From the NCBI RefSeq assembly GCF_019343105.1, contig NZ_CP073764.1, positions 2,964,001 through 3,028,000 on the forward strand: a stretch of DNA of 64,000 nt, in the 5' to 3' direction. Positions within the stretch are counted from its first letter, which is position 1. Every line of letters begins with the position of its first letter. Positions 1-64,000 of the stretch are shown piece by piece. Made by a program: the position numbers and the translations under genes. The notes beneath the pieces were generated by a model. It had not been told where the DNA came from and did no database searches. It saw nothing but the letters and a program-made list of their open reading frames with translations. This DNA is from Methylovirgula sp. HY1. Its GTDB lineage: Bacteria; Pseudomonadota; Alphaproteobacteria; Rhizobiales; Beijerinckiaceae.

Positions 1-164
1 CCCTTGGCAAATGTCACGAGCCGATCCGGCGTTCGATGGGCCGAGACGATGGACGCCACATAGCCGATGCCGAGCGCCTCCAAGGTCTCGGCGGCGTGCC
101 GCATCGTCTTCCAATCCGATTGGCTGCCCATGATAACGGCGACGGGCTTGTCTTTCACGGGCAC
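1..164 (-). CDS. purE: PurE, N5-carboxyaminoimidazole ribonucleotide mutase (5' part only)
   Basis: Only the N-terminal 54 or so codons are here; the gene runs off the left edge. The minus-strand translation reads [14 protein letters not shown], followed by [12 protein letters not shown]. These are the two best-conserved motifs of class I PurE: the MGSxSDW phosphate/substrate loop and the SAHRTP catalytic histidine segment. PurE rearranges N5-CAIR to CAIR in purine synthesis, in the cytoplasm, usually with PurK. The start is taken as GTG at 164; another in-frame GTG lies at 158. No ATG is available in frame close upstream. Confidence 0.85.
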
Positions 165-370
165 GATGCACTCTTAGCCAGGGTTCGACGCAGGTCCGGC
201 GGTTAGGAAGCAAGCGGCATAAACGAAGGGACAGGGCGGTGCAAGCCAAAGACGAAAGCGAAATTCAGCCGGTCGGGAGGAGAACGCTCCAAATCAATCG
301 TGCCGCCGCTTGGCCCGAGACGACGCTTGTCTCGAGACGACGCTTGGCGCGGGACCGATCGGCGCTACGT

Positions 371-3300
371 TCAGCCGAGCTTGCGCGCGATGATTTCCAT
401 CCCGATGCGATGAATCGGGCTAATATTGTAGTCGACGGGCTCGAAGCCATGGTCGCGCAACAGCCGATAGAGTCTGCTGCGCCCGAACATATGATAATGA
501 TCGATCTCTGCCCAATGCGGATTGGCGGCATTGGCCTGCAGCATGTTGAAGAGCATCGGCTCGCGATTGGGCATCGAGGCGAACAGAATGCCGCCATTGC
601 GCAGCAGTTGATGCGCGGCGGCAAGCGACTGTTTCGGGAATGGTTCGCGCGGCAGGGAATCGCCGAGGCTGACGACGCTGAAGCGTCCTTTGAAGTCGAG
701 ATCTGTCAAATTGCCGGCGTAGGCCTCGACACCGAGTTGGCGCAGCGCTGCGACATTGGCCGCACGCTGTTCGACGCCGACGGTTTCGTAACCCCATTCC
801 GCAGCGGTGAAGAGCAGTGATCCGTCGCCGAATTCGGCGTCGAGCCAAGCACCTTGCGCAACGTGTTGAGCGATTCGCGCAACGATCGGCGCGGCGGCGC
901 GACGGCCGCGGTCCATATCGTCGCCGAGCCGCACTTCGGGGCGGAGCCTGGCTTGGTCCGCCGGTGCGAAATGACCTTGCGTGAAAACATGGCCGCAGGC
1001 GCGGCAGGTCTGCCACTGGATCCGCGGATCGAAATCCGGTTGATAGGTGGGATGCGTGGTTGCATCGGCCTTGTAGGCAAGCATGTGGCCTTGCCCGTCG
1101 CACAGCGGGCAGCCGGCATAGGGCCAGCGCGCGATTGTCGCGACAGTTTGGTGGGTTGCGAGTCCGGTCGCTGCCGAGAAAAAAGGTTTCTCCGTCTCTT
1201 CGACCGGCAAAGGTGTCACCACTATGGGCCGGGGCGGCTCGCCCTTGGTCCAGGTCTCCCACATCTCGGTGAAGGCGGCTTCGAGATGGCGCGTATAGCG
1301 TTCCGTATTGAACAGGGGATGGGTCAACCGGTTTGCGTGAAGCTTGCGGCGCAAACCGGCCAAAAGCTGAGGCTCGGTGGCAAGCCGCAAGGCCAACGCT
1401 TCATATTCGGTCTCCGAATGGGTGACGAGTTCCGGCAGGCCGAGCGCATGAAGCAGACTTGCGGCCACGCGTCCCGCAAAGGTCTCGCCGAGCAAAGTCA
1501 GCACCGGCAGGCCGACCCAGAGCGCGTCGCTTGTCGTCGTATGCGCATTATAGGGCAGGCAATCGAGAAAGAGATCGGCGCGTCTTTGCCGGGCGAGATG
1601 ATCGGTCGGTCCGATGCGGGGCGCAAAGACGAGGCGCGCCGGATCGATGCCGCGCTGCATCGCCTCCTTGCCGAGATGTGCCTTGACCTGCGAATTGGCG
1701 TCGAAGAGCCAGAGCACGCTGCCCGGCACCGCGTCGAGAAGGCGCATCCAGAGGCCGAAGAAGTGCGGCGTGATCTTGTAAGTGTTGTTGAAGCAGCAGA
1801 AGACGAATCCATTCTCCGGCAGGCCGCAATCCGCCCGCGAGGGCGTCAGATCCGTGACCCGCCGCTTGGTGTCGTTCGGCTGATAGCAATCCGGAAGATG
1901 GACGATCTTTTCATGATAGAAAGGCTGCTGGTCCATTGGCACGGTAATCGGATCGGCGATCACATAATCGATAAAATCGGCGCCCATCGTGCCGGGATAG
2001 CCGAGAAAGTTCACCTGAATGGGCGCGGGCCGATGCGCCGCGATCTCGCTGCGCGCCAATTGCGTATAGCCTTTGAGCTCGACCAGAATATCGATGCCGT
2101 CGGCATGAATGCGCTGAGCCGCCTGGCGATCGTCTAAATCGCGAAGGTCGACGAAGGCGTCGAAAGCCTTGCCGAGCCGGTAGCGCATCTCGCTGCAATC
2201 GTTCATGCCATGTGAATAGGCAATGATTTCGAAGCGGCTGCGGTCGTGGAGTTCGAAGAGTCCGGCCATCAGATGGGCCGTGGCATGGCGATGAAAATCG
2301 CCGGAAACATAACCGATCTTGAGTTTTTTCGTTGCCGCTCCGGCGACCGGCCGGGGATGCTCGAAGCTCGCAATGGCGTGAAAGGCACTGGCCCAAAGGC
2401 GAGCCACCTCTAATTGTATCGCGGGCGAAGATTGCATGCTGAGAAAGGCGAAGGGCGGCAGCGGCTGCGTACAACCTTTGAGCCGCGCAAGCAGGTTTGC
2501 TTCGGCCTCTTCGATTCCGTCCCAATCGCAAGCCGCGCGTCGCTGATGATAGAGCTGCACCTCGACGCCGACGAGATCTGGATCGAGTGCTACCGCCTTC
2601 TTGTAGGTATCCAAGGCATCCTGGGTGCGTAGCGAAAGCTCATAGGCAGCGCCGAGATTGCAATAGGTTTGAGCGATCGACGGGTTGATCTCTATGGCCT
2701 CGAGATAGGCTGCGATCGCCTCGTCAAAAGCGGATTGGCGGAACAAGACATTGCCGAGATTGCAATAGGCTTCGGCAAACCGCGGCTCCGCGGCAATGGC
2801 TTGCCGATAGGCGGCGATCGCCTCTCGTGGACGCAAGGATTCACGCAGAATATTGCCGGCGCAGAAATGCGGCTTGGCGGCCTCGGGCCGCTTCTCGATA
2901 ATGATTTCGCACGTTGCCAAAGCTTCGTCATATCGCTTCAGGCGGCGTAGAAGGTCCGCGGCATTGATATGAGCTTCGACGAAATGCGGGTCACATCGAA
3001 TGGCGTCGCGATAGGCGGCCAGTGCTTCTTCCACATTGCCTTGATCTTCATAGGCATTGCCGAGATTGGAATGGGCCGGAGCGAAATTCGGGTTGAGAGC
3101 GATGGCTCGTTCGGCATTTGCGGCGGCCGCGGTGAAATCGCCCACGGCCCGGTGAATCGCCGAAAGATTGGAAAAGGCCTGCGCATATTTTGGGTCGATG
3201 GCGATCGCTTTGCCGACGTGCTCGGCCGCAGTCGCATGATCGCCACCCACATGGGCGATGAGGCCTAGATGGTGCCAGGCAATCGCATGGTCCGGTTCCG

Positions 3301-3445
3301 CATCGAGCACCTGCCGGTAGAGATCGGCCGCCATGGTGAAATTGCCGGCCGCATGAAATTCGAGCGCACCATACATGAGCTCGGGGGTAGAAAACTCAGT
3401 CTCAGCGGTCGCGGGTTCCGCCGCCGAACTTGCAGTGCGGGTCAT
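371..3445 (-). CDS. TPR / O-GlcNAc-transferase-like (GT41) / SAM methyltransferase fusion protein
   Basis: A 1024-residue protein with three parts. Residues about 25-320 are tandem TPR units (repeated NLGNAYxxQG, AIAAYRxAIxxxP patterns). Residues about 370-750 match the GT41 catalytic region of SPINDLY/OGT-like proteins: KIGYVSGDFHRH, VNFLGYPGTMG and DLFLDCLPYNAHTTTSDALW, the last being the UDP-sugar loop. The C-terminal 240 residues hold two CxxC pairs (CPLC, CRAC) followed by a class I methyltransferase core (EFGDGSLL, then the late FASMPNREP segment). By family the middle domain would glycosylate proteins or a glycan with UDP-GlcNAc; the methyltransferase might modify the same target. Start chosen at ATG 3445 rather than the TTG two codons upstream. 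Substrate unknown. Confidence 0.85.
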   Translation of the reverse strand: MTRTASSAAEPATAETEFSTPELMYGALEFHAAGNFTMAADLYRQVLDAEPDHAIAWHHLGLIAHVGGDHATAAEHVGKAIAIDPKYAQAFSNLSAIHRAVGDFTAAAANAERAIALNPNFAPAHSNLGNAYEDQGNVEEALAAYRDAIRCDPHFVEAHINAADLLRRLKRYDEALATCEIIIEKRPEAAKPHFCAGNILRESLRPREAIAAYRQAIAAEPRFAEAYCNLGNVLFRQSAFDEAIAAYLEAIEINPSIAQTYCNLGAAYELSLRTQDALDTYKKAVALDPDLVGVEVQLYHQRRAACDWDGIEEAEANLLARLKGCTQPLPPFAFLSMQSSPAIQLEVARLWASAFHAIASFEHPRPVAGAATKKLKIGYVSGDFHRHATAHLMAGLFELHDRSRFEIIAYSHGMNDCSEMRYRLGKAFDAFVDLRDLDDRQAAQRIHADGIDILVELKGYTQLARSEIAAHRPAPIQVNFLGYPGTMGADFIDYVIADPITVPMDQQPFYHEKIVHLPDCYQPNDTKRRVTDLTPSRADCGLPENGFVFCCFNNTYKITPHFFGLWMRLLDAVPGSVLWLFDANSQVKAHLGKEAMQRGIDPARLVFAPRIGPTDHLARQRRADLFLDCLPYNAHTTTSDALWVGLPVLTLLGETFAGRVAASLLHALGLPELVTHSETEYEALALRLATEPQLLAGLRRKLHANRLTHPLFNTERYTRHLEAAFTEMWETWTKGEPPRPIVVTPLPVEETEKPFFSAATGLATHQTVATIARWPYAGCPLCDGQGHMLAYKADATTHPTYQPDFDPRIQWQTCRACGHVFTQGHFAPADQARLRPEVRLGDDMDRGRRAAAPIVARIAQHVAQGAWLDAEFGDGSLLFTAAEWGYETVGVEQRAANVAALRQLGVEAYAGNLTDLDFKGRFSVVSLGDSLPREPFPKQSLAAAHQLLRNGGILFASMPNREPMLFNMLQANAANPHWAEIDHYHMFGRSRLYRLLRDHGFEPVDYNISPIHRIGMEIIARKLG

Positions 3446-3545
3446 GGACAAGCCTCAACGCCTCACGGTTCGCGAGGTAATGATTTCGTGTCCATAACAT
3501 GGCGCCGCTTGCGCGAAGCCTGCTTTGCGACGGCAACCGTCTCGT

Positions 3546-3764
3546 TCAGGCGATAATGTCGGGGGTCAATTGATCCTCGATCGCCGCGATCTTGTCGCGC
3601 AGAACCAGCTTGCGTTTCTTCAGGCGTTGGATCTGCAACTGGTCTGGGGCGGTCAGGTGGTTCAAGGCCTCGATCGCCGAGTCGAGATCGCGATGCTCCT
3701 CGCGCAAATGTTCGAGTTCCGCGCCTAAAGCGGCACGCTCTTCCCCGCTCAGTTTCTCAACCAT
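3546..3764 (-). CDS. YdcH family (DUF465) small coiled-coil protein
   Basis: A 72-residue, highly charged, helical protein. The pattern LREEHRDLDSAI followed by LQIQRLKKRKLVLRDKI is the YdcH/DUF465 signature: a conserved H-x-x-L-D and a KKxKLxLKD segment. Members are short cytoplasmic coiled-coil proteins without an agreed function. An AGGAAAA stretch precedes the ATG. It stands alone between the large glycosyltransferase fusion and the SGNH protein, reading in the same direction as both. A second, divergent family member lies at 16645. Confidence 0.85.
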   Translation of the reverse strand: MVEKLSGEERAALGAELEHLREEHRDLDSAIEALNHLTAPDQLQIQRLKKRKLVLRDKIAAIEDQLTPDIIA

Positions 3765-3990
3765 ACACGGCTTTTCCTGGACAGGCGATGTCCGCGGGAG
3801 GCGGCACCGGCGGGGCGAAATACCCGTTCGCGGTTAAAGCACTTTCAGTATAAGGGGACAATCCGCCGGCACCTTATCCCGCGTTTCGATCCGTCTTACG
3901 GGTCGATCCTAAAATCCCTTGTTTCTCATATATTTGATATGGCTGTACCGGGGCTTGCACGATGCGCTTTCGGCCGCTGCGCCGGGCGGC

Positions 3991-5250
3991 TCAATTGGGC
4001 GGCCAAGAGAAGTCGTCGGCGCGGCCCGGTTTGGGTTTCAAGGCGTCGCCGGTGACGTAGGTTTTGTCCGCGAGATCGTCCGCTTGGCCGTTTTTCTGAA
4101 GTGTCGACGTCGTGGTGGCGAGTGTGCCGCCGGGAGCAAGAACCGGTCCGGTCAACGGCAGGACAGGTCCGATCGGCGGCTTCACCGGCGCCATCTTCAT
4201 TCCGTTCAGCGTACTGGCTCCGGCGGGTGTCGTCGTTTCGATCGTCGCCAAAGTGGCATCGTCTCGCGGCTTGGTTGCGTCGAAAATCCGCAGCACCTCG
4301 GTTTCGACGAATTGGGCAAGCTTGCGCGCGCCGGCCTTGGTGAAATGAATGCCGTCGCTGGTGCGCAGCCGAACCGTTTGGCCGCTTACATCCGGCCCAT
4401 AGGTGTTGAACTTGCCGTTCGCATCGCCGAAGGCGTCCCAGACATCGATGAAGGTGGCGCCGGCCTTGGCGGCATGATCGCGATAGAGATCGTTCAGCGA
4501 TGCCATTTCCGCCGAGAAACGGTCGCTCTTCATGATCGGTAGCCCGACCCATAGAAGCGGGATCTTGGCGTCGCGGAACAGGCCGGCGATCGTCTCGATG
4601 CGGCGATTATAAATCTCGGTCCATTGCGGCGTGCCTGGCTCGTAAGTCGCGTTGCCGACGCGCAGCGACTGATGATCATTGCTGCCAATCAGGATCACCG
4701 CGACATCGAGCTTTTGACCGCTCGCGAGCAAATCTTTGACCGCTTTCGTCCAATCGTAGAAATCGTCGCGAACGAGGCCCGAGCTTTCATGCGTCTTGCG
4801 CAGCACGGCGATCTCCGGGTGGTCAGCGAGCGCGTCGGTTAGACCCTGGCAGAGCATCTGGCCGAGCGAATCGCCGAGAACGGCGACAAAGAAGCTCGGT
4901 GGCACGGTGGGTTTGTGTGAAGCTTTTTCAACCGGATGCCCGGCTTTCGGCTTTGTGCGGGTCCGACGGGCGCCAGGCTGCGGGCGGTATCCGCGCTGAT
5001 AATCATAGCCCGGCTGCGGCGACCGATAGCGCGGAAAGGTCTGTTGGAACCAACCGAATGGGTTGAAACCTTGTGCCTCCGCTCGGGTTGCGAAGGGTAG
5101 CGCCAGCAGGGCGATGAGTGCGAGCTTCGGCAACAGGTGAAAGATGAGGGCTGCGACGCGGCCGGCAAAGCTCGCCGGCGCAAGCCACGGCCTGGAGCCG
5201 CGGCCTGCACCCTTTCCAAAAGAGCTTATGCTCGTCGGTTGGATCGTCAT
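3991..5250 (-). CDS. DUF459-type SGNH/GDSL hydrolase, exported
   Basis: A 419-residue protein. A hydrophobic segment at about residues 33-55 ending in TRAEAQG looks like a signal peptide or anchor. A Pro/Arg-rich linker follows, then an SGNH hydrolase domain from about residue 118: block I AVLGDSLG with the nucleophile serine, an IGSND block, and the catalytic pair in SDGIHFT. This arrangement matches DUF459 proteins of rhizobia, periplasmic enzymes thought to act on acyl or acetyl groups of cell-envelope glycans. The last 80 residues are low-complexity (Thr, Pro, Leu). The DUF459 family call is good; the substrate is not known. Confidence 0.8.
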   Translation of the reverse strand: MTIQPTSISSFGKGAGRGSRPWLAPASFAGRVAALIFHLLPKLALIALLALPFATRAEAQGFNPFGWFQQTFPRYRSPQPGYDYQRGYRPQPGARRTRTKPKAGHPVEKASHKPTVPPSFFVAVLGDSLGQMLCQGLTDALADHPEIAVLRKTHESSGLVRDDFYDWTKAVKDLLASGQKLDVAVILIGSNDHQSLRVGNATYEPGTPQWTEIYNRRIETIAGLFRDAKIPLLWVGLPIMKSDRFSAEMASLNDLYRDHAAKAGATFIDVWDAFGDANGKFNTYGPDVSGQTVRLRTSDGIHFTKAGARKLAQFVETEVLRIFDATKPRDDATLATIETTTPAGASTLNGMKMAPVKPPIGPVLPLTGPVLAPGGTLATTTSTLQKNGQADDLADKTYVTGDALKPKPGRADDFSWPPN

Positions 5251-5333
5251 GCCTGATCAAACCTTGCAAGGGCCAATATTGCCGCTGGTTGATGCCGAAG
5301 TTAAGCATATTTCGGCCGCCGGCGAGGCACCAT

Positions 5334-6137
5334 TCAAAAGCGGAATGCGAGCACAGAACCATACTGTGCGGCGACGCCATTGGAGCGACGGTTTGCCAAA
5401 CGACCGACGAAATCGAACACGCCGACTTCGGGTATAATCGACACCATATTGGTCAGGCCGATGCGCATACCCATATCGACTCCCGCCGCATTCACGTAAT
5501 TCTGCCCCGCGCCTCCCAACGCAGTTGGAATTGCAGTGTAAACATATCGCAATTCTGAGATGAGGGTATAGCGAGGCGTAATGGCCCGGCTGAAGATCAG
5601 ATCGACGCCCGGGCTCCATGCGCTTTTTGATTGGTCGGAAAGATCCAGGTAGGAATAAGCGCCCCCCGCTACGATCGCCACCTGCCACGGGCTGTCTATT
5701 GGTGTGAGCCGATGCTTCACGTCGATTTCGCCGCCCAAGGATGGGCCGACACTGGAGAAGGGCAGGGCCACTTGAGTCAGTCGGTAGCCAATGTCCCAAC
5801 CGTCGCCGAGGCCGACGCGAAAACCTGCGTGGGGCAAAAATGGCGTAAAATTGCTGCGGCTGGGATCGCCAACCGACGTGAATTGTCCTCCTGTGCCTGC
5901 GATCGCGGATAACCCCCCGTAAGGAAGCGTATCGGCTGTCGAAAAGCCGAGCAGCCAGAATGCTGCCGCAGGCCAAGGGAGCAGCAGCAGAAGCGCCAAA
6001 AGGGTGAAGCGCAAGGAACGCGTTGCCAGCGGAAACGCCGTTACCCATCTCGGCGAACCTGCGGCGATGAACCGGCCGATGAGCCGCTGACAAGCAATGC
6101 TGTCGATTACCGGATGTTCGCGGGCTACCATTTTCAT
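5334..6137 (-). CDS. Outer-membrane beta-barrel-like protein, unknown role
   Basis: About 267 residues. A long hydrophobic signal segment (LLALLLLLPWPAAAFW) lies near residue 50, followed by alternating polar/aromatic stretches typical of beta strands, and the chain ends in ...VLAFRF with a terminal phenylalanine, as in many outer-membrane barrels. Start chosen at ATG 6137 because GGAG lies correctly upstream; an upstream in-frame start at 6212 is less likely. It is divergent from chrB, with 103 bp between the two starts carrying an inverted repeat. No specific family recognised. Export to the outer membrane is an inference from the signal segment and C-terminus. Confidence 0.6.
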   Translation of the reverse strand: MKMVAREHPVIDSIACQRLIGRFIAAGSPRWVTAFPLATRSLRFTLLALLLLLPWPAAAFWLLGFSTADTLPYGGLSAIAGTGGQFTSVGDPSRSNFTPFLPHAGFRVGLGDGWDIGYRLTQVALPFSSVGPSLGGEIDVKHRLTPIDSPWQVAIVAGGAYSYLDLSDQSKSAWSPGVDLIFSRAITPRYTLISELRYVYTAIPTALGGAGQNYVNAAGVDMGMRIGLTNMVSIIPEVGVFDFVGRLANRRSNGVAAQYGSVLAFRF

Positions 6138-6190
6138 GACTCGATACTCCTGTCCGTCGGCGGCGAGGAGACGAAGGCTATGTCTAAATA

Positions 6191-6216
6191 TTAGATGATA
6201 CAAGTGTTGCATCTAG
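6191..6216. promoter_or_regulatory. Inverted repeat between divergent chrB and outer-membrane-like gene
   Basis: TTAGATG at 6191-6197 and CATCTAG at 6210-6216 form an imperfect dyad (six paired bases, 12-nt spacer) in the 103-bp space between two divergent genes. Position and symmetry fit an operator. ChrB proteins have been described as chromate-responsive regulators, so ChrB is the obvious candidate to bind here, but this is inference. Confidence 0.4.
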
Positions 6217-6240
6217 TATGTGTAATGATACGGGCAGTCT

Positions 6241-7227
6241 ATGAGAAAAACTGAAATGATCGCGGAATGCCAATGGTTGCTGCTGATTCATCAGCTTCCC
6301 ACCAAACCTGCCTACTTTCGGGTCAAAATCTGGCGACGGCTCCAAGCCATCGGTGCCGTCGCGGTGAAGAACACCGTCTATGCGTTGCCGGCGAATATGG
6401 GGGCGCAGGAGGACTTGGAATGGGTGCTGAAGGAGATTATCGGCGGCGGCGGCGAGGCGGTGATGTGCGAGGCGCGTCTAATCGGGGGGCTGTCGAACGC
6501 CGAGGTCCGGGCGCTGTTCGATGCCGCTCGCGATGCCGACTACGAGGCGATAGCAAGGGAGGCTCGATCTCTCGCAGAGACGATTGACACCGATGGCACC
6601 CCCGAGAAACAGGCCGAAGCGCGGGTCCAACTCGCTCGCCTGCGCAAGCGGTTCTCTGAAATCGTCACGATCGATTTCTTTGGCGCCACTGGCCGCGTGC
6701 TGGTCGCCGGGTTGATTGGCGGGCTGGAGCACCGAGTTGCGGAGGAAAGCAGTGTAACAGTGGAAGGAACGCGGCCGGCGGCAGAATTAATCGCCGAGCT
6801 TCAGGGTCGAATCTGGGTGACACGGCGAGGGGTGCATGTCGACCGCATCGCCTGCGGCTGGCTGATCCATCGTTTCATCGATCCGGACGCCAGCTTTCGC
6901 TTCGTTGCAGGCAAAGACTACGTTCCGAATGCGGGCGATTTGCATTTTGATATGTTCGAGGGCGAATTCACTCATGAAGGCGATCGATGCAGCTTCGAGG
7001 TGCTGCTCTCCCGCGTGGGTATCCCCGATCCAGCGTTACAAGCCATCGCCGAAATCGTTCACGACATCGATCTCAAAGACGGCAAGTTCGGACGTGAAGA
7101 GGTCTCAGGCATAGCCCACCTCATCGCCGGAATCGTCTTGGCGAACAAAGATGACGAGCAGCGCATCGCTCAAGGGGGCGTGGTTTTTGATAATTTGTAT
7201 CAATATTTTCGTGGGAAACGCGGGTGA
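6241..7227 (+). CDS. chrB: ChrB-type chromate resistance protein
   Basis: A 328-residue protein with the two ChrB modules. The N-terminal half (LLLIHQLPTKPAYFRVKIWRRL, with VKNTVYALP) is the ChrB N domain. The C-terminal half (WVTRRGVHVDRIACGWLIHRF, F.GEFTHEGDRCSFEVL) is the ChrB C domain, with conserved His, Asp, Glu and Cys residues. In characterised systems ChrB regulates or aids the ChrA chromate efflux pump. No chrA is next to it here, so the gene may act on a distant target. ATG 6241 used; ATG 6256 is an alternative. Confidence 0.85.
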   Translation: MRKTEMIAECQWLLLIHQLPTKPAYFRVKIWRRLQAIGAVAVKNTVYALPANMGAQEDLEWVLKEIIGGGGEAVMCEARLIGGLSNAEVRALFDAARDADYEAIAREARSLAETIDTDGTPEKQAEARVQLARLRKRFSEIVTIDFFGATGRVLVAGLIGGLEHRVAEESSVTVEGTRPAAELIAELQGRIWVTRRGVHVDRIACGWLIHRFIDPDASFRFVAGKDYVPNAGDLHFDMFEGEFTHEGDRCSFEVLLSRVGIPDPALQAIAEIVHDIDLKDGKFGREEVSGIAHLIAGIVLANKDDEQRIAQGGVVFDNLYQYFRGKRG

Positions 7228-7480
7228 CGGATCAAGCGCCGGCAATGATAGACGCAGGCAGCATGGCGGCCCTTCTCGCCATGGCCTCTCTGCCGGAGAG
7301 GTGCATGGCGGAGCCCGCGTCTTCATTTCTTAGCTTCGGCTTCTCCGGGAGGTAGATCGCCGTGAAGCGCCGAGTTACCGTCAAGGAAAAATGCTGGATC
7401 GCTGAGGTCCTTTCGCCCACCGTCGGCAGGCTTGCGCCGCTTTTGGCTAACAAGCTTTCCATCTTGTTCGGACCTGATTC

Positions 7481-8029
7481 ATGCTCGACAAACCGCTTGC
7501 CGTGACCGTGCGGCCTTCGACCGAAGCCGATGTCGCGGCGATGATCGCGATTTACACCCATCACATCCAGCATGGGCTCGGTGATTATGAAACCGAGCCG
7601 CTGCATCCAGACGATCTCAAAAGACGGCGCAAGTCGATGCTGAAGCGGCGCCTGCCGCATCTCGTCGCCGAGCTTGACGGCACTGTCGTGGGCTATGCCT
7701 ATGCCGTTCCGTTTCGCAAGCGTCCGGCCTACCGCTACACGGTGAAACATTCGATCTACGTGCATCAGGATCATCTGCACGCCGGCATAGGCCGACAATT
7801 GCTGCCGGCTTTGATCGATGCCTGCGCGCAAGCCGGCTACCGCCAGATGGTCGCCTATATCGACAGCGCCAATGCGCCGTCTTTGCAGCTACATGAATCC
7901 TTGGGCTTCGAGCCGGTCGGCCTGCTCCGCGCGGTCGGGTTTAAATTCGGCCACTGGACCGATACGGTGCTGATGCAGCGTGCCTTGGGCGCCGGGGTGG
8001 AGACAGCGCCGGGGCCGCTCGCGCACTGA
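7481..8029 (+). CDS. GNAT N-acetyltransferase, phosphinothricin-acetyltransferase-like
   Basis: 182 residues. The N-terminus VRPSTEADVAAMIAIY..H is the usual beginning of Pat-type GNAT enzymes. HLHAGIGRQLLPALI contains the acetyl-CoA pyrophosphate-binding motif, and SLQLHESLGFEPVG is the motif B region of the same subgroup. Such enzymes acetylate small amines, including phosphinothricin and methionine sulfoximine, in the cytoplasm. The 250 bases in front of it contain no other gene that I can support. The true substrate cannot be told from sequence. Confidence 0.85.
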   Translation: MLDKPLAVTVRPSTEADVAAMIAIYTHHIQHGLGDYETEPLHPDDLKRRRKSMLKRRLPHLVAELDGTVVGYAYAVPFRKRPAYRYTVKHSIYVHQDHLHAGIGRQLLPALIDACAQAGYRQMVAYIDSANAPSLQLHESLGFEPVGLLRAVGFKFGHWTDTVLMQRALGAGVETAPGPLAH

Positions 8030-8063
8030 GCTCGGGGGTAGCGTCGACGGCGCAATGGAGAAC

Positions 8064-9197
8064 TCAGCTCATCGTCAGCGCGCCGGTCCATGTCGCGACG
8101 AGCAGAGCAGTTCCGAAGACGAGCACGCACAAGGCTGCGCCGACTTCGATGATCTGCCCGATGAGTCGGGCGCGGGGCGATTGCTGCCGTCCGGCGATGC
8201 GCACCGCCAGCTTTTTGCCGAACACGGCCGTCGTCGCGAGTCCGGCAGTGGTGAATGCGGTGCCGAGTGCGATGGCGATGACGGCGGCGACACCGATGGC
8301 GAATATGCCTTGTGCCAGGGAGAAAACGAGGACGAGGATGGCGCCGGAACACGGTCTCGCCCCGGCTGTGACAATGGTCAAGGCCGCCGACTTCCAGGAA
8401 AAGCCGTCGCCGAGCTGACGCGGGTCGAGAGCGAGAATATGCCCGCATTGCGGTCCGCAATCCGCTTGATGATCAGGCGCATCCGTGGCGGTGGCGCGAA
8501 ACATCGACGATCGCTGTGCGGTGGCGCCGGCAACTCGCGGCATGTTTGCGAAGGCGCTTAAGACGGATGATCCGGTTGCAAGTTCCGGTGCCGGGCCTAT
8601 GCCCCAGTTTTGCGCGGACTGCGCGAGCATGCCGCGTATCGTGCGCAGCAGCGCCGCCCCTTTGCGGACGACCAGCATGATGCCGAGGAGAATGATGCCG
8701 CAATAGGCGGCAAGCTCGAGCACATGCGCCATGGCTGTCATGCGTTGCGCCGTGGCGTTGAAAATGACCGCGGCACCGCCGATGACGACGATGGCGACGA
8801 GACCTTGCAGCAAGGCGGCGAGAAAGGCGATGATGATGCCGCGTCGCAATGCCCGTTCGTTCGATACCATATAGGACGTGATGACTGCCTTGCCGTGGCC
8901 GGGGCCGGCGGCGTGAAAGATCCCATAAGCGAAGCCAAGTCCCATGAGGCCTGCCATAGCCAGCAAGCTGTGTTTGGCGCCGTCCAATGCATGTTCGAGC
9001 AGAAGATAGAAGCGACTTTCCTGACCGATGATCCAGGCCGATAGGCCCGTGACTCGTCCGACGCCGCCTTCTTGTGCGCCGATCGCGAAAGGATGCTGGA
9101 AGGCCTGCGCATCGGCATGTTGCGCTAAAGCGATCGCGCCGAGGCAGAAACAGAAGCCGAGGATAAGCGGCCCATAATGTCTTGCGCCGTGCGGCAT
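8064..9197 (-). CDS. NiCoT/RcnA-like nickel/cobalt exporter, integral membrane
   Basis: About 377 residues with a signal-like N-terminus (FCFCLGAIALAQHADAQA) and at least six hydrophobic segments. The motif FHAAGPGHGKAVITSY is the conserved HxxGPGHGK block of the NiCoT/RcnA superfamily, and TAGARPCSGAILVLVF is its second signature. A His/Cys-containing loop (DCGPQCGH) lies between the halves. It should move Ni, Co or a similar ion across the inner membrane. Start placed at MPHGARHY (9197), not at 9251, which would overlap the preceding gene's stop. It follows a DUF1007 gene by 50 bp, a common pairing with such transporters. Confidence 0.85.
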   Translation of the reverse strand: MPHGARHYGPLILGFCFCLGAIALAQHADAQAFQHPFAIGAQEGGVGRVTGLSAWIIGQESRFYLLLEHALDGAKHSLLAMAGLMGLGFAYGIFHAAGPGHGKAVITSYMVSNERALRRGIIIAFLAALLQGLVAIVVIGGAAVIFNATAQRMTAMAHVLELAAYCGIILLGIMLVVRKGAALLRTIRGMLAQSAQNWGIGPAPELATGSSVLSAFANMPRVAGATAQRSSMFRATATDAPDHQADCGPQCGHILALDPRQLGDGFSWKSAALTIVTAGARPCSGAILVLVFSLAQGIFAIGVAAVIAIALGTAFTTAGLATTAVFGKKLAVRIAGRQQSPRARLIGQIIEVGAALCVLVFGTALLVATWTGALTMS

Positions 9198-9247
9198 GGC
9201 GGAATCGCTCCGGTGGGACAGAAGGTCGTTTGACCAGGCCTTATGGA

Positions 9248-9928
9248 TCAAGGGCAGGCCACGATGACGCGGCTGGCCATCTTCATGCCGAAATTCGCTC
9301 CCGGCGAGAGATTGGCGAAGAAGGCTTCCGACAATTTCTTGGCTTCCATGGCATTGAGCGGATCGGCGCCGTAAACATTCGCCGAACAGCCTTTGGGCGC
9401 ATCGACCAGATCGACAGGATCTTTGTTGCGCAACGAAAAGGCGACGAAATAGGTCGGGTCATAGACTTGGAAGGTGAAGAACCGCTTGGCGCTCGCCGGC
9501 GTCTTCAAGGGTAGCGTGAAGTGCAAAGCGACGAGCTTGTCGGGCCTTTCCTCCAGCCAATAATCGATAGGCTTGCCGAATTCGACTTTGGTGCCGCCCA
9601 TTTTCGCAAAAGTAAAATAGCTGAACTCGGCCAGCGACTCGACATTGGTCTTGGCGAGCGGGGCCAATTGCGCGCGCGTCGCGAGTGCACCATTCTTGCC
9701 GAGGCCCGTGGTCGCAAAGGCGGAATACATCTGATCGAAAATCCAGCTGTGCGTGACCGCCGTGATTTCGCCTTGCTTGTTGAACAGGACGCGCTCGTAG
9801 GCGCTGATCCAAACATGTGGATGCGCAAAGACCGGACCGCCCAGAATCATCCAGACCGGTGTTGCCAAGGTCATCGCGGCCCAGATGGTCGCGGCGTGGC
9901 CGAATGGCCGGCGTTGCGGAGCGCCCAT
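9248..9928 (-). CDS. DUF1007 family exported protein
   Basis: About 226 residues. The N-terminus is basic, then hydrophobic, and ends at GPVFAHPHVWISA; the HPHVW motif right after the predicted signal peptide is diagnostic of DUF1007. Family members are periplasmic proteins encoded beside RcnA/NiCoT-type metal transporters and probably handle the metal. The histidines in HPHVW would then face the periplasm as possible ligands. Start set at ATG 9928, since the upstream extension to 10099 is not conserved in character. It forms a two-gene unit with the downstream transporter. Confidence 0.8.
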   Translation of the reverse strand: MGAPQRRPFGHAATIWAAMTLATPVWMILGGPVFAHPHVWISAYERVLFNKQGEITAVTHSWIFDQMYSAFATTGLGKNGALATRAQLAPLAKTNVESLAEFSYFTFAKMGGTKVEFGKPIDYWLEERPDKLVALHFTLPLKTPASAKRFFTFQVYDPTYFVAFSLRNKDPVDLVDAPKGCSANVYGADPLNAMEAKKLSEAFFANLSPGANFGMKMASRVIVACP

Positions 9929-10383
9929 GTGGAATCCTGTGGACAGATGGATGCCCGCGGCCGGCCGGCCGGAAAGGCAGAATCGGTTGCGCCTTGTCAC
10001 GGCGCGCCAACATAGCCGAGGAACTCTGGCCAAAGCGAGGCGGGTGTGCTTGAAAGTCCCGGCGTACCGCTTCGGCCCCCGGCGGCGACCCAGCCTCATC
10101 GGCGCTCGCGTACTGGCGTGTTTGATCTATTGCGTTGAAAATGCGAAATTTTGCCTTGGCCTCCGATGCGCCTTGGCGGCCAGCCGCCGAGAATCCCTTC
10201 AAAATCGCGCCGAAAATCGCGTATGGTCGGGATCAGATCTGATGATCGATCACAAAATGCTTCCCAAATCAGACAGTTGTCAAATGTTCGCCAAGTCCCT
10301 TTCGGTTGAGGCGGCGCTGGACTATTGGCAATGCTGAACTATAGCAATGATACGCCGGCAAGGCAGGTGGCTTTTCCCCTGCG
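9929..10383. other. Intergenic region between divergent DUF1007 gene and iorAB
   Basis: 455 bases between divergent genes. No convincing ORF, RNA or strong hairpin was seen. It must hold both promoters. Open frames here are extensions or shadows of the flanking genes. Confidence 0.5.
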
Positions 10384-13300
10384 GTGGAGGGCGAGGCGAT
10401 GGGAGTTGTGATCAAGGGGCGAGACGGCATGCTCGGCGCACCTCGATCCGTTTCGCTCGACGATAAATATGATCTGAAAGAGACGCGGATCTTCGTCTCC
10501 GGGCCGCAAGCCGTCGCGCGTCTTCTGCTGACGCAGAAGGAGATGGATCGCCGCGCTGGACTGCGCACGGCGGGCTTCGTGTCCGGCTACCGTGGATCGC
10601 CGCTGGGTGGCCTCGATCTCACTTTCTTTCGCGCCGGCGATCGGTTCGCAGCCAATGACATCAGTTTTCAGCCCGGCCTCAACGAGGATTTGGCTGCGAC
10701 CGCCGTTTGGGGGGCGCAGCAGGCCGAGATGCGCGGCGAAGGCCGTTACGATGGCGTCTTCGGGCTCTGGTACGGCAAGGGGCCGGGCGTCGATCGTTCC
10801 GGCGATGTTCTGCGCCACGCCAATCTGGCCGGGACATCGCGTTATGGCGGCGTTCTCGCGCTCGTCGGCGATGACCATACCGCGGAATCGTCGACGACGG
10901 CGCATCAGTCCGAATTTACGCTCGTCGATATGATGATCCCGATCCTGTCCCCGGCCGGGGTGCAGGAGCTGATCGATTATGGCCTCTATGGCTACGCGAT
11001 GAGCCGCTTCACCAGCACATGGGTCGGCATCAAATGTCTGAAGGAGACGATCGAATCCACGGCTTCGATCGACGCCACGCTGGAGCGCGTGCGGCCGCAG
11101 CTGCCGAACGATTTCGACATGCCCGCCGGGGGGCTCAACATCCGCCCCAATGATCCTGTCCTCGTTCAGGAAATGCGGCTGCAGACGCAAAAGCGCGAGG
11201 CCATGCTCGCCTTTCTGCGCGCCAATCGTCTCAATAAGATCATCACGTCGGGCGGCGGCAATGCGCGCCTCGGCATCATCACCACCGGCAAATCCTATCT
11301 CGACGTGCGCCAGGCGCTCGACGAACTCGGTATCGACGAGGCGCGCGCCAATGATTACGGCCTGCGGCTTTACAAGATCGCTTGTCCCTGGCCGTTGGAA
11401 CCGCAAGGTTTGCGCGAATTCGCCCGCGGCCTGGAAAAGATCATCGTCGTCGAAGAAAAGCGTTCGCTGATCGAAGTCCAGCTCCGCGAGGAACTCTACG
11501 GCAGTCCAGATCAGCCGATCTGCGTCGGCAAAAAAGATGAAAAGGGCCAATGGCTGTTTCCCGTCACCGGGGCGCTCGATGCCAATGACATAGGGATCGC
11601 GATCGGCCGGCGGCTTCTCGACTATGTGCGCAGCGATGCGCTCGAGCAGCGTGTCTTGCGTCTCGAACGGGCGCAGCGGGCTCTCGTCGAAATGAAGGAT
11701 GCGGCGGTCCGCACGCCTTATTTCTGTTCCGGCTGCCCGCATAACAGCTCGACCAAAGTGCCCGAGGGCATGCGCGCCTATGCCGGTATCGGCTGCCATT
11801 ACATGGTCCAGAAGATGGATCGCGCGACCGAAGGCTATACCCAGATGGGTGGCGAAGGCGCGAATTGGATCGGCGAAGCGCCGTTCTCGACGCGCGGCCA
11901 TATCATCCAGAATCTCGGCGACGGCACCTATAATCATTCCGGTGCCTTGGCGCTGCGCTGGGCGATCGGCTCCGGCGTCAACATCACTTTCAAGATTCTC
12001 TTCAATGATGCCGTGGCGATGACCGGCGGTCAGCAGCATGAAGGCAATCTCACCGTCGATATGATCGCCCGGCAGGTCGCCGCCGAAGGTGCCCGCAAGA
12101 TCGTCGTCGTTACCGACGAGCCGGACAAATATCCGCCGGACATGGCTTGGCCGGACGGGCTTACGATAAAGTCGCGCGACGCGCTCGAACCGGTGCAGCG
12201 CGAGCTCGCCGCAATTCCGGGCACGACGGTTCTCATCTATGATCAGACCTGCGCGGCGGAAAAGCGCCGCCGCCGAAAGCGCGGTCTCCATCCCGACCCC
12301 GACAAGCGGGTCTTCATCAATGAACGCGTGTGTGAAGGCTGCGGCGATTGCGGCGTCGCGTCGAATTGCGTGTCGGTGCAACCGGTGGAAACCGAATTCG
12401 GCCGCAAGCGCACGATCGATCAATCGAGCTGCAACAAGGATTTCTCCTGCGTCGACGGTTTTTGTCCGGCCTTCGTCACCGTGCATGGAGCGAAGCCGAA
12501 GCGGGTCGAGGCGAAAGCGGAGATCGGCAATTATTTCCCGCCGCTGCCGGAGCCTGACATTCCGCAACCGAGCGAGCGGCCCTATGGCATTCTCGTGGCC
12601 GGTGTCGGCGGCACCGGTGTCGTGACGATCGGCGCCATTCTCGGCATGGCGGCGCATATCGAAGGCAAGGGGTGTGGCTTGGTCGATATGGCCGGCCTCG
12701 CTCAGAAGGGCGGCACGGTCTATAGCCACATCAAGATCGCCGCCACGCCCGAAGAGATTCACGCGATCAGCATTAGCGCCGGCGGCGCCGATCTGGTGCT
12801 CGGTTGCGATCTTGTCGTTTCCGGCACTGCCAAAGTGCTCGCTGCGATCCGTGGGGAGGAGACGGGCGTCGTCGTCAATACGGCGGAAATCTATCCCGGC
12901 AATTTGGCCCGCGATGCCGATTATACTTTGCCGAGCGCGCGCATTGAACGGGCGATCCGCGAGGCCGCGGGCGAGTCCGCGGGCTTTTGCGATGCGACCG
13001 AGATTACGACGGCGCTGCTCGGCACGTCACTGCCGGCCAATATGCTGCTCTTGGGTTATGCGTGGCAGCGCGGCTTCGTGCCGCTCGCGGCGTCCTCGCT
13101 TCTCGCTGCGATCGAGCTCAATGGCGAAGCCGTCGAGATGAACAAGCAGGCGTTTCTGTGGGGACGCCGCGCGGCTGTCGCGCCGGAACGTGTCGCCGCC
13201 ATGCTGGCACGCGCGAAAACGCCGGCGCAAAGCCGCAAGCTTTCGCAGACGCTCGCCGAGATGGTCGAGCTGCGCGGCCGCGAGCTCACTGCCTATCAAA

Positions 13301-13908
13301 ATGCTGCCTATGCGCAGACCTATCGTCTTCTTGTGTCCAAAGTCGAAATAGCGGAGCGCGCGAAAGTGCCGGGCCAGACCGCGCTCGCCGAAGCGGTGGC
13401 CCGCAATCTGTTCAAGCTGATGGCCGCCAAGGACGAATTCGAGGTCGCACGCCTCTATAGCGACGGCAGCTTCGCGGCGGAGATGGCGGGATCATTCGAC
13501 GGCGCGCCGAAATTGGAGTTTCATCTCGCCCCGCCGATATTCGGGCGCACCAATGCCAAGGGCGAACCGATCAAAATGTCGTTCGGGCCGTGGATGATGT
13601 GGCTGTTCAAAGGGCTCGCCGCCGCGAAAGTTCTACGCGGCACGCCCTTCGATATTTTTGGACGCACGCCCGAGCGGCGTCTCGAGCGTCAGCTGCGCGC
13701 CGACTACGAAGCGCTTCTTCACGAAATTCTGGCAGGGCTGCGGCCCGACAATCACGCTCTCGCCGTGGGGCTCGCCGCGATCCCCGAAAAAATCCGCGGC
13801 TACGGCCATGTGAAGCTACGCCACATCGAAGCGGCGAAGGCGGAAGAGAAGACGCTTCTCGCGCAATTTCGCGCCGCACCCGCACAAGTGCGGCTCGCGG
13901 CAGAGTGA
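10384..13908 (+). CDS. Indolepyruvate:ferredoxin oxidoreductase, fused alpha-beta type
   Basis: A 1174-residue fusion. The N-terminal part is the pyrimidine-binding domain (RTAGFVSGYRGSPLGG). Around residues 450-580 lies the thiamine-diphosphate domain (FCSGCPHNSSTKVPEG, then NLGDGTYNHSGALALRWAI with the GDG...N metal site). Around 650 is a cysteine-rich segment, CEGCGDCG followed by spaced Cys, for an iron-sulfur cluster. Near 735 begins the gamma-type domain (GVGGTGVVTIGAILG). The enzyme oxidises aryl or branched 2-oxo acids to acyl-CoA and passes electrons to ferredoxin. Start GTG 10384 or ATG 10399. It reads convergently into hss. Confidence 0.88.
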   Translation: MEGEAMGVVIKGRDGMLGAPRSVSLDDKYDLKETRIFVSGPQAVARLLLTQKEMDRRAGLRTAGFVSGYRGSPLGGLDLTFFRAGDRFAANDISFQPGLNEDLAATAVWGAQQAEMRGEGRYDGVFGLWYGKGPGVDRSGDVLRHANLAGTSRYGGVLALVGDDHTAESSTTAHQSEFTLVDMMIPILSPAGVQELIDYGLYGYAMSRFTSTWVGIKCLKETIESTASIDATLERVRPQLPNDFDMPAGGLNIRPNDPVLVQEMRLQTQKREAMLAFLRANRLNKIITSGGGNARLGIITTGKSYLDVRQALDELGIDEARANDYGLRLYKIACPWPLEPQGLREFARGLEKIIVVEEKRSLIEVQLREELYGSPDQPICVGKKDEKGQWLFPVTGALDANDIGIAIGRRLLDYVRSDALEQRVLRLERAQRALVEMKDAAVRTPYFCSGCPHNSSTKVPEGMRAYAGIGCHYMVQKMDRATEGYTQMGGEGANWIGEAPFSTRGHIIQNLGDGTYNHSGALALRWAIGSGVNITFKILFNDAVAMTGGQQHEGNLTVDMIARQVAAEGARKIVVVTDEPDKYPPDMAWPDGLTIKSRDALEPVQRELAAIPGTTVLIYDQTCAAEKRRRRKRGLHPDPDKRVFINERVCEGCGDCGVASNCVSVQPVETEFGRKRTIDQSSCNKDFSCVDGFCPAFVTVHGAKPKRVEAKAEIGNYFPPLPEPDIPQPSERPYGILVAGVGGTGVVTIGAILGMAAHIEGKGCGLVDMAGLAQKGGTVYSHIKIAATPEEIHAISISAGGADLVLGCDLVVSGTAKVLAAIRGEETGVVVNTAEIYPGNLARDADYTLPSARIERAIREAAGESAGFCDATEITTALLGTSLPANMLLLGYAWQRGFVPLAASSLLAAIELNGEAVEMNKQAFLWGRRAAVAPERVAAMLARAKTPAQSRKLSQTLAEMVELRGRELTAYQNAAYAQTYRLLVSKVEIAERAKVPGQTALAEAVARNLFKLMAAKDEFEVARLYSDGSFAAEMAGSFDGAPKLEFHLAPPIFGRTNAKGEPIKMSFGPWMMWLFKGLAAAKVLRGTPFDIFGRTPERRLERQLRADYEALLHEILAGLRPDNHALAVGLAAIPEKIRGYGHVKLRHIEAAKAEEKTLLAQFRAAPAQVRLAAE

Positions 13909-13912
13909 ACAT

Positions 13913-13935
13913 CATGGCCGCGATGCCCGGCCATG
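13913..13935. terminator. Probable hairpin terminator between convergent iorAB and hss
   Basis: CATGGCCG and CGGCCATG form a perfect 8-bp stem with a 7-nt loop, starting four bases after the iorAB stop. There is no clear T tract on either side, so terminator function is likely from position but not proved. Confidence 0.45.
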
Positions 13936-13957
13936 ACACCACTTGTCCTGACGGTGC

Positions 13958-15397
13958 TTAACGCACGATCACATTCTTGAACTGCCAGGGATCTTCGAGA
14001 TCGAGATCCTCGGGAAAGAGCTGGGCGCGATCGGTGAGCGGCGTCCAGTCGGTGTATTCGCCGATGACCGGGCCGAGATAAGGCATCTGCACTTCGAGGC
14101 AGCGGCGGAAGTCCACCTCATCGGCCTCGACGATTCCTGCGGTGGGATTTTCGAGTGCCCAGACCATGCCGGCGAGCACGGCCGAACTCACTTGCAGGCC
14201 GGTGGCGTTCTGATAGAGAGCGATCTTCCGCGTCTCCTCGATCGAAAGCTGCGAGCCATACCAATAGGCATTCTTCGCATGGCCATAGATGAGGACGCCG
14301 AGTTCGTCGATTCCATCGACGATCTCGGTCTCGTCGAGAATGTGGAAGTGCTTCTGCACCTGCCATTGCGCGCCGGCCATTTCATGCAGCGAGAGCACCG
14401 CATCATCGGCCGGGTGATAAGCATAATGGCAGGTCGGCCGATAGACGACCTTGCCATTGTCGCGCACCGTCAGATAATCGGCGATGGAAATCGATTCATT
14501 ATGGGTGACAAGGAAGCCGTGCTGCGCCTTCGCGGTCGGCGTCCATGAACGCACCCGCGTGCCGGCGCCAGGCCGCATGAGATAGATGGCGCAATCTGAT
14601 CCATAGCCATGCATCTTGCCTTCCGGCGGCATGTGCTTTTCATGTGTGCCCCAGCCGAGTTCGGCCGGTTGCAGGCCTTCCGAGACGAAGCCTTCGATGG
14701 ACCATGTGTTGACAAATGTGCCGAGAGGTTTTGGCGACTTGGCGCGCTGCGTGTCGCGCTCGGCGATATGGATGCCCTTGACGCCGAGACGCATGGCGAG
14801 CCGCGCCCAGTCCTCACGGCTCCGCGGCGCTTCGAGTTCGCCTGGAGCCAGATTGACATCGGCTGCAATATTGAGAAGCGCCTGTTTGACGAACCACGAG
14901 ACCATGCCGGGATTGGCGCCGCAGCATGAGACGGCTGTCGGTCCGGCGCCGAGCGCCGCACGTTGATCGAGAACGTCCGCGCGCAATGCGTAATTCGAAC
15001 GCTGCGACAAGGTCAGGCGCGTATCGGTATAGAAACCGGGCCACGGTTCGCAGACCGTATCGACATAAAGCGCGCCGGTTTCATGCGCGAGCCGCATGAT
15101 CGCCGCGGATGATACATCGACCGAGAGATTGACGATAAAGGCTTGGCCCGTGCCTTCGGTCAGAAGAGGCTTCAGCAATTCGACGAAAGTCTCCGGCTTC
15201 ACCGCTTCTTTGACGAAACGATAGCCGCGCTCCTCGACAAGACGGCGATCCTTGTCGACGGGATCGATGACGGTGAGGCGGGTCTTGTCGAAGGCGAAAT
15301 GCCGCTCGATCAATGGCAGGGTGCCACGCCCGATCGAGCCGAAGCCGATCATGACAATAGGGCCGGTGATCGTGCCATGCACGGGCCAATTCGACAT
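13958..15397 (-). CDS. hss: Homospermidine synthase
   Basis: 479 residues, the normal length for bacterial homospermidine synthase. The N-terminal Rossmann motif is IVMIGFGSIGRGTLP. Other family blocks are VDTVCEPWPGFY, CCGANPGMVSWF and VTHNESISI, the last close to the active-site histidine/asparagine region. The enzyme uses NAD+ as a bound cofactor to join two putrescines, or putrescine and spermidine, into homospermidine, the main long polyamine of many alphaproteobacteria. ATG 15397 fits the conserved N-terminus. Confidence 0.92.
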   Translation of the reverse strand: MSNWPVHGTITGPIVMIGFGSIGRGTLPLIERHFAFDKTRLTVIDPVDKDRRLVEERGYRFVKEAVKPETFVELLKPLLTEGTGQAFIVNLSVDVSSAAIMRLAHETGALYVDTVCEPWPGFYTDTRLTLSQRSNYALRADVLDQRAALGAGPTAVSCCGANPGMVSWFVKQALLNIAADVNLAPGELEAPRSREDWARLAMRLGVKGIHIAERDTQRAKSPKPLGTFVNTWSIEGFVSEGLQPAELGWGTHEKHMPPEGKMHGYGSDCAIYLMRPGAGTRVRSWTPTAKAQHGFLVTHNESISIADYLTVRDNGKVVYRPTCHYAYHPADDAVLSLHEMAGAQWQVQKHFHILDETEIVDGIDELGVLIYGHAKNAYWYGSQLSIEETRKIALYQNATGLQVSSAVLAGMVWALENPTAGIVEADEVDFRRCLEVQMPYLGPVIGEYTDWTPLTDRAQLFPEDLDLEDPWQFKNVIVR

Positions 15398-15555
15398 CTG
15401 TCTCTCCGGGATGAGGTCGCGACGAATGCGCGCGCTGAATTCGTTTCGGGGAACAGCCTATGCGCTCTTCCCGCCTGACACGCTGTAAAACCCGAGACAG
15501 TGCCGCAGGTCAAGGACATGAGCGCTGCATCAGGCAAAAGCTGGCGCCGTGCGTG

Positions 15556-16359
15556 CTAAAGCACCACCACCTGCGTTCCGATGCCGACGCGCCGATAAAG
15601 GTCGATCACATCGCCATTCATCATTCTGATGCAGCCCGAAGACACGGCCTTACCGATTGTGTCGGGCTCATTGGTGCCATGGATGCGGAAAAGCGTGTCC
15701 TTATGGTTTTTAAAGAGATAGAGGGCGCGCGCACCAAGCGGATTACCGAGGCCGCCGGCCATTTGTGTCGGCAAGTCGGGGCGGCGTTTCAACATGTCCT
15801 TGGGCGGGATCCAGCGCGGCCATTCAGCCTTGCGGCCGACATAGGCGGTGCCTTTCCAAGCGAAACCTTGCCGACCGACACCTATGCCGTATCGGATCGC
15901 CAGGCCGTCTTTCTGCACATAATAGAGATGCCGGGTTTTTGTATCGACGACGATCGTCCCTGGCGGCTGACCCGTCGGATTGGGCATGATTCGCGCCGTG
16001 CGGAGCGAATCGACGGCTTCGGCGTCGCGATCTTCGCCCGCCATCGCGGGCGCTCCGGGCTGCGGCAACGGCGGAGCAACGGCGCCCGAATCTGGATCAT
16101 AGCCGCGATCGGAAGTGTCCGGTGGCGGCCCGTAACCATTGTCGGGGCCGTAGGGATTTGCATCATAGCTGCCGGGTGGGCGCGGCTGCGGCGCGTAAGG
16201 ATCGCCACCCGGAAATGCCGGATAATCCTGCGTTGAAGGATAGCTGCGGTAACCATCATAATAGTGCCATTGCGCAGCGGCGGGCATTGCAATAACGCAA
16301 GCGACCGCCCAGGTTGAAACTGCCAGACCGAATATGACGCGTTTCAAACGCAAGCCCAT
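15556..16359 (-). CDS. L,D-transpeptidase (YkuD/ErfK family), exported
   Basis: About 267 residues: an N-terminal hydrophobic signal (VSTWAVACVIAMPAAAQW), a Pro/Tyr/Gly-rich linker to about residue 115, then the YkuD catalytic domain. The active-site block is HGTNEPDTIGK followed by SSGCIRM, which supplies the His and the nucleophile Cys. These periplasmic enzymes make 3-3 peptidoglycan cross-links or attach proteins to peptidoglycan. ATG 16359 was preferred to TTG 16371. Transcribed alone, convergent with nothing nearby. Confidence 0.9.
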   Translation of the reverse strand: MGLRLKRVIFGLAVSTWAVACVIAMPAAAQWHYYDGYRSYPSTQDYPAFPGGDPYAPQPRPPGSYDANPYGPDNGYGPPPDTSDRGYDPDSGAVAPPLPQPGAPAMAGEDRDAEAVDSLRTARIMPNPTGQPPGTIVVDTKTRHLYYVQKDGLAIRYGIGVGRQGFAWKGTAYVGRKAEWPRWIPPKDMLKRRPDLPTQMAGGLGNPLGARALYLFKNHKDTLFRIHGTNEPDTIGKAVSSGCIRMMNGDVIDLYRRVGIGTQVVVL

Positions 16360-16644
16360 TTCATCACCCAAGTTCTCGCCATGTCGCTGCCTAGCATGCG
16401 ATGCTTACGGAGAAAAATTAAGGCGGTGCGGAAAATTCCGGGGTCCAATTGGCTGCGACACTATGGCAGCGTCAGGCAGGTTTGCTGCGGGCGTCGGCGC
16501 GTTGCTGGTGACGAAAGCTTTACCGTGCCGGGAGAGATTGGCTCGGCCGAACATTTTCATTGCCGATATTCTGCTTAACCCCTTCGCATCAAAACGATCT
16601 TGTGTCACAATTTCTTCGTCAATGGCCTTCGAAAGGAGCGCGGA

Positions 16645-16836
16645 ATGCCTATGCAGAGCCATCTCGCTGAACTTCAGCGTCGCCATGATGCTCTCGACCG
16701 TGAAATCACGAAGGAATGGGTCCATCCTGGTGTCGACGATGTCAGGTTGGCCGAACTCAAACGACGAAAATTACAGATCAAGGATGAGATCGTAAAATTG
16801 TTGAAGGCCGACTGCGAAGCCGCGACGCTGCACTGA
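16645..16836 (+). CDS. YdcH family (DUF465) small protein, second copy
   Basis: 63 residues from ATG 16645, which is preceded by AAAGGAG at good spacing; the longer frame from 16600 is not needed. SHLAELQRRHDALDREI and RLAELKRRKLQIKDEI match the two halves of the YdcH/DUF465 signature seen in the gene at 3546. Cytoplasmic coiled coil, function not established. Flanked by non-coding stretches on both sides. Confidence 0.8.
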   Translation: MPMQSHLAELQRRHDALDREITKEWVHPGVDDVRLAELKRRKLQIKDEIVKLLKADCEAATLH

Positions 16837-17044
16837 AGGCAGCGTGTGCGTGCCAAGCTTGCGCATCGATCTCGCGCGAGCCTGTCGGTTCCAAGTCGAT
16901 GTCTTGGGTTGCCCGCCGGAACCGAACCATGGTGGCCGGCGGGGCCTTCGACGCGATCGAAATCCTTGAACACTTTCAATCTTCGAAAATCCAATTTTGG
17001 CGCGGACCTCGCGCAGGTCGGCGCGATGTCATGCCGGCGCGATG

Positions 17045-17665
17045 TCATGCGGCCTTTTGCTGTTCTTCCTTCTGGAAGATGAGCGATAGATTATTGGCCG
17101 GCATTTCGATGATGTTCGCCGCGCCGAAGCCGCAAGAAGCGGCGAGTGCGGCGATCGTTTCGAGATCGCGCACGCCCCAATCCGAATTCTCTTCTCTCAA
17201 CGAGGCATCGAATGCCTCATTGCTCGGCGCGGTGTGGCGGCCGTCCCGCTTGAACGGGCCGTAGAGATAGAGTGCGCCGCGCACTGGCAAGAGCCGAGCA
17301 GCGCCGGCAAAAAGGCCTTGCGCGGCTTTCCACGGCGCAATGTGAATCATATTGATGCAGACAATCGCGTCGGCGGCTGCAATGGGCCAAACATCGGCCG
17401 TCGCATCGAGTGCGAGCGCTGGCCGAATATTGGCCAGACCAGAGTCGGCGATCCAGGCATCGATGCTGGCGCGGGCGGCGGCCTTTGGGTCGCTCGGCTG
17501 AATGATGTGATTTGGCAGGCCTTCGCCGAAGCGGATGCAATGCTGTCCCGAGCCGCTGGCGATTTCGAGGATGAGACCTTGCGGCGGCAAATGTCCGCGC
17601 AGGACTTCAAGGATGAGGTCGCGATTGCGCAGCGCGGCGGGCGCGTTGAGGCGCGTGTCGGTCAT
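17045..17665 (-). CDS. DUF938 family SAM-dependent methyltransferase
   Basis: 206 residues. LILEIASGSGQHCIRFGEGLP is the SAM-binding glycine motif in the form typical of DUF938, and CINMIHIAPWKAAQGLF, LYLYGPFKRDGRHTAPSN and DFEA-like sites (here EAFDASLREENSDWGVRD) are the other family blocks. The reaction catalysed by DUF938 proteins is not firmly known; a small-molecule substrate is likely. Standalone gene on the minus strand. Confidence 0.85.
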   Translation of the reverse strand: MTDTRLNAPAALRNRDLILEVLRGHLPPQGLILEIASGSGQHCIRFGEGLPNHIIQPSDPKAAARASIDAWIADSGLANIRPALALDATADVWPIAAADAIVCINMIHIAPWKAAQGLFAGAARLLPVRGALYLYGPFKRDGRHTAPSNEAFDASLREENSDWGVRDLETIAALAASCGFGAANIIEMPANNLSLIFQKEEQQKAA

Positions 17666-17989
17666 CGTGTTTTACCTCTTCTGTCCAACTGGGACGACCC
17701 CATGCATTTGGCGAGCGCCAGAATGGCTTTGGCGCAGACGGAGCGCTAGCCCTGATGCAGCATCTACGCCGAAACCATCGACCATGATGCTGAATCCATC
17801 TGTGTAATTTGCCCATCGTCGGGATCGACCGGCATCGAGGAACTCTCGTTGGATAAATGAGTTAGCTCACGGCTGCGTGCGCGCTTTGAAATGGACGGAA
17901 ATCTGATTTCCGACGCTTTTCTCCTGATCGATCGGAGCATTGTCGACGACATGAGTGTTGCTCGTCTCAATCTGCGTGGGAGGACCTGA
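17666..17989. other. Intergenic region, divergent promoters
   Basis: 324 bases between the divergent DUF938 and transglutaminase-like genes. No ORF, RNA or notable repeat was seen apart from an AGGACCTGA ribosome-binding region just before 17990. Confidence 0.45.
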
Positions 17990-18832
17990 ATGCTCATTCG
18001 CTATGGATATGAACTGACGCTCAATTGTTCGCAGCAGACGCCGATGATGTGTCTTCTCGACGAACGGCCGGAATATGCGCCAGCCATTCGCTATCAGTCG
18101 TCTTTGGTAACCAGCCCGGCGCTCGCGACGCATTGCTATATGGATGATTATGGCAATAGCGTGCGGCGGCTCGTAGCACCGGTCGGCGATCTCACGATTT
18201 TCCGCAATGCGATCATTGAAGTTTCCGACGCCGCCGATCCGGTGGCTTTGGATGCAGCGGAAATTCCAATCGAGAAATTGCCGGATGAATGTCTCGCTTT
18301 TCTTCTTGCCAGCCGCTATTGCGAAACCGACAGGCTCGGTGATCTTGCCTGGGGCCTGTTCGGCCGTACGCCGCAGGGCTGGGCACGGGTGCAGGCGATC
18401 TGCGATTTCGTCAATGCTCATCTGACCTTCGGCTATGAATATGCGCGGCCGACTCGCACCGCGCTCGAGGCCTATGAAGAGCGCGTCGGCGTGTGCCGCG
18501 ATTTCGCGCATCTTGCCGTCGCCTTTTGCCGTTGCATGAACATACCGGCGCGTTACGTCAACGGCTTCCTCGGCGACATAGGCGTTCCGCCGGATCCCGC
18601 GCCTATGGATTATAATGCCTGGTTCGAAGTCTATCTCGGCGGCCGTTGGTTTGCCTTCGACGCGCGCCACAATATCCCACGCATCGGCCGTATTACGGTT
18701 GCTCGCGGGCGCGACGCGATGGATGTGCCGCTGGCGACATCATTCGGACGGCATGAGCTGAAACAGTTCAAGGTTTGGACGGATGAGGTCGATGGCGGAG
18801 TTTTGCAAGAGGCGATGCGGGTGAGCGCCTAA
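17990..18832 (+). CDS. Transglutaminase-like cysteine protease-fold protein
   Basis: 280 residues. The catalytic triad region is clear: ERVGVCRDFAHLAVAFCRCMNIPARYVNGF carries the Cys, DYNAWFEVYLGG the usual His position (here Asn-Ala-Trp in the expected block), and WFAFDARHN the Asp. The N-terminal beta domain (IRYGYELTLNCSQQTP) is the type found in alphaproteobacterial transglutaminase-like proteins. Usually the middle block is H-A-W; here it is N-A-W, so the catalytic His may be missing. Function unknown; a non-catalytic or altered role is possible. Confidence 0.8.
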   Translation: MLIRYGYELTLNCSQQTPMMCLLDERPEYAPAIRYQSSLVTSPALATHCYMDDYGNSVRRLVAPVGDLTIFRNAIIEVSDAADPVALDAAEIPIEKLPDECLAFLLASRYCETDRLGDLAWGLFGRTPQGWARVQAICDFVNAHLTFGYEYARPTRTALEAYEERVGVCRDFAHLAVAFCRCMNIPARYVNGFLGDIGVPPDPAPMDYNAWFEVYLGGRWFAFDARHNIPRIGRITVARGRDAMDVPLATSFGRHELKQFKVWTDEVDGGVLQEAMRVSA

Positions 18833-18996
18833 CGCGCCTCCGCCGCTGCGAATCGCTTGATCGCCATTGCGGCGCCGGGCCTCAGGCGTGATTGGCGGAA
18901 AATGCTGGAGCCGGGGCTGCGGCGCCGGCGATCCATTGCCGACGCCAGTCAGATCGGCTAAAACAATCATGCGCGGTTCGCGCCGCGATCTTTTAG

Positions 18997-19073
<77 letters not shown>

Positions 19074-19430
19074 CGGTTTCACCCTGCGGCATCTTCTGGT
19101 CGGCTCAGGCGCGCACCACCGCATAGGTCTCACCGCTGCCGCTGCCAGGCTTGCCAATCCAAGAATGATGCAGGCGCCTTTTGTCATCCCCGCGATTATC
19201 GTTTTGATCGCGTCCGGCCGAAGCTCGCACCGATGATCTCGAGCGTTATAGGCCGCCACCTTAGAGGCTTTGCCTCTGTTTTTACTAGTTTTGCCCGATG
19301 GTGGCGCGTGCTTATGGAGTTGCAAGCCATCCGCGCAAGAACCCTTGCGCTCGTTTTGCTGCACGTCGATCGCTTGTTCGCCGCAGCGAATCGAAGCTTC
19401 AATTGTCGGAATATTAGCCGTTTGTTGCGA
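19074..19430. other. Non-coding stretch between tRNA-Arg and island junction
   Basis: 357 bases. A minus-strand frame crosses this stretch and the tRNA itself, which argues against it being real. No other signal was found. Confidence 0.4.
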
Positions 19431-19477
19431 CTGGCGCGCCCGAAGAGATTCGAACTCCTGACCCCTAGATTCGTAGT
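19431..19477 (-). repeat. att site: 3' half of a tRNA-Arg(ACG) gene, left copy
   Basis: 47 bases identical to 26067-26113. Read on the minus strand it gives an anticodon-loop CTACGAA, stem TCTAG, variable loop, T arm with TTCGAAT, acceptor CGGGCGC and CCA: the 3' half of a tRNA-Arg(ACG). The 5' half is absent. Such 3' tRNA fragments are the normal footprint of tyrosine-recombinase islands, and an integrase gene starts 134 bases downstream. Confidence 0.85.
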
Positions 19478-19593
19478 CTGTTAAATTCAATCCACATAGT
19501 GTTTCATGGTTCACCGGATTCGTATGAAAGCTATTGAAATAACTGGCTTTTGATTGTACATACCATAGCGTCGCTAACCAAGGTAGCCCCGTC

Positions 19594-19618
19594 TTTTTAG
19601 TGCCAAATCAGTGCCAAA
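19594..19618 (+). repeat. 25-bp direct repeat, island left end (possible integrase arm site)
   Basis: Identical to 26007-26031. It contains GTGCCAAATCAGTGCCAAA, that is the unit GTGCCAAA twice, ten bases apart. It overlaps the integrase start codon at 19611. It lies just inside one att repeat while its partner lies just inside the other, the layout expected for arm-type binding sites. Confidence 0.6.
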
Positions 19619-20750
19619 AAATCCGACACTCACCGAGCTTGCTATTCGCGCTGCTGCTGCTCCCTCGAATGGGACAATCACCCTTTGGGACGGTTCTCTC
19701 ACTCACTTTGGCATCCGCGTCAGTCCACAGGGGACGAAGACCTTTATTGTTCTGCTCGCACCCGGCCGACGGCAGAGCATTGGCCGTTTCCCTATCATCA
19801 CGCTCGCGCAAGCCCGGGCGAAGGCCAGAACTATCTTAGCCGAACGAACGCTCGGCAGGCATCTGCCTCAGTCGATTTCGTGGCAAACAGCTACCCAACA
19901 ATTCATCGATGCATGCCGCCGTAAAAACCGGCCCGGCACCGTGGAGCAGTATGAGAACCTTTTAAAGCGGCACTTCCCCTTCGGTACGACGCGCCTCGGC
20001 GACATCTCGAAACGAGACATCGTCCAAAAGCTCGACAAACTCGACGAAACCCCCTCGCAGCAAGCGCACGCGCTCGTCGGCGCAAAAGTTTTTTTCAATT
20101 GGGCCATGCGGCGCGGCTATGTCGACCAAAATCCCTGTCTTGCCATCCCAGGCCGCAAACAACCCGCTCGCAGCCGCGTCCTCACCGATGATGAATTGAA
20201 GCGCGTCTGGCAAGCGACAGAGGAGATAGGCGGTAGCTTCGGCGCCATTGTGAAGCTCCTTCTGCTCACCGGCCAACGCCGGGGAGAAATTGCTGCACTT
20301 CGCTGGGAGTGGATCGACGAGAAAACGAAGACGATCACGTTGCCTTCAGCGATCACCAAAAACAAACGAGCTCACACCTTCCCCTTTGGCGACACGGCAG
20401 CCGCCGTCCTCGCCGCAATCCCTCGCCCTAACGATTACGTTTTCCCAGCTGCGCGCGACCGCATAAAGGGCAGCCCGGCGACCATCTTCAACGGCTGGGG
20501 TAAGGCAAAGGTCACTTTCGATAAGGCCTGTCCCCTCCCACCATGGACGCTGCACGACTTGCGCCGCACATTTGCGACGAACCTTGCAGGGTTCGGCACT
20601 CCTGTGCACGTCACCGAAAAGTTGCTCAATCACATCTCCGGTACGACCGGCGGCATTGTCGCCATATACCAGCGTCATGCCTATTTGGATGAAATGCGCG
20701 AGGCGATTGAAAAGTGGGAAGCGCGCCTCGCTTCCCTTCTCAATTCTTAA
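19611..20750 (+). CDS. Tyrosine recombinase (island integrase 1)
   Basis: 379 residues, GTG start at 19611. The N-terminal part resembles the DUF4102-type domain of P4-like integrases (LTHFGIRVSPQGTKTF). The catalytic domain has LTGQRRGEIAALRW with the first Arg, WTLHDLRRTFATNL with His-x-x-Arg, LLNHISGT with the third His, and the Tyr in AIYQRHAY. It should catalyse integration and excision of island 1 at the tRNA-Arg(ACG) 3' end. The start codon lies inside the 25-bp repeat, so binding of integrase there could also repress its own gene. Confidence 0.92.
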   Translation: MPKNPTLTELAIRAAAAPSNGTITLWDGSLTHFGIRVSPQGTKTFIVLLAPGRRQSIGRFPIITLAQARAKARTILAERTLGRHLPQSISWQTATQQFIDACRRKNRPGTVEQYENLLKRHFPFGTTRLGDISKRDIVQKLDKLDETPSQQAHALVGAKVFFNWAMRRGYVDQNPCLAIPGRKQPARSRVLTDDELKRVWQATEEIGGSFGAIVKLLLLTGQRRGEIAALRWEWIDEKTKTITLPSAITKNKRAHTFPFGDTAAAVLAAIPRPNDYVFPAARDRIKGSPATIFNGWGKAKVTFDKACPLPPWTLHDLRRTFATNLAGFGTPVHVTEKLLNHISGTTGGIVAIYQRHAYLDEMREAIEKWEARLASLLNS

Positions 20751-20805
20751 ATGCACGATCTCGATCAATGCGCACCTTCGCGCCGCGCATGTTACGCTAC
20801 CGCAT

Positions 20806-20902
20806 CTATGCGATTTTGAATCTGGTCGTTTGTTCGAAGTGTCCCCTCATCTCGGCTTTGAGTTCATCCGCGCTCAACGACTTGCCACGACTGGCCCTCA
20901 AC
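20806..20902 (-). pseudogene. C-terminal remnant of an unknown gene, abutting IS21
   Basis: About 31 codons on the minus strand (SRGKSLSADELKAEM...TRFKIA, then TAG at 20808-20806) run straight out of the IS21 left end. If the IS were removed, the reading frame joins in phase with the AlbA_2 fragment at 23399-23613. Either this is the end of that same gene or of a neighbour fused by deletion. It is too short to assign alone. Confidence 0.4.
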
Positions 20903-21012
20903 GTTGATTTCCACTGAGAGTTGACCCGGCAAAGAGGGATATTTCCACCGAGAATTGACCCATGTTTGAACCCTCCCTGCTTGTTTTTGGCGGGGGCAAT
21001 GGAGTGATCGAC

Positions 21013-22542
21013 ATGGCGTTATTGAGCGTGATTAGACGCTGGCATTTTCGAGAGCATCTATCGATCCGAGAAATTTCGCGTCGGACCGGCCTGTCGCGGA
21101 ACACCGTCCGCAAATATCTGCGTTCGGGCGACGTGGAACCGAAGTTCAAGGTCCCGGAGCGGCCGAGCAAGCTTGACGCCTTCGCCGACCGATTGTCGGC
21201 CTGGCTGAAAACGGAGGCCAACAAGCCGCGCAAGCAGAAGCGCACACTCAAGCAGTTGCATGCCGATCTGACCGGCCTCGGCTATGACGGCTCTTACAAT
21301 CGAGTTGCGGCCTTCGCGCGGGATTGGAAAGCTGCGCGACAGAGGGAACTGCAAACGTCGGGTCGCGGGACCTTCGTGCCGCTGTCATTTGAACCGGGCG
21401 AAGCATTCCAGTTCGATTGGTCCGAGGACTGGGCGATCATCGGCAATGAGCGCACCAAGTTGCAGGTGGCTCATACGAAGCTGAGCTACAGCCGGGCTTT
21501 CGTCGTGCGCGCCTATCTCCTGCAGACGCATGAGATGCTGTTCGACGCGCACAATCACGCCTTCCGGGCCTTTGGCGGGGTGCCCCGGCGCGGCATCTAC
21601 GACAACATGAAGACTGCCATCGACAAGGTCGGACGTGGGAAGGAGCGCGATGTCAACGCGCGCTTCCTGGCAATGGCCAGCCACTATCTGTTTGAACCCG
21701 AGTTCTGCAATCCGGCATCCGGCTGGGAGAAGGGACAGGTTGAGAAGAACGTCCAGGATGCACGTCATAGACTCTGGCAGCCCATCCCACGCTTTGCCTC
21801 GCTCGATGCCCTGAACGAATGGCTGGAGAACCGCTGCAAGGAGCTCTGGCGGCAGACGTCGCACGGGCGATTGCATGGAACGATCGCTGACATCTGGGCC
21901 GAGGAGGCCCCGGCTCTCATGGCGGTGTCACGCCCTTTCGATGGCTTCGTCGAATACACCAAACGGGTCTCACCGACCTGCCTCATCCATCTGGAGCGCA
22001 ACCGCTACAGCGTTCCGGCCTCCCTCGCCAACCGCCCGGTGAGCCTACGTGTTTACCCGGAGAAGATCGTTGTCGCCGCCGAAGGCCAGCTGATCTGCGA
22101 GCATCGCCGCATCATCGACCGTTCTCATGATGGGCCGGGCCAGACGGTCTATGACTGGCGGCATTATCTGGCTGTCGTTCAGCGCAAGCCTGGCGCGCTT
22201 CGCAATGGCGCTCCTTTTGTCGAGCTGCCGGATGCCTTCAGAATGTTACAACAGCAGCTTCTCAGGAAGCCGGGTGGCGATCGCGAGATGGTCGACATCC
22301 TGGCGCTTGTCCTCCAGCACGACGAGCAGGCTGTGCTCTCGGCCGTCGAGCTGGCCCTGGAGGCAGGCGTTCCGACGAAGACGCATGTGCTGAATCTGCT
22401 TCATAGGCTGATCGACGGCAAACCCGTCGTCCCACCAACCGTCGATGCGCCTCAGGCTTTGACGCTCACCAAGGAGCCGAAGGCCAATGTCGAACGCTAC
22501 GACGCCTTGAGAGAAACAGCGGAGACGCGCCATGCATCATAA
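21013..22542 (+). CDS. istA: IS21 transposase IstA, copy A
   Basis: 509 residues from ATG 21013 ([12 protein letters not shown]), preferred to 20962. An N-terminal helix-turn-helix ([20 protein letters not shown]) is followed by the rve-type DDE core ([28 protein letters not shown]). It cuts and joins IS21 ends with help from IstB. It overlaps istB by 11 bases. Identical to the gene at 43662-45191. Confidence 0.93.
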
Positions 22543-23344
22543 TCCTGCAAGCGGTGCCATCGTCATCATGCTCAGAAGCCTCAAGATGCACGGCATGGCC
22601 CACGCCGTCAGCGAGTTGACCGAACAGGGGGCGCCCGCCTTCGAAGCCGCTATCCCGATCCTGTCCCAGCTCGTGAAGGCAGAAACGGCTGAGCGGGAGG
22701 TCAGATCGGTGGCCTATCAGCTCAAGGCGGCACGGCTCCCCGCCTATCGCGACCTGAATGGCTTCGACTTCTCAAGCAGCGAGATCAACGAAGCGCTCGT
22801 GCGCCAGCTCCATCGCTGCGAGTTCATCGACGCGGCCAACAACATCGTTCTAGTGGGCGGCCCCGGCACAGGAAAAACCCATGTCGCGACCGCCATCGGC
22901 GTGCAGGCCATCGAGCACCACCATAAACGCGTCCGCTTCTTCTCGACCGTCGAACTGGTCAATGCGCTCGATCAAGAAAAGGCGCAAGGCAGATCCGGGC
23001 AGATCGCCAATCGCCTCGTCCACTCAGATCTCGTCGTCCTGGACGAACTGGGCTACCTGCCGTTCAGCGCATCCGGTGGCGCGCTGCTCTTCCATCTCTT
23101 GAGCAAGCTCCATGAGCGCACCAGCGTGATCATCACCACCAATCTCAGCTTCAGCGAATGGGCGAGCGTCTTCGGCGATCCTAAGATGACGACCGCATTG
23201 CTCGACCGTCTGACCCACCACTGCCACATCCTGGAGACAGGAAACGACAGCTTCCGATTCAAAAACAGCTCGGCACACGCGGCCAAAGCAAAGAAGGAGA
23301 AAAATAGGAACTTGACCATCGCACGAGACCCGAAAGATACATAA
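22532..23344 (+). CDS. istB: IS21 helper ATPase IstB, copy A
   Basis: 270 residues, DnaC-like AAA+ ATPase. Walker A is [11 protein letters not shown], Walker [13 protein letters not shown], and [10 protein letters not shown] is the sensor region. IstB selects target DNA and activates IstA. It is 100% the same protein as that at 42860-43672. Confidence 0.93.
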
Positions 23345-23398
23345 CAGGCGGGTCAGTTCTCAGTGGAAACGCCGGGTCAACTCTCAGTGGAAATCAAC

Positions 23399-23613
23399 AC
23401 CGTGGCGACGCCGTCCTTGGCTTCCATGCCGATAAGCAGATCGCCGCCCGCGGTATTGGCGAGCGATGAGACGGCTGCGAGAAACTTGACTACCTCGTCA
23501 TTTGTCTTCGCCGGCATCTCCCGTTTGAATTCGATCGTCTTTCCTTCTCGGACGACGCCAATAATGGACTGAAGATCGGATAGTCTCATGTCATCGAGAC
23601 GTTTTAAGAGCAT
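23399..23613 (-). pseudogene. AlbA_2 (Schlafen-type) domain protein, N-terminal fragment cut by IS21
   Basis: About 72 residues before the IS21 end. IEFKREMPAKTND, then SLANTAGGDLLIGMEAKDG, is the AlbA_2 signature (EFK ... ALANT.GG.L..GV.D.G). Full-length members are usually several hundred residues, often with an ATPase-like C-terminal part, and are common in defence-rich islands. Here the gene is broken by IS21 copy A. It follows the HTH/nuclease-like gene by 75 bp in the same direction, so the two may once have formed an operon. Confidence 0.7.
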
Positions 23614-23688
23614 TGAATTTCGGCAACTTGCCGCCTCTCAGTAGACCCGCTGCAAAACATACTTTTGACAAGATGCGTCAGCAGGCAA

Positions 23689-25155
23689 TTAAAGATCACT
23701 TATCTCTGGAAACCGACCCAATGAATTGGGCACCTCGTAGCAGGGGCCGCCGGCGGATACAGAGGGAACCATAAGGAGATTTGGAGCGAGCGAGAGGTGG
23801 TTTTCAATTCCGAGCCCGTCTGCACTAAAGCGAATGCTTTGAATGTGAGACCGATTCGTCGGACTGGCCCTCGGGTGCAGCGAATTGGCCACAATAGCAT
23901 TCAAACCGGCACCCTTTCCTTCTTTTGAAAATTCCGCTATCGCGAGAAACTGGGTTTCGGCTAGACCGACAAAATGCAGCCAGACAACACCCGGTCTTCC
24001 TCCGGTGCATTGATCGGCGCCATCTTTGATTACTCTAACGACGCGTTGGCTTAAGACGGTCGGCTTGTGAGGATGGATGATCAGCCCGATTATTTTCCCA
24101 CTGACTTTGATGGCGCAACGGGCGTACTCGTCGCTGTCCAGCAGAATCTGCCGTCGAAGGTCAACCAAACTTCCGGACTCAAGAAGCTGCTGCCATTGGG
24201 GACGCGGCGAAAACTCAATCGAGAAATCCTTCGTGTGAAAAGATCGTGCCGTCTCCGATCGCAGTGCATCTTCGAACTGGCTTCCCAGATTCTTACAATC
24301 GGCGGCCGGTCTTTTAAGCTTCATGGTGAAAAGTCCGGACTCATCGGCTGGCGGCCGTTCCAGTACTGTCTTGCGGAAGCGCTCTGACAAATCGACTGTC
24401 ATCTCCGTTTTAATTTGACCCCCAGTCTCTTCTGTCACTGTCTTGCATTCGACATCGACTGATCCCGACGGGGTTTCGACAAGAAGATCGAAATTTCCCA
24501 ATCCCTCGAGGTCCGCAAAAGTCACCGTGAAGCCTTTACGGGCGAAATGAGTAGCGCATCGAATTTCGTGTTCGATCTGACGGATATCTCGATCCGGCAT
24601 TAGATTGTCTTTCACCATGGCGCAGAGTCGAGAAGCGCCTTGCGATGAAAGCGACCTCTTTACTCGATTGATTCCCGCTATGAGCGAAGCGGCTCGCACG
24701 GCAACAGGATCAGCAATGTCCAGTTGAAATGGCGGTGAACCATCGACGAAGCGATTACATTGTTGATGGAAAAAATATCGGTCACCAAAAAGCGATCGAG
24801 CACCGGCGGACAACGTACCAAGCTTTTGCTCAACCTTTCTCACGGCGCTGTCGATAATGTCGGGACCGACAAAACCCAGAAATTCGGCAAATTCACGCGG
24901 AAAATCGGATTGCACAAGCGAGTATGGCGCCGTCGCCCGAGCGGCGATGTTCACCCCTCTATGGAGGAGGCTCGGATATGGCATTGGCCGACCGAGCTCC
25001 CATCCTTGCAGCGTCCGCAGCGATACCCCAAGCCGAATTGCGGCCTCAGGCTGCGACAACCGTTCTTGAGTGCGCCATGCCTTCAGTGCGGTCGCGGTAT
25101 CGCTTGTGGGAGGTAGTGTGAGGAACTCCCGTAGTCTCTCGATCGAAATTGCCAT
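23689..25155 (-). CDS. HTH plus PD-(D/E)XK-like domain fusion, unknown function
   Basis: 488 residues. Residues about 30-65 (RLSQPEAAIRLGVSLRTLQGWELG) are a Cro/CI-type helix-turn-helix. Residues about 205-240 read FARKGFTVTF..LEGLGNFDLLVETPSGSVDVECKT; the D...(V)ECK arrangement after a predicted helix is what the PD-(D/E)XK nuclease core looks like, though I infer this by eye. The C-terminal 200 residues match nothing I know. A perfect 36-bp palindrome lies 16 bases upstream of the start, so autoregulation by the HTH is likely. Neighbours are an AlbA_2 remnant, a ParDE-like pair and an integrase: a defence-island context. Could be a restriction-like effector or a regulator. Confidence 0.65.
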   Translation of the reverse strand: MAISIERLREFLTLPPTSDTATALKAWRTQERLSQPEAAIRLGVSLRTLQGWELGRPMPYPSLLHRGVNIAARATAPYSLVQSDFPREFAEFLGFVGPDIIDSAVRKVEQKLGTLSAGARSLFGDRYFFHQQCNRFVDGSPPFQLDIADPVAVRAASLIAGINRVKRSLSSQGASRLCAMVKDNLMPDRDIRQIEHEIRCATHFARKGFTVTFADLEGLGNFDLLVETPSGSVDVECKTVTEETGGQIKTEMTVDLSERFRKTVLERPPADESGLFTMKLKRPAADCKNLGSQFEDALRSETARSFHTKDFSIEFSPRPQWQQLLESGSLVDLRRQILLDSDEYARCAIKVSGKIIGLIIHPHKPTVLSQRVVRVIKDGADQCTGGRPGVVWLHFVGLAETQFLAIAEFSKEGKGAGLNAIVANSLHPRASPTNRSHIQSIRFSADGLGIENHLSLAPNLLMVPSVSAGGPCYEVPNSLGRFPEISDL

Positions 25156-25170
25156 TGAACGGCCCTGACG

Positions 25171-25206
25171 TGATACGCAATATGCGCATACGCATATTGC
25201 GTATCA
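25171..25206. promoter_or_regulatory. Perfect 16-4-16 palindrome, probable operator of the HTH gene
   Basis: TGATACGCAATATGCG, spacer CATA, then its exact inverted copy. It starts 16 bases upstream of the ATG of the gene at 23689-25155, so a bound protein would block its promoter or ribosome entry. The shorter unit ATATGCG/CGCATAT is nested inside. Perfect symmetry over 32 paired bases is far above chance. Confidence 0.75.
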
Positions 25207-25387
25207 ATGGCAAGGGCTTATTTTTATGCCCGTAGTCAAACCGCTTGTTTCGTCTACATTCGTTCTACGGCAGGGGCCACGGCCATATACCACTGTCCCA
25301 TTGTTGACCATGAGCGGGACAGTCCGCGTGCATCAAGCTCGGTCCCTGGCTGTTGGGATTTTCGCGGTCGGCTCAATCCATCGTGAG

Positions 25388-25708
25388 TCAACCATCCTCG
25401 CGGTCCGCAAAAATCTCTTCGATGTCCTGCCGCCCGTCCAGCACGCGAATGATCTCGGGCGCGTCATTCACGACCCGATAGAAAACAACATGAGGGCTAG
25501 CTGCAAGTGAACGGAACCCTGGACGCAACTCGTTTCGAGATCGACCGGCGAATGGATGATCTTCGATCGTCGCAACCACTTCACCGATTTCGCGGACAAT
25601 TTTTTCCGCAGTGTTCCTGCCGGCGACGCGCTCGTAGTAATTCCAAATCTCATCAACGTCGGCGAGCGCTTCAGGCGACCAAATAGCCGTGCCTCTGCCT
25701 TCGACCAT
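25388..25708 (-). CDS. ParE/RelE-superfamily toxin
   Basis: 106 residues from ATG 25708. IWSPEALADVDEIWNYYERVAG, then IEDHPFAGRSRNELRPGFRSL and VVFYRVVNDAPEIIRVLDGRQDIEEIF, match the ParE fold (central Arg-rich strand, C-terminal RVLxGRxD). ParE toxins poison DNA gyrase; RelE relatives cut mRNA. This sequence looks closer to ParE. It starts one base after the antitoxin stop, so the two are translationally coupled. Confidence 0.88.
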   Translation of the reverse strand: MVEGRGTAIWSPEALADVDEIWNYYERVAGRNTAEKIVREIGEVVATIEDHPFAGRSRNELRPGFRSLAASPHVVFYRVVNDAPEIIRVLDGRQDIEEIFADREDG

Positions 25709-25709
25709 A

Positions 25710-25913
25710 CTACCTGGTCTTTTGCTGGATGAACTCTTCGATGCTGAACTTTCTGCCTTTCCCGGCGTCAAGTGAGCGGGCGCCCTTGTCGAGTTCTTCG
25801 CGGAGTCGTCGAAGCTTCTCGATGTGCGACAACAGCCGCCGCCCGATCTGTTCCTGATCGGCGTCGGGAAGGGACGCTACTTCCGCAATAGCTTCTTCAA
25901 GTGTCTTGACCAT
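25710..25913 (-). CDS. ParD-like antitoxin
   Basis: 67 residues from ATG 25913 (MVKTLEEAIAEVASL); a start at 25922 is possible. DADQEQIGRRLLSHI and the acidic-to-basic C-terminal tail (FSIEEFIQQKTR) fit an antitoxin whose tail wraps its toxin. It precedes the ParE-like gene with a one-base gap. Antitoxins of this kind bind their own promoter. The exact antitoxin family is uncertain. Confidence 0.75.
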   Translation of the reverse strand: MVKTLEEAIAEVASLPDADQEQIGRRLLSHIEKLRRLREELDKGARSLDAGKGRKFSIEEFIQQKTR

Positions 25914-25920
25914 AGTTATC

Positions 25921-25926
25921 ATTATA
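25921..25926 (-). promoter_or_regulatory. Likely -10 box of the toxin-antitoxin promoter
   Basis: TATAAT on the minus strand, ending eight bases before the ATG at 25913. Transcription from it would begin at or next to that ATG, giving a leaderless or nearly leaderless mRNA. The -35 match is poor. Confidence 0.45.
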
Positions 25927-26006
25927 GCATGGGAGCCTTTTTTGGACAGCTCAGGTCTGCTCGCTGTCGCCCTCGTTGCACATAGTGGCGCGCCGCAGCA
26001 CGCCCA

Positions 26007-26031
26007 TTTTTAGTGCCAAATCAGTGCCAAA
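26007..26031 (+). repeat. 25-bp direct repeat, island right end
   Basis: Exact second copy of 19594-19618, with the doubled GTGCCAAA unit. It lies 35 bases before the second att repeat, still inside island 1. Confidence 0.6.
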
Positions 26032-26066
26032 CGAAAATTGGTTTTTTAAGTAACTATTTGAAATTT

Positions 26067-26113
26067 CTGGCGCGCCCGAAGAGATTCGAACTCCTGACCC
26101 CTAGATTCGTAGT
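26067..26113 (-). repeat. att site: 3' half of tRNA-Arg(ACG), second copy
   Basis: Identical 47 bases to 19431-19477. Island 1 therefore spans 19431-26113, about 6.7 kb. The flank to the right again lacks the tRNA 5' half, so this too is a fragment, and an integrase gene follows 168 bases later. The intact tRNA should lie beyond the right end of the second island or has been lost. Confidence 0.85.
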
Positions 26114-26281
26114 TGCTTTTTGACAGTTCGCCAAGCCCGCCGATTGCTCGACCGTACTGGTCGGGGATGTCCGAAGCTATTAATATCAAACGGCTTATCG
26201 CGCCCTCTCGCGCGACAGCGTAGGCGGCCCGAAAAACTCCTGAGTCCGCCCAAACCGTTTTAAAACCGTTTGAGAAACGCG

Positions 26282-27697
26282 ATGGCAGATATTCGCTTGC
26301 TCCTCAATGACAAGGCGATCGCGCGCCTGCCTGTCCCCGAATCGGGCTGGTATTTGGCTCGGGATACCCAACTGAAAGGCTTCTTCGTCGTGGTGGGGAA
26401 GCGGAAGAAGACCTTCACCGTCCAGGGAGATCTCAGGCGGGCAGGGAAGAGGGCGTCGACGATTAGAGTTTCGATCGGCGACGCGACCGAAATGTCCACC
26501 CGGACCGCCCGTGGGATGGCGCGCGATTATCTTCTGCAAATAAGCCGGGGTCAGCATCCGAAAGGCGCAAGCCCTGCTGTGGATGCTTCAAAGGCGGAAG
26601 AACAGTCATCGGCGGTGGAAGGGGTGACACTTCAGGCGGCCTGGGAGCGATACCGCGACGCACATATGGTCCGGAAGGGGCGCAGCGAAAGTACCATTGA
26701 AAGCTATCGGGACCATGTCGAACGCATTTTTGTCGATTGGCTCGATATGCCTTTAAAGCAGCTTACTGACGATCCGGCTCAGGTCGCGACCAAGCACGAT
26801 CTGCTCACCCGCGAAAATGGTCCCTATATAGCGAATGGAAGCATGCGGACGCTGAGGGCCATCTACAATCACGCTCGTAAGACGAACAGGGAGCTTCCCC
26901 CCGATAACCCTGTCGATGCCGTCGATTGGAATGAAGAAAAACGCCGAAACACGGCCATGGGCGCAAGCGATCTAAAAACCTGGTTCACCCAACTGGCGGC
27001 GATTGATAATCCAATCCGGCGAGAGTTTCACTTGATGACGTTGCTGTCGGGCTCGCGCCCGTCTGCTCTCATGGAGGTGAAACCGGAACATATCAACCTT
27101 CGGCTACGTATCCTCCACATTCCAAAGCCCAAGGGCGGATCCAAACGCGCGTTCGATATTCCGCTGTCCCGTGAAATGATCCTTTGCCTCATGCGTGCAC
27201 TCCGCTTTGGCCGCATGATGTATCCAAAGGAGGCTGCGGAATGGGTATTCCCCGCAGCTAGTGCCGTGGGTCATCTGATGGAACAGAAAGAGGATCGTAG
27301 AGAACTATCCAAATGGGGAAATGATCTTCGGCAGAGTTATCGGACGCTCGCGGCGATGGCTGGTGTCTCGGAGTTCGACGCCCGCCTGCTTATGAATCAC
27401 GCGATTCCGGGAGTGAACGCTGGCTATATCACCCGCCACAAGCTGCTCGATGATCACCTTCGCAGTCAACAACAAGCAATCAGCCGGGCGATATTTGCGG
27501 CTCTTGGCGATGCTCTTACGAAAAACGGTCCCATTCGCTCTTGGCTCGGGCGAGGATACGGGCGCAGGACAATCATACAAGCTACTATAGACACGTTGAG
27601 CCGTTGTGCTGCACGGTCTATTTCAGACAGAACTTTGACTGGAAAAGGGAATAATCGGTACCAAAGCGACGCCGACTCGTTAAGTGGTAGTAACTGA
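26282..27697 (+). CDS. Tyrosine recombinase (island integrase 2)
   Basis: 471 residues from ATG 26282. Unlike integrase 1 it has a longer N-terminal region. LLSGSRPSALMEVKPEHI carries the first catalytic Arg, NDLRQSYRTLAA stands where the HxxR box is expected, with Asn in place of His, and LMNHAIPGVNAGYI supplies the His and a Tyr. The last 70 residues have no family match by eye. Located right after the second att copy in the same orientation as integrase 1, so it probably brought in a second island at the same tRNA. Confidence 0.85.
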   Translation: MADIRLLLNDKAIARLPVPESGWYLARDTQLKGFFVVVGKRKKTFTVQGDLRRAGKRASTIRVSIGDATEMSTRTARGMARDYLLQISRGQHPKGASPAVDASKAEEQSSAVEGVTLQAAWERYRDAHMVRKGRSESTIESYRDHVERIFVDWLDMPLKQLTDDPAQVATKHDLLTRENGPYIANGSMRTLRAIYNHARKTNRELPPDNPVDAVDWNEEKRRNTAMGASDLKTWFTQLAAIDNPIRREFHLMTLLSGSRPSALMEVKPEHINLRLRILHIPKPKGGSKRAFDIPLSREMILCLMRALRFGRMMYPKEAAEWVFPAASAVGHLMEQKEDRRELSKWGNDLRQSYRTLAAMAGVSEFDARLLMNHAIPGVNAGYITRHKLLDDHLRSQQQAISRAIFAALGDALTKNGPIRSWLGRGYGRRTIIQATIDTLSRCAARSISDRTLTGKGNNRYQSDADSLSGSN

Positions 27698-27960
27698 CCC
27701 GAGTACGAGGGCAGATATGCGCCCACTCTTGCCGCTCCGAAAGCGAGAGGCCGCCGCCGAAAACAGGCTCTAAGCAGACCAAGTCCGCAAAGCCCTCCGA
27801 AGCGCGGGTTTCACGACCAAAGTTTCGAAGATCTCGTTGACCTGTTTACAGCTTCTGTTTTTCAGCGGTGCCGCCGGCTGACCGAGCGCTAATCTCAAGT
27901 CGCAATGCGCAGTGTCCTTGTTTAACCGTCGACGGACGCGCCCAACTCATGCGCCAGCCG

Positions 27961-29430
27961 CTAATATTTCATCCGAACAAAAGTGCCATGCGTGCCATAG
28001 CACTGATAGCCTGCCCGGCTCTTATGTGTCCGAAGTGAAGCACTATGGGTCTTGCGCTCGAAAAGCTTGCCACACGCCGTGCAGCGGAAGACATAAGTGG
28101 TGCCACCCGACGATGCCCCTGGTCGACGACGCGTCGATCTTTGCGACGTTACGCTTCCTGTGACCCGTGATGTTGGGGGTATCGACCGCGGACCGACCGG
28201 CGTCAATTCAATCGGGTAGCGTGGAGAAAAACTGGTCTGGGTCGGCGAAACTCCGAGAATGCTGTCAATGCGATAACTGCGGGCCTCCCCACTATCAGCG
28301 CGAACAGCCATCAACAGGACGTCCCCAGCGCGGGATCGACGCAGCGAGTAGGCTTCGATTGTGCGGGTCGATCGCTTGCCCTGTTGGTCGCGGTAGTCGA
28401 GATCAATCAGTAATCGATTGGCAGCAGCGAACCGGATCGTTTCGATGAAGGTCTGCCCGCGTGTTCCTGACGAAAGGTCAACGACGCGTTCGCGAATAAC
28501 GTCCTGGCTTGCACCAAGTAGCGGCATCGGCGGAAGGGCCGGGGCCGTGAGCTGATCATGAAGCCAATTGAATATCTCCGGCAGGGCATCCCAGAACGAG
28601 GCGATCGGCAAAAGGGCCGGAAGCTGATGGTTCAGCATGTTTGCCCAGCCCGTCTCGACATCGCCATGATGTTGCTCGATCTCGGCAAGCTGGGGCAATG
28701 AAATGCCCTTGAAGGCACATTTCTCGCGCAGCACATAGACAAACTGCTGCTGCTCGGGGCGCGCCTCGGCATTTCGGTAAAGGTTCACGACATCATAGAG
28801 ATCGCGCGGCCGAGTACGCTCGGCAAGGGCTCGGAATTTTTCGGCGAAGGCTTCCACGTAGTCGTACGCAAGGACTTCGATCCCCTCTTCCGGAGCATCG
28901 GAATAAGGATGGAAGATTTCTACTGCCTCGGGCGGCAGAACAACGCGTTCGTCGGCGGTGAGGTCGAGCTTGATGCGTGGCAAAGGGCGCGTCGGTGAAA
29001 TTGGTCCCTTGTAGCTGATCTTGCCTTGGCAGGAGAGGTTGCCGCGAGGGTTTCGATAAATATCGAATTCCTGCTGATCGGCAGGAATTTCGATGCCGGT
29101 TTCGTCATAGATCCATGCGCCTATTTCGGCGAAAACGCGCTTGAGAAACGCTTTGTCGATATGCCCCTCCTGGCGCAAGGTGAAGTCTAGATCTTCTGAA
29201 AACCGATAGGTTTCGAAGAAGCACTTCTTGAGGCAGGTTCCGCCTTTGAATATCCAGCTTTCGGCAAGCTCCTCGTGGGCATAGATTCCGGCAAGCACCC
29301 AGCCGAGGACGTAATCCTTCTCAATGACATGCGGTGTCAGCGATGTCTGTATGGCGAGATCAAGGATTTCGCGCTTGTCGATCAACCAGCGTCTCCGGGT
29401 GTCCAAGATGGCGGGATGAGGAGCCGCCAT
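27961..29430 (-). CDS. AbiEii-type nucleotidyltransferase toxin with WYL-like and zinc-finger tail
   Basis: 489 residues from ATG 29430, overlapping the antitoxin gene by 49 bases. FKGGTCLKKCF..YRFSEDLDFTL is the nucleotidyltransferase active site (GG-T/S and SEDLDF aspartates). EKFRALAERTRPRDLYDVVNLY is the second AbiEii block. From about residue 340 the protein continues with a WYL-like domain (RSTRTIEAYSLRR, then VRADSGEARSYRIDSI), then a linker and a CxxC...H...H/C finger (FRCTACGKLFERK). AbiEii toxins modify tRNA or other nucleic-acid targets and stop growth during phage attack. The tail is an unusual extension. Confidence 0.85.
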   Translation of the reverse strand: MAAPHPAILDTRRRWLIDKREILDLAIQTSLTPHVIEKDYVLGWVLAGIYAHEELAESWIFKGGTCLKKCFFETYRFSEDLDFTLRQEGHIDKAFLKRVFAEIGAWIYDETGIEIPADQQEFDIYRNPRGNLSCQGKISYKGPISPTRPLPRIKLDLTADERVVLPPEAVEIFHPYSDAPEEGIEVLAYDYVEAFAEKFRALAERTRPRDLYDVVNLYRNAEARPEQQQFVYVLREKCAFKGISLPQLAEIEQHHGDVETGWANMLNHQLPALLPIASFWDALPEIFNWLHDQLTAPALPPMPLLGASQDVIRERVVDLSSGTRGQTFIETIRFAAANRLLIDLDYRDQQGKRSTRTIEAYSLRRSRAGDVLLMAVRADSGEARSYRIDSILGVSPTQTSFSPRYPIELTPVGPRSIPPTSRVTGSVTSQRSTRRRPGASSGGTTYVFRCTACGKLFERKTHSASLRTHKSRAGYQCYGTHGTFVRMKY

Positions 29431-30194
29431 TTTGAGATGAGTCGCTTGCAATCCAAAGCGGGATCGAGCTTGGCATTGCCTGCCGTCAGCCGTGCGAGGC
29501 AACGCTCCACAAGGGCAGCACTGTCGCCACGTCTTTCTACGAGAAAGCCGAGGCGCTTGAACACGGCGCCATTGCCGAGGCGATCGCCATATTCGACTAG
29601 TTTTTCATCGCTGCGGTCTGATCGCTTGAGATAAACATTCAGGCAATCCGAGACCTGCTGAATTCCGCCGCCGAGCGCGGGATCGTCGAGCATGTCGATG
29701 ATGGTTCGATGAACATCGGAGACGGGCACTTTTGTACTATGCCGCCAGACCGGCTTGGTCCCGAAAATTTTTTCCGGCTTCAGGTGCTTCAACGTGAATT
29801 CAAAGCCCTGTCGCTCTTGGCGCTTCTCGCGGATGGTCTGCCCCGTGATCACCACGATGTCTTTGAAAATCTGCTCGGTGAGGTCCCAGTGCTCGGCAGC
29901 CGTTCGGCCCCCTATATAAGCGGGGTCGAAGAGTGCGGGTACGAGAACCCAGGCATCATCGAGAACGCGTTCCAAGCCGAGGGTGTCGATTGACGCCGGA
30001 ACATAAGCACCGGACCCGACCCGGCTTAGCCAGCCTTGTTCGCGCCACCGGGCGAGTCGCTTGGCGGCCTCGGTTCGCGAAATCGCGAGCGCCTTTATCA
30101 CATCGGCAATGCGGATCACGTCTCCCGAAGCGGCGAGAACTCGCTGAAGCTGGGCGCGGCCACGAGGCAATCGAGAGGAAGTTTGGTCATTCAT
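29382..30194 (-). CDS. AbiEi-type antitoxin / transcriptional repressor
   Basis: 270 residues. The N-terminal winged helix (DVIRIADVIKALAISRTEAAKRLARWREQGWL) is followed by YIGGRTAAEHWDLTEQIF and VWRHSTKVPVSDVHRTIIDML, typical AbiEi C-terminal blocks. AbiEi proteins neutralise AbiEii (type IV system) and repress their own operon by binding inverted repeats. Upstream, at 30253-30285, is such an inverted repeat. First gene of the two-gene operon. Confidence 0.88.
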   Translation of the reverse strand: MNDQTSSRLPRGRAQLQRVLAASGDVIRIADVIKALAISRTEAAKRLARWREQGWLSRVGSGAYVPASIDTLGLERVLDDAWVLVPALFDPAYIGGRTAAEHWDLTEQIFKDIVVITGQTIREKRQERQGFEFTLKHLKPEKIFGTKPVWRHSTKVPVSDVHRTIIDMLDDPALGGGIQQVSDCLNVYLKRSDRSDEKLVEYGDRLGNGAVFKRLGFLVERRGDSAALVERCLARLTAGNAKLDPALDCKRLISKWRLLIPPSWTPGDAG

Positions 30195-30572
30195 ATGTTT
30201 ATTTTCTCAAAAAATGTGAATTATTACAATCATAGTATATATATAATAATTATGCGTAAATTCGAAGAAATAGCGAATTTATGCATACGTAAAATAATTA
30301 TTAGGTCACCGATTCTGGCCCTTTCCGCTAAGGCTTCGAAACGAGCTATTTCGCATGGCCCCGGGCCCGGCAAGACGCCGGTAAAAAAGAGCGCGAGCGG
30401 GCTGTTGATAGAACATAACTAAAACTTTATTCTCCGTATGTTCCGTGATAAATTTCATCAAATAGAGTGCCTATCTTGAAGGCACCATTTCGCAGGCGGT
30501 CGGCTCCAGAAGAGAGCATGTCCTGCAGCCTGCTCAAAACCTCTACCAGATTACTTTGGGGGCCAAGGCAAC
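30195..30572. other. AT-rich divergent promoter region of abiE operon and acidic protein gene
   Basis: 378 bases with much lower GC than the surroundings, especially 30195-30310. It holds the abiE operator dyad (listed separately). No supported ORF. The remaining part leads to the gene at 30573. Confidence 0.5.
30253..30285. promoter_or_regulatory. Inverted repeat, probable AbiEi operator
   Basis: TGCGTAAATTCG (30253-30264) and CGAATTTATGCA (30274-30285) pair over 12 positions with one mismatch, 9-nt spacer, about 60-90 bases upstream of the AbiEi start. Family members autoregulate through such dyads. Confidence 0.55.
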
Positions 30573-31313
30573 ATGGCGTGCATTGGGTTCATCCGATCTA
30601 ATATTCGGTTCAACGAATACATTCCGCCTGATGATCTACACATACTTAAGATGGGAGTTTTCGGCGGATTTACGCAACGTCGGAACTGTATCATCTTTTC
30701 CGTAACGTCTGTGGAATTTGCTACGGACAAAGCAATATTCGGGGATGCCAGGCCGAGTTGGGTCGAATTTGTTGAAGTCCTTGAGGCCGGCCCCGGTACG
30801 GGTTGCTGTCCGCCTCCGGAGGTCAGCTATAAACATGACTATTCGGACGATGATTTTGGTGAAGACGCGGAAGGCGACGACGAGGAGGATGAGCCTTTTC
30901 CCGAATGGCCCGAAGCAACAGCCAGCGAGTCTCTCTCAACCGCTTTCACTTTTGCCGCTGGCATCGAGCGCCCAACTTTCGGTCGACGAATGGCCTTGAT
31001 TTTCTTTGGGGGTGACGTCTCTGAAAAGAGATTTGCCGATGCTAATGAACGCATTAGACGCGCGCTCGGTTACACTGCTAAGGGCGTTTGGCACGGGGCA
31101 GATTGCATCGCCTATTGTTTTGTCGATAGCCGCACGCCTGAGCAGATCGCGCATGGCCTCGAACGTGTGAAGAATGCCGAGATTGAGGATTTCCTGATCG
31201 TTGAAGCCTTGTCGGTGCCGCTGCGTAATCCCACGGTATCCCCGCTCGATACGTGGGTGACAAGCGAATTCAGACATTCGGCGTCGGCGGGACGACGGTC
31301 TTCTGTCCGGTAG
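30573..31313 (+). CDS. Unknown acidic protein next to AbiE
   Basis: 246 residues. I do not recognise the family. The N-terminal 80 residues look like a compact beta-rich domain (IFSVTSVEFATDKAIFG). Residues about 85-110 are a very acidic linker (SDDDFGEDAEGDDEEDEP). A second domain follows (RRMALIFFGGDVSEKRFADANERIRRALG ... GADCIAYCFVDSRTPEQIAHGLERV). It starts 378 bases from the abiE operon on the other strand, and is followed after 112 bases by the TIGR02391-like gene in the same direction. No signal peptide. A cytoplasmic role is likely. Confidence 0.6.
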   Translation: MACIGFIRSNIRFNEYIPPDDLHILKMGVFGGFTQRRNCIIFSVTSVEFATDKAIFGDARPSWVEFVEVLEAGPGTGCCPPPEVSYKHDYSDDDFGEDAEGDDEEDEPFPEWPEATASESLSTAFTFAAGIERPTFGRRMALIFFGGDVSEKRFADANERIRRALGYTAKGVWHGADCIAYCFVDSRTPEQIAHGLERVKNAEIEDFLIVEALSVPLRNPTVSPLDTWVTSEFRHSASAGRRSSVR

Positions 31314-31425
31314 GGTCGTAGGCAGCAAAGCAAAACGCTCGCACGATGCCGGGAAGCCTTAGAAATCACTTGCGGCGAATTTGATCGCGCTATGCGCACC
31401 GCGCTAACAAGTGGAACGAACGCTT

Positions 31426-32208
31426 ATGAGTGACGCGGAAATCAGGGGTGGGCTGCTAGAACATTTTCATAGGCTGCGACACAACAACGGAGGGTGGGTC
31501 CCTATCTCCGAAACAATTCTGGCTCCTGCGCCTGTGAGACTTCAAGTGATTGGCGGGGTGTGTCAGCAACTTGCGGAGATTGGACTGATCCAGTGGAAGC
31601 CGCTGCAAGGACCAAGCGGAGTCGAGGCGGGCATGGCCAAAATCACCGGGAAAGGAGTTGCGGCCGTAGAAGCTCTAAGCTCTTCCGAGATTGACATTCG
31701 CTTTCCGTCAATGGCTCAGGCTGAAAGGGCTGAATTCCCGCCGCATGCACTATGGAACAAGGAGCAAGGCGGCACCTCGGTAGACATCAAGCAGATTGAG
31801 CCAGAGACCATGAAACTTGCGAAAGCGCTTCTTCACAGCGCCATTATTGCGAGTTGCGAAGGGCTGCTTCAGTCCAAGCACTACGCTCAAGCTGTTGAGC
31901 TCAGTTTTAAGGTCGTACGCGATCGTCTAAGAGAGCTCACTGGTCATGAAAAGGGATCAGATGCCTTTGGCAAAGGTAGGTTATATATTAAAGGCGCGAT
32001 AGCGCCGCATGTCGACAGAGACTTTAATGAGGGTGTCAAATTCCTGACTATGGCCATCGACATGTTTCGTAACGAAAAGAGCCATACTTCGGAAATTGGG
32101 ATCAATGAACTTGAAAAGGCACTCCAATATCTGATCTTAAGTAGTCTCGCGATGCGTCTACTCGACGATGCCGAAATTCGTTCGTCACTGTTTTCGAACG
32201 GGCAATGA
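31426..32208 (+). CDS. TIGR02391 (Ymh-like) domain protein
   Basis: 260 residues from ATG 31426. The N-terminal part may be a winged helix (VQVIGGVCQQLAEIGLIQWKPL, then ITGKGVAAVEAL). The C-terminal half matches the TIGR02391/Ymh pattern: SKHYAQAVELSFKVVRDRLRELTG, FLTMAIDMFRNEKSHTSE, LEKALQYLILSSLAMRLLD. The domain is found in phage, plasmid and defence-island proteins; biochemical role not established. Just downstream begins the nested insertion-sequence block. Confidence 0.7.
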   Translation: MSDAEIRGGLLEHFHRLRHNNGGWVPISETILAPAPVRLQVIGGVCQQLAEIGLIQWKPLQGPSGVEAGMAKITGKGVAAVEALSSSEIDIRFPSMAQAERAEFPPHALWNKEQGGTSVDIKQIEPETMKLAKALLHSAIIASCEGLLQSKHYAQAVELSFKVVRDRLRELTGHEKGSDAFGKGRLYIKGAIAPHVDRDFNEGVKFLTMAIDMFRNEKSHTSEIGINELEKALQYLILSSLAMRLLDDAEIRSSLFSNGQ

Positions 32209-32371
32209 TCTTTGGCAAAGTCGTCTGTGATGGTCAAGCACTGATCCGAAGCAACATACGGCCGCCCAAGCGCTTGATGAATATTTAAGGCTCATGTGTA
32301 CCTCGCACTCTAATTGGCGAAGATAGACGCCATGGCGCCCTCTTGAGCCGATATCTTGTTAGGGTCCGGAC

Positions 32372-32880
32372 TCATAACCAGTAGCTGACGGTTGCAGCGA
32401 TGCAAACGGCGGCGAGGAAGTTCACGGCATTTCGGTCGTAGCGCGTCGCCACTCGCCTGAAGTCTTTGAGGCGGCAGAACATGCGCTCGATCGCATTGCA
32501 GTTGCGGTAGAGGAACGACGAGAAGCAGTTCTTCCACTTGCGATTGGCTTTGGGTGGGATGTTCGGCAGCGCGCCGTGCTCTTCGATCTGCCGCCGGATC
32601 GCATTGGCATCATAACCCTTGTCGCCATGCAAAACATCGCAAGCGGGAAGCCGCTTGAGCAGTTCGGCACCTGCCGTGCAATCGGCGACCTGGCCGCCGG
32701 TGAGCATGAAGGAGAGCGGCCGGCACGCGGCATCGGTCAATGCGTGGATCTTGGTCGTGCGTCCGCCGCGCGAGCGGCCGATGGCCTGATTTTTCTCCCC
32801 CCTTTGCCGCCGCTGGCCGAGCGATGCGCTTTCACCGCCGACGAGTCGATGAGAACTTGCACGGGCGGCCCGGCCGATTT
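32372..32880 (-). pseudogene. IS427-type transposase, C-terminal half
   Basis: PVQVLIDSSAVKAHRSASGGKGG carries the first catalytic Asp, then CRPLSFMLTGGQVAD and LHGDKGYDANAIRR the second, and NAIERMFCRLKDFRR the Glu. A shift of frame at a run of six G near 32800 separates the two stretches; some elements of this group use a programmed shift at such a site. The N-terminal half is at 38088-38336. Confidence 0.85.
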
Positions 32881-32957
32881 GTAAGCGCGTCCTGAAGGCC
32901 GCCTTGCATTCTGACGTTTGATGGGGCGATTTCGATAGCTACGTGGCGGAGCGCGGC

Positions 32958-33428
32958 ATGGCAGACGAGATCGAAGCAGAAGCAAGTGATCCTACGATTG
33001 GTCGTAGGAGTGGTCCGACCAAGCGCGTGCAGGTCATCGCGCGGATGGCGACCAAGCGCTCTTGGACCGTGGAGCAGAAGATAGCGATCGTTGATGAAGC
33101 CTTTGCGCCTGGAGCTTGCGTTTCAGACGCGGCGGAACGGTACGAGGTCAATACGGGCCAGCTCTATACGTGGCGGCGGCTTTTCCTGGAAGGCAAGCTT
33201 GTAATGTCGCAGCCTCCGGCGCCCGTTTTTGCGCGCGTCGACGTGGCTCCGGCAACAGCGGTGGTGTCGACATCGAGATTAGTCGAGCCGCCATCCGCCA
33301 TCGAGCCAGCAGCACATACTTCGGGAGTGATCGAGATCGAGCTCCGATCCGGCGTGCGCATTCGCGTTGATGGCGATGTGAACGGCAAAGCGCTGAAGCA
33401 TGTTCTTGATGCGCTTCGCGATCGATGA
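32958..33428 (+). CDS. tnpA: IS66 TnpA, copy 1
   Basis: 156 residues from ATG 32958. KRSWTVEQKIAIVDEAFAPGACVSDAAERYEVNTGQLYTWRRLF is the helix-turn-helix of IS66 OrfA proteins. It overlaps tnpB by four bases. Same protein as at 48346-48816. Confidence 0.9.
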   Translation: MADEIEAEASDPTIGRRSGPTKRVQVIARMATKRSWTVEQKIAIVDEAFAPGACVSDAAERYEVNTGQLYTWRRLFLEGKLVMSQPPAPVFARVDVAPATAVVSTSRLVEPPSAIEPAAHTSGVIEIELRSGVRIRVDGDVNGKALKHVLDALRDR

Positions 33429-33772
33429 TCGGTCTGCCGGCGGGCACTCGCGTTTATCTCGCATGCGGCCATACGGACATGCGTCGCGGCTTCGACGGTC
33501 TCGCGCTGATGGTGCAAGAGGTTCTGGAGCAGAACCCGTTTTCCGGCGCGTTGTTCGCCTTCCGTGGAAAACGTGGTGATCTCATCAAACTTTTGTGGTG
33601 GGACACGCAGGGCCTCTGTCTTTTTTCCAAGCGTTTGGAGAAAGGCCGTTTCGTCTGGCCTATGGCGGCAGCGGGAACCGTTTCACTGACCGCGGCGCAG
33701 CTCTCGATGTTGTTGGAGGGGATCGATTGGCGCGCGCCAGTCAGAAGTTGGAGGCCAACTTTGGCTGGCTGA
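33425..33772 (+). CDS. tnpB: IS66 TnpB (Orf2), copy 1
   Basis: 115 residues: YLACGHTDMRRGFDGLALMVQ and GALFAFRGKRGDLIKLLWWD are the family signature. Required for IS66 transposition in known cases. Identical to 48002-48349. Confidence 0.92.
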   Translation: MIGLPAGTRVYLACGHTDMRRGFDGLALMVQEVLEQNPFSGALFAFRGKRGDLIKLLWWDTQGLCLFSKRLEKGRFVWPMAAAGTVSLTAAQLSMLLEGIDWRAPVRSWRPTLAG

Positions 33773-33813
33773 GTCAACGCGCCATAGTGTCGAGTAACGG
33801 CGCGGCATGCTAA

Positions 33814-34361
33814 ATGATTTGCATGTCGGCGAGCGCCCTTCCCATTCCTGATGACATCGAGTCCTTGCGCCTTCTTGTGGCTGCGCAACGCGCGGAACTC
33901 GACGCGGAGCGCGTTGCTCGCGCACAGGCCGAAGCCGCTCTTGTTGGCCGCGATCTCCTGATTGAAAAACTCAAAGCGCAGATCGCCAAACTGAAGCGGA
34001 TCCACTTTGGGCAATCGTCGGAAAAGCTCAAGACCGAGATCGAACAGCTCGAACTAGCGCTTGAGGAACTGGAGACGGCGGAGGCCGAACAGCCAGTACG
34101 ACCAGAACCCGCAGAGCGTTTGCGACCTGTGCCTGTGCGTTCGCTTCCGGCTCATCTGCCGCGCGAGGAGGTGCTTCATCTGCCCGCAAGCGGCGATTGC
34201 GTCTGCCCGTCATGCGGCGGAAAATTGCACCGTCTCGGCGAAGATTCCGATGAAGTGCTCGATATCGAACCGATCACTTACAAAGTGGTGCGGCATGTCC
34301 GACCTAAGTTCTCATGCCGTGCCTGCGAAAAAATCGTGCAGGCTCCCGCCCCAGCAAAAGC
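33814..34361 (+). pseudogene. IS66 TnpC transposase, 5' fragment
   Basis: About 182 codons: the coiled coil (AAQRAELDAERVARAQAEA), then the zinc-finger region (CVCPSCGG, FSCRACEK). It stops at the IS21 insertion; the rest resumes at 37025. The intact version is at 46377-47960. Confidence 0.92.
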
Positions 34362-34515
34362 TGCCGCGCGACAAACAAGATGAGAACAGCGCGTCAATCT
34401 AGGTGAGAATCGCCATTGGGCTGTGACGGAAGGAGGGCGTAGCCCGACTGGATGTACAGCCCAATGGCGAAGCGTTTCTTTGGAAGCCTTCTGGCGATCA
34501 CGGCTGGCCGGGTAA

Positions 34516-36890
<2,375 letters not shown>

Positions 36891-37024
36891 CGCGCCGCGA
36901 CAATCAACATCGAAAAACTCTTGCGCGCGTCAATCAACGCCGCGAATATCGACATCGCCGCGACACCAGATTCTCATCCAGATCGTCGCGCGCCTCTCAT
37001 CCAGATCGTCGCGCTATAAAAAGC

Positions 37025-38060
37025 GATCGCGCGGGGCAAGGCGAGCTTTCGGACGATCGCTCATGTCATCGTCTCCAAGTTCGATCACCATCTCCCGCTT
37101 TATCGGCAAGCTGAGATCATGGCGGAGCAAGGGATCGATATCGACCGCTCGACGCTGGCCGGCTGGGCCGGTCAGGGCGCGGCGTTGCTTGACCCTATCG
37201 TGGTACGCATCAAAGAGACTGTGCTCGCCTCTACGAAGCTTCACACCGATGACACGCCAGTGCCGATGCTTGATCCTGGCAATGGCAAAACCAAGACCGC
37301 CAGGTTATGGGTTCATGCCATCGACGATCGGGCTCATGCTGGTCCAGGGAAGCCTGCCGTCTGGTTTGCCTTCACGACCGATCGCAAAGCCGAACATCCA
37401 CAGACGATGTTGAAGACATTCAAGGGTCATCTTCAAGCCGATGCTTATGCAGGCTATGACGCGCTCTACCGAAGCAATCGCGTCTTTGAAGTCGGATGTT
37501 GGGGGCATGCGCGCCGCAAGATCTGGGATGTCCATCAAACCAAGGCTACCGCCGCGACGACGGAACTGCTGGAGCGCATCGGAGGTCTCTACGCCGTTGA
37601 GGAGCAAGTGCGCGGCCAGCCGCCAGACGTCAGATGCAATGCACGGCAATCACAATCGAAGCCCCAGCTCGAAGAGCTGAGACGGCGGATGGAGGCCATC
37701 CGGCTTCAACTCTCAGCCAAGAGTTCGCTCGCGGTCGCGATCACCTATGCGCTCAAACGATGGGTCGCGCTGACCCGTTACATCGACGATGGGCGCCTGG
37801 AGATTGATAACCTCATTGCTGAACGCGCAATACGCGGCGTTGCCATAGGCCGCCGCAACTGGCTGTTCGCCGGCTCCAAGGCAGGCGGCGAACGTGCCGC
37901 CGCGATTTATTCCATCATTGAAACATGCAAGCTCAACGGCATCGAGCCTCTCCCCTATATCACCGATGTCATGCAGAAGATCGCCTCCGATTGGCCAAAC
38001 AGTCGCATCGATGAACTCATGCCTTGGACATGGTCAAAGCCACAGCCAAAGGGCGCCTGA
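37025..38060 (+). pseudogene. IS66 TnpC transposase, 3' fragment
   Basis: Carries the DDE core: LHTDDTPVPMLDPG, LQADAYAGYDALY and RRNWLFAGS...GERAAAIYS. Together with 33814-34361 it adds up to exactly the 1584 bases of the intact copy, so only the IS21 insertion broke it. Confidence 0.92.
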
Positions 38061-38087
38061 TCCCGCGTGCCTTCAGACCACGCTTAC

Positions 38088-38336
38088 AGCGCATGGAACA
38101 GATCGAGCCAAATGCCCTTGGCTGCCCAGCGTACATAGCGGTTATAGAGGGTTTTTCTCGGCCCGTATTCCGGCGGCGCATCGATCCAGCGTCCGCCGGA
38201 TTTCAGCACGTGGATGATGCCGCTTGATTACGCGGCGATCGTCGACACGCGCCTTGCCGAGTGTGTCTGTCGGAAGATGCGGGGCAATCTTCGCGAACTG
38301 CGCGTCTGTCAGCCAGAAGCAATCCGGATTCATCAA
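38088..38336 (-). pseudogene. IS427-type transposase, N-terminal part
   Basis: MNPDCFWLTDAQFAKIAPHLP is the standard start of these transposases. An extra A near 38224 throws the frame after VDDRRVI; in another frame the expected KTLYNRYVRWAAKGIWLDLFH follows up to the IS66 end. So the element was defective even apart from the insertion, unless the shift came later. Confidence 0.85.
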
Positions 38337-38654
38337 TGCTCCCCTTTTTGGGAACCGTGAATCACAGTTCGCTTACGCCAACCTTTTTATGGGTCCGGAC
38401 CCTAACATTGCTACTGGACCTCTCATCCGGGCTGATCAAGAGGTTACATGTAGAAGTGATGCGATTAGAATTAATGCGGTCGCAGCCAATTGAGCTTAGC
38501 GCTGCCGCAAGGATAATTGACACAGTGCGTCGCGCCAAGCCGTTGCAATCCGCTTCCCTTCGCGCGTGCGGCCTTCAACGATACCGGCCAGGGTTGAGTT
38601 AGGAGTCCCGGAACGACCTTGAGCCGCTGCTCTCTTTGCGGTTCTGATGAGCCT

Positions 38655-39782
38655 TTACGGCTGGGCTTTTGGCGGTAGTTTTGGTGACCTGAACGTCACT
38701 TCGCTCTCGATCCGCGACCCCAAAAGGTTCCGCTCGCTCATTTTCATCGGCCAGCGAACAAAACGATGTTCTACGCCGCCAATGCTGCCACACGAAAGCT
38801 TGTCCACCGGTTCCATCGAGACAACGGAAGTGTTGGCTGGCGCAGATTTGAGAGCCCGGAAATTCCTTGGTGTTTCGTCAAAGAGTTGCTTGAAGCTTCG
38901 GCTAAAATGCGCTGCGTCCTTAAATCCCCAAGCAAACGCAATTTCCGCGATGCTTCGGCTTGACTGCTGTTGCGAAGATAGAGCCTCGCGGCATCTTTCC
39001 AGACGCCGTAATTGGATGTAACGCTCTAATGAAGTTCCATCCAATTCGAACAGCCGGCTAATATGACGACGGCTAAACCCGGCGGCAGCGGCGATGGCAT
39101 CGCATGATAAGTCAGGTTCACTCAAGTGTGACTCAATGAAAATCTTAATCCGTTTGAGCGTCAGCATGTGATTTGTTCGCAAACTTTTTTGTTCGCGGCC
39201 AATCGCTTCTTCAAGGGCAACAGCCAGCAGATCAAAGGCCTGCGTCGAGATCATTGAGGCAACATGATCGCTCAGCGCCTCGGCTCTAAGCGGGAGCATG
39301 CGCCAAAATTCTGCCATGGTGCTGCAAGCCGGTCGGTCGCCGCGAAGAAGTTGCGGAGCAAAGCGTTCAACACGGCCGAGGCGGCTTTCGATCTCGTTGC
39401 GCTCGATTTTCACAACCAGCTGACTGCATGTCTGTGCAACGGCAATCGTGTGGGGTTCGCAAGCGCAATAGAGGTAGGCATCACCGGGGTTTAAGCCCAA
39501 CGCTGAGCCATTTTGATTTAAGCAAGCGGTGCCGGCGAGCTGAATGCCAAGCAAGAGATCATTGTCGTGATGCCGAGACGACCTATCACGCGACACAAGG
39601 CACGCGTCAGTGTCGATGGTGATCAGCCGTGTTTTCGCGATATTTGTCAAACTCAAACGCGCATTGAAATCCGATGGCATCACGGGGATACAACTCAACT
39701 GTGGGAATAGGGTTGAGGTGAGATCGATCCAATATTTTAGTTTTTCTTTAGGGTGGACATCGAACGTGGAAAATATGTTCAT
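38655..39782 (-). CDS. AraC-family transcriptional regulator 1
   Basis: 375 residues from ATG 39782 (MNIFSTFDVHPKEKLKYWID), with GAGG in front; this matches the N-terminus of the paralogue at 41344. The N-terminal 180 residues are the AraC_binding_2-type sensor domain (LLLGIQLAGTACLNQNG, LNPGDAYLY). The C-terminal part has both helix-turn-helices: CDAIAAAAGFSRRHISRLF and RSIAEIAFAWGFKDAAHFSRSFK. About 60 extra residues follow the DNA-binding domain and look like read-through beyond the usual end. Effector unknown. Confidence 0.85.
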   Translation of the reverse strand: MNIFSTFDVHPKEKLKYWIDLTSTLFPQLSCIPVMPSDFNARLSLTNIAKTRLITIDTDACLVSRDRSSRHHDNDLLLGIQLAGTACLNQNGSALGLNPGDAYLYCACEPHTIAVAQTCSQLVVKIERNEIESRLGRVERFAPQLLRGDRPACSTMAEFWRMLPLRAEALSDHVASMISTQAFDLLAVALEEAIGREQKSLRTNHMLTLKRIKIFIESHLSEPDLSCDAIAAAAGFSRRHISRLFELDGTSLERYIQLRRLERCREALSSQQQSSRSIAEIAFAWGFKDAAHFSRSFKQLFDETPRNFRALKSAPANTSVVSMEPVDKLSCGSIGGVEHRFVRWPMKMSERNLLGSRIESEVTFRSPKLPPKAQP

Positions 39783-40534
39783 CACTGACCTCAAACTTGG
39801 ATCCGCACACATAGCCGGCAACAGATCGTAATGATCGGCATAGAAGCGGCACCGCAAGGCCCGATCGTGGATCGTTCTTGTCAGCGCAGGCATGGCCGAT
39901 TCAACGCCCTAAATATTATGTAGCGATGCCGCGAGTCTACTATGGGGCGAAGCGCATAGTTTTACGCGTTTTTGTTGTATACTGCACAAAGCGTATTGGC
40001 ACCGGTGCTGTGCATTGTCGGCAACGGCCCCAAAATTTGGCTTAATGAAAAGAAGCCTGCGCGCTTCGCTGGCGGCGCTCGTGCTCTCTGAGCACGCGCA
40101 TGCCGCGGGGTATATAGACCCGCGCATTTCGTCTGAAGCTCTGAGGAAAGAAAGGAGCGGCCTGCAGACAGGCCAGCGTCATGGTTTTGGGGCGGGCTCT
40201 TGTTTGTGACGCATCGCTTGTCTATGCGCAGTGCTACTGGACATAGGACTATGCAGTCGGGTCGGCCGGTTCAACATGCCGGATGGGTCGGTTGCTACGG
40301 TCTCATCGAACGGTTGTAGAGTGGTCCCAATCGAGCGCCTTATAGGCGAGCACGAAGCCCGCGCTTGCGCACACGGCGGCTTTGATCCGCGCTTGTGCGC
40401 ACTTTGACTCTGATCGATGAGCCGCCATCTTGCGATCGCTCGCGCCAGGGGCGCGAGCGGAAAGTGCGGTCCGGACGAAGAACGCCAATCGGCAATGTCG
40501 GAATGGTGGAATGACCCGTGCTCTGCGTCTCGGC
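39783..40534. other. Intergenic region with no supported gene
   Basis: 752 bases between the araC-type gene and the convergently or co-oriented PPOX-like gene. GC-rich short frames occur but none has a family match. No RNA recognised. Confidence 0.4.
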
Positions 40535-41170
40535 TTACGCACCGTCCTTGGCGACGGCTGCTGCGAGGATTTCATCCTTGTGGATGTCGTTCGGCGGCAA
40601 CAGCGGTGTAACGAAGGGATAGGTTTTCCATTGCGGCGCCGGCGACTTAACGCCCTCTTTCGGCAGATAAACCGACGGTATTCCTTCCTCTACGTTCGGA
40701 ATGTAGCGCGGACAGTTCGGGTAGATGTCGCTGCAAGTGACCTCGACCACTGCTTTCGCATCAAGATGGCCCTTCAAACGCCCGGGATCGCGGAAGAACC
40801 TAGCGGTGCCCGAGATCCTCAGTCGTTTGGGCGCTGCGTCGAGGGTAACGAAGAGCAGACCGACATTGGGGTTCTTCGATATATTGCCAAGGGTTCTAAA
40901 CATGAGATTTCCGTCATAATCCGGAAACTCAAGCGTATTCGGGCCGGTGATTTTAACGAAACCGGGCGTTCCCGCTTTGATGCTACAGTCGGGAACGTCA
41001 CGGAAGCACGTCGCTATGAAAAAAAATGCGGCCGTAGCGATTTGCGCTCGATCCGAGTCGCTAAAAACATCGTGCCTGACCTTGGTCGCCAGCAGATCAG
41101 CGATGGCACGACCACCGGCTTGATCTTGCAAAGCGATCATGCCTTCATGATAAAAGTCTTTATCAGGCAT
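40535..41170 (-). CDS. Pyridoxamine-5'-phosphate-oxidase-fold (PPOX) flavoprotein
   Basis: 211 residues. FFFIATCFRDVPDCSIKAGTPGFVKI and LMFRTLGNISKNPNVGLLFV, then LRISGTARFF, are the FMN-binding split-barrel motifs of PPOX-class proteins. C-terminal residues (CPRYIPNVEE) match the subgroup annotated as pyridoxamine 5'-phosphate oxidase family but not PdxH itself. Probably a flavin- or F420-type reductase. It is divergent from the second AraC regulator, with 173 bases between starts, so that regulator may control it. Confidence 0.85.
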   Translation of the reverse strand: MPDKDFYHEGMIALQDQAGGRAIADLLATKVRHDVFSDSDRAQIATAAFFFIATCFRDVPDCSIKAGTPGFVKITGPNTLEFPDYDGNLMFRTLGNISKNPNVGLLFVTLDAAPKRLRISGTARFFRDPGRLKGHLDAKAVVEVTCSDIYPNCPRYIPNVEEGIPSVYLPKEGVKSPAPQWKTYPFVTPLLPPNDIHKDEILAAAVAKDGA

Positions 41171-41343
41171 TTTGTCCTCCCTCGGCCAGATATTTTATCT
41201 TGCTGTTGACGATGTGAGCCGCACAAAGGTCTTGTGAGAGCGCATCTCGACTGATGTTGTGTTTTAGATCAGATTGGGCAATGGCTTTCCCGGACGATAC
41301 GGCATCGTGTTTTGACTAAAACGGCGCTGATAGGCGAGACATC

Positions 41344-42306
41344 ATGCAAACCTATTTTTCGACCTTCGACATTCATCCGCGCGACCGTGTCGAGTATTGG
41401 CGAAACGCTGCGAGTCGGGCTTTCGTCGAACTCGACTGCCGCACGTCAATCGGTCTGAAATTTTATTGCGTCATAAGACGGGGCAATCTGGGTCCGCTCT
41501 CGCTTTCGGTTGTTGAAACCAATGCTTGCGAGGTGCGCAGGACTAAGCGCGAGATTGCGCGGACTCGAAGTGACGACTTGCTTATCAGCGTTCAGCTCGA
41601 AGGAACGGTATTTCTGTGCCAGGATGGCCGCGAAGCTCGTCTCGATGCGGGTGACTTCTCGTTATATGACGCTTCACGTCCGTATTTGCTCAAGGTCAAT
41701 CCGGGCACGCGGCAACTCGTCGTGCAAGTGCCGCGCGAACTGCTTGAAAGACGTTTGGGATCGAGCGCTGCCTTTACGGCACGGACAGCGAAGTTTGCCG
41801 CTCCCGTGGCGGGCCTTGCGTCTGACTTTCTGTCATTGCTTCCAGGGCGGCTTGATGCCCTGTCGCAGACGTCCGCGGCGGAACGCATTTCTGGTCAAGC
41901 CTTGGATCTCATCGCTCTTGCTTTTTCCGACGTGATGGGAGGCAACAGTCGTTTAGACCGGTCGGTTGCGCGTTCCTATGCGCTTTTGCGGCTGAAGAGA
42001 ATTATTGAGGAAAGATTGACCGATCCGGGTCTTAAGCCATCCTTGGCCGCGACGCTTGCGGGCGTGAGCCATCGGTATGCACGTGAGCTTTTTGCAGAAG
42101 CGGGGACGACTTTGGGGCGCTACATTTTGAAGAAGCGGCTCGAACGCTGCCGCCTTGCTTTCGAGGATCCGGCGCAGGCACACAGAGCGGTTGGCGAAAT
42201 CGCGCGCGCTTGGGGCTTTGTGGATGCGTCTCACTTTACCCGGGTTTTCAGTGCGCACTATGGCGAGTCGCCGCGGTTGATGCGGGTGCGGCTCAACGGA
42301 AAATAG
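41344..42306 (+). CDS. AraC-family transcriptional regulator 2
   Basis: 320 residues. The sensor domain begins TYFSTFDIHPRDRVEYWRNA and contains LLISVQLEGTVFLCQDG and LDAGDFSLYDASRPY. The DNA-binding part is LAATLAGVSHRYARELFAEAGTTLGRYI and AVGEIARAWGFVDASHFTRVF. Organisation and N-terminus are the same as the gene at 38655-39782, so the two are paralogues. It is divergent from the PPOX-like gene, which is a plausible target. Confidence 0.9.
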   Translation: MQTYFSTFDIHPRDRVEYWRNAASRAFVELDCRTSIGLKFYCVIRRGNLGPLSLSVVETNACEVRRTKREIARTRSDDLLISVQLEGTVFLCQDGREARLDAGDFSLYDASRPYLLKVNPGTRQLVVQVPRELLERRLGSSAAFTARTAKFAAPVAGLASDFLSLLPGRLDALSQTSAAERISGQALDLIALAFSDVMGGNSRLDRSVARSYALLRLKRIIEERLTDPGLKPSLAATLAGVSHRYARELFAEAGTTLGRYILKKRLERCRLAFEDPAQAHRAVGEIARAWGFVDASHFTRVFSAHYGESPRLMRVRLNGK

Positions 42307-42805
42307 CCCTCCAAGCCGGTCGTGACGCCGCCGACCTCTGGCGGTTTGGCTCGCCGGCACTTGCACAAGAGAGTTCGTCTTTCGTTATGTAGTACCCGTT
42401 GCGGCCGGCTCGGCCGGCGGCGCTCGATGACGTTGAACTGAAGCTCGTGGTCACGACGATCACCGCGACGGGAATCGAGCTTGGAACGCCGAAACGTCCT
42501 GTGGTTGCGCGACTGCGCTCAGGGGCGCTGCTGATGCGGTGACGTAGGATCGCAGGCTCGGCGTCGTTCGCCAAAGCCGCATGCGTCGCACGCTCACCTA
42601 AATCCCGATGCGAGGCTCAAACGACGCGCGCGCCTAGTCGCTCAGGCTCTCGCAAAGGCGTCGTACGAGCGGTTCGCGAGTTCTCCGTCGATTCCACCAT
42701 AAACAGCGTACGCGTCCGAGTGGGGCCACCTTGCGGATAATTGAGTTTCGGCAAAGCATCTGACCTTAAGTCTATGCTTAAGGTCGGTTTTGATGAAAGC
42801 TGAGT
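42307..42805. other. Intergenic, possibly degraded coding remnant
   Basis: 499 bases before IS21 copy B. One plus-strand frame (DDVELKLVVTTITATGIELG, ending near 42541) reads like protein but has no start or recognised family. Treated as remnant or noise. Confidence 0.3.
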
Positions 42806-42859
42806 GTTGATTTCCACTGAGAGTTGACCCGGCGTTTCCACTGAGAACTGACCCGCCTG

Positions 42860-43672
42860 TTATGTATCTTTCGGGTCTCGTGCGATGGTCAAGTTCCTAT
42901 TTTTCTCCTTCTTTGCTTTGGCCGCGTGTGCCGAGCTGTTTTTGAATCGGAAGCTGTCGTTTCCTGTCTCCAGGATGTGGCAGTGGTGGGTCAGACGGTC
43001 GAGCAATGCGGTCGTCATCTTAGGATCGCCGAAGACGCTCGCCCATTCGCTGAAGCTGAGATTGGTGGTGATGATCACGCTGGTGCGCTCATGGAGCTTG
43101 CTCAAGAGATGGAAGAGCAGCGCGCCACCGGATGCGCTGAACGGCAGGTAGCCCAGTTCGTCCAGGACGACGAGATCTGAGTGGACGAGGCGATTGGCGA
43201 TCTGCCCGGATCTGCCTTGCGCCTTTTCTTGATCGAGCGCATTGACCAGTTCGACGGTCGAGAAGAAGCGGACGCGTTTATGGTGGTGCTCGATGGCCTG
43301 CACGCCGATGGCGGTCGCGACATGGGTTTTTCCTGTGCCGGGGCCGCCCACTAGAACGATGTTGTTGGCCGCGTCGATGAACTCGCAGCGATGGAGCTGG
43401 CGCACGAGCGCTTCGTTGATCTCGCTGCTTGAGAAGTCGAAGCCATTCAGGTCGCGATAGGCGGGGAGCCGTGCCGCCTTGAGCTGATAGGCCACCGATC
43501 TGACCTCCCGCTCAGCCGTTTCTGCCTTCACGAGCTGGGACAGGATCGGGATAGCGGCTTCGAAGGCGGGCGCCCCCTGTTCGGTCAACTCGCTGACGGC
43601 GTGGGCCATGCCGTGCATCTTGAGGCTTCTGAGCATGATGACGATGGCACCGCTTGCAGGATTATGATGCAT
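42860..43672 (-). CDS. istB: IS21 helper ATPase IstB, copy B
   Basis: 270 residues, identical to the protein at 22532-23344, with [11 protein letters not shown] and LVVLDELGY motifs. Intact. Confidence 0.93.
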
Positions 43673-45191
43673 GGCGCGTCTCCGCTGTTTCTCTCAAGGC
43701 GTCGTAGCGTTCGACATTGGCCTTCGGCTCCTTGGTGAGCGTCAAAGCCTGAGGCGCATCGACGGTTGGTGGGACGACGGGTTTGCCGTCGATCAGCCTA
43801 TGAAGCAGATTCAGCACATGCGTCTTCGTCGGAACGCCTGCCTCCAGGGCCAGCTCGACGGCCGAGAGCACAGCCTGCTCGTCGTGCTGGAGGACAAGCG
43901 CCAGGATGTCGACCATCTCGCGATCGCCACCCGGCTTCCTGAGAAGCTGCTGTTGTAACATTCTGAAGGCATCCGGCAGCTCGACAAAAGGAGCGCCATT
44001 GCGAAGCGCGCCAGGCTTGCGCTGAACGACAGCCAGATAATGCCGCCAGTCATAGACCGTCTGGCCCGGCCCATCATGAGAACGGTCGATGATGCGGCGA
44101 TGCTCGCAGATCAGCTGGCCTTCGGCGGCGACAACGATCTTCTCCGGGTAAACACGTAGGCTCACCGGGCGGTTGGCGAGGGAGGCCGGAACGCTGTAGC
44201 GGTTGCGCTCCAGATGGATGAGGCAGGTCGGTGAGACCCGTTTGGTGTATTCGACGAAGCCATCGAAAGGGCGTGACACCGCCATGAGAGCCGGGGCCTC
44301 CTCGGCCCAGATGTCAGCGATCGTTCCATGCAATCGCCCGTGCGACGTCTGCCGCCAGAGCTCCTTGCAGCGGTTCTCCAGCCATTCGTTCAGGGCATCG
44401 AGCGAGGCAAAGCGTGGGATGGGCTGCCAGAGTCTATGACGTGCATCCTGGACGTTCTTCTCAACCTGTCCCTTCTCCCAGCCGGATGCCGGATTGCAGA
44501 ACTCGGGTTCAAACAGATAGTGGCTGGCCATTGCCAGGAAGCGCGCGTTGACATCGCGCTCCTTCCCACGTCCGACCTTGTCGATGGCAGTCTTCATGTT
44601 GTCGTAGATGCCGCGCCGGGGCACCCCGCCAAAGGCCCGGAAGGCGTGATTGTGCGCGTCGAACAGCATCTCATGCGTCTGCAGGAGATAGGCGCGCACG
44701 ACGAAAGCCCGGCTGTAGCTCAGCTTCGTATGAGCCACCTGCAACTTGGTGCGCTCATTGCCGATGATCGCCCAGTCCTCGGACCAATCGAACTGGAATG
44801 CTTCGCCCGGTTCAAATGACAGCGGCACGAAGGTCCCGCGACCCGACGTTTGCAGTTCCCTCTGTCGCGCAGCTTTCCAATCCCGCGCGAAGGCCGCAAC
44901 TCGATTGTAAGAGCCGTCATAGCCGAGGCCGGTCAGATCGGCATGCAACTGCTTGAGTGTGCGCTTCTGCTTGCGCGGCTTGTTGGCCTCCGTTTTCAGC
45001 CAGGCCGACAATCGGTCGGCGAAGGCGTCAAGCTTGCTCGGCCGCTCCGGGACCTTGAACTTCGGTTCCACGTCGCCCGAACGCAGATATTTGCGGACGG
45101 TGTTCCGCGACAGGCCGGTCCGACGCGAAATTTCTCGGATCGATAGATGCTCTCGAAAATGCCAGCGTCTAATCACGCTCAATAACGCCAT
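43662..45191 (-). CDS. istA: IS21 transposase IstA, copy B
   Basis: 509 residues from ATG 45191, identical to copy A. Intact, so both copies of this IS21 could still be active. Confidence 0.93.
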
Positions 45192-45591
45192 GTCGATCAC
45201 TCCATTGCCCCCGCCAAAAACAAGCAGGGAGGGTTCAAACATGGGTCAATTCTCGGTGGAAATATCCCTCTTTGCCGGGTCAACTCTCAGTGGAAATCAA
45301 CAAGCTGGGCGAGCCGAGAAGGTTACGTCCGGTTCTGCGAGAGGCTGCAGGTGAAACTCCTTCAGAAGATGGCGGGCAAAGGTTTTTTCGCGAAGCCAAG
45401 AAATCGATGAAGGTACGGGCCTTAAGCAGGATGTGTCATTTGCCTCCCTCTTGTTCATGTTGAAACAATGTCTACTATTCACTCGCCAATTGAGGAATGA
45501 AAAGCTGCTTCCATGCCTGTACATCTAGCGATGTCGGGCGTAACGAAAGAAGAGCCGGACCCACAACCCGACTTGATTGCGAGTCCATTCG

Positions 45592-46353
45592 ATGCGGAAT
45601 CGAACACTTGATTTGACGTCTATTGAGCACGTGCTCGCGGTCGTCGAGCATCTGAGCTTTCGCCGTGCGGGGGAGGCGCTTGGAATCTCTCAGTCCAGCA
45701 TAAGCAAGCGGGTTGCCGCGCTCGAAGACCAGATCGGAGTCGCACTTTTTGAAAGACATCACTCTGGTGTCCGTGTCACCGACGCTGGAGAAAAATTTTT
45801 CCGGCTTGCGGTTGCTGCTCTGGAATATCTTGATCAAGCAACCAAAGTTGCCGGAAAAATAGGCCGCGTTGAAGCCGGCCATTTGAGAATCGGCATATTG
45901 TCGTCGCTCGCTTCCGGGTTCCTGCCGTCCCTCGTCCGAAAATTTACTGATCAGCATCCAGATGTCGAAACTGTTATTGAAGACTGCATGATAAGCGATT
46001 GCGTTACGCTTTTGCGAAAGAAGCATTTTGATGTCGTCTTCAGCATCGGCGATCTTGCCGCTGATGATTGTGAATCGGAAAGACTTTGGAACGAACAAAT
46101 CTTCATCGCTTTGCCTGAAAGCCATCCATTGGGCGAGAGAGAAACGGTCGATTGGGCTGATCTAAGGTGTGAGACGATGATTCTCAACCAGTCTGCGTCC
46201 TGGCGAACGAAATATGACGGTGTTCTCCGCAAATTGGCGACGTTGACTCAGGAGATTGATGTCCGACGTCTGTCTGTGGCGCGAGATACTTTGATGCATA
46301 TGGTGGCACTCGGGCAGGGGATCAGCTTGACCAGCGAGGCGGCTGTTGCGTAA
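45592..46353 (+). pseudogene. LysR-family regulator truncated by IS66
   Basis: 253 residues remain of the usual 290-310. The N-terminal helix-turn-helix (SFRRAGEALGISQSSISKRVAALEDQIG) and most of the effector domain (HLRIGILSSLASGFLP, DVVFSIGDLAADD) are present. The gene ends at ALGQGISLTSEAAVA, where the IS66 end GTAAGCG supplies the stop TAA. The missing C-terminus is not on the other side of the IS66, so DNA has been lost. The effector domain is nearly complete, so residual activity cannot be excluded. Confidence 0.85.
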
Positions 46354-46376
46354 GCGTGGTCTGAAGGCACGCGGGA

Positions 46377-47960
46377 TCAGGCGCCCTTTGGCTGTGGCTT
46401 TGACCATGTCCAAGGCATGAGTTCATCGATGCGACTGTTTGGCCAATCGGAGGCGATCTTCTGCATGACATCGGTGATATAGGGGAGAGGCTCGATGCCG
46501 TTGAGCTTGCATGTTTCAATGATGGAATAAATCGCGGCGGCACGTTCGCCGCCTGCCTTGGAGCCGGCGAACAGCCAGTTGCGGCGGCCTATGGCAACGC
46601 CGCGTATTGCGCGTTCAGCAATGAGGTTATCAATCTCCAGGCGCCCATCGTCGATGTAACGGGTCAGCGCGACCCATCGTTTGAGCGCATAGGTGATCGC
46701 GACCGCGAGCGAACTCTTGGCTGAGAGTTGAAGCCGGATGGCCTCCATCCGCCGTCTCAGCTCTTCGAGCTGGGGCTTCGATTGTGATTGCCGTGCATTG
46801 CATCTGACGTCTGGCGGCTGGCCGCGCACTTGCTCCTCAACGGCGTAGAGACCTCCGATGCGCTCCAGCAGTTCCGTCGTCGCGGCGGTAGCCTTGGTTT
46901 GATGGACATCCCAGATCTTGCGGCGCGCATGCCCCCAACATCCGACTTCAAAGACGCGATTGCTTCGGTAGAGCGCGTCATAGCCTGCATAAGCATCGGC
47001 TTGAAGATGACCCTTGAATGTCTTCAACATCGTCTGTGGATGTTCGGCTTTGCGATCGGTCGTGAAGGCAAACCAGACGGCAGGCTTCCCTGGACCAGCA
47101 TGAGCCCGATCGTCGATGGCATGAACCCATAACCTGGCGGTCTTGGTTTTGCCATTGCCAGGATCAAGCATCGGCACTGGCGTGTCATCGGTGTGAAGCT
47201 TCGTAGAGGCGAGCACAGTCTCTTTGATGCGTACCACGATAGGGTCAAGCAACGCCGCGCCCTGACCGGCCCAGCCGGCCAGCGTCGAGCGGTCGATATC
47301 GATCCCTTGCTCCGCCATGATCTCAGCTTGCCGATAAAGCGGGAGATGGTGATCGAACTTGGAGACGATGACATGAGCGATCGTCCGAAAGCTCGCCTTG
47401 CCCCGCGCGATCGCTTTTGCTGGGGCGGGAGCCTGCACGATTTTTTCGCAGGCACGGCATGAGAACTTAGGTCGGACATGCCGCACCACTTTGTAAGTGA
47501 TCGGTTCGATATCGAGCACTTCATCGGAATCTTCGCCGAGACGGTGCAATTTTCCGCCGCATGACGGGCAGACGCAATCGCCGCTTGCGGGCAGATGAAG
47601 CACCTCCTCGCGCGGCAGATGAGCCGGAAGCGAACGCACAGGCACAGGTCGCAAACGCTCTGCGGGTTCTGGTCGTACTGGCTGTTCGGCCTCCGCCGTC
47701 TCCAGTTCCTCAAGCGCTAGTTCGAGCTGTTCGATCTCGGTCTTGAGCTTTTCCGACGATTGCCCAAAGTGGATCCGCTTCAGTTTGGCGATCTGCGCTT
47801 TGAGTTTTTCAATCAGGAGATCGCGGCCAACAAGAGCGGCTTCGGCCTGTGCGCGAGCAACGCGCTCCGCGTCGAGTTCCGCGCGTTGCGCAGCCACAAG
47901 AAGGCGCAAGGACTCGATGTCATCAGGAATGGGAAGGGCGCTCGCCGACATGCAAATCAT
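46377..47960 (-). CDS. tnpC: IS66 transposase TnpC, intact
   Basis: 527 residues: N-terminal coiled coil, zinc finger (CVCPSCGG...FSCRACEK), DDE core (LHTDDTPVP, ADAYAGYDALY) and C-terminal helix region (ITYALKRWVALTRYI, NLIAERAIRG). Gives the reference sequence for the interrupted copy 1. Confidence 0.95.
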   Translation of the reverse strand: MICMSASALPIPDDIESLRLLVAAQRAELDAERVARAQAEAALVGRDLLIEKLKAQIAKLKRIHFGQSSEKLKTEIEQLELALEELETAEAEQPVRPEPAERLRPVPVRSLPAHLPREEVLHLPASGDCVCPSCGGKLHRLGEDSDEVLDIEPITYKVVRHVRPKFSCRACEKIVQAPAPAKAIARGKASFRTIAHVIVSKFDHHLPLYRQAEIMAEQGIDIDRSTLAGWAGQGAALLDPIVVRIKETVLASTKLHTDDTPVPMLDPGNGKTKTARLWVHAIDDRAHAGPGKPAVWFAFTTDRKAEHPQTMLKTFKGHLQADAYAGYDALYRSNRVFEVGCWGHARRKIWDVHQTKATAATTELLERIGGLYAVEEQVRGQPPDVRCNARQSQSKPQLEELRRRMEAIRLQLSAKSSLAVAITYALKRWVALTRYIDDGRLEIDNLIAERAIRGVAIGRRNWLFAGSKAGGERAAAIYSIIETCKLNGIEPLPYITDVMQKIASDWPNSRIDELMPWTWSKPQPKGA

Positions 47961-48001
47961 TTAGCATGCCGCGCCGTTACTCGACACTATGGCGCGTTGA
48001 C

Positions 48002-48349
48002 TCAGCCAGCCAAAGTTGGCCTCCAACTTCTGACTGGCGCGCGCCAATCGATCCCCTCCAACAACATCGAGAGCTGCGCCGCGGTCAGTGAAACGGTTCC
48101 CGCTGCCGCCATAGGCCAGACGAAACGGCCTTTCTCCAAACGCTTGGAAAAAAGACAGAGGCCCTGCGTGTCCCACCACAAAAGTTTGATGAGATCACCA
48201 CGTTTTCCACGGAAGGCGAACAACGCGCCGGAAAACGGGTTCTGCTCCAGAACCTCTTGCACCATCAGCGCGAGACCGTCGAAGCCGCGACGCATGTCCG
48301 TATGGCCGCATGCGAGATAAACGCGAGTGCCCGCCGGCAGACCGATCAT
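48002..48349 (-). CDS. tnpB: IS66 TnpB (Orf2), copy 2
   Basis: 115 residues, identical to copy 1; FRGKRGDLIKLLWWD motif. Confidence 0.92.
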   Translation of the reverse strand: MIGLPAGTRVYLACGHTDMRRGFDGLALMVQEVLEQNPFSGALFAFRGKRGDLIKLLWWDTQGLCLFSKRLEKGRFVWPMAAAGTVSLTAAQLSMLLEGIDWRAPVRSWRPTLAG

Positions 48350-48816
48350 CGATCGCGAAGCGCATCAAGAACATGCTTCAGCGCTTTGCCGTTCACATCG
48401 CCATCAACGCGAATGCGCACGCCGGATCGGAGCTCGATCTCGATCACTCCCGAAGTATGTGCTGCTGGCTCGATGGCGGATGGCGGCTCGACTAATCTCG
48501 ATGTCGACACCACCGCTGTTGCCGGAGCCACGTCGACGCGCGCAAAAACGGGCGCCGGAGGCTGCGACATTACAAGCTTGCCTTCCAGGAAAAGCCGCCG
48601 CCACGTATAGAGCTGGCCCGTATTGACCTCGTACCGTTCCGCCGCGTCTGAAACGCAAGCTCCAGGCGCAAAGGCTTCATCAACGATCGCTATCTTCTGC
48701 TCCACGGTCCAAGAGCGCTTGGTCGCCATCCGCGCGATGACCTGCACGCGCTTGGTCGGACCACTCCTACGACCAATCGTAGGATCACTTGCTTCTGCTT
48801 CGATCTCGTCTGCCAT
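48346..48816 (-). CDS. tnpA: IS66 TnpA, copy 2
   Basis: 156 residues from ATG 48816, identical to copy 1; helix-turn-helix near residues 20-65, four-base overlap with tnpB. Confidence 0.9.
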   Translation of the reverse strand: MADEIEAEASDPTIGRRSGPTKRVQVIARMATKRSWTVEQKIAIVDEAFAPGACVSDAAERYEVNTGQLYTWRRLFLEGKLVMSQPPAPVFARVDVAPATAVVSTSRLVEPPSAIEPAAHTSGVIEIELRSGVRIRVDGDVNGKALKHVLDALRDR

Positions 48817-48893
48817 GCCGCGCTCCGCCACGTAGCTATCGAAATCGCCCCATCAAACGTCAGAATGCAAGGCGGCCTTCAGGACGCGCTTAC

Positions 48894-49200
48894 AAATCGG
48901 CCGGGCTGAGGCTATCAACAGGGATCGCGTCGCCTCCCAGCCGAGGCGATATCCAGATTCGAGGAGGTGCTCGCTGAGGACGAGCGGCGCGGTTCCGGGG
49001 GGAGCCGCCATCGAGACGGGCGTTCGTCAGCCCCGCCGCAACCGTGCCAGCGTCCTACCGCGCTATGGACGCAATCAATTTCTATCTACAGCCGGTCCCG
49101 GACGGCGTTTGGCAGAACGGGTGACAACCCGCTCGACACGCTGGGCACGAATGTATGATCCTGGTGTCTGGATAAGTCGGGTGTCCTCGACTCCTCGCCT
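48894..49200. other. Rearranged non-coding DNA after IS66 copy 2
   Basis: 307 bases. It starts with the 13 bases shared with the copy 1 flank. No gene supported; short frames are probably remnants. Confidence 0.4.
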
Positions 49201-49380
49201 CCTCATGTCGCGAAGAATGATGCTATCACGCTGACGGATTTAGCGCTGGAAGCCTATGAACGAGCTCATGAAGCTAAAAGTCTCGCCTTCGTTCCCGGCG
49301 GCCATTTCGACCCCTATCTAACGCAATTCAAGCTGCCAGAACGCGCGGCCACTCATTGGCTCCTAGAGCATTTGGCCTGA
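49201..49380 (+). pseudogene. C-terminal remnant of an alpha/beta hydrolase
   Basis: 60 codons open to TGA 49380. ALEAYERAHEAKSLAFVPGGHFDPYL ends with GGHFDPY, which looks like the catalytic-His end of alpha/beta hydrolases, followed by a helical tail (THWLLEHLA). No upstream part is present. Fragment only. Confidence 0.5.
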
Positions 49381-49583
49381 TGTATGTTGGCCGTCAATGG
49401 CACAGTAATGACTGGAGGTCGGGGTGACGGAAAAGTCGGCTATTTGTCGGCGGCGGTCGTAAGGCGGAATGCGAGACGGTCGCCGATTCCAGTTTGCGCG
49501 TGTCCGCCGTCAGGGCTTGTGAGACAGATTTAGGGTTGCAGGAACGGAGGATTTCCGGATCATCGGAGCCATCAGGAGCGAAG

Positions 49584-50012
49584 ATGGGACAGAAATCCGG
49601 GCCGGAGAAAGCGCCGGCAGAAGCAGTCGTGAAGGATATCCGGCGGGCGACCCGCCGTCAGTTCTCGGCGGTAGAGAAGATCCGCATCGTGCTGGAAGGC
49701 CTTCGTGGCGAGGACAGCATTGCCGAACTCTGCCGCCCCGAGGGAATCGCCGCGTCGATGTATTACGGCTGGTCGAAAGAGTTCCTCGATGCCGGCAAAC
49801 GCCGGCTGGCCGGCGATACGGCACGCGCGGCGACATCGGATGAAGTGAAGGACCTGCGCCGCGAGGCCCAGGTCCTCAAGGAGGTCGTGGCCGACCTCAC
49901 CCTCGAGAACCGTCTGCTCAAAAAAAAGCATGACCGGGGATGGGGGAGACGAGGCATGAGATATCCCGCATCCGAGATGATCGAGATCATCCACTTGGTC
50001 GACGCGTCGAAT
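49584..50012 (+). pseudogene. IS3-family transposase remnant (OrfA plus start of OrfB)
   Basis: From ATG 49584: RRQFSAVEKIRIVLEGLRGEDSIAELCR..GIAASMYYGWSKEFLDAGKRRL is the IS3 OrfA helix-turn-helix; LRREAQVLKEVVADLTLENRLLKKK is its leucine zipper. At 49920 a run of eight A merges the OrfA frame with the OrfB start MRYPASEMIEIIHLV at 49955, at the place where IS3 elements shift frame. After about 50012 the OrfB similarity stops, so the catalytic part is deleted. Confidence 0.8.
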
Positions 50013-50142
50013 CATGGAAGACGGGATGCGTGCCTACCCTGTCGTGGCTCAAGATGCAAAAAATGCCCTTTCCGACGCGAATGACTGTTGTTCATCTTGG
50101 TGGCGAGGAAACCATCGCGCAATGCTTTTTTCAGGCGGGCTC

Positions 50143-50475
50143 TCATGGCGCGGAGAAGTCAATCGTCTCTTCATCGGCAATCAGAAATATTGGTGCCCAA
50201 CCCGTTGAGATGCTGATGGCGTGAGCAATCGTTTCCTCCCCGCCGGGAGAAGTCGCACACGCCTGAAGCGATTGCAGAAATGGAAAACGGATTTCGGCGA
50301 TCCGATGAAACGAAGGAATTCCTTGCGGTGAAGCTAGGATTTTGGCTCCCACATATTTTGTCTTCCCTGCCAATTTTGCGGCGGCCAAAGGCAGATGCTC
50401 GTTCTTGTAAACTCTCTCAAAAGCCTCGATGTCCGTTGGACGCGGAGAGATCACGACGAACTTCGTAATAGGCAT
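50143..50475 (-). CDS. EthD-domain protein
   Basis: 110 residues. FVVISPRPTDIEAFERVYKNEHLPLAAAKLAGKTKYVG is the EthD signature: a short ferredoxin-like dimeric barrel with the conserved E-H-x-P. Relatives assist oxidative degradation systems, for example the ethyl-tert-butyl-ether P450 system, but their exact role is unclear. It reads in the same direction as the TetR gene 90 bases upstream, so they may be co-transcribed. Confidence 0.75.
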   Translation of the reverse strand: MPITKFVVISPRPTDIEAFERVYKNEHLPLAAAKLAGKTKYVGAKILASPQGIPSFHRIAEIRFPFLQSLQACATSPGGEETIAHAISISTGWAPIFLIADEETIDFSAP

Positions 50476-50565
50476 CGGATGTTCCTCTCATGTTAAGCGG
50501 CCCTTATAAGAGACAAACTAGTTGGTATGTATCAAGGTAGCGGTGATTTCTCAGTGCTGCGCGCT

Positions 50566-51204
50566 TCACAAATCCGATCCGTACAGGCTTCTCAAATAAC
50601 GCTTGAAATGCTCCATGCTCCGCGAGACGGTGCTTGCCTCATGATGTGTCTTGGCGAGAATGAGGCCGCCTTCGACGAGTGCTATGAAATGCTCGGCCAA
50701 TTCCTTTGCATCAGCCCCCGTCTTCATATCACGTCCCGTGGCCGCTTCGGACAAGTCTCGTTCGATCGCATCCGCCCAGTCCGAAAAATATCGGGCGCGC
50801 AAGCTGTGCAGGGCAGGGTGGCTTTCAGAAAGTTCCTGAACGAAACTACCCAGAAGACACCCATCCGATAGAGGTGGACTCTTCGATAGAGCGGCGATCA
50901 TATCCGCCACGTGACAGACGCGTTCCAAAGGATCTGGATCTGTCGCGGTAGGGGATTGCAACGCGTTTGCTAGGCCGGACCAAAATCGTTCAACGACGGC
51001 GCTGCCGAGATCCTCCTTCGATTTGAAGTGATGGAAAAAGGCGCCCTTGGTAAGACCTGCTGCGTCGCAGATCTCGTCGACGGTCGTCGCCATAAAGCCT
51101 TTGATTTGCATGATCCGCTGCGCTGCCTCCAGCAGCTTGTCTCGGCCCGTCATTGTTTTGTGGAATTTTAGCGTCATAGAGCGCTTGATGGCGTCGTCAT
51201 CCAA
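50566..51204 (-). CDS. TetR-family transcriptional regulator
   Basis: 212 residues. The N-terminal DNA-binding domain is RDKLLEAAQRIMQIKGFMATTVDEICDAAGLTKGAFFHHFKSKEDL. The C-terminal ligand domain (GCLLGSFVQELSESHPALHSL, HFIALVEGGLILAKT) resembles the TetR_C subgroup with the GC.L motif. It lies divergent from mmoX across a 716-bp region, and its own target is probably the EthD gene or itself. Confidence 0.88.
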   Translation of the reverse strand: MDDDAIKRSMTLKFHKTMTGRDKLLEAAQRIMQIKGFMATTVDEICDAAGLTKGAFFHHFKSKEDLGSAVVERFWSGLANALQSPTATDPDPLERVCHVADMIAALSKSPPLSDGCLLGSFVQELSESHPALHSLRARYFSDWADAIERDLSEAATGRDMKTGADAKELAEHFIALVEGGLILAKTHHEASTVSRSMEHFKRYLRSLYGSDL

Positions 51205-51920
51205 GCGGTTATGTCAATAAACGCCATTGCCGAATAGGCAGGCAAAACACGGCTGCGACGCGGCACAATCTCTCGCTTCCGACGGATGCTAGTGCGTCGT
51301 ACTCATAGCGTTTCGCTCCGGAGTTTATAGCGCGGTTCTCGTCAGTTCAAAATCGCGATGACGATCGTCGGAGCGGAGGCTCGTTGAGCAGAGGTCACGC
51401 ATCTGCGGCGACGCGCTACAGCTCTCTTGAAGTACAACATCGTTGATAGCCGCATGGCTTGCGAAGCCCAAAAGTGTTTAGCGCGCCGATGGTGCACCCG
51501 AAAAATTACTGCTTTGCCGAACGCTATGCCCGCAGAAATTATTGCAATGCAGAAGGCGTGCGCCGAATCCATAGTCTACTTTGGTCTAAATTTTGATGCG
51601 GTGCACTAGTCTTTAAATCATTATCAACTTGGCCTCAGTGCATAAATTGTCAAATTACTATACAAGTGCATGGATGAGTTTGATTCACATCGGCGATTAT
51701 TCCCATTCGCATGATTTTTCGTGGTTTCTGTTTAAGTCTTTGACAAGCTTGAACTTGCCGTCATGAATTCATCGTGGCGACTGGCTGGCATCGCATTTGC
51801 GCTAACCTTTAGAACGCATCGCGTTCATCACTCGTATGAAGGTGATGCGTCGGGGACGAAGCTTCTGGGCAAAGCACCAGAGCGATCACAATGTGAGGTC
51901 CAGGGAGGAGAACCAGATCC
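51205..51920. promoter_or_regulatory. mmoX upstream regulatory region
   Basis: 716 bases without a supported gene. The stretch 51600-51780 is AT-rich and has a direct repeat AGTGCAT (51637 and 51665) and a palindrome CAAGCTTG at 51744-51751, 35 bases before the sigma-54 site. MmoR, a sigma-54 activator, must bind somewhere upstream; these are candidates only. Confidence 0.5.
51786..51801 (+). promoter_or_regulatory. Sigma-54 (-24/-12) promoter of the mmo operon
   Basis: TGGCATCGCATTTGCG: GG at 51787-51788 and GC at 51799-51800, with exactly ten bases between, fits the -24/-12 consensus TGGCAC-N5-TTGC. Predicted start of transcription is near 51812, about 110 bases before the mmoX ATG. The presence of MmoR downstream agrees. 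Confidence 0.82.
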
Positions 51921-53501
51921 ATGGCAATAAGTTCCGCGACCAAAGCCGCGACGGACGCTCTCAGCGTCAATCGGGCACCAACCAGCGTCAGTCCACAGGA
52001 AGTTCACCGCTGGCTGCAGAGTTTCAATTGGGATTTCGCGCAGAACAGAACGAAATATCCGACCAAATATCACATGGCGAATGATACCAAGGAGCAATTC
52101 AAGCTCATCGCCAAAGAATATGCCCGGATGGAATCGGTCAAGGACGAACGGCAGTTCGGCACCTTGCTCGACGGCCTGACCCGTCTCGAGGCCGGCAATC
52201 GCGTGCATCCGCGCTGGGGTGAGACGATGAAGGTCGCGTCGAACTTCCTCGAAGTCGGCGAATATAACGCGATTGCCGCCACGGGCATGCTGTGGGATTC
52301 AGCCACGGCCGCCGAGCAGAAGAATGGCTATCTCGCGCAGGTGCTCGACGAGATCCGTCACACGCATCAATGCGGCTTCGTCAACTATTATTTCGCCAAG
52401 CACTATCATGATCCGGCGGGTCATAATGATGCCCGTCGCACGCGTACAATCGGACCGCTTTGGAAGGGTATGAAGCGGGTGTTTGCCGACGGCTTCATTT
52501 CCGGCGACGCGGTCGAATGTTCGGTCAATCTTCAATTGGTCGGCGAGGCTTGCTTCACCAATCCATTGATCGTGGCCATCACCGAATGGGCTTCGGCCAA
52601 TGGTGACGAGATCACCCCGACGGTGTTTTTGTCGATCGAAACAGACGAACTGCGTCATATGGCGAACGGCTATCAGACGGTCGTTTCGATTGCCAATGAT
52701 CCCGCGGCGCAGAAATATCTGAACACCGATCTCAACAATGCATTCTGGACCCAGCAGAAATATTTCACGCCGGTGCTGGGCATGCTGTTCGAATATGGGT
52801 CCAAGTTTAAGGTCGAGCCTTGGGTGAAGACCTGGAATCGCTGGGTCTATGAAGATTGGGGTGGGATCTGGATCGGCCGCCTTGCCAAATACGGTGTCAA
52901 TTCGCCGCCGAGCCTGCGGGACGCCAAGAAGGATGCCTATTGGGCGCATCACGATCTCTTCTTGCTCGCTTATGCGCTGTGGCCGACCGGCTTCTTCCGA
53001 CTTTCGCTGCCGGATGAAGAAGACATGGAATGGTTCGAGGCGAACTATCCCGGTTGGGATGCGCATTACGGCAAGATCCTGCGCGAATGGAAGGCGCTCG
53101 GCTGCGAAGATCCCAAGAGCGGTTTTCTCCCGATCCAATGGCTCATTCAGAATGGACATCAGGTCTATGTCGACCGCGTGTCGCAAGTTCCGTTCTGCCC
53201 GACTCTTTCCAGGAGTGCGGGTTCGTTGAGAGTGCATGAGTTTAACGGCCAGAAGCACTCGTTCAGCGACGATTGGGGTGAGCGCATGTGGTTGGCGGAG
53301 CCGGAGCGCTACGAGTGCCAGAGCATCTTCGAGCAGTATAGTGGCCGCGAGCTTTCCGACGTGGTCGTCGAAGGTCACGGCGTCCGCTCGGATGGCAAGA
53401 CCTTGATTGGTCAGCCCCATGTCCACGGCGATCAATTGTGGACCGTTGAAGATCTCAAGCGCGCAAATTGCGTGTTCGCGGATCCGCTCGCCGCGCTTTG
53501 A
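51921..53501 (+). CDS. mmoX: Soluble methane monooxygenase hydroxylase, alpha subunit
   Basis: 526 residues, the usual MmoX length. The diiron ligands fall at their standard numbers: Glu114 (EVGEYN), Glu144 and His147 (DEIRH), Glu209 (LVGEA), Glu243 and His246 (DELRH). Cys151 and Thr213, hallmarks of true MmoX as against related diiron monooxygenases, are also present. The subunit oxidises methane to methanol with O2. AGGGAGGAG precedes ATG 51921. First gene of the operon, behind the sigma-54 promoter, and separated from mmoY by 112 bases holding a hairpin. Confidence 0.97.
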   Translation: MAISSATKAATDALSVNRAPTSVSPQEVHRWLQSFNWDFAQNRTKYPTKYHMANDTKEQFKLIAKEYARMESVKDERQFGTLLDGLTRLEAGNRVHPRWGETMKVASNFLEVGEYNAIAATGMLWDSATAAEQKNGYLAQVLDEIRHTHQCGFVNYYFAKHYHDPAGHNDARRTRTIGPLWKGMKRVFADGFISGDAVECSVNLQLVGEACFTNPLIVAITEWASANGDEITPTVFLSIETDELRHMANGYQTVVSIANDPAAQKYLNTDLNNAFWTQQKYFTPVLGMLFEYGSKFKVEPWVKTWNRWVYEDWGGIWIGRLAKYGVNSPPSLRDAKKDAYWAHHDLFLLAYALWPTGFFRLSLPDEEDMEWFEANYPGWDAHYGKILREWKALGCEDPKSGFLPIQWLIQNGHQVYVDRVSQVPFCPTLSRSAGSLRVHEFNGQKHSFSDDWGERMWLAEPERYECQSIFEQYSGRELSDVVVEGHGVRSDGKTLIGQPHVHGDQLWTVEDLKRANCVFADPLAAL

Positions 53502-53511
53502 TCAGCTCTTT

Positions 53512-53542
53512 CGTCAGGCCGGCCGCCAGTGTCGGTCTGACG
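53512..53542 (+). other. Hairpin between mmoX and mmoY
   Basis: CGTCAGGCCGGC and GTCGGTCTGACG pair over 12 positions (two G-U), 7-nt loop, 11 bases after the mmoX stop. No T tract. More likely an mRNA-stabilising or attenuating element than a full terminator, as the operon continues. Confidence 0.6.
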
Positions 53543-53613
53543 AACCGATAAGACACGTAGATCGCATGGCCAGCTTAAGGCCATGAAATGCAAATCAACG
53601 GAGGAAACGATCA

Positions 53614-54795
53614 ATGGCTATCGCCACGGCGACGACGACCAAGCGCGGGCTCACGGATCCCGAAAGGGCCGCGAAGATTCTCGCGGCTATCCCAAATCAC
53701 GAACTCGATTCACAGCGCAAGATGAATTATTTCGTGGAGCCGCGATGGAAGCGACTGAGCGAATATGAAATCTTGACGCTCTACAGCCAGCCGAATCCGG
53801 ATTGGATCGCGGGCGGCCTCGATTGGGGGGATTGGACACAGAAGTTTCATGGCGGCCGGCCGTCATGGGGCAATGAGAGCACCGAGCTTCGTACGACGGA
53901 TTGGTACCGTCATCGCGATCCGGCGCGCCGCTGGCACGCGCCTTACGTCAAGGACAAGGCGGAGGAATGGCGCTATACGACGCGTTTCCTCGAGGCTTAT
54001 TCGGCGGAAGGTGCGGTCCGTTCGATCGACCCGAAGTGGCGCGACGACATCCTCGCCAAATATTGGGGCGCTCTTCTGTACAGCGAATATGGGCAGTTCA
54101 ACGCGCATTCCTCCGTGGCGCGTGACTGTCTCTCGGATACGATTCGTTCGACAGCGACCTTTGCCGCGCTCGACAAAGTCGATTGCGCCCAGATGATTCA
54201 GCTCGAGCGCAACTTCCTGGCCAAAGTCGTTCCGGGCTTTCCGGAATCGACCGAAGGCCCGAAGAATATCTGGATCAACGATCCGATCTATAAGTCGGCA
54301 CGTTTGACAGTGGAAGAGTTCTGGCAAGGTATCCAGGACTTCAATGAAATCCTCTGGGCCGTGCATGGCGTTTATGATCCGTTGTTCGGTCAATTCGCGC
54401 GACGTGAATTCTTTGGCCGCATGGCATCTTATTACGGCGATTCGTTGACGCCGTTCATCCTCAATCAGACGCAGACCTATTTCCAGACCATCAAGGCTGC
54501 GATGGCAGACCTGTTCTTCTATTCCTTGGGGGATGATCCGGAATTCGGAAATCATAACCGGATATGGTACCGCGCCTGGACGGAAAAGTGGTTGAAGAAG
54601 ACCGCGGAGTCCCTGCACGACTTCCTCGGCATCTACGCGAGGGTCGATAAAGTTCCGGGCCTCAGCGACAAGGCCGGCATCGTTGCCGCCGTATCCCGCG
54701 TCGTGAGCGACTGGGTTGAGGATTATGCGAAGAAAATCGACTTCAAGGTCGATGCCGATCAGCTCATCGCCAGCATCACTCGTGACGTCAAGTGA
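53614..54795 (+). CDS. mmoY: Soluble methane monooxygenase hydroxylase, beta subunit
   Basis: 393 residues, normal MmoY length. Characteristic segments: PEPRWKRLSEYEILT-like (here FVEPRWKRLSEYEILT), GGLDWGDWTQKFHGGRPSWG, and AHSSVARDCLSDTIRSTATFA. It lacks the iron ligands and forms the dimer core with MmoX and MmoZ. GGAGGAAA lies before ATG 53614. Confidence 0.96.
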   Translation: MAIATATTTKRGLTDPERAAKILAAIPNHELDSQRKMNYFVEPRWKRLSEYEILTLYSQPNPDWIAGGLDWGDWTQKFHGGRPSWGNESTELRTTDWYRHRDPARRWHAPYVKDKAEEWRYTTRFLEAYSAEGAVRSIDPKWRDDILAKYWGALLYSEYGQFNAHSSVARDCLSDTIRSTATFAALDKVDCAQMIQLERNFLAKVVPGFPESTEGPKNIWINDPIYKSARLTVEEFWQGIQDFNEILWAVHGVYDPLFGQFARREFFGRMASYYGDSLTPFILNQTQTYFQTIKAAMADLFFYSLGDDPEFGNHNRIWYRAWTEKWLKKTAESLHDFLGIYARVDKVPGLSDKAGIVAAVSRVVSDWVEDYAKKIDFKVDADQLIASITRDVK

Positions 54796-54807
54796 AGGGA
54801 AACTGCA

Positions 54808-55221
54808 ATGACAGCGAATAATGCATATAACGCCGGAATCATGAAGAAAACTGGCGAAGCTTTCGCCAAGGAATTCTTCGCCGAAGAGAACCAAGTCGTC
54901 CACGAATCCAATACGGTCGTTCTCGTCCTTATGAAGAGCGACGAGATCGATGCGATCGTGGAAGACATCATTCTCGGCGAAGAAGCGAAACGCAACCCGA
55001 CTTTGGTCGTCGAGGATCGTGGTGGCTTCTGGTGGATCAAGGCCGACGGCAAGATCGAAATCGATACCGAGAAGGCAAGCGATCTGCTCGGCAAGACCTA
55101 TAGCATTTACGATTTTCTCGTGAATGTCTCATCGACTATCGGTCGTGCCTACACGCTAGGAAACACTTTTACGATCACGTCCGAATTGATGGGCCTCGAT
55201 CGCAAGCTCACTGATGTTTGA
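54808..55221 (+). CDS. mmoB: sMMO regulatory (coupling) protein B
   Basis: 137 residues, MmoB/DmpM family. NAGIMKKTGEAFAKEFFAEENQVVHESNTVVLVLMKSDEID and FWWIKADGKIEIDTEKASDLLGK are the family core. It binds the hydroxylase, shapes substrate access to the diiron centre and couples electron transfer to oxygen use. Twelve bases after mmoY. Confidence 0.96.
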   Translation: MTANNAYNAGIMKKTGEAFAKEFFAEENQVVHESNTVVLVLMKSDEIDAIVEDIILGEEAKRNPTLVVEDRGGFWWIKADGKIEIDTEKASDLLGKTYSIYDFLVNVSSTIGRAYTLGNTFTITSELMGLDRKLTDV

Positions 55222-55244
55222 GCGGACGAAAGGGAGGAACGACA

Positions 55245-55757
55245 ATGCCTAACTATAAAATCCATGCAAATCCCGTTCGCTCGGAGTGGCTGGAAAAGAT
55301 CGGAGATCTGAAATCCGTCAAGGACGCTACTGCGTTCATCCAGGATTTCCGCGTCAAAAACACGGGACCCTTCCGCACGACTTACGCGCTCAATATTGAT
55401 TATCTCTTCATTGAGGCGAAGATAGAAGAGCGGCTTGCGGTTCTCAAGGCCTCTACCTTTAGCGCCGTCGAACTGTTCTCCAAGGCTACGACCGGAGAAG
55501 CGGCGCTGGCCGTCGCGGATTCCTATATCGCCAAAATGGAAGCGGAGAAGTGCAAGTTTGCCGCGGAGAAAATCTTGATCACATTTAGGCAGCTCTACAA
55601 GCCGCCGGTGCTTCCCGTGAACGTGTTTTTCAAAGTCGACGCGCATCTGGGAAGTCGTCTGATGGAACTGCGCAATACCGACTATTACGCAGAGTCTCTG
55701 GAGGAGTTGCGGAAAAAGCGGGGCGTCAAAGTTCTGAAGCTCGGCAACGCGGCATGA
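55245..55757 (+). CDS. mmoZ: Soluble methane monooxygenase hydroxylase, gamma subunit
   Basis: 170 residues from ATG 55245, chosen because GGGAGGAACG lies just upstream and MmoZ proteins begin near here; the longer frame from 55218 would overlap the mmoB stop. YKIHANPVRSEWLEKI, then FYRxxY-like LRTTYALNIDYLFIEAKIEERLA. It completes the (XYZ)2 hydroxylase. Confidence 0.94.
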   Translation: MPNYKIHANPVRSEWLEKIGDLKSVKDATAFIQDFRVKNTGPFRTTYALNIDYLFIEAKIEERLAVLKASTFSAVELFSKATTGEAALAVADSYIAKMEAEKCKFAAEKILITFRQLYKPPVLPVNVFFKVDAHLGSRLMELRNTDYYAESLEELRKKRGVKVLKLGNAA

Positions 55758-55773
55758 TATAGGCATGAACGCT

Positions 55774-55801
55774 CGGGCGCTGGCATTTTGGCCGGCGCCC
55801 G
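55774..55801 (+). other. Hairpin between mmoZ and mmoD
   Basis: CGGGCGCTGGC and GCCGGCGCCCG form an 11-bp GC-rich stem (one G-U) with a 6-nt loop, 16 bases after the mmoZ stop and 23 before mmoD. No T tract follows. Could lower mmoD expression or protect the upstream mRNA. Confidence 0.6.
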
Positions 55802-55824
55802 AAACAAGCTGAAGAGCGCGCTCG

Positions 55825-56145
55825 ATGAAACCGGCAATATTTGAAGATGAATCCGATGCCGCGGCATCGGCGAATTGGTCTCAGCAGAGCAAGAGCTCCG
55901 AGATGGGTATCAGCTTTGAGGGAGCGGCAAATGCTCCGATCGAGATTTTCAACGATGGTCGATATCGCGCCCTCGTTCAGGATCTCGAATGCATGTGGCG
56001 ATGGGAAATTCACAGGGATGGCCAGTTTGTTCAGGAAGGCTGTTCGTTGAGCGAAGGTTCGTCTCGCGAAGCCGTGGGACACGTGATGTCGTTTTATCGG
56101 CGGCGTGATCTTGGGCAGCGCAGCGATTCACCCAACCGCGAATAA
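55825..56145 (+). CDS. mmoD: MmoD, sMMO-associated regulatory/assembly protein
   Basis: 106 residues. The conserved core is YRALVQDLECMWRWEIHRDG, then EGCSLSEGSSREAVGHVMSFY. MmoD is part of every sMMO operon; it binds the hydroxylase in vitro and has been proposed to take part in the copper switch between sMMO and particulate MMO. It is set off by a hairpin before it and a 219-base gap after it. Confidence 0.9.
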   Translation: MKPAIFEDESDAAASANWSQQSKSSEMGISFEGAANAPIEIFNDGRYRALVQDLECMWRWEIHRDGQFVQEGCSLSEGSSREAVGHVMSFYRRRDLGQRSDSPNRE

Positions 56146-56225
56146 GGCAGTGGCCAAGGCCGAGTCCTCTGATCGCGGCTAGTCGCGGCGCCACCAGGCG
56201 AAAAGTCAACCGTTCATAAATGGCA

Positions 56226-56241
56226 CATGCGGTTACGCATG
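56226..56241 (+). other. Short perfect dyad between mmoD and mmoC
   Basis: CATGCG, loop GTTA, CGCATG. It may be a small RNA hairpin or a protein site in the 219-base mmoD-mmoC gap, which has no other gene. Confidence 0.4.
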
Positions 56242-56364
56242 AGCGGACTCTAGTCGTGCGCCAGAGGTATCGATCAGGAAACTCGGGCAGCAGGCGGCTA
56301 AAACAGCGTGGATTGAACATGGCGCGAGATGATTTCCGTCGTTTGAACTTTCGAAGAGGCAAAC

Positions 56365-57417
56365 ATGTATAAGATATCCGTCATTACCGAAGACGACTTC
56401 GAGGTGACGTTTGAATGTCCACCGAGCGAGGACATCATTTCCGCCGGCGTGGGCAGCGACGTGATTCTCCTTTCGTCCTGTCATGAAGGTGGCTGCGCCA
56501 CCTGCAAGGCGGAGTGTCTCGAAGGCGAGTATGAATTGGGGCGATGCAGCGTGCAGGCCTTGCCTCCTGACGAGGAAGAAGCGTCTAAGGTTCTTCTTTG
56601 CCGGACCTATCCCCGCAGCGATCTCGTGATTCGTGTTCCTTATACGTTCGAGCGCATTTCCTTCCAGAAAGCCAATACGGATTGGCAGGGAGAAATCGTC
56701 GCTGTCGAAAAAATCGCGTCGAATGTCGCGAAACTTCAGATCGAGCCGAAAGATCTCGAAACTGGAATGGCCGTCCAGATCCCTTTTTTGGCAGGCCAAT
56801 ATCTCGACATAGAGATTCCCGGCACCGGTACGAGCAGATGCTATTCGATGGCGACAATCGATGACGATCCAAGCCTTGATTTTCTGATCCGGATTTTGCC
56901 TGACGGTCGCTTTTCTCAATTTCTGTCGAGCGAGGCAGTGCCCGGCGTCGTGATGAAGCTTCGCGGTCCCTTTGGCGGGTTCAATATCCGAGAGAACGGA
57001 CTTCGGGCCCGGTACTTTGTTGCCGGGGGGACCGGCTTGGCGCCGGTCCTGTCGATGATCCGGTACATGAAGCGCGAGCAGCACCCGCAAGAAGCCAAGC
57101 TGTTCTTCGGCGTGACGCATCAGCACGAAGTGTTCTATCTCGCCGAACTGAAGAAGCTCGAAGCCGAAATGCCGAACTTGAAGGTTTACGTGACGGTGAT
57201 GAAGCCTGATTCAGACTGGCAAGGATGCACCGGCACCGTCGTGGACGAATTAATAAAGCAATTGCGAGACGCGAAGGTGAAGCCGGATATTTATCTGTGT
57301 GGACCGCCGGCGATGATCGATGCGACCTTCGCAGCTGCAGCAACATGCGGCGTGCCAAAGGAACAAGTATATGTCGAAAAGTTCCTTGCGAGCGGGGCAG
57401 CCGTGGCCGCAGAATAG
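56365..57417 (+). CDS. mmoC: sMMO reductase component
   Basis: 350 residues. An N-terminal ferredoxin domain has cysteines in SSCHEGGCATCKAEC (residues about 38-50) and LLCRTYP (about 78) for the 2Fe-2S cluster. Then an FAD domain (RCYSMAT, GRFSQFL) and an NAD domain (FVAGGTGLAPVLSMI, YLCGPPAMID). It passes electrons from NADH to the hydroxylase. Last structural gene; mmoR starts 50 bases on. Confidence 0.96.
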   Translation: MYKISVITEDDFEVTFECPPSEDIISAGVGSDVILLSSCHEGGCATCKAECLEGEYELGRCSVQALPPDEEEASKVLLCRTYPRSDLVIRVPYTFERISFQKANTDWQGEIVAVEKIASNVAKLQIEPKDLETGMAVQIPFLAGQYLDIEIPGTGTSRCYSMATIDDDPSLDFLIRILPDGRFSQFLSSEAVPGVVMKLRGPFGGFNIRENGLRARYFVAGGTGLAPVLSMIRYMKREQHPQEAKLFFGVTHQHEVFYLAELKKLEAEMPNLKVYVTVMKPDSDWQGCTGTVVDELIKQLRDAKVKPDIYLCGPPAMIDATFAAAATCGVPKEQVYVEKFLASGAAVAAE

Positions 57418-57466
57418 CAACGCGTTCTCAGAGGCTTTGGCTTCATAGGCGGAGGTTGCTTCAGTG

Positions 57467-59563
57467 ATGAATTCTGTGGTCGAGATGTCGAACAAATTCA
57501 AACTGCGGGAGGTGGAAAAGCCCGAGCTTGACGCCGGTCTGTTTGGTGTCGATCGCCCGGGTGTCGCCTGGGATTGGATGGTGCAGACCGGTCAGCCTCC
57601 CGAAGGGGCCGATTGGGTGCGGCCGCAAGTTGCGGAAGCTTGGTTTCGCTGCATCGAAGATTATGGCCTCATCCCCCGCGCCGCTCAGTTGTGGCCACAT
57701 GCGATCATCGACGTTGCAAGCGGTGGACGCACGGCCCCGGCGGCCAATCTCGACCTTCGGACCACGTTGGCGACAATGGCGTTCAATTTGCAGCCGATGC
57801 TGAGAGATACGAGTGTCAGTCTGCTTTTGGCTGACGGAGCGGGTACCCTTATCCACGCGATGGAAGCAGGGTCGAATCTCGGTCCCATGGGGCGCCGCCT
57901 CGTTCGGCTTGGCGAGAGTTGGAACGAACGGATCATCGGCAATAACGGCCTGGGGAGTGCTGCCGTGGTGCGCGAGCCGGTCGCCTTCGATGGAAAGGAG
58001 CATTTTTCTTCTATCTTGCATCCCTTCGCGACCGTAGGTCATCCGCTTTTTGCCCATGACGGCACGCTTGTCGCTCTGCTTGGCTTGATTACGGACCAGC
58101 GTTCGTCGGCACAGACGCTTCTCGGCTTCGTCAGAATCGCGGGCTATGTTATCGAGACCAATCTGTTCGAATGTCAGGCGCCAGGTGCGTTCACGCTCCG
58201 CCTGCGCTTGGATAAGATTTGTGTTGGCTCGGGTGAACAGAATTGTCTGCTTGATGGGCTCATCTCGCTCGATGAGACCGGGAAGATCGTCGGCGCAACG
58301 CGCGCGGGGCTGAATCTTCTCCGCTGTGAGCGCCACTCGGACATTCTCTTTCGGCCGGTGAAGACGGTTCTTGGCGTCTCCGTGGACGAATTGCGTGCCT
58401 GCGCGTGTCGCGCCGAACCTATCGAACTGGAAATCTCAGATGGCTGGCATCTGCAAGCGGAGTTTGTCGTTCGGCATATTGAAGCGCGTGAGGTTGTGCT
58501 GTCCACTCAGGGGCTCGCAGCGACCAAGGCATCGGGACGTCGTGCGAATGGTTATAGAGCGACACAATCCTCAAAGAGGGTGGCTCCAGAGCCGTGGCGC
58601 GATGCGGTTCTCGAAGTCGCATTGCAAAAGGCAGCTAATCTACAGAAGCAGAAGATCCCGATTCTGATCACGGGCGAATCTGGCGTCGGGAAAGATCATT
58701 TGGTTCGTATGATCCATGCGAACGGGGTACGGAAAGGCCGTCCGCTGGTGCTCGTCAACTGCGCTGCGATTCCGCGCGAACTCATATCGAGCGAGCTCTT
58801 TGGCTATGCGCCGGGCAGCTTCACTGGCGCGCGCAACGGTGGCAAACCCGGCAAATTCGTCGAAGCTCATACGGGCGTCCTGTTTCTCGATGAAATCGGC
58901 GATATGGCTCTCGATCTCCAGACCGCGCTTTTGTGCGCGCTTGACAGTTCGGAGATCGTGCCTGTGGGTGGGTCGAAACCGATAAATGTCGACGTTCAGG
59001 TGATCGCGGCAACAAATAGTGATCTTGCCGGCTGCGTGAGAAAAGGCATGTTTCGACGGGATCTCTATTACCGGCTGAACGGGGCTCAGTTTTGGCTGCC
59101 GCCTCTGCGGGAACGTCCCGATAAGCTCGGCCTGATCCAATATTTATGGGAGCAAGAAGTTAAGGCTCAGAGCGCCGACCATGACAAGACGCTCAGCGCC
59201 GAGGTCTGGGATATTTTCGAACGTCATCCTTGGCCGGGCAACATCCGTGAATTGCGTAATGTGTTGCGCTCATGTTTGGCGATGACCATCGGCACGGAGA
59301 CGCGGGTGTCGGATCTGCCGGATGATTTCCTGCGCGAGATGAGCGATTCCGTTCAGGGCGATGAAGAAGGCAGAAGCAGCCCGCCGATCTCGGCCAAGTC
59401 GCGACCCGCGTATGAGTCCAAAGCTTTGGTTGATTGGGAGGCCGAGGCTATCCGTTCGGCGCTTGCAAAGACGTCCGGTAATATCTCGCAGTCGGCACGT
59501 GAGCTCGGCATCACGCGCGCGACTCTCTATCACAAGATGGCGCGTTTCGGGCTGCGAAAATAG
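57467..59563 (+). CDS. mmoR: MmoR, sigma-54-dependent transcriptional activator
   Basis: About 698 residues; ATG 57467 with GGAGG in front, GTG one codon earlier also possible. N-terminal GAF-type sensor region (residues about 80-220, WNERIIGNNGLGSAAVV). AAA+ domain: Walker A ITGESGVGKDH near 403, GSFTGA near 450 (the sigma-54 contact loop, usually GAFTGA), Walker B GVLFLDEIGDM near 471. C-terminal Fis-type helix-turn-helix NISQSARELGITRATLYHKM. It activates the promoter at 51786. The inducing signal is not known from sequence. Confidence 0.94.
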   Translation: MNSVVEMSNKFKLREVEKPELDAGLFGVDRPGVAWDWMVQTGQPPEGADWVRPQVAEAWFRCIEDYGLIPRAAQLWPHAIIDVASGGRTAPAANLDLRTTLATMAFNLQPMLRDTSVSLLLADGAGTLIHAMEAGSNLGPMGRRLVRLGESWNERIIGNNGLGSAAVVREPVAFDGKEHFSSILHPFATVGHPLFAHDGTLVALLGLITDQRSSAQTLLGFVRIAGYVIETNLFECQAPGAFTLRLRLDKICVGSGEQNCLLDGLISLDETGKIVGATRAGLNLLRCERHSDILFRPVKTVLGVSVDELRACACRAEPIELEISDGWHLQAEFVVRHIEAREVVLSTQGLAATKASGRRANGYRATQSSKRVAPEPWRDAVLEVALQKAANLQKQKIPILITGESGVGKDHLVRMIHANGVRKGRPLVLVNCAAIPRELISSELFGYAPGSFTGARNGGKPGKFVEAHTGVLFLDEIGDMALDLQTALLCALDSSEIVPVGGSKPINVDVQVIAATNSDLAGCVRKGMFRRDLYYRLNGAQFWLPPLRERPDKLGLIQYLWEQEVKAQSADHDKTLSAEVWDIFERHPWPGNIRELRNVLRSCLAMTIGTETRVSDLPDDFLREMSDSVQGDEEGRSSPPISAKSRPAYESKALVDWEAEAIRSALAKTSGNISQSARELGITRATLYHKMARFGLRK

Positions 59564-59603
59564 AAGCTCCGGTGACGGTCTTGGCATGAAAGGGAGAAGG
59601 GTG

Positions 59604-59951
59604 ATGGATGAAATCCAGCAATTTCTCGCTGAAATGGCACGCGGTGCCGATGCCACAACACATGAGCTGGAACAGGAAGAGGTACGGCTGCGCATGCTTG
59701 TCGGCCACGAAAGAGCAGAAGAATTGGAGCAGCTTTGGACCAATCAGCTCGACCCCGCCGACGAAGAAGATATCAAGCGCTACATGGATTGGAACGACAA
59801 GGAGCTGATTTGGACATGGTCTCGTCTTGAGCGTTCGCGCGAACGACGAGCTGCGGCGGGACGGGCTCATATGATTCATAGCCAGCAGTTCGACGCATCA
59901 ACAACTCCGACGTCTCCAGAAACAACGGCGAAGGCTCAGGGTGGCAGCTGA
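59604..59951 (+). CDS. Unknown small protein between mmoR and mmoG
   Basis: 115 residues from ATG 59604, with AGGGAGAAGG upstream. Mostly helical and strongly charged: EIQQFLAEMARGADATTHELEQEEVRLRMLVGHERAEELEQLW, then MDWNDKELIWTWSRLERSRERRAAAGR, and a Thr/Ser/Pro tail. I do not recognise a family. It lies in the same direction between mmoR (40 bases before) and mmoG (187 after), so it is probably part of the sMMO regulon. No membrane segment or signal peptide. Confidence 0.7.
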   Translation: MDEIQQFLAEMARGADATTHELEQEEVRLRMLVGHERAEELEQLWTNQLDPADEEDIKRYMDWNDKELIWTWSRLERSRERRAAAGRAHMIHSQQFDASTTPTSPETTAKAQGGS

Positions 59952-60138
59952 GTGGGTGTTGTGTATTTCTCGGCATGCTGGCGAGAGCGGGAAGCGCGTT
60001 TCGTCGCGACAATAAACATATGATTGCAGGGCCGAGAAAGCTCGCACCGGAATCGAATGGGGCGGGAACGGTAGTCTGGGCCAAGCGCTGAAGATAATGA
60101 GCAAATAGAAAATGGGCCGGGACTGTCGGGAGGAAACA

Positions 60139-61821
60139 ATGAAAAAAGACATTCGCTACGGTGACACTGCGCGCCGCAGAATGCTGACCGGCATCAATCT
60201 TCTGGCAGATGCGGTGCAGGTGACGCTCGGTCCTCGCGGCCGCAATGTCATGATCGAACATCGCACTGCGGGATTTCCTCCGATCGTCACCAAGGACGGA
60301 GTTACAGTCGCGCGCTCGATCGAGGTGAGGGATCGCTTCGAGAGCGCTGGCGTCACAATGTTCGCGCAAATGGCGGCGGAGGTCTCAAAAGAATGTGGAG
60401 ATGGGACGACAACGACCATCGTGCTCGCGCGCCATATTGCTCGGAAAGTGCTCCAGGCTATGAGTTCTGGGCTTGATCCCAACGGGTTGCGAATGGGAAT
60501 GGAACTCGCCACCCAAAAGGCAATTGATGATTTACGCCGGCGGGCCCACAGCTGCACCGATGAGCGCTCAATCATTCAAATTGGGGCCACCGCCTCGAAT
60601 GGCGATGTAGGCATCGGCAAACTCCTTGCGACCAGCTTCGTAAAGGTCGGCCCTAAGGGCGTTGTCAGCGTCAAGCCGGGTAACGGCGTGGCCGATGCCG
60701 TCACCTTTCAGGAGGGCGCATGCTGGGATCAGGGCTGGCTTTCGTCTTATTTCGTTACTGACAAAAGCCGCAGGATCGCTGAGCTCATGAGCCCCTATGT
60801 ACTGCTCTATGATCGCACGATCCGCCATTTCGAGGAATTGGTTCCGATCATGGAGCAACTGCGCAAGGTCAACGGGTCGCTCTTGGTCATCGCCGAGAAT
60901 GTCGAGGACGCAGCCTTGACCGGACTTTTGCTCAACCATATTCGATGTGTGCTTAAAGCCGTCGCGGTGAAGCCTCCGGCCTATGGCGATCACCGGAAGG
61001 AAACGCTGACAGACCTTGCTTATTTGCTCGGTGGTCGCGCTCTGCTGGAAGATAATGGTGATTCACTTGATCAAGCGAAGCTCGAAGATCTCGGACGGGC
61101 ACAGCATGTTCAAATCGGCGAGGAATCGACAACGCTATTCGGTGGCCGTGGAGATGCGACGCGGATTGCCGCCCGACTTGAAGGCCTACGCGCTGAAGCT
61201 GAATTTCTTCGTAGCGGAAACGCGGGCAGGGGTTCCCCGACTGGGAATGCGCGTGAGCTCGAACAGCTCGAAGAGCGGATTTGCAATTTGTCCAACGTCA
61301 CGGCGACGATTGAAGTCGGGGGCAACAGCGAGGCGGAAATAAAAGAGCGCGTGCAACGCGTCGAGAATGGCAGGAACGCCGTGTCTGCGGCCCTTGCGGA
61401 AGGCGTACTTCCGGGCGGCGGCGTCGGCCTTTTGCGGTGTCGCAAAGCGCTCAAAGGTCTTTCCTCTACCGATCTCGCCGTCCGGCATGGCATTGAGATC
61501 ATTGCGGATGCCGTTGGCGAACCGCAGCGACTGATTGCCAAAAACTCGGGAGAAGACGCCTATGCTGTCGTCTCCGCGATTCTTGCGGCGGAAGATGATT
61601 TTTGGGGGTTAGACGTGCGAAGCGGCCAATTCGGCAATCTTTTTGATCTCGGTGTCATCGATCCGGTGAAAGTTACGCGCATGGCCTTGCAATGCGCGAC
61701 GGGCGCGGCCAGTACGTTGATGACGACGGAATGCGTCGTTGCGAGCCTACCCCCGGAAGATCCCACATTCGGTTATACGGCTGAATGGGCGGCGGCAACC
61801 AGAGAGGATCCGCGCCGCTGA
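60139..61821 (+). CDS. mmoG: MmoG, GroEL-like protein of the sMMO cluster
   Basis: 560 residues from ATG 60139, with GGGAGGAAACA in front. GroEL-like throughout: VTLGPRGRNVMIE, TKDGVTVARSIE, ECGDGTTTTIVLA (ATP-binding Asp), and VLPGGGVGLLRC near the end. Divergence from housekeeping GroEL is marked, and the C-terminus lacks a GGM tail. In known methanotrophs MmoG is needed with MmoR for mmoX transcription and probably helps fold or assemble MmoR or the hydroxylase. Confidence 0.94.
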   Translation: MKKDIRYGDTARRRMLTGINLLADAVQVTLGPRGRNVMIEHRTAGFPPIVTKDGVTVARSIEVRDRFESAGVTMFAQMAAEVSKECGDGTTTTIVLARHIARKVLQAMSSGLDPNGLRMGMELATQKAIDDLRRRAHSCTDERSIIQIGATASNGDVGIGKLLATSFVKVGPKGVVSVKPGNGVADAVTFQEGACWDQGWLSSYFVTDKSRRIAELMSPYVLLYDRTIRHFEELVPIMEQLRKVNGSLLVIAENVEDAALTGLLLNHIRCVLKAVAVKPPAYGDHRKETLTDLAYLLGGRALLEDNGDSLDQAKLEDLGRAQHVQIGEESTTLFGGRGDATRIAARLEGLRAEAEFLRSGNAGRGSPTGNARELEQLEERICNLSNVTATIEVGGNSEAEIKERVQRVENGRNAVSAALAEGVLPGGGVGLLRCRKALKGLSSTDLAVRHGIEIIADAVGEPQRLIAKNSGEDAYAVVSAILAAEDDFWGLDVRSGQFGNLFDLGVIDPVKVTRMALQCATGAASTLMTTECVVASLPPEDPTFGYTAEWAAATREDPRR

Positions 61822-62163
61822 TCGGGTTTCAGATCCGGTCATCTGCGCTATTGCGGATAGCGGCTCTTTCAATAATCGTTGTTGCGCGTTGAGTCGCAGC
61901 ATTATGCGCGCGCATGCCCTACATAACGCTGTTCAGATCATATACAGTGTATCTTTCTATATTATACAGTTTTGTATCTATGCTTTATGTGTTGGCGCTA
62001 TTATATCGCTATATAATATATGTAAGTCTAGTAATAACAGTTATTTATAGAATATACATGTTGGTCATCGGGCATGGCACATGTTCTGCGATGAAGATCG
62101 AGCAATTGGCCGAATCCCTAGTGAGGGCCATTCACGTCAATCTCGAGAATCGGAGAACATATT
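61822..62163. other. AT-rich intergenic region after mmoG
   Basis: 342 bases. A 6-bp hairpin (CGCTAT/ATAGCG, 61846-61862) could end the mmoG transcript. The part 61915-62060 is very AT-rich; a hydrophobic frame there looks like a by-product of that composition. Promoter for the next gene likely. Confidence 0.45.
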
Positions 62164-62514
62164 ATGAGCAAAGGTAGAAACGTCCTTCTCATCGGCGTCG
62201 TGGTCATTTCCACCGGCGTGTTTGGCTCGGCATATGCCCAAGACACTCGTCAGGCGCCGCAGATGGGAGCCGGAACCGTTTACACGGATGCGAACGGAGA
62301 CCGCTCTGTGAACGGCGTGCGTTGCGGGCTTGTCTGGGGGAGCGATACCTGCCGTACCGCTGTGAGTGAACAAAGCCCCTCGTCGTCGGAATGGCAGGCG
62401 ACCGAGGCCAAGCCACCCGTTGCTGGCGTCACTGTGGATGCGGATGGAAGCCGTTCTCGGGGTGGCGTGCGTTGCGGGCTCATGTGGGGATATGATACCT
62501 GCGCAGTTCAATAG
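62164..62514 (+). CDS. Small exported two-repeat cysteine protein, unknown function
   Basis: 116 residues. A clear signal peptide (NVLLIGVVVISTGVFGSAYAQ) is followed by two copies of a unit of about 23 residues: VYTDANGDRSVNGVRCGLVW and VTVDADGSRSRGGVRCGLMW, each ending in G-x-DTC. Each unit has two cysteines, suggesting one disulfide each in the periplasm. Not recognised. It follows the sMMO cluster and precedes insertion-sequence debris. The aspartate pattern D-x-D/N-G could bind calcium. Confidence 0.7.
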   Translation: MSKGRNVLLIGVVVISTGVFGSAYAQDTRQAPQMGAGTVYTDANGDRSVNGVRCGLVWGSDTCRTAVSEQSPSSSEWQATEAKPPVAGVTVDADGSRSRGGVRCGLMWGYDTCAVQ

Positions 62515-62565
62515 GCGGATGGCTATTAAAGTAAGGGTCCTAATTTATATGATGCAATGCACTGT

Positions 62566-62771
62566 CACCCGCGCTTGGTCTATGGCTGTCGCGGGTGGCT
62601 GGTCCTGGTTCGATATGAGGACTAGGTCATAGACCCATAAAGGGGATTGAACGAAGCCGCTTGCGCGGCAGCTGCGGCGTGATTCGGAGGTGAAGCCTCC
62701 TGTCTGAGAGGATGTGGATCGTCACATCAACCCCTCTCAAGGCAGGAGCTCCCAGATGGCCGAGATAAGCC
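62566..62771 (+). mobile_element. 5' end of an IS110-like element with structured leader
   Basis: The region holds a series of hairpins: CACCCGCG/CGCGGGTG (62566/62590), GCCGC/GCGGC (62656/62665), GGAGG/CCTCC (62686/62696), and a branched stem TGAGAGG/CCTCTCA (62705/62733) enclosing GATGTG/CACATC. Then AGGAGCT and ATG 62756 start a reading frame MAEIS that is cut at once by an IS256 end. IS110-family transposases often begin M-x-E-I and carry a structured non-coding (bridge) RNA upstream. Assignment is by resemblance only. Confidence 0.45.
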
Positions 62772-63035
62772 GGGACTGTCCGAAATTTTGTGTGCGGGCC
62801 GGGTTGACCATCACGCGGTGACGAACCTCTCGTCGAACATGATGGCAAATTGGGTTTTGGCCTCGCACCATTCGCGCGGCGGCATTTTCCATTCTCCGGC
62901 GACCTGGCGCAAGACGAGAAACAGCAATTTCAGCGCCGCGTCGTCAGTCGGAAAATGGCCTCGCGTGCGCACCGCGCGGCGCAGCTTCGCGTTCAGGGAT
63001 TCGATGGCGTTGGTCGTATTGTCGATGGCGGAGAA
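62772..63035 (-). mobile_element. IS256-family remnant with transposase C-terminus
   Basis: Begins with the IS256-type end GGGACTGTCCGAAATTTTGT. The minus strand from about 63029 to 62811 encodes TTNAIESLNAKLRRAVRTRG, then ALKLLFLVLRQV and WCEAKTQFAIMFDERF, the C-terminal part of IS256 (MULE-like) transposases. The rest of the gene and the other end are missing. Confidence 0.8.
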
Positions 63036-63254
63036 AATCCGCGCATAGATGGCGCGGTTGTGAGCTTTGCGGCCTTCTCTGGACTTGTCGAGACGATGAT
63101 GGTGCGTGGCTGAGGCTGGTGCAGCGGCGCGTGGTGCGTCCTGACGTAGCGGCGGATGTTGGGGTAAGCTTGGCCTTTTCCAGGACAAGCACGGCGTCGA
63201 TCTCAACTTGCAGGTTCTGCTCGACGCCGTGCCTCCACACCGTGCCGGGCACGA

Positions 63255-63779
63255 ATGTCCGATCAATATCGCGGAAAACCGGGCGCTCGTCCACATTGCG
63301 TCGGCCAAACTGACCATGACGACGCTGGATCGGCCAGATTGTTTCTGTGCGCTGGGTGCCGGGCCCAAGCGCTAATTTGTAGTTGTTGCGATCACGGCCA
63401 GATTTACTGCGCCGGAGATTGCGGCCCTCATGCACGGCGGCGTAGCCAGCGCGCGGCGGGAGCCCGTTACCAGGCGAGCCGGCGAGGGCGGTTTACGCAT
63501 GCCGAGCGCGCGCGCCGATACCGTGCGCGATGCAAAAACGTGACGCATCAGGGTTCACCTCCACCGCCTCCCGATGATTTTCTGTCGCCCGGCTCGCCGA
63601 CGATCGCGAGCGACGCAACACCCCCGGATGTTGAACCCCGGCGGCGGATCTCGCACTGCCACTGGTGCGGCCGGCGCTGTCGCGATCTCGTCCGCCAGGG
63701 ATTTTTGCGCCGCCACATCGGTCGTCGCGGCGCGCCGCGACACAAGCGGACGGGACGCGACCATGGTGACGCCACCTGA
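63255..63779 (+). CDS. Cysteine-rich protein of an IS21-type element (accessory ORF)
   Basis: Up to 174 residues; the true start is uncertain. CAGCRAQALICSCCDHGQIYC and CHWCGRRCRDLV hold CxxC pairs, suggesting zinc binding, and between them RFTHAERARRYRARCKNVTHQGSPP is basic. I believe such ORFs occur in front of istA in some proteobacterial IS21 elements, but this is from memory. The end overlaps the istA start at 63763. Confidence 0.55.
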   Translation: MSDQYRGKPGARPHCVGQTDHDDAGSARLFLCAGCRAQALICSCCDHGQIYCAGDCGPHARRRSQRAAGARYQASRRGRFTHAERARRYRARCKNVTHQGSPPPPPDDFLSPGSPTIASDATPPDVEPRRRISHCHWCGRRCRDLVRQGFLRRHIGRRGAPRHKRTGRDHGDAT

Positions 63780-64000
63780 TATCCAGGCGCAAATCCTGCG
63801 CTATTATCACGCCGAGAAGTGGACCATCGGCACGATCTCCCGTCAGTTGCGCGTGCATCATGACGTGGTGCGGCGCGTGCTGGCGCAAGCCGGCCTGCCG
63901 CGGATTGGCTCCCCACGCAAATCGCCGATCGATGCGTATCTGCCGTTCATCCGTCAGACGCTGGAGGCGTTCCCGTCGCTGACGGCCAGCCGTCTATATG
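63763..64000 (+). CDS. istA: IS21 transposase IstA, type D, 5' part
   Basis: 79 codons to the window edge. WTIGTISRQLRVHHDVVRRVLAQAG is the IstA helix-turn-helix, and PYLPFIRQTLEAFP-like (here IDAYLPFIRQTLEAFPSLTASRLY) follows as usual. It differs from IstA of types A/B and C. Continues beyond 64000. Confidence 0.85.
   Translation, partial: MVTPPDIQAQILRYYHAEKWTIGTISRQLRVHHDVVRRVLAQAGLPRIGSPRKSPIDAYLPFIRQTLEAFPSLTASRLY

What the first reader, a model, noticed from the sequence alone, without database searches (positions are those of the whole stretch)
23689..25206. HTH/nuclease-like fusion under a perfect 36-bp palindrome in an island: candidate undescribed system
One protein joins a Cro/CI-type HTH to a segment with D...(V)ECK spacing like a PD-(D/E)XK nuclease, plus 200 unassigned residues. 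A perfect 16-4-16 palindrome lies 16 bases from its start. The neighbours (AlbA_2 fragment 75 bp downstream, ParDE-like pair, integrase) are typical of defence islands. A self-repressed nuclease set free when its operator is lost or its repressor state changes is one reading.
Basis: partly seen in the sequence, partly recalled or inferred. Interest (0 to 1): 0.7.

Follow-up and report, generated by a model that had tools for sequence, protein, structure and literature searches.

The report
Self-controlled DNA-cutting enzyme, likely defence
A bacterial mobile island carries a gene for a probable DNA-cutting enzyme of an unnamed family, fused to a DNA-binding switch that most likely shuts off its own gene, which would make a tidy one-gene weapon against invading DNA.

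Summary
One intact 488-residue ORF (23689-25155, minus strand) joins an Xre-type HTH to a core of about 410 residues; a perfect 16-4-16 palindrome lies 15 bases upstream. The core has no match in Pfam, NCBIfam, PADLOC, PHROGs or PDB sequences. I found 27 relatives in other genomes or plasmids, none with a recognisable HTH. It is very probably a PD-(D/E)XK nuclease: E197 and E236-C237-K238 are invariant and D223 nearly so; the model has the right helix/strand order; a profile comparison with Mrr_cat gives 90% probability (0 of 100 shuffles reach it). The palindrome is two overlapping 17-bp dyads over a promoter-like site, the only such dyads with 0-1 mismatch in the 3.7-Mb genome. Autorepression is likely, as in known C-protein/restriction-enzyme fusions, but no methyltransferase was found among 11 neighbour ORFs scanned. 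AlbA_2 pairing is not supported. Relatives sit on plasmids, in prophages and, in one clade, among nucleotide-modification genes. Defence is plausible but inferred. Verdict: a new variant of a known design, with a nuclease family unnamed in the libraries searched.

The parts
23689..25155 (-). HTH-nuclease fusion gene, 488 aa
   Evidence: no stop inside
24955..25098 (-). Xre-type HTH, residues about 20-67
   Evidence: PHROG 2104 E=2.5e-6; HTH_31 E=1.9e-4, under its cut-off
24190..24600 (-). predicted PD-(D/E)XK domain, residues 186-322, with E197, D223, E236, K238
   Evidence: conservation, model, Foldseek, hhalign to Mrr_cat
23692..24189 (-). C-terminal part, residues 323-488, conserved in the family (Q382 in 26 of 26 aligned), function unknown
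25171..25206 (.). perfect 36-bp palindrome (16-4-16), putative operator
25173..25189 (.). 17-bp dyad 1, one mismatch to ATACGCANNNTGCGTAT
25188..25204 (.). 17-bp dyad 2, no mismatch
25179..25207 (-). promoter-like TTGATA-17-CATATT, nearly all inside the palindrome
   Evidence: 9 of 12 matches; mean 1.2 such sites in shuffles of the 1.8 kb scanned

Best explanation
The gene is a horizontally acquired, single-gene nuclease module. Its core is a PD-(D/E)XK DNA endonuclease of an unnamed, sparse, mobile family (predicted). An added N-terminal Xre HTH binds, as dimers, two overlapping dyads laid over its own promoter and represses it (inferred), so that enzyme level stays low in the settled host. 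On transfer to a new cell, or if the protein is drawn away from the operator by other DNA, transcription rises. The nuclease most likely acts on incoming phage or plasmid DNA (inferred). Shown by sequence: the fusion, the catalytic residue set and its conservation, and an operator-like site found nowhere else in the genome that lies over a promoter-like site. Not shown: cleavage, DNA binding, defence.
For: Catalytic set: in 11 members whose ten relatives were found by whole-protein or profile searches, E197, D223, E236, C237, K238 and G245 are invariant. In a 26-member alignment, partly fetched through an ECK-containing pattern, E197, E236, C237, K238, G245 and Q382 are identical in 26 of 26 and D223 in 25 of 26. 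Model: helix 192-206, strands 210-212, 224-228, 231-241, helix 250-266, strand 274-280, block pLDDT 72-94 over residues 191-280. Profile-profile to Mrr_cat: probability 89.7, score 39.9; E197 over E, D223 over D, E236 over Mrr's Q, K238 over K; 0 of 100 column shuffles reach the score (best 17.9). NERD: probability 25.1, score 26.2, 0 of 100. Foldseek probability 0.98 and 0.96 to viral PD(D/E)XK proteins, 0.77 to Hjc, 0.75 and 0.77 to I-Ssp6803I. Operator: two dyads, the only sites with 0-1 mismatch in the genome, over the one promoter-like site found in 23600-25400. HTH and palindrome occur together only here: no HTH recognised in 27 relatives, and the longest perfect arms within 150 nt upstream of the 27 are 4-8 nt, once 11, against 16 here. 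Mobility: among 60 near genomes only the window's own has the gene; gene G+C 53.4% against 58.0% for the window; relatives on plasmids, beside a phage baseplate-hub gene, beside a serine recombinase with a terminase 3 kb on, and near integrases.
Against: No Foldseek match at E <= 0.001 in any of three searches; ranked by E-value the first rows are unrelated folds of low probability (5-aminolevulinate synthase; arginine repressor). One 0.87 match is labelled head-to-tail connector, and others of high probability are unnamed. The isolated domain has pTM 0.45. The HTH is modelled poorly (pLDDT under 50 for residues 35-75) and stays under Pfam's cut-offs. The promoter-like site alone is no better than chance. 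No PADLOC model matches the core. Five relatives follow housekeeping genes (uvrB, mutS, recJ, nrdJ, hisS), not defence genes. D223 is E in L041. One relative, L044, also has a fair upstream dyad (11-nt arms) without an HTH.
Confidence: 0.55

Rival explanations
1. C-protein-like switch: the HTH activates its promoter at low level and represses it at high level, as in C-restriction-enzyme fusions of type II R-M systems, delaying the nuclease after entry into a new cell.
For: An active C-REase fusion is documented (PMC3850674: abstract, sections 5 and 9). Two adjacent dyads resemble tandem C boxes (recalled, not tested).
Against: No methyltransferase among 11 neighbour ORFs scanned (8, 3). Both dyads lie in the -35 to -10 span, which fits repression better than activation.
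Confidence: 0.15
2. The HTH is the target-recognition part: it steers the nuclease to a sequence such as the palindrome, so the enzyme is a restriction or homing-like endonuclease.
For: Weak fold similarity to the homing enzyme I-Ssp6803I. The dyad is rare: 2 sites with 0-1 mismatch in the genome.
Against: The best sites lie in the gene's own promoter and would be cut. The 27 relatives do without a recognisable HTH.
Confidence: 0.1
3. A DNA-repair or maintenance nuclease, not a defence gene.
For: Relatives lie directly after uvrB, mutS, recJ and nrdJ on the same strand.
Against: Sparse: only the own genome of 60 near ones, 2 of 297 in the order, 7 of 385 in the class, each including the own genome. 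Plasmid and prophage settings.
Confidence: 0.12
4. A plain transcription regulator whose nuclease-like core is dead and serves as a sensor.
For: HTH plus an operator-like site unique in the genome.
Against: The full catalytic set is kept in the window protein and across the family.
Confidence: 0.08

Closest known systems
C-REase fusions, e.g. CR.NsoJS138I (PMC3850674: abstract, sections 5 and 9 read)
   Same: One polypeptide with an N-terminal HTH regulator and a restriction nuclease, with operator sites above its own gene.
   Different: Those are PvuII orthologues in R-M systems with a methyltransferase. Here none was found among 11 neighbour ORFs scanned, and no PDB chain matches at E <= 1 with the protein; the family profile gave one chance-like match at E=0.13.
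Mrr_cat (PF04471) PD-(D/E)XK nucleases
   Same: Profile-profile probability 89.7 with catalytic positions in register.
   Different: No Mrr_cat match in the Pfam scan of 18 members at E <= 0.1; about 110 more residues before and 165 after the nuclease fold; Mrr has Q-x-K in the sequence aligned, this family E-x-K.
Nucleotide-modification defence systems (DefensePredictor, PMC13092281: passages only)
   Same: Seven relatives sit among TS-like, MazG/MazG_C, DCD-like, HMUDK_hel and UDG genes in varying sets. That paper names a thymidylate synthase and a 5-hydroxymethyluracil kinase among newly validated defence domains and MazG-C among predicted ones.
   Different: None of these genes is among the 11 window neighbours scanned, and the passages seen do not name this nuclease.
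Hjc resolvases and I-Ssp6803I
   Same: Local fold match, probability 0.75-0.77, over 49-65 columns.
   Different: No E <= 0.001.

Membership tests
PD-(D/E)XK nuclease superfamily | D and E-x-K catalytic residues | tested here: met
   D223 in 25 of 26, E236 and K238 in 26 of 26; 11 of 11 in the set not fetched by an ECK pattern
PD-(D/E)XK nuclease superfamily | alpha-beta-beta-beta-alpha-beta core | tested here: met
   order of elements in the model; three-dimensional agreement only through Foldseek probabilities
PD-(D/E)XK nuclease superfamily | statistical link to a known member | tested here: met
   hhalign to Mrr_cat 89.7, 0 of 100 shuffles; Foldseek itself gave no E <= 0.001
PD-(D/E)XK nuclease superfamily | DNA cleavage | not testable with these tools
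   -
Type II R-M system with C-REase fusion | HTH fused to a nuclease | tested here: met
   (nuclease predicted)
Type II R-M system with C-REase fusion | operator sites upstream of its own gene | tested here: inconclusive
   dyads present and unique; binding not testable here
Type II R-M system with C-REase fusion | cognate DNA methyltransferase beside it | tested here: not met
   none among 11 neighbour ORFs scanned (8, 3); the rest of the genome was not searched
   gene cut by IS21; no such cluster shared between window and relatives
Known anti-phage system (PADLOC-DB 2.0.0) | match of the core to a defence model | tested here: not met
   only HTH_VI at E=0.0014, on the HTH

The most novel reading that the evidence does not exclude
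The family is the cutting arm of an immune system built on thymine or uracil hypermodification: in one alphaproteobacterial clade it travels with a TS-like enzyme, a MazG-C protein, a dCTP-deaminase-like protein, a 5-hmdU kinase and a UDG, and may tell host from phage DNA by a modified base. The solitary members, including the window gene with its added self-repressing switch, would be modification-dependent nucleases against hypermodified invaders.
Probability: 0.17. Interest if true: 0.8.

Novelty: new variant of a known kind. Interest (0 to 1): 0.5.

Why it matters
The nuclease family has no entry in the protein-family libraries searched, though it turns up on plasmids, in prophages and in nucleotide-modification islands. 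If active, it adds a PD-(D/E)XK effector to conflict systems, and is a concrete candidate for the nuclease that goes with base-modification genes, whose role in immunity is still open. The window member shows how a free-standing nuclease could gain its own off-switch by one domain fusion.

Tried and rejected
Searches that gave no relative: tblastn in phages, single-protein scan of viral contigs, PDB sequences with the protein and with the family profile (one match at E=0.13, a designed ankyrin, taken as chance), genome contigs with the window+L005 alignment (146 pattern matches, none confirmed).

How 27 was counted: three plasmid loci (L002, L003, L004), eight genomes found by the genome search (L005, L006=L047, L007=L029, L017, L018, L019=L028, L020=L040, L119), and the sixteen other loci. 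L006 and L047 were merged because their proteins are letter for letter alike; the others because the contigs have the same length. Some of the 27 are near-copies (L002/L003; L042/L043/L044). Two, L018 and L038, are interrupted. Left out: six matches confined to the HTH segment (L008-L013), and two distant matches (L121, L122).

Rejected as independent evidence: the ECK residues in the 19 loci, which were fetched through a pattern that holds them. Not established: tRNA-Arg as integration site; no 15-base stretch of the tRNA region recurs elsewhere in the window.

Literature: searches; seen were passages of PMC13092281 and PMC12707154, and the abstract and two sections of PMC3850674. None was seen to describe this nuclease, but four papers that bear on nucleotide-modification systems are not held, so absence from print is not shown.

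Full report
What is there. The gene is one uninterrupted ORF of 488 residues, 23689-25155 on the minus strand. The first 75 residues hold an Xre-type HTH (PHROG 2104 at E=2.5e-6; HTH_31 at 1.9e-4, below cut-off). The remaining 410 or so match nothing in Pfam, NCBIfam, PADLOC or PHROGs at E <= 1, nor any PDB chain. The palindrome TGATACGCAATATGCG-CATA-CGCATATTGCGTATCA is exact and is the only perfect inverted repeat in the window with arms of 11 or more and spacer up to 12.

The family. Distant relatives were found on three plasmids at 25-26% identity, in whole genomes and, with an alignment whose pattern holds the ECK motif, in 19 genome contigs; with a second pattern added, one viral contig. 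Repeats of one genome merged, this is 27 relatives, some of them near-copies of each other. The family is sparse: only the window's own genome among 60 near ones, 2 of 297 in the order, 7 of 385 in the class, each count including the own genome; in the phylum, 7 of 398 including the own genome and two distant matches that I do not count. The relatives begin close to where residue 75 of the window protein ends. Upstream of the start used, each of the 27 is closed by a stop within 21 residues. A few have short extra starts (L036 about 29 residues, L119 about 34). Pfam scans of 7 and 18 aligned members find an HTH only in the window protein, and tblastn of the HTH against 500 nt upstream of the 27 finds nothing better than E=0.36. 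So the HTH looks like a clean addition seen in none of 27. The closest relative, L005, is 29% identical and groups with the window protein with support 1.0.

Why a nuclease. In 11 members whose ten relatives were not fetched by an ECK pattern, the invariant residues are E197, D223, E236, C237, K238 and G245, which hold the PD-(D/E)XK set (its definition is recalled). In the 26-member alignment only L041 departs, with E for D223. AlphaFold2 on the window protein with 17 loci gives helix, three strands, helix, strand in the expected order, with E-x-K in the third strand and block pLDDT of 72-94 over residues 191-280. Foldseek finds nothing at E <= 0.001, and ranked by E-value the first PDB rows are unrelated folds; by its homology probability the named matches at the top are of this fold: viral PD(D/E)XK proteins at 0.98 and 0.96, Hjc at 0.77, I-Ssp6803I at 0.75 and 0.77, while one at 0.87 is labelled head-to-tail connector and others are unnamed. 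A profile of the domain (residues 186-322) against 26 Mrr_cat sequences gives probability 89.7 with E197, D223 and K238 over Mrr's E, D and K and E236 over its Q; 0 of 100 column-shuffled profiles reach the score (one search is the same with wrongly oriented sequences and no signal). I put the nuclease fold at about 0.9.

How it is likely controlled. The palindrome resolves into two overlapping dyads that fit ATACGCANNNTGCGTAT with 1 and 0 mismatches. In the 3.74-Mb genome no other site has fewer than 2 mismatches; nine other places have 2, and the reversed-pattern control finds six in all. The promoter-like site TTGATA-17-CATATT (25207-25179) is nearly all inside the palindrome, though such a site is expected about once in the stretch by chance. 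In the 150 nt upstream of the 27 relatives the longest perfect arms are 4-8 nt, once 11. HTH and large dyad thus appear together, in this one case. Autorepression is the simplest reading; it is an inference.

Setting. The AlbA_2 gene is a remnant cut by an IS21 (20903-23398, 28-bp terminal repeats), so it is no partner. Two integrases, ParE and an AbiE pair mark a mobile island. Relatives are near a Phd/RelE pair on two plasmids, beside a phage baseplate-hub gene (L047; that it is a P2-like prophage is my reading), beside a serine recombinase with a terminase 3 kb on (L041) and near integrases (L043, L044). One clade of seven (L030, L031, L032, L034, L036, L039, L040; support 1.0) lies largely in islands of nucleotide-modification genes. 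In L030, L031, L032, L034, L036, L039 and L038 (interrupted, not in the tree) neighbour clusters include TS-like, MazG/MazG_C, DCD-like, HMUDK_hel, UDG, M78 protease and papain-like genes in varying sets; families were assigned on representatives, and two are weak: the TS-like cluster matches TIGR03283 at 4.9e-8 under its cut-off in L036 and nothing in L034, and UDG is under its cut-off. In L040 only a 66-residue piece of the TS-like cluster remains. The DefensePredictor paper (passages only) reports a thymidylate synthase and a 5-hydroxymethyluracil kinase among newly validated defence domains and names aGPT-Pplase and MazG-C among predicted ones; its legend of predicted systems also names UDG. 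This makes defence the leading role for the clade; for the window gene it is an extension by homology.

Comparison. The design, a regulator HTH fused to a restriction nuclease above its own operator, is documented for PvuII-like C-REase fusions, one of which had both activities (PMC3850674). The window gene looks like that on paper but fails R-M membership, as no methyltransferase was found among 11 neighbour ORFs scanned. It is a new variant of a known design with a nuclease family that the libraries searched do not name.

Noticed in passing
L005, L035, L029, L033, L018: Relatives lie directly downstream, same strand, of uvrB, mutS, recJ, nrdJ and hisS; whether this is chance, an insertion habit or shared function is open.
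   Followed up: partly
window 20903-23398 and 42860-45242: Two IS21 copies with identical IstA and IstB proteins; the first cuts the AlbA_2 gene.
   Followed up: partly
window 27961-30194: AbiE pair whose AbiEii protein also matches WYL and, below cut-off, a zinc ribbon.
   Followed up: no
window 31411-32208 and L041:7166-7915: Hypoth_Ymh gene in the window; another lies immediately upstream of the core gene in L041.
   Followed up: no
window 23692-24189 (residues 323-488 of the protein): The C-terminal part shows a helix-strand-strand-helix-strand order and could be a worn second copy of the nuclease fold.
   Followed up: no
L034, L036, L039: Recurrent set of Xre HTH, M78 protease (with an I42 inhibitor domain in L034) and papain-like protease beside the nucleotide-modification genes.
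   Followed up: no
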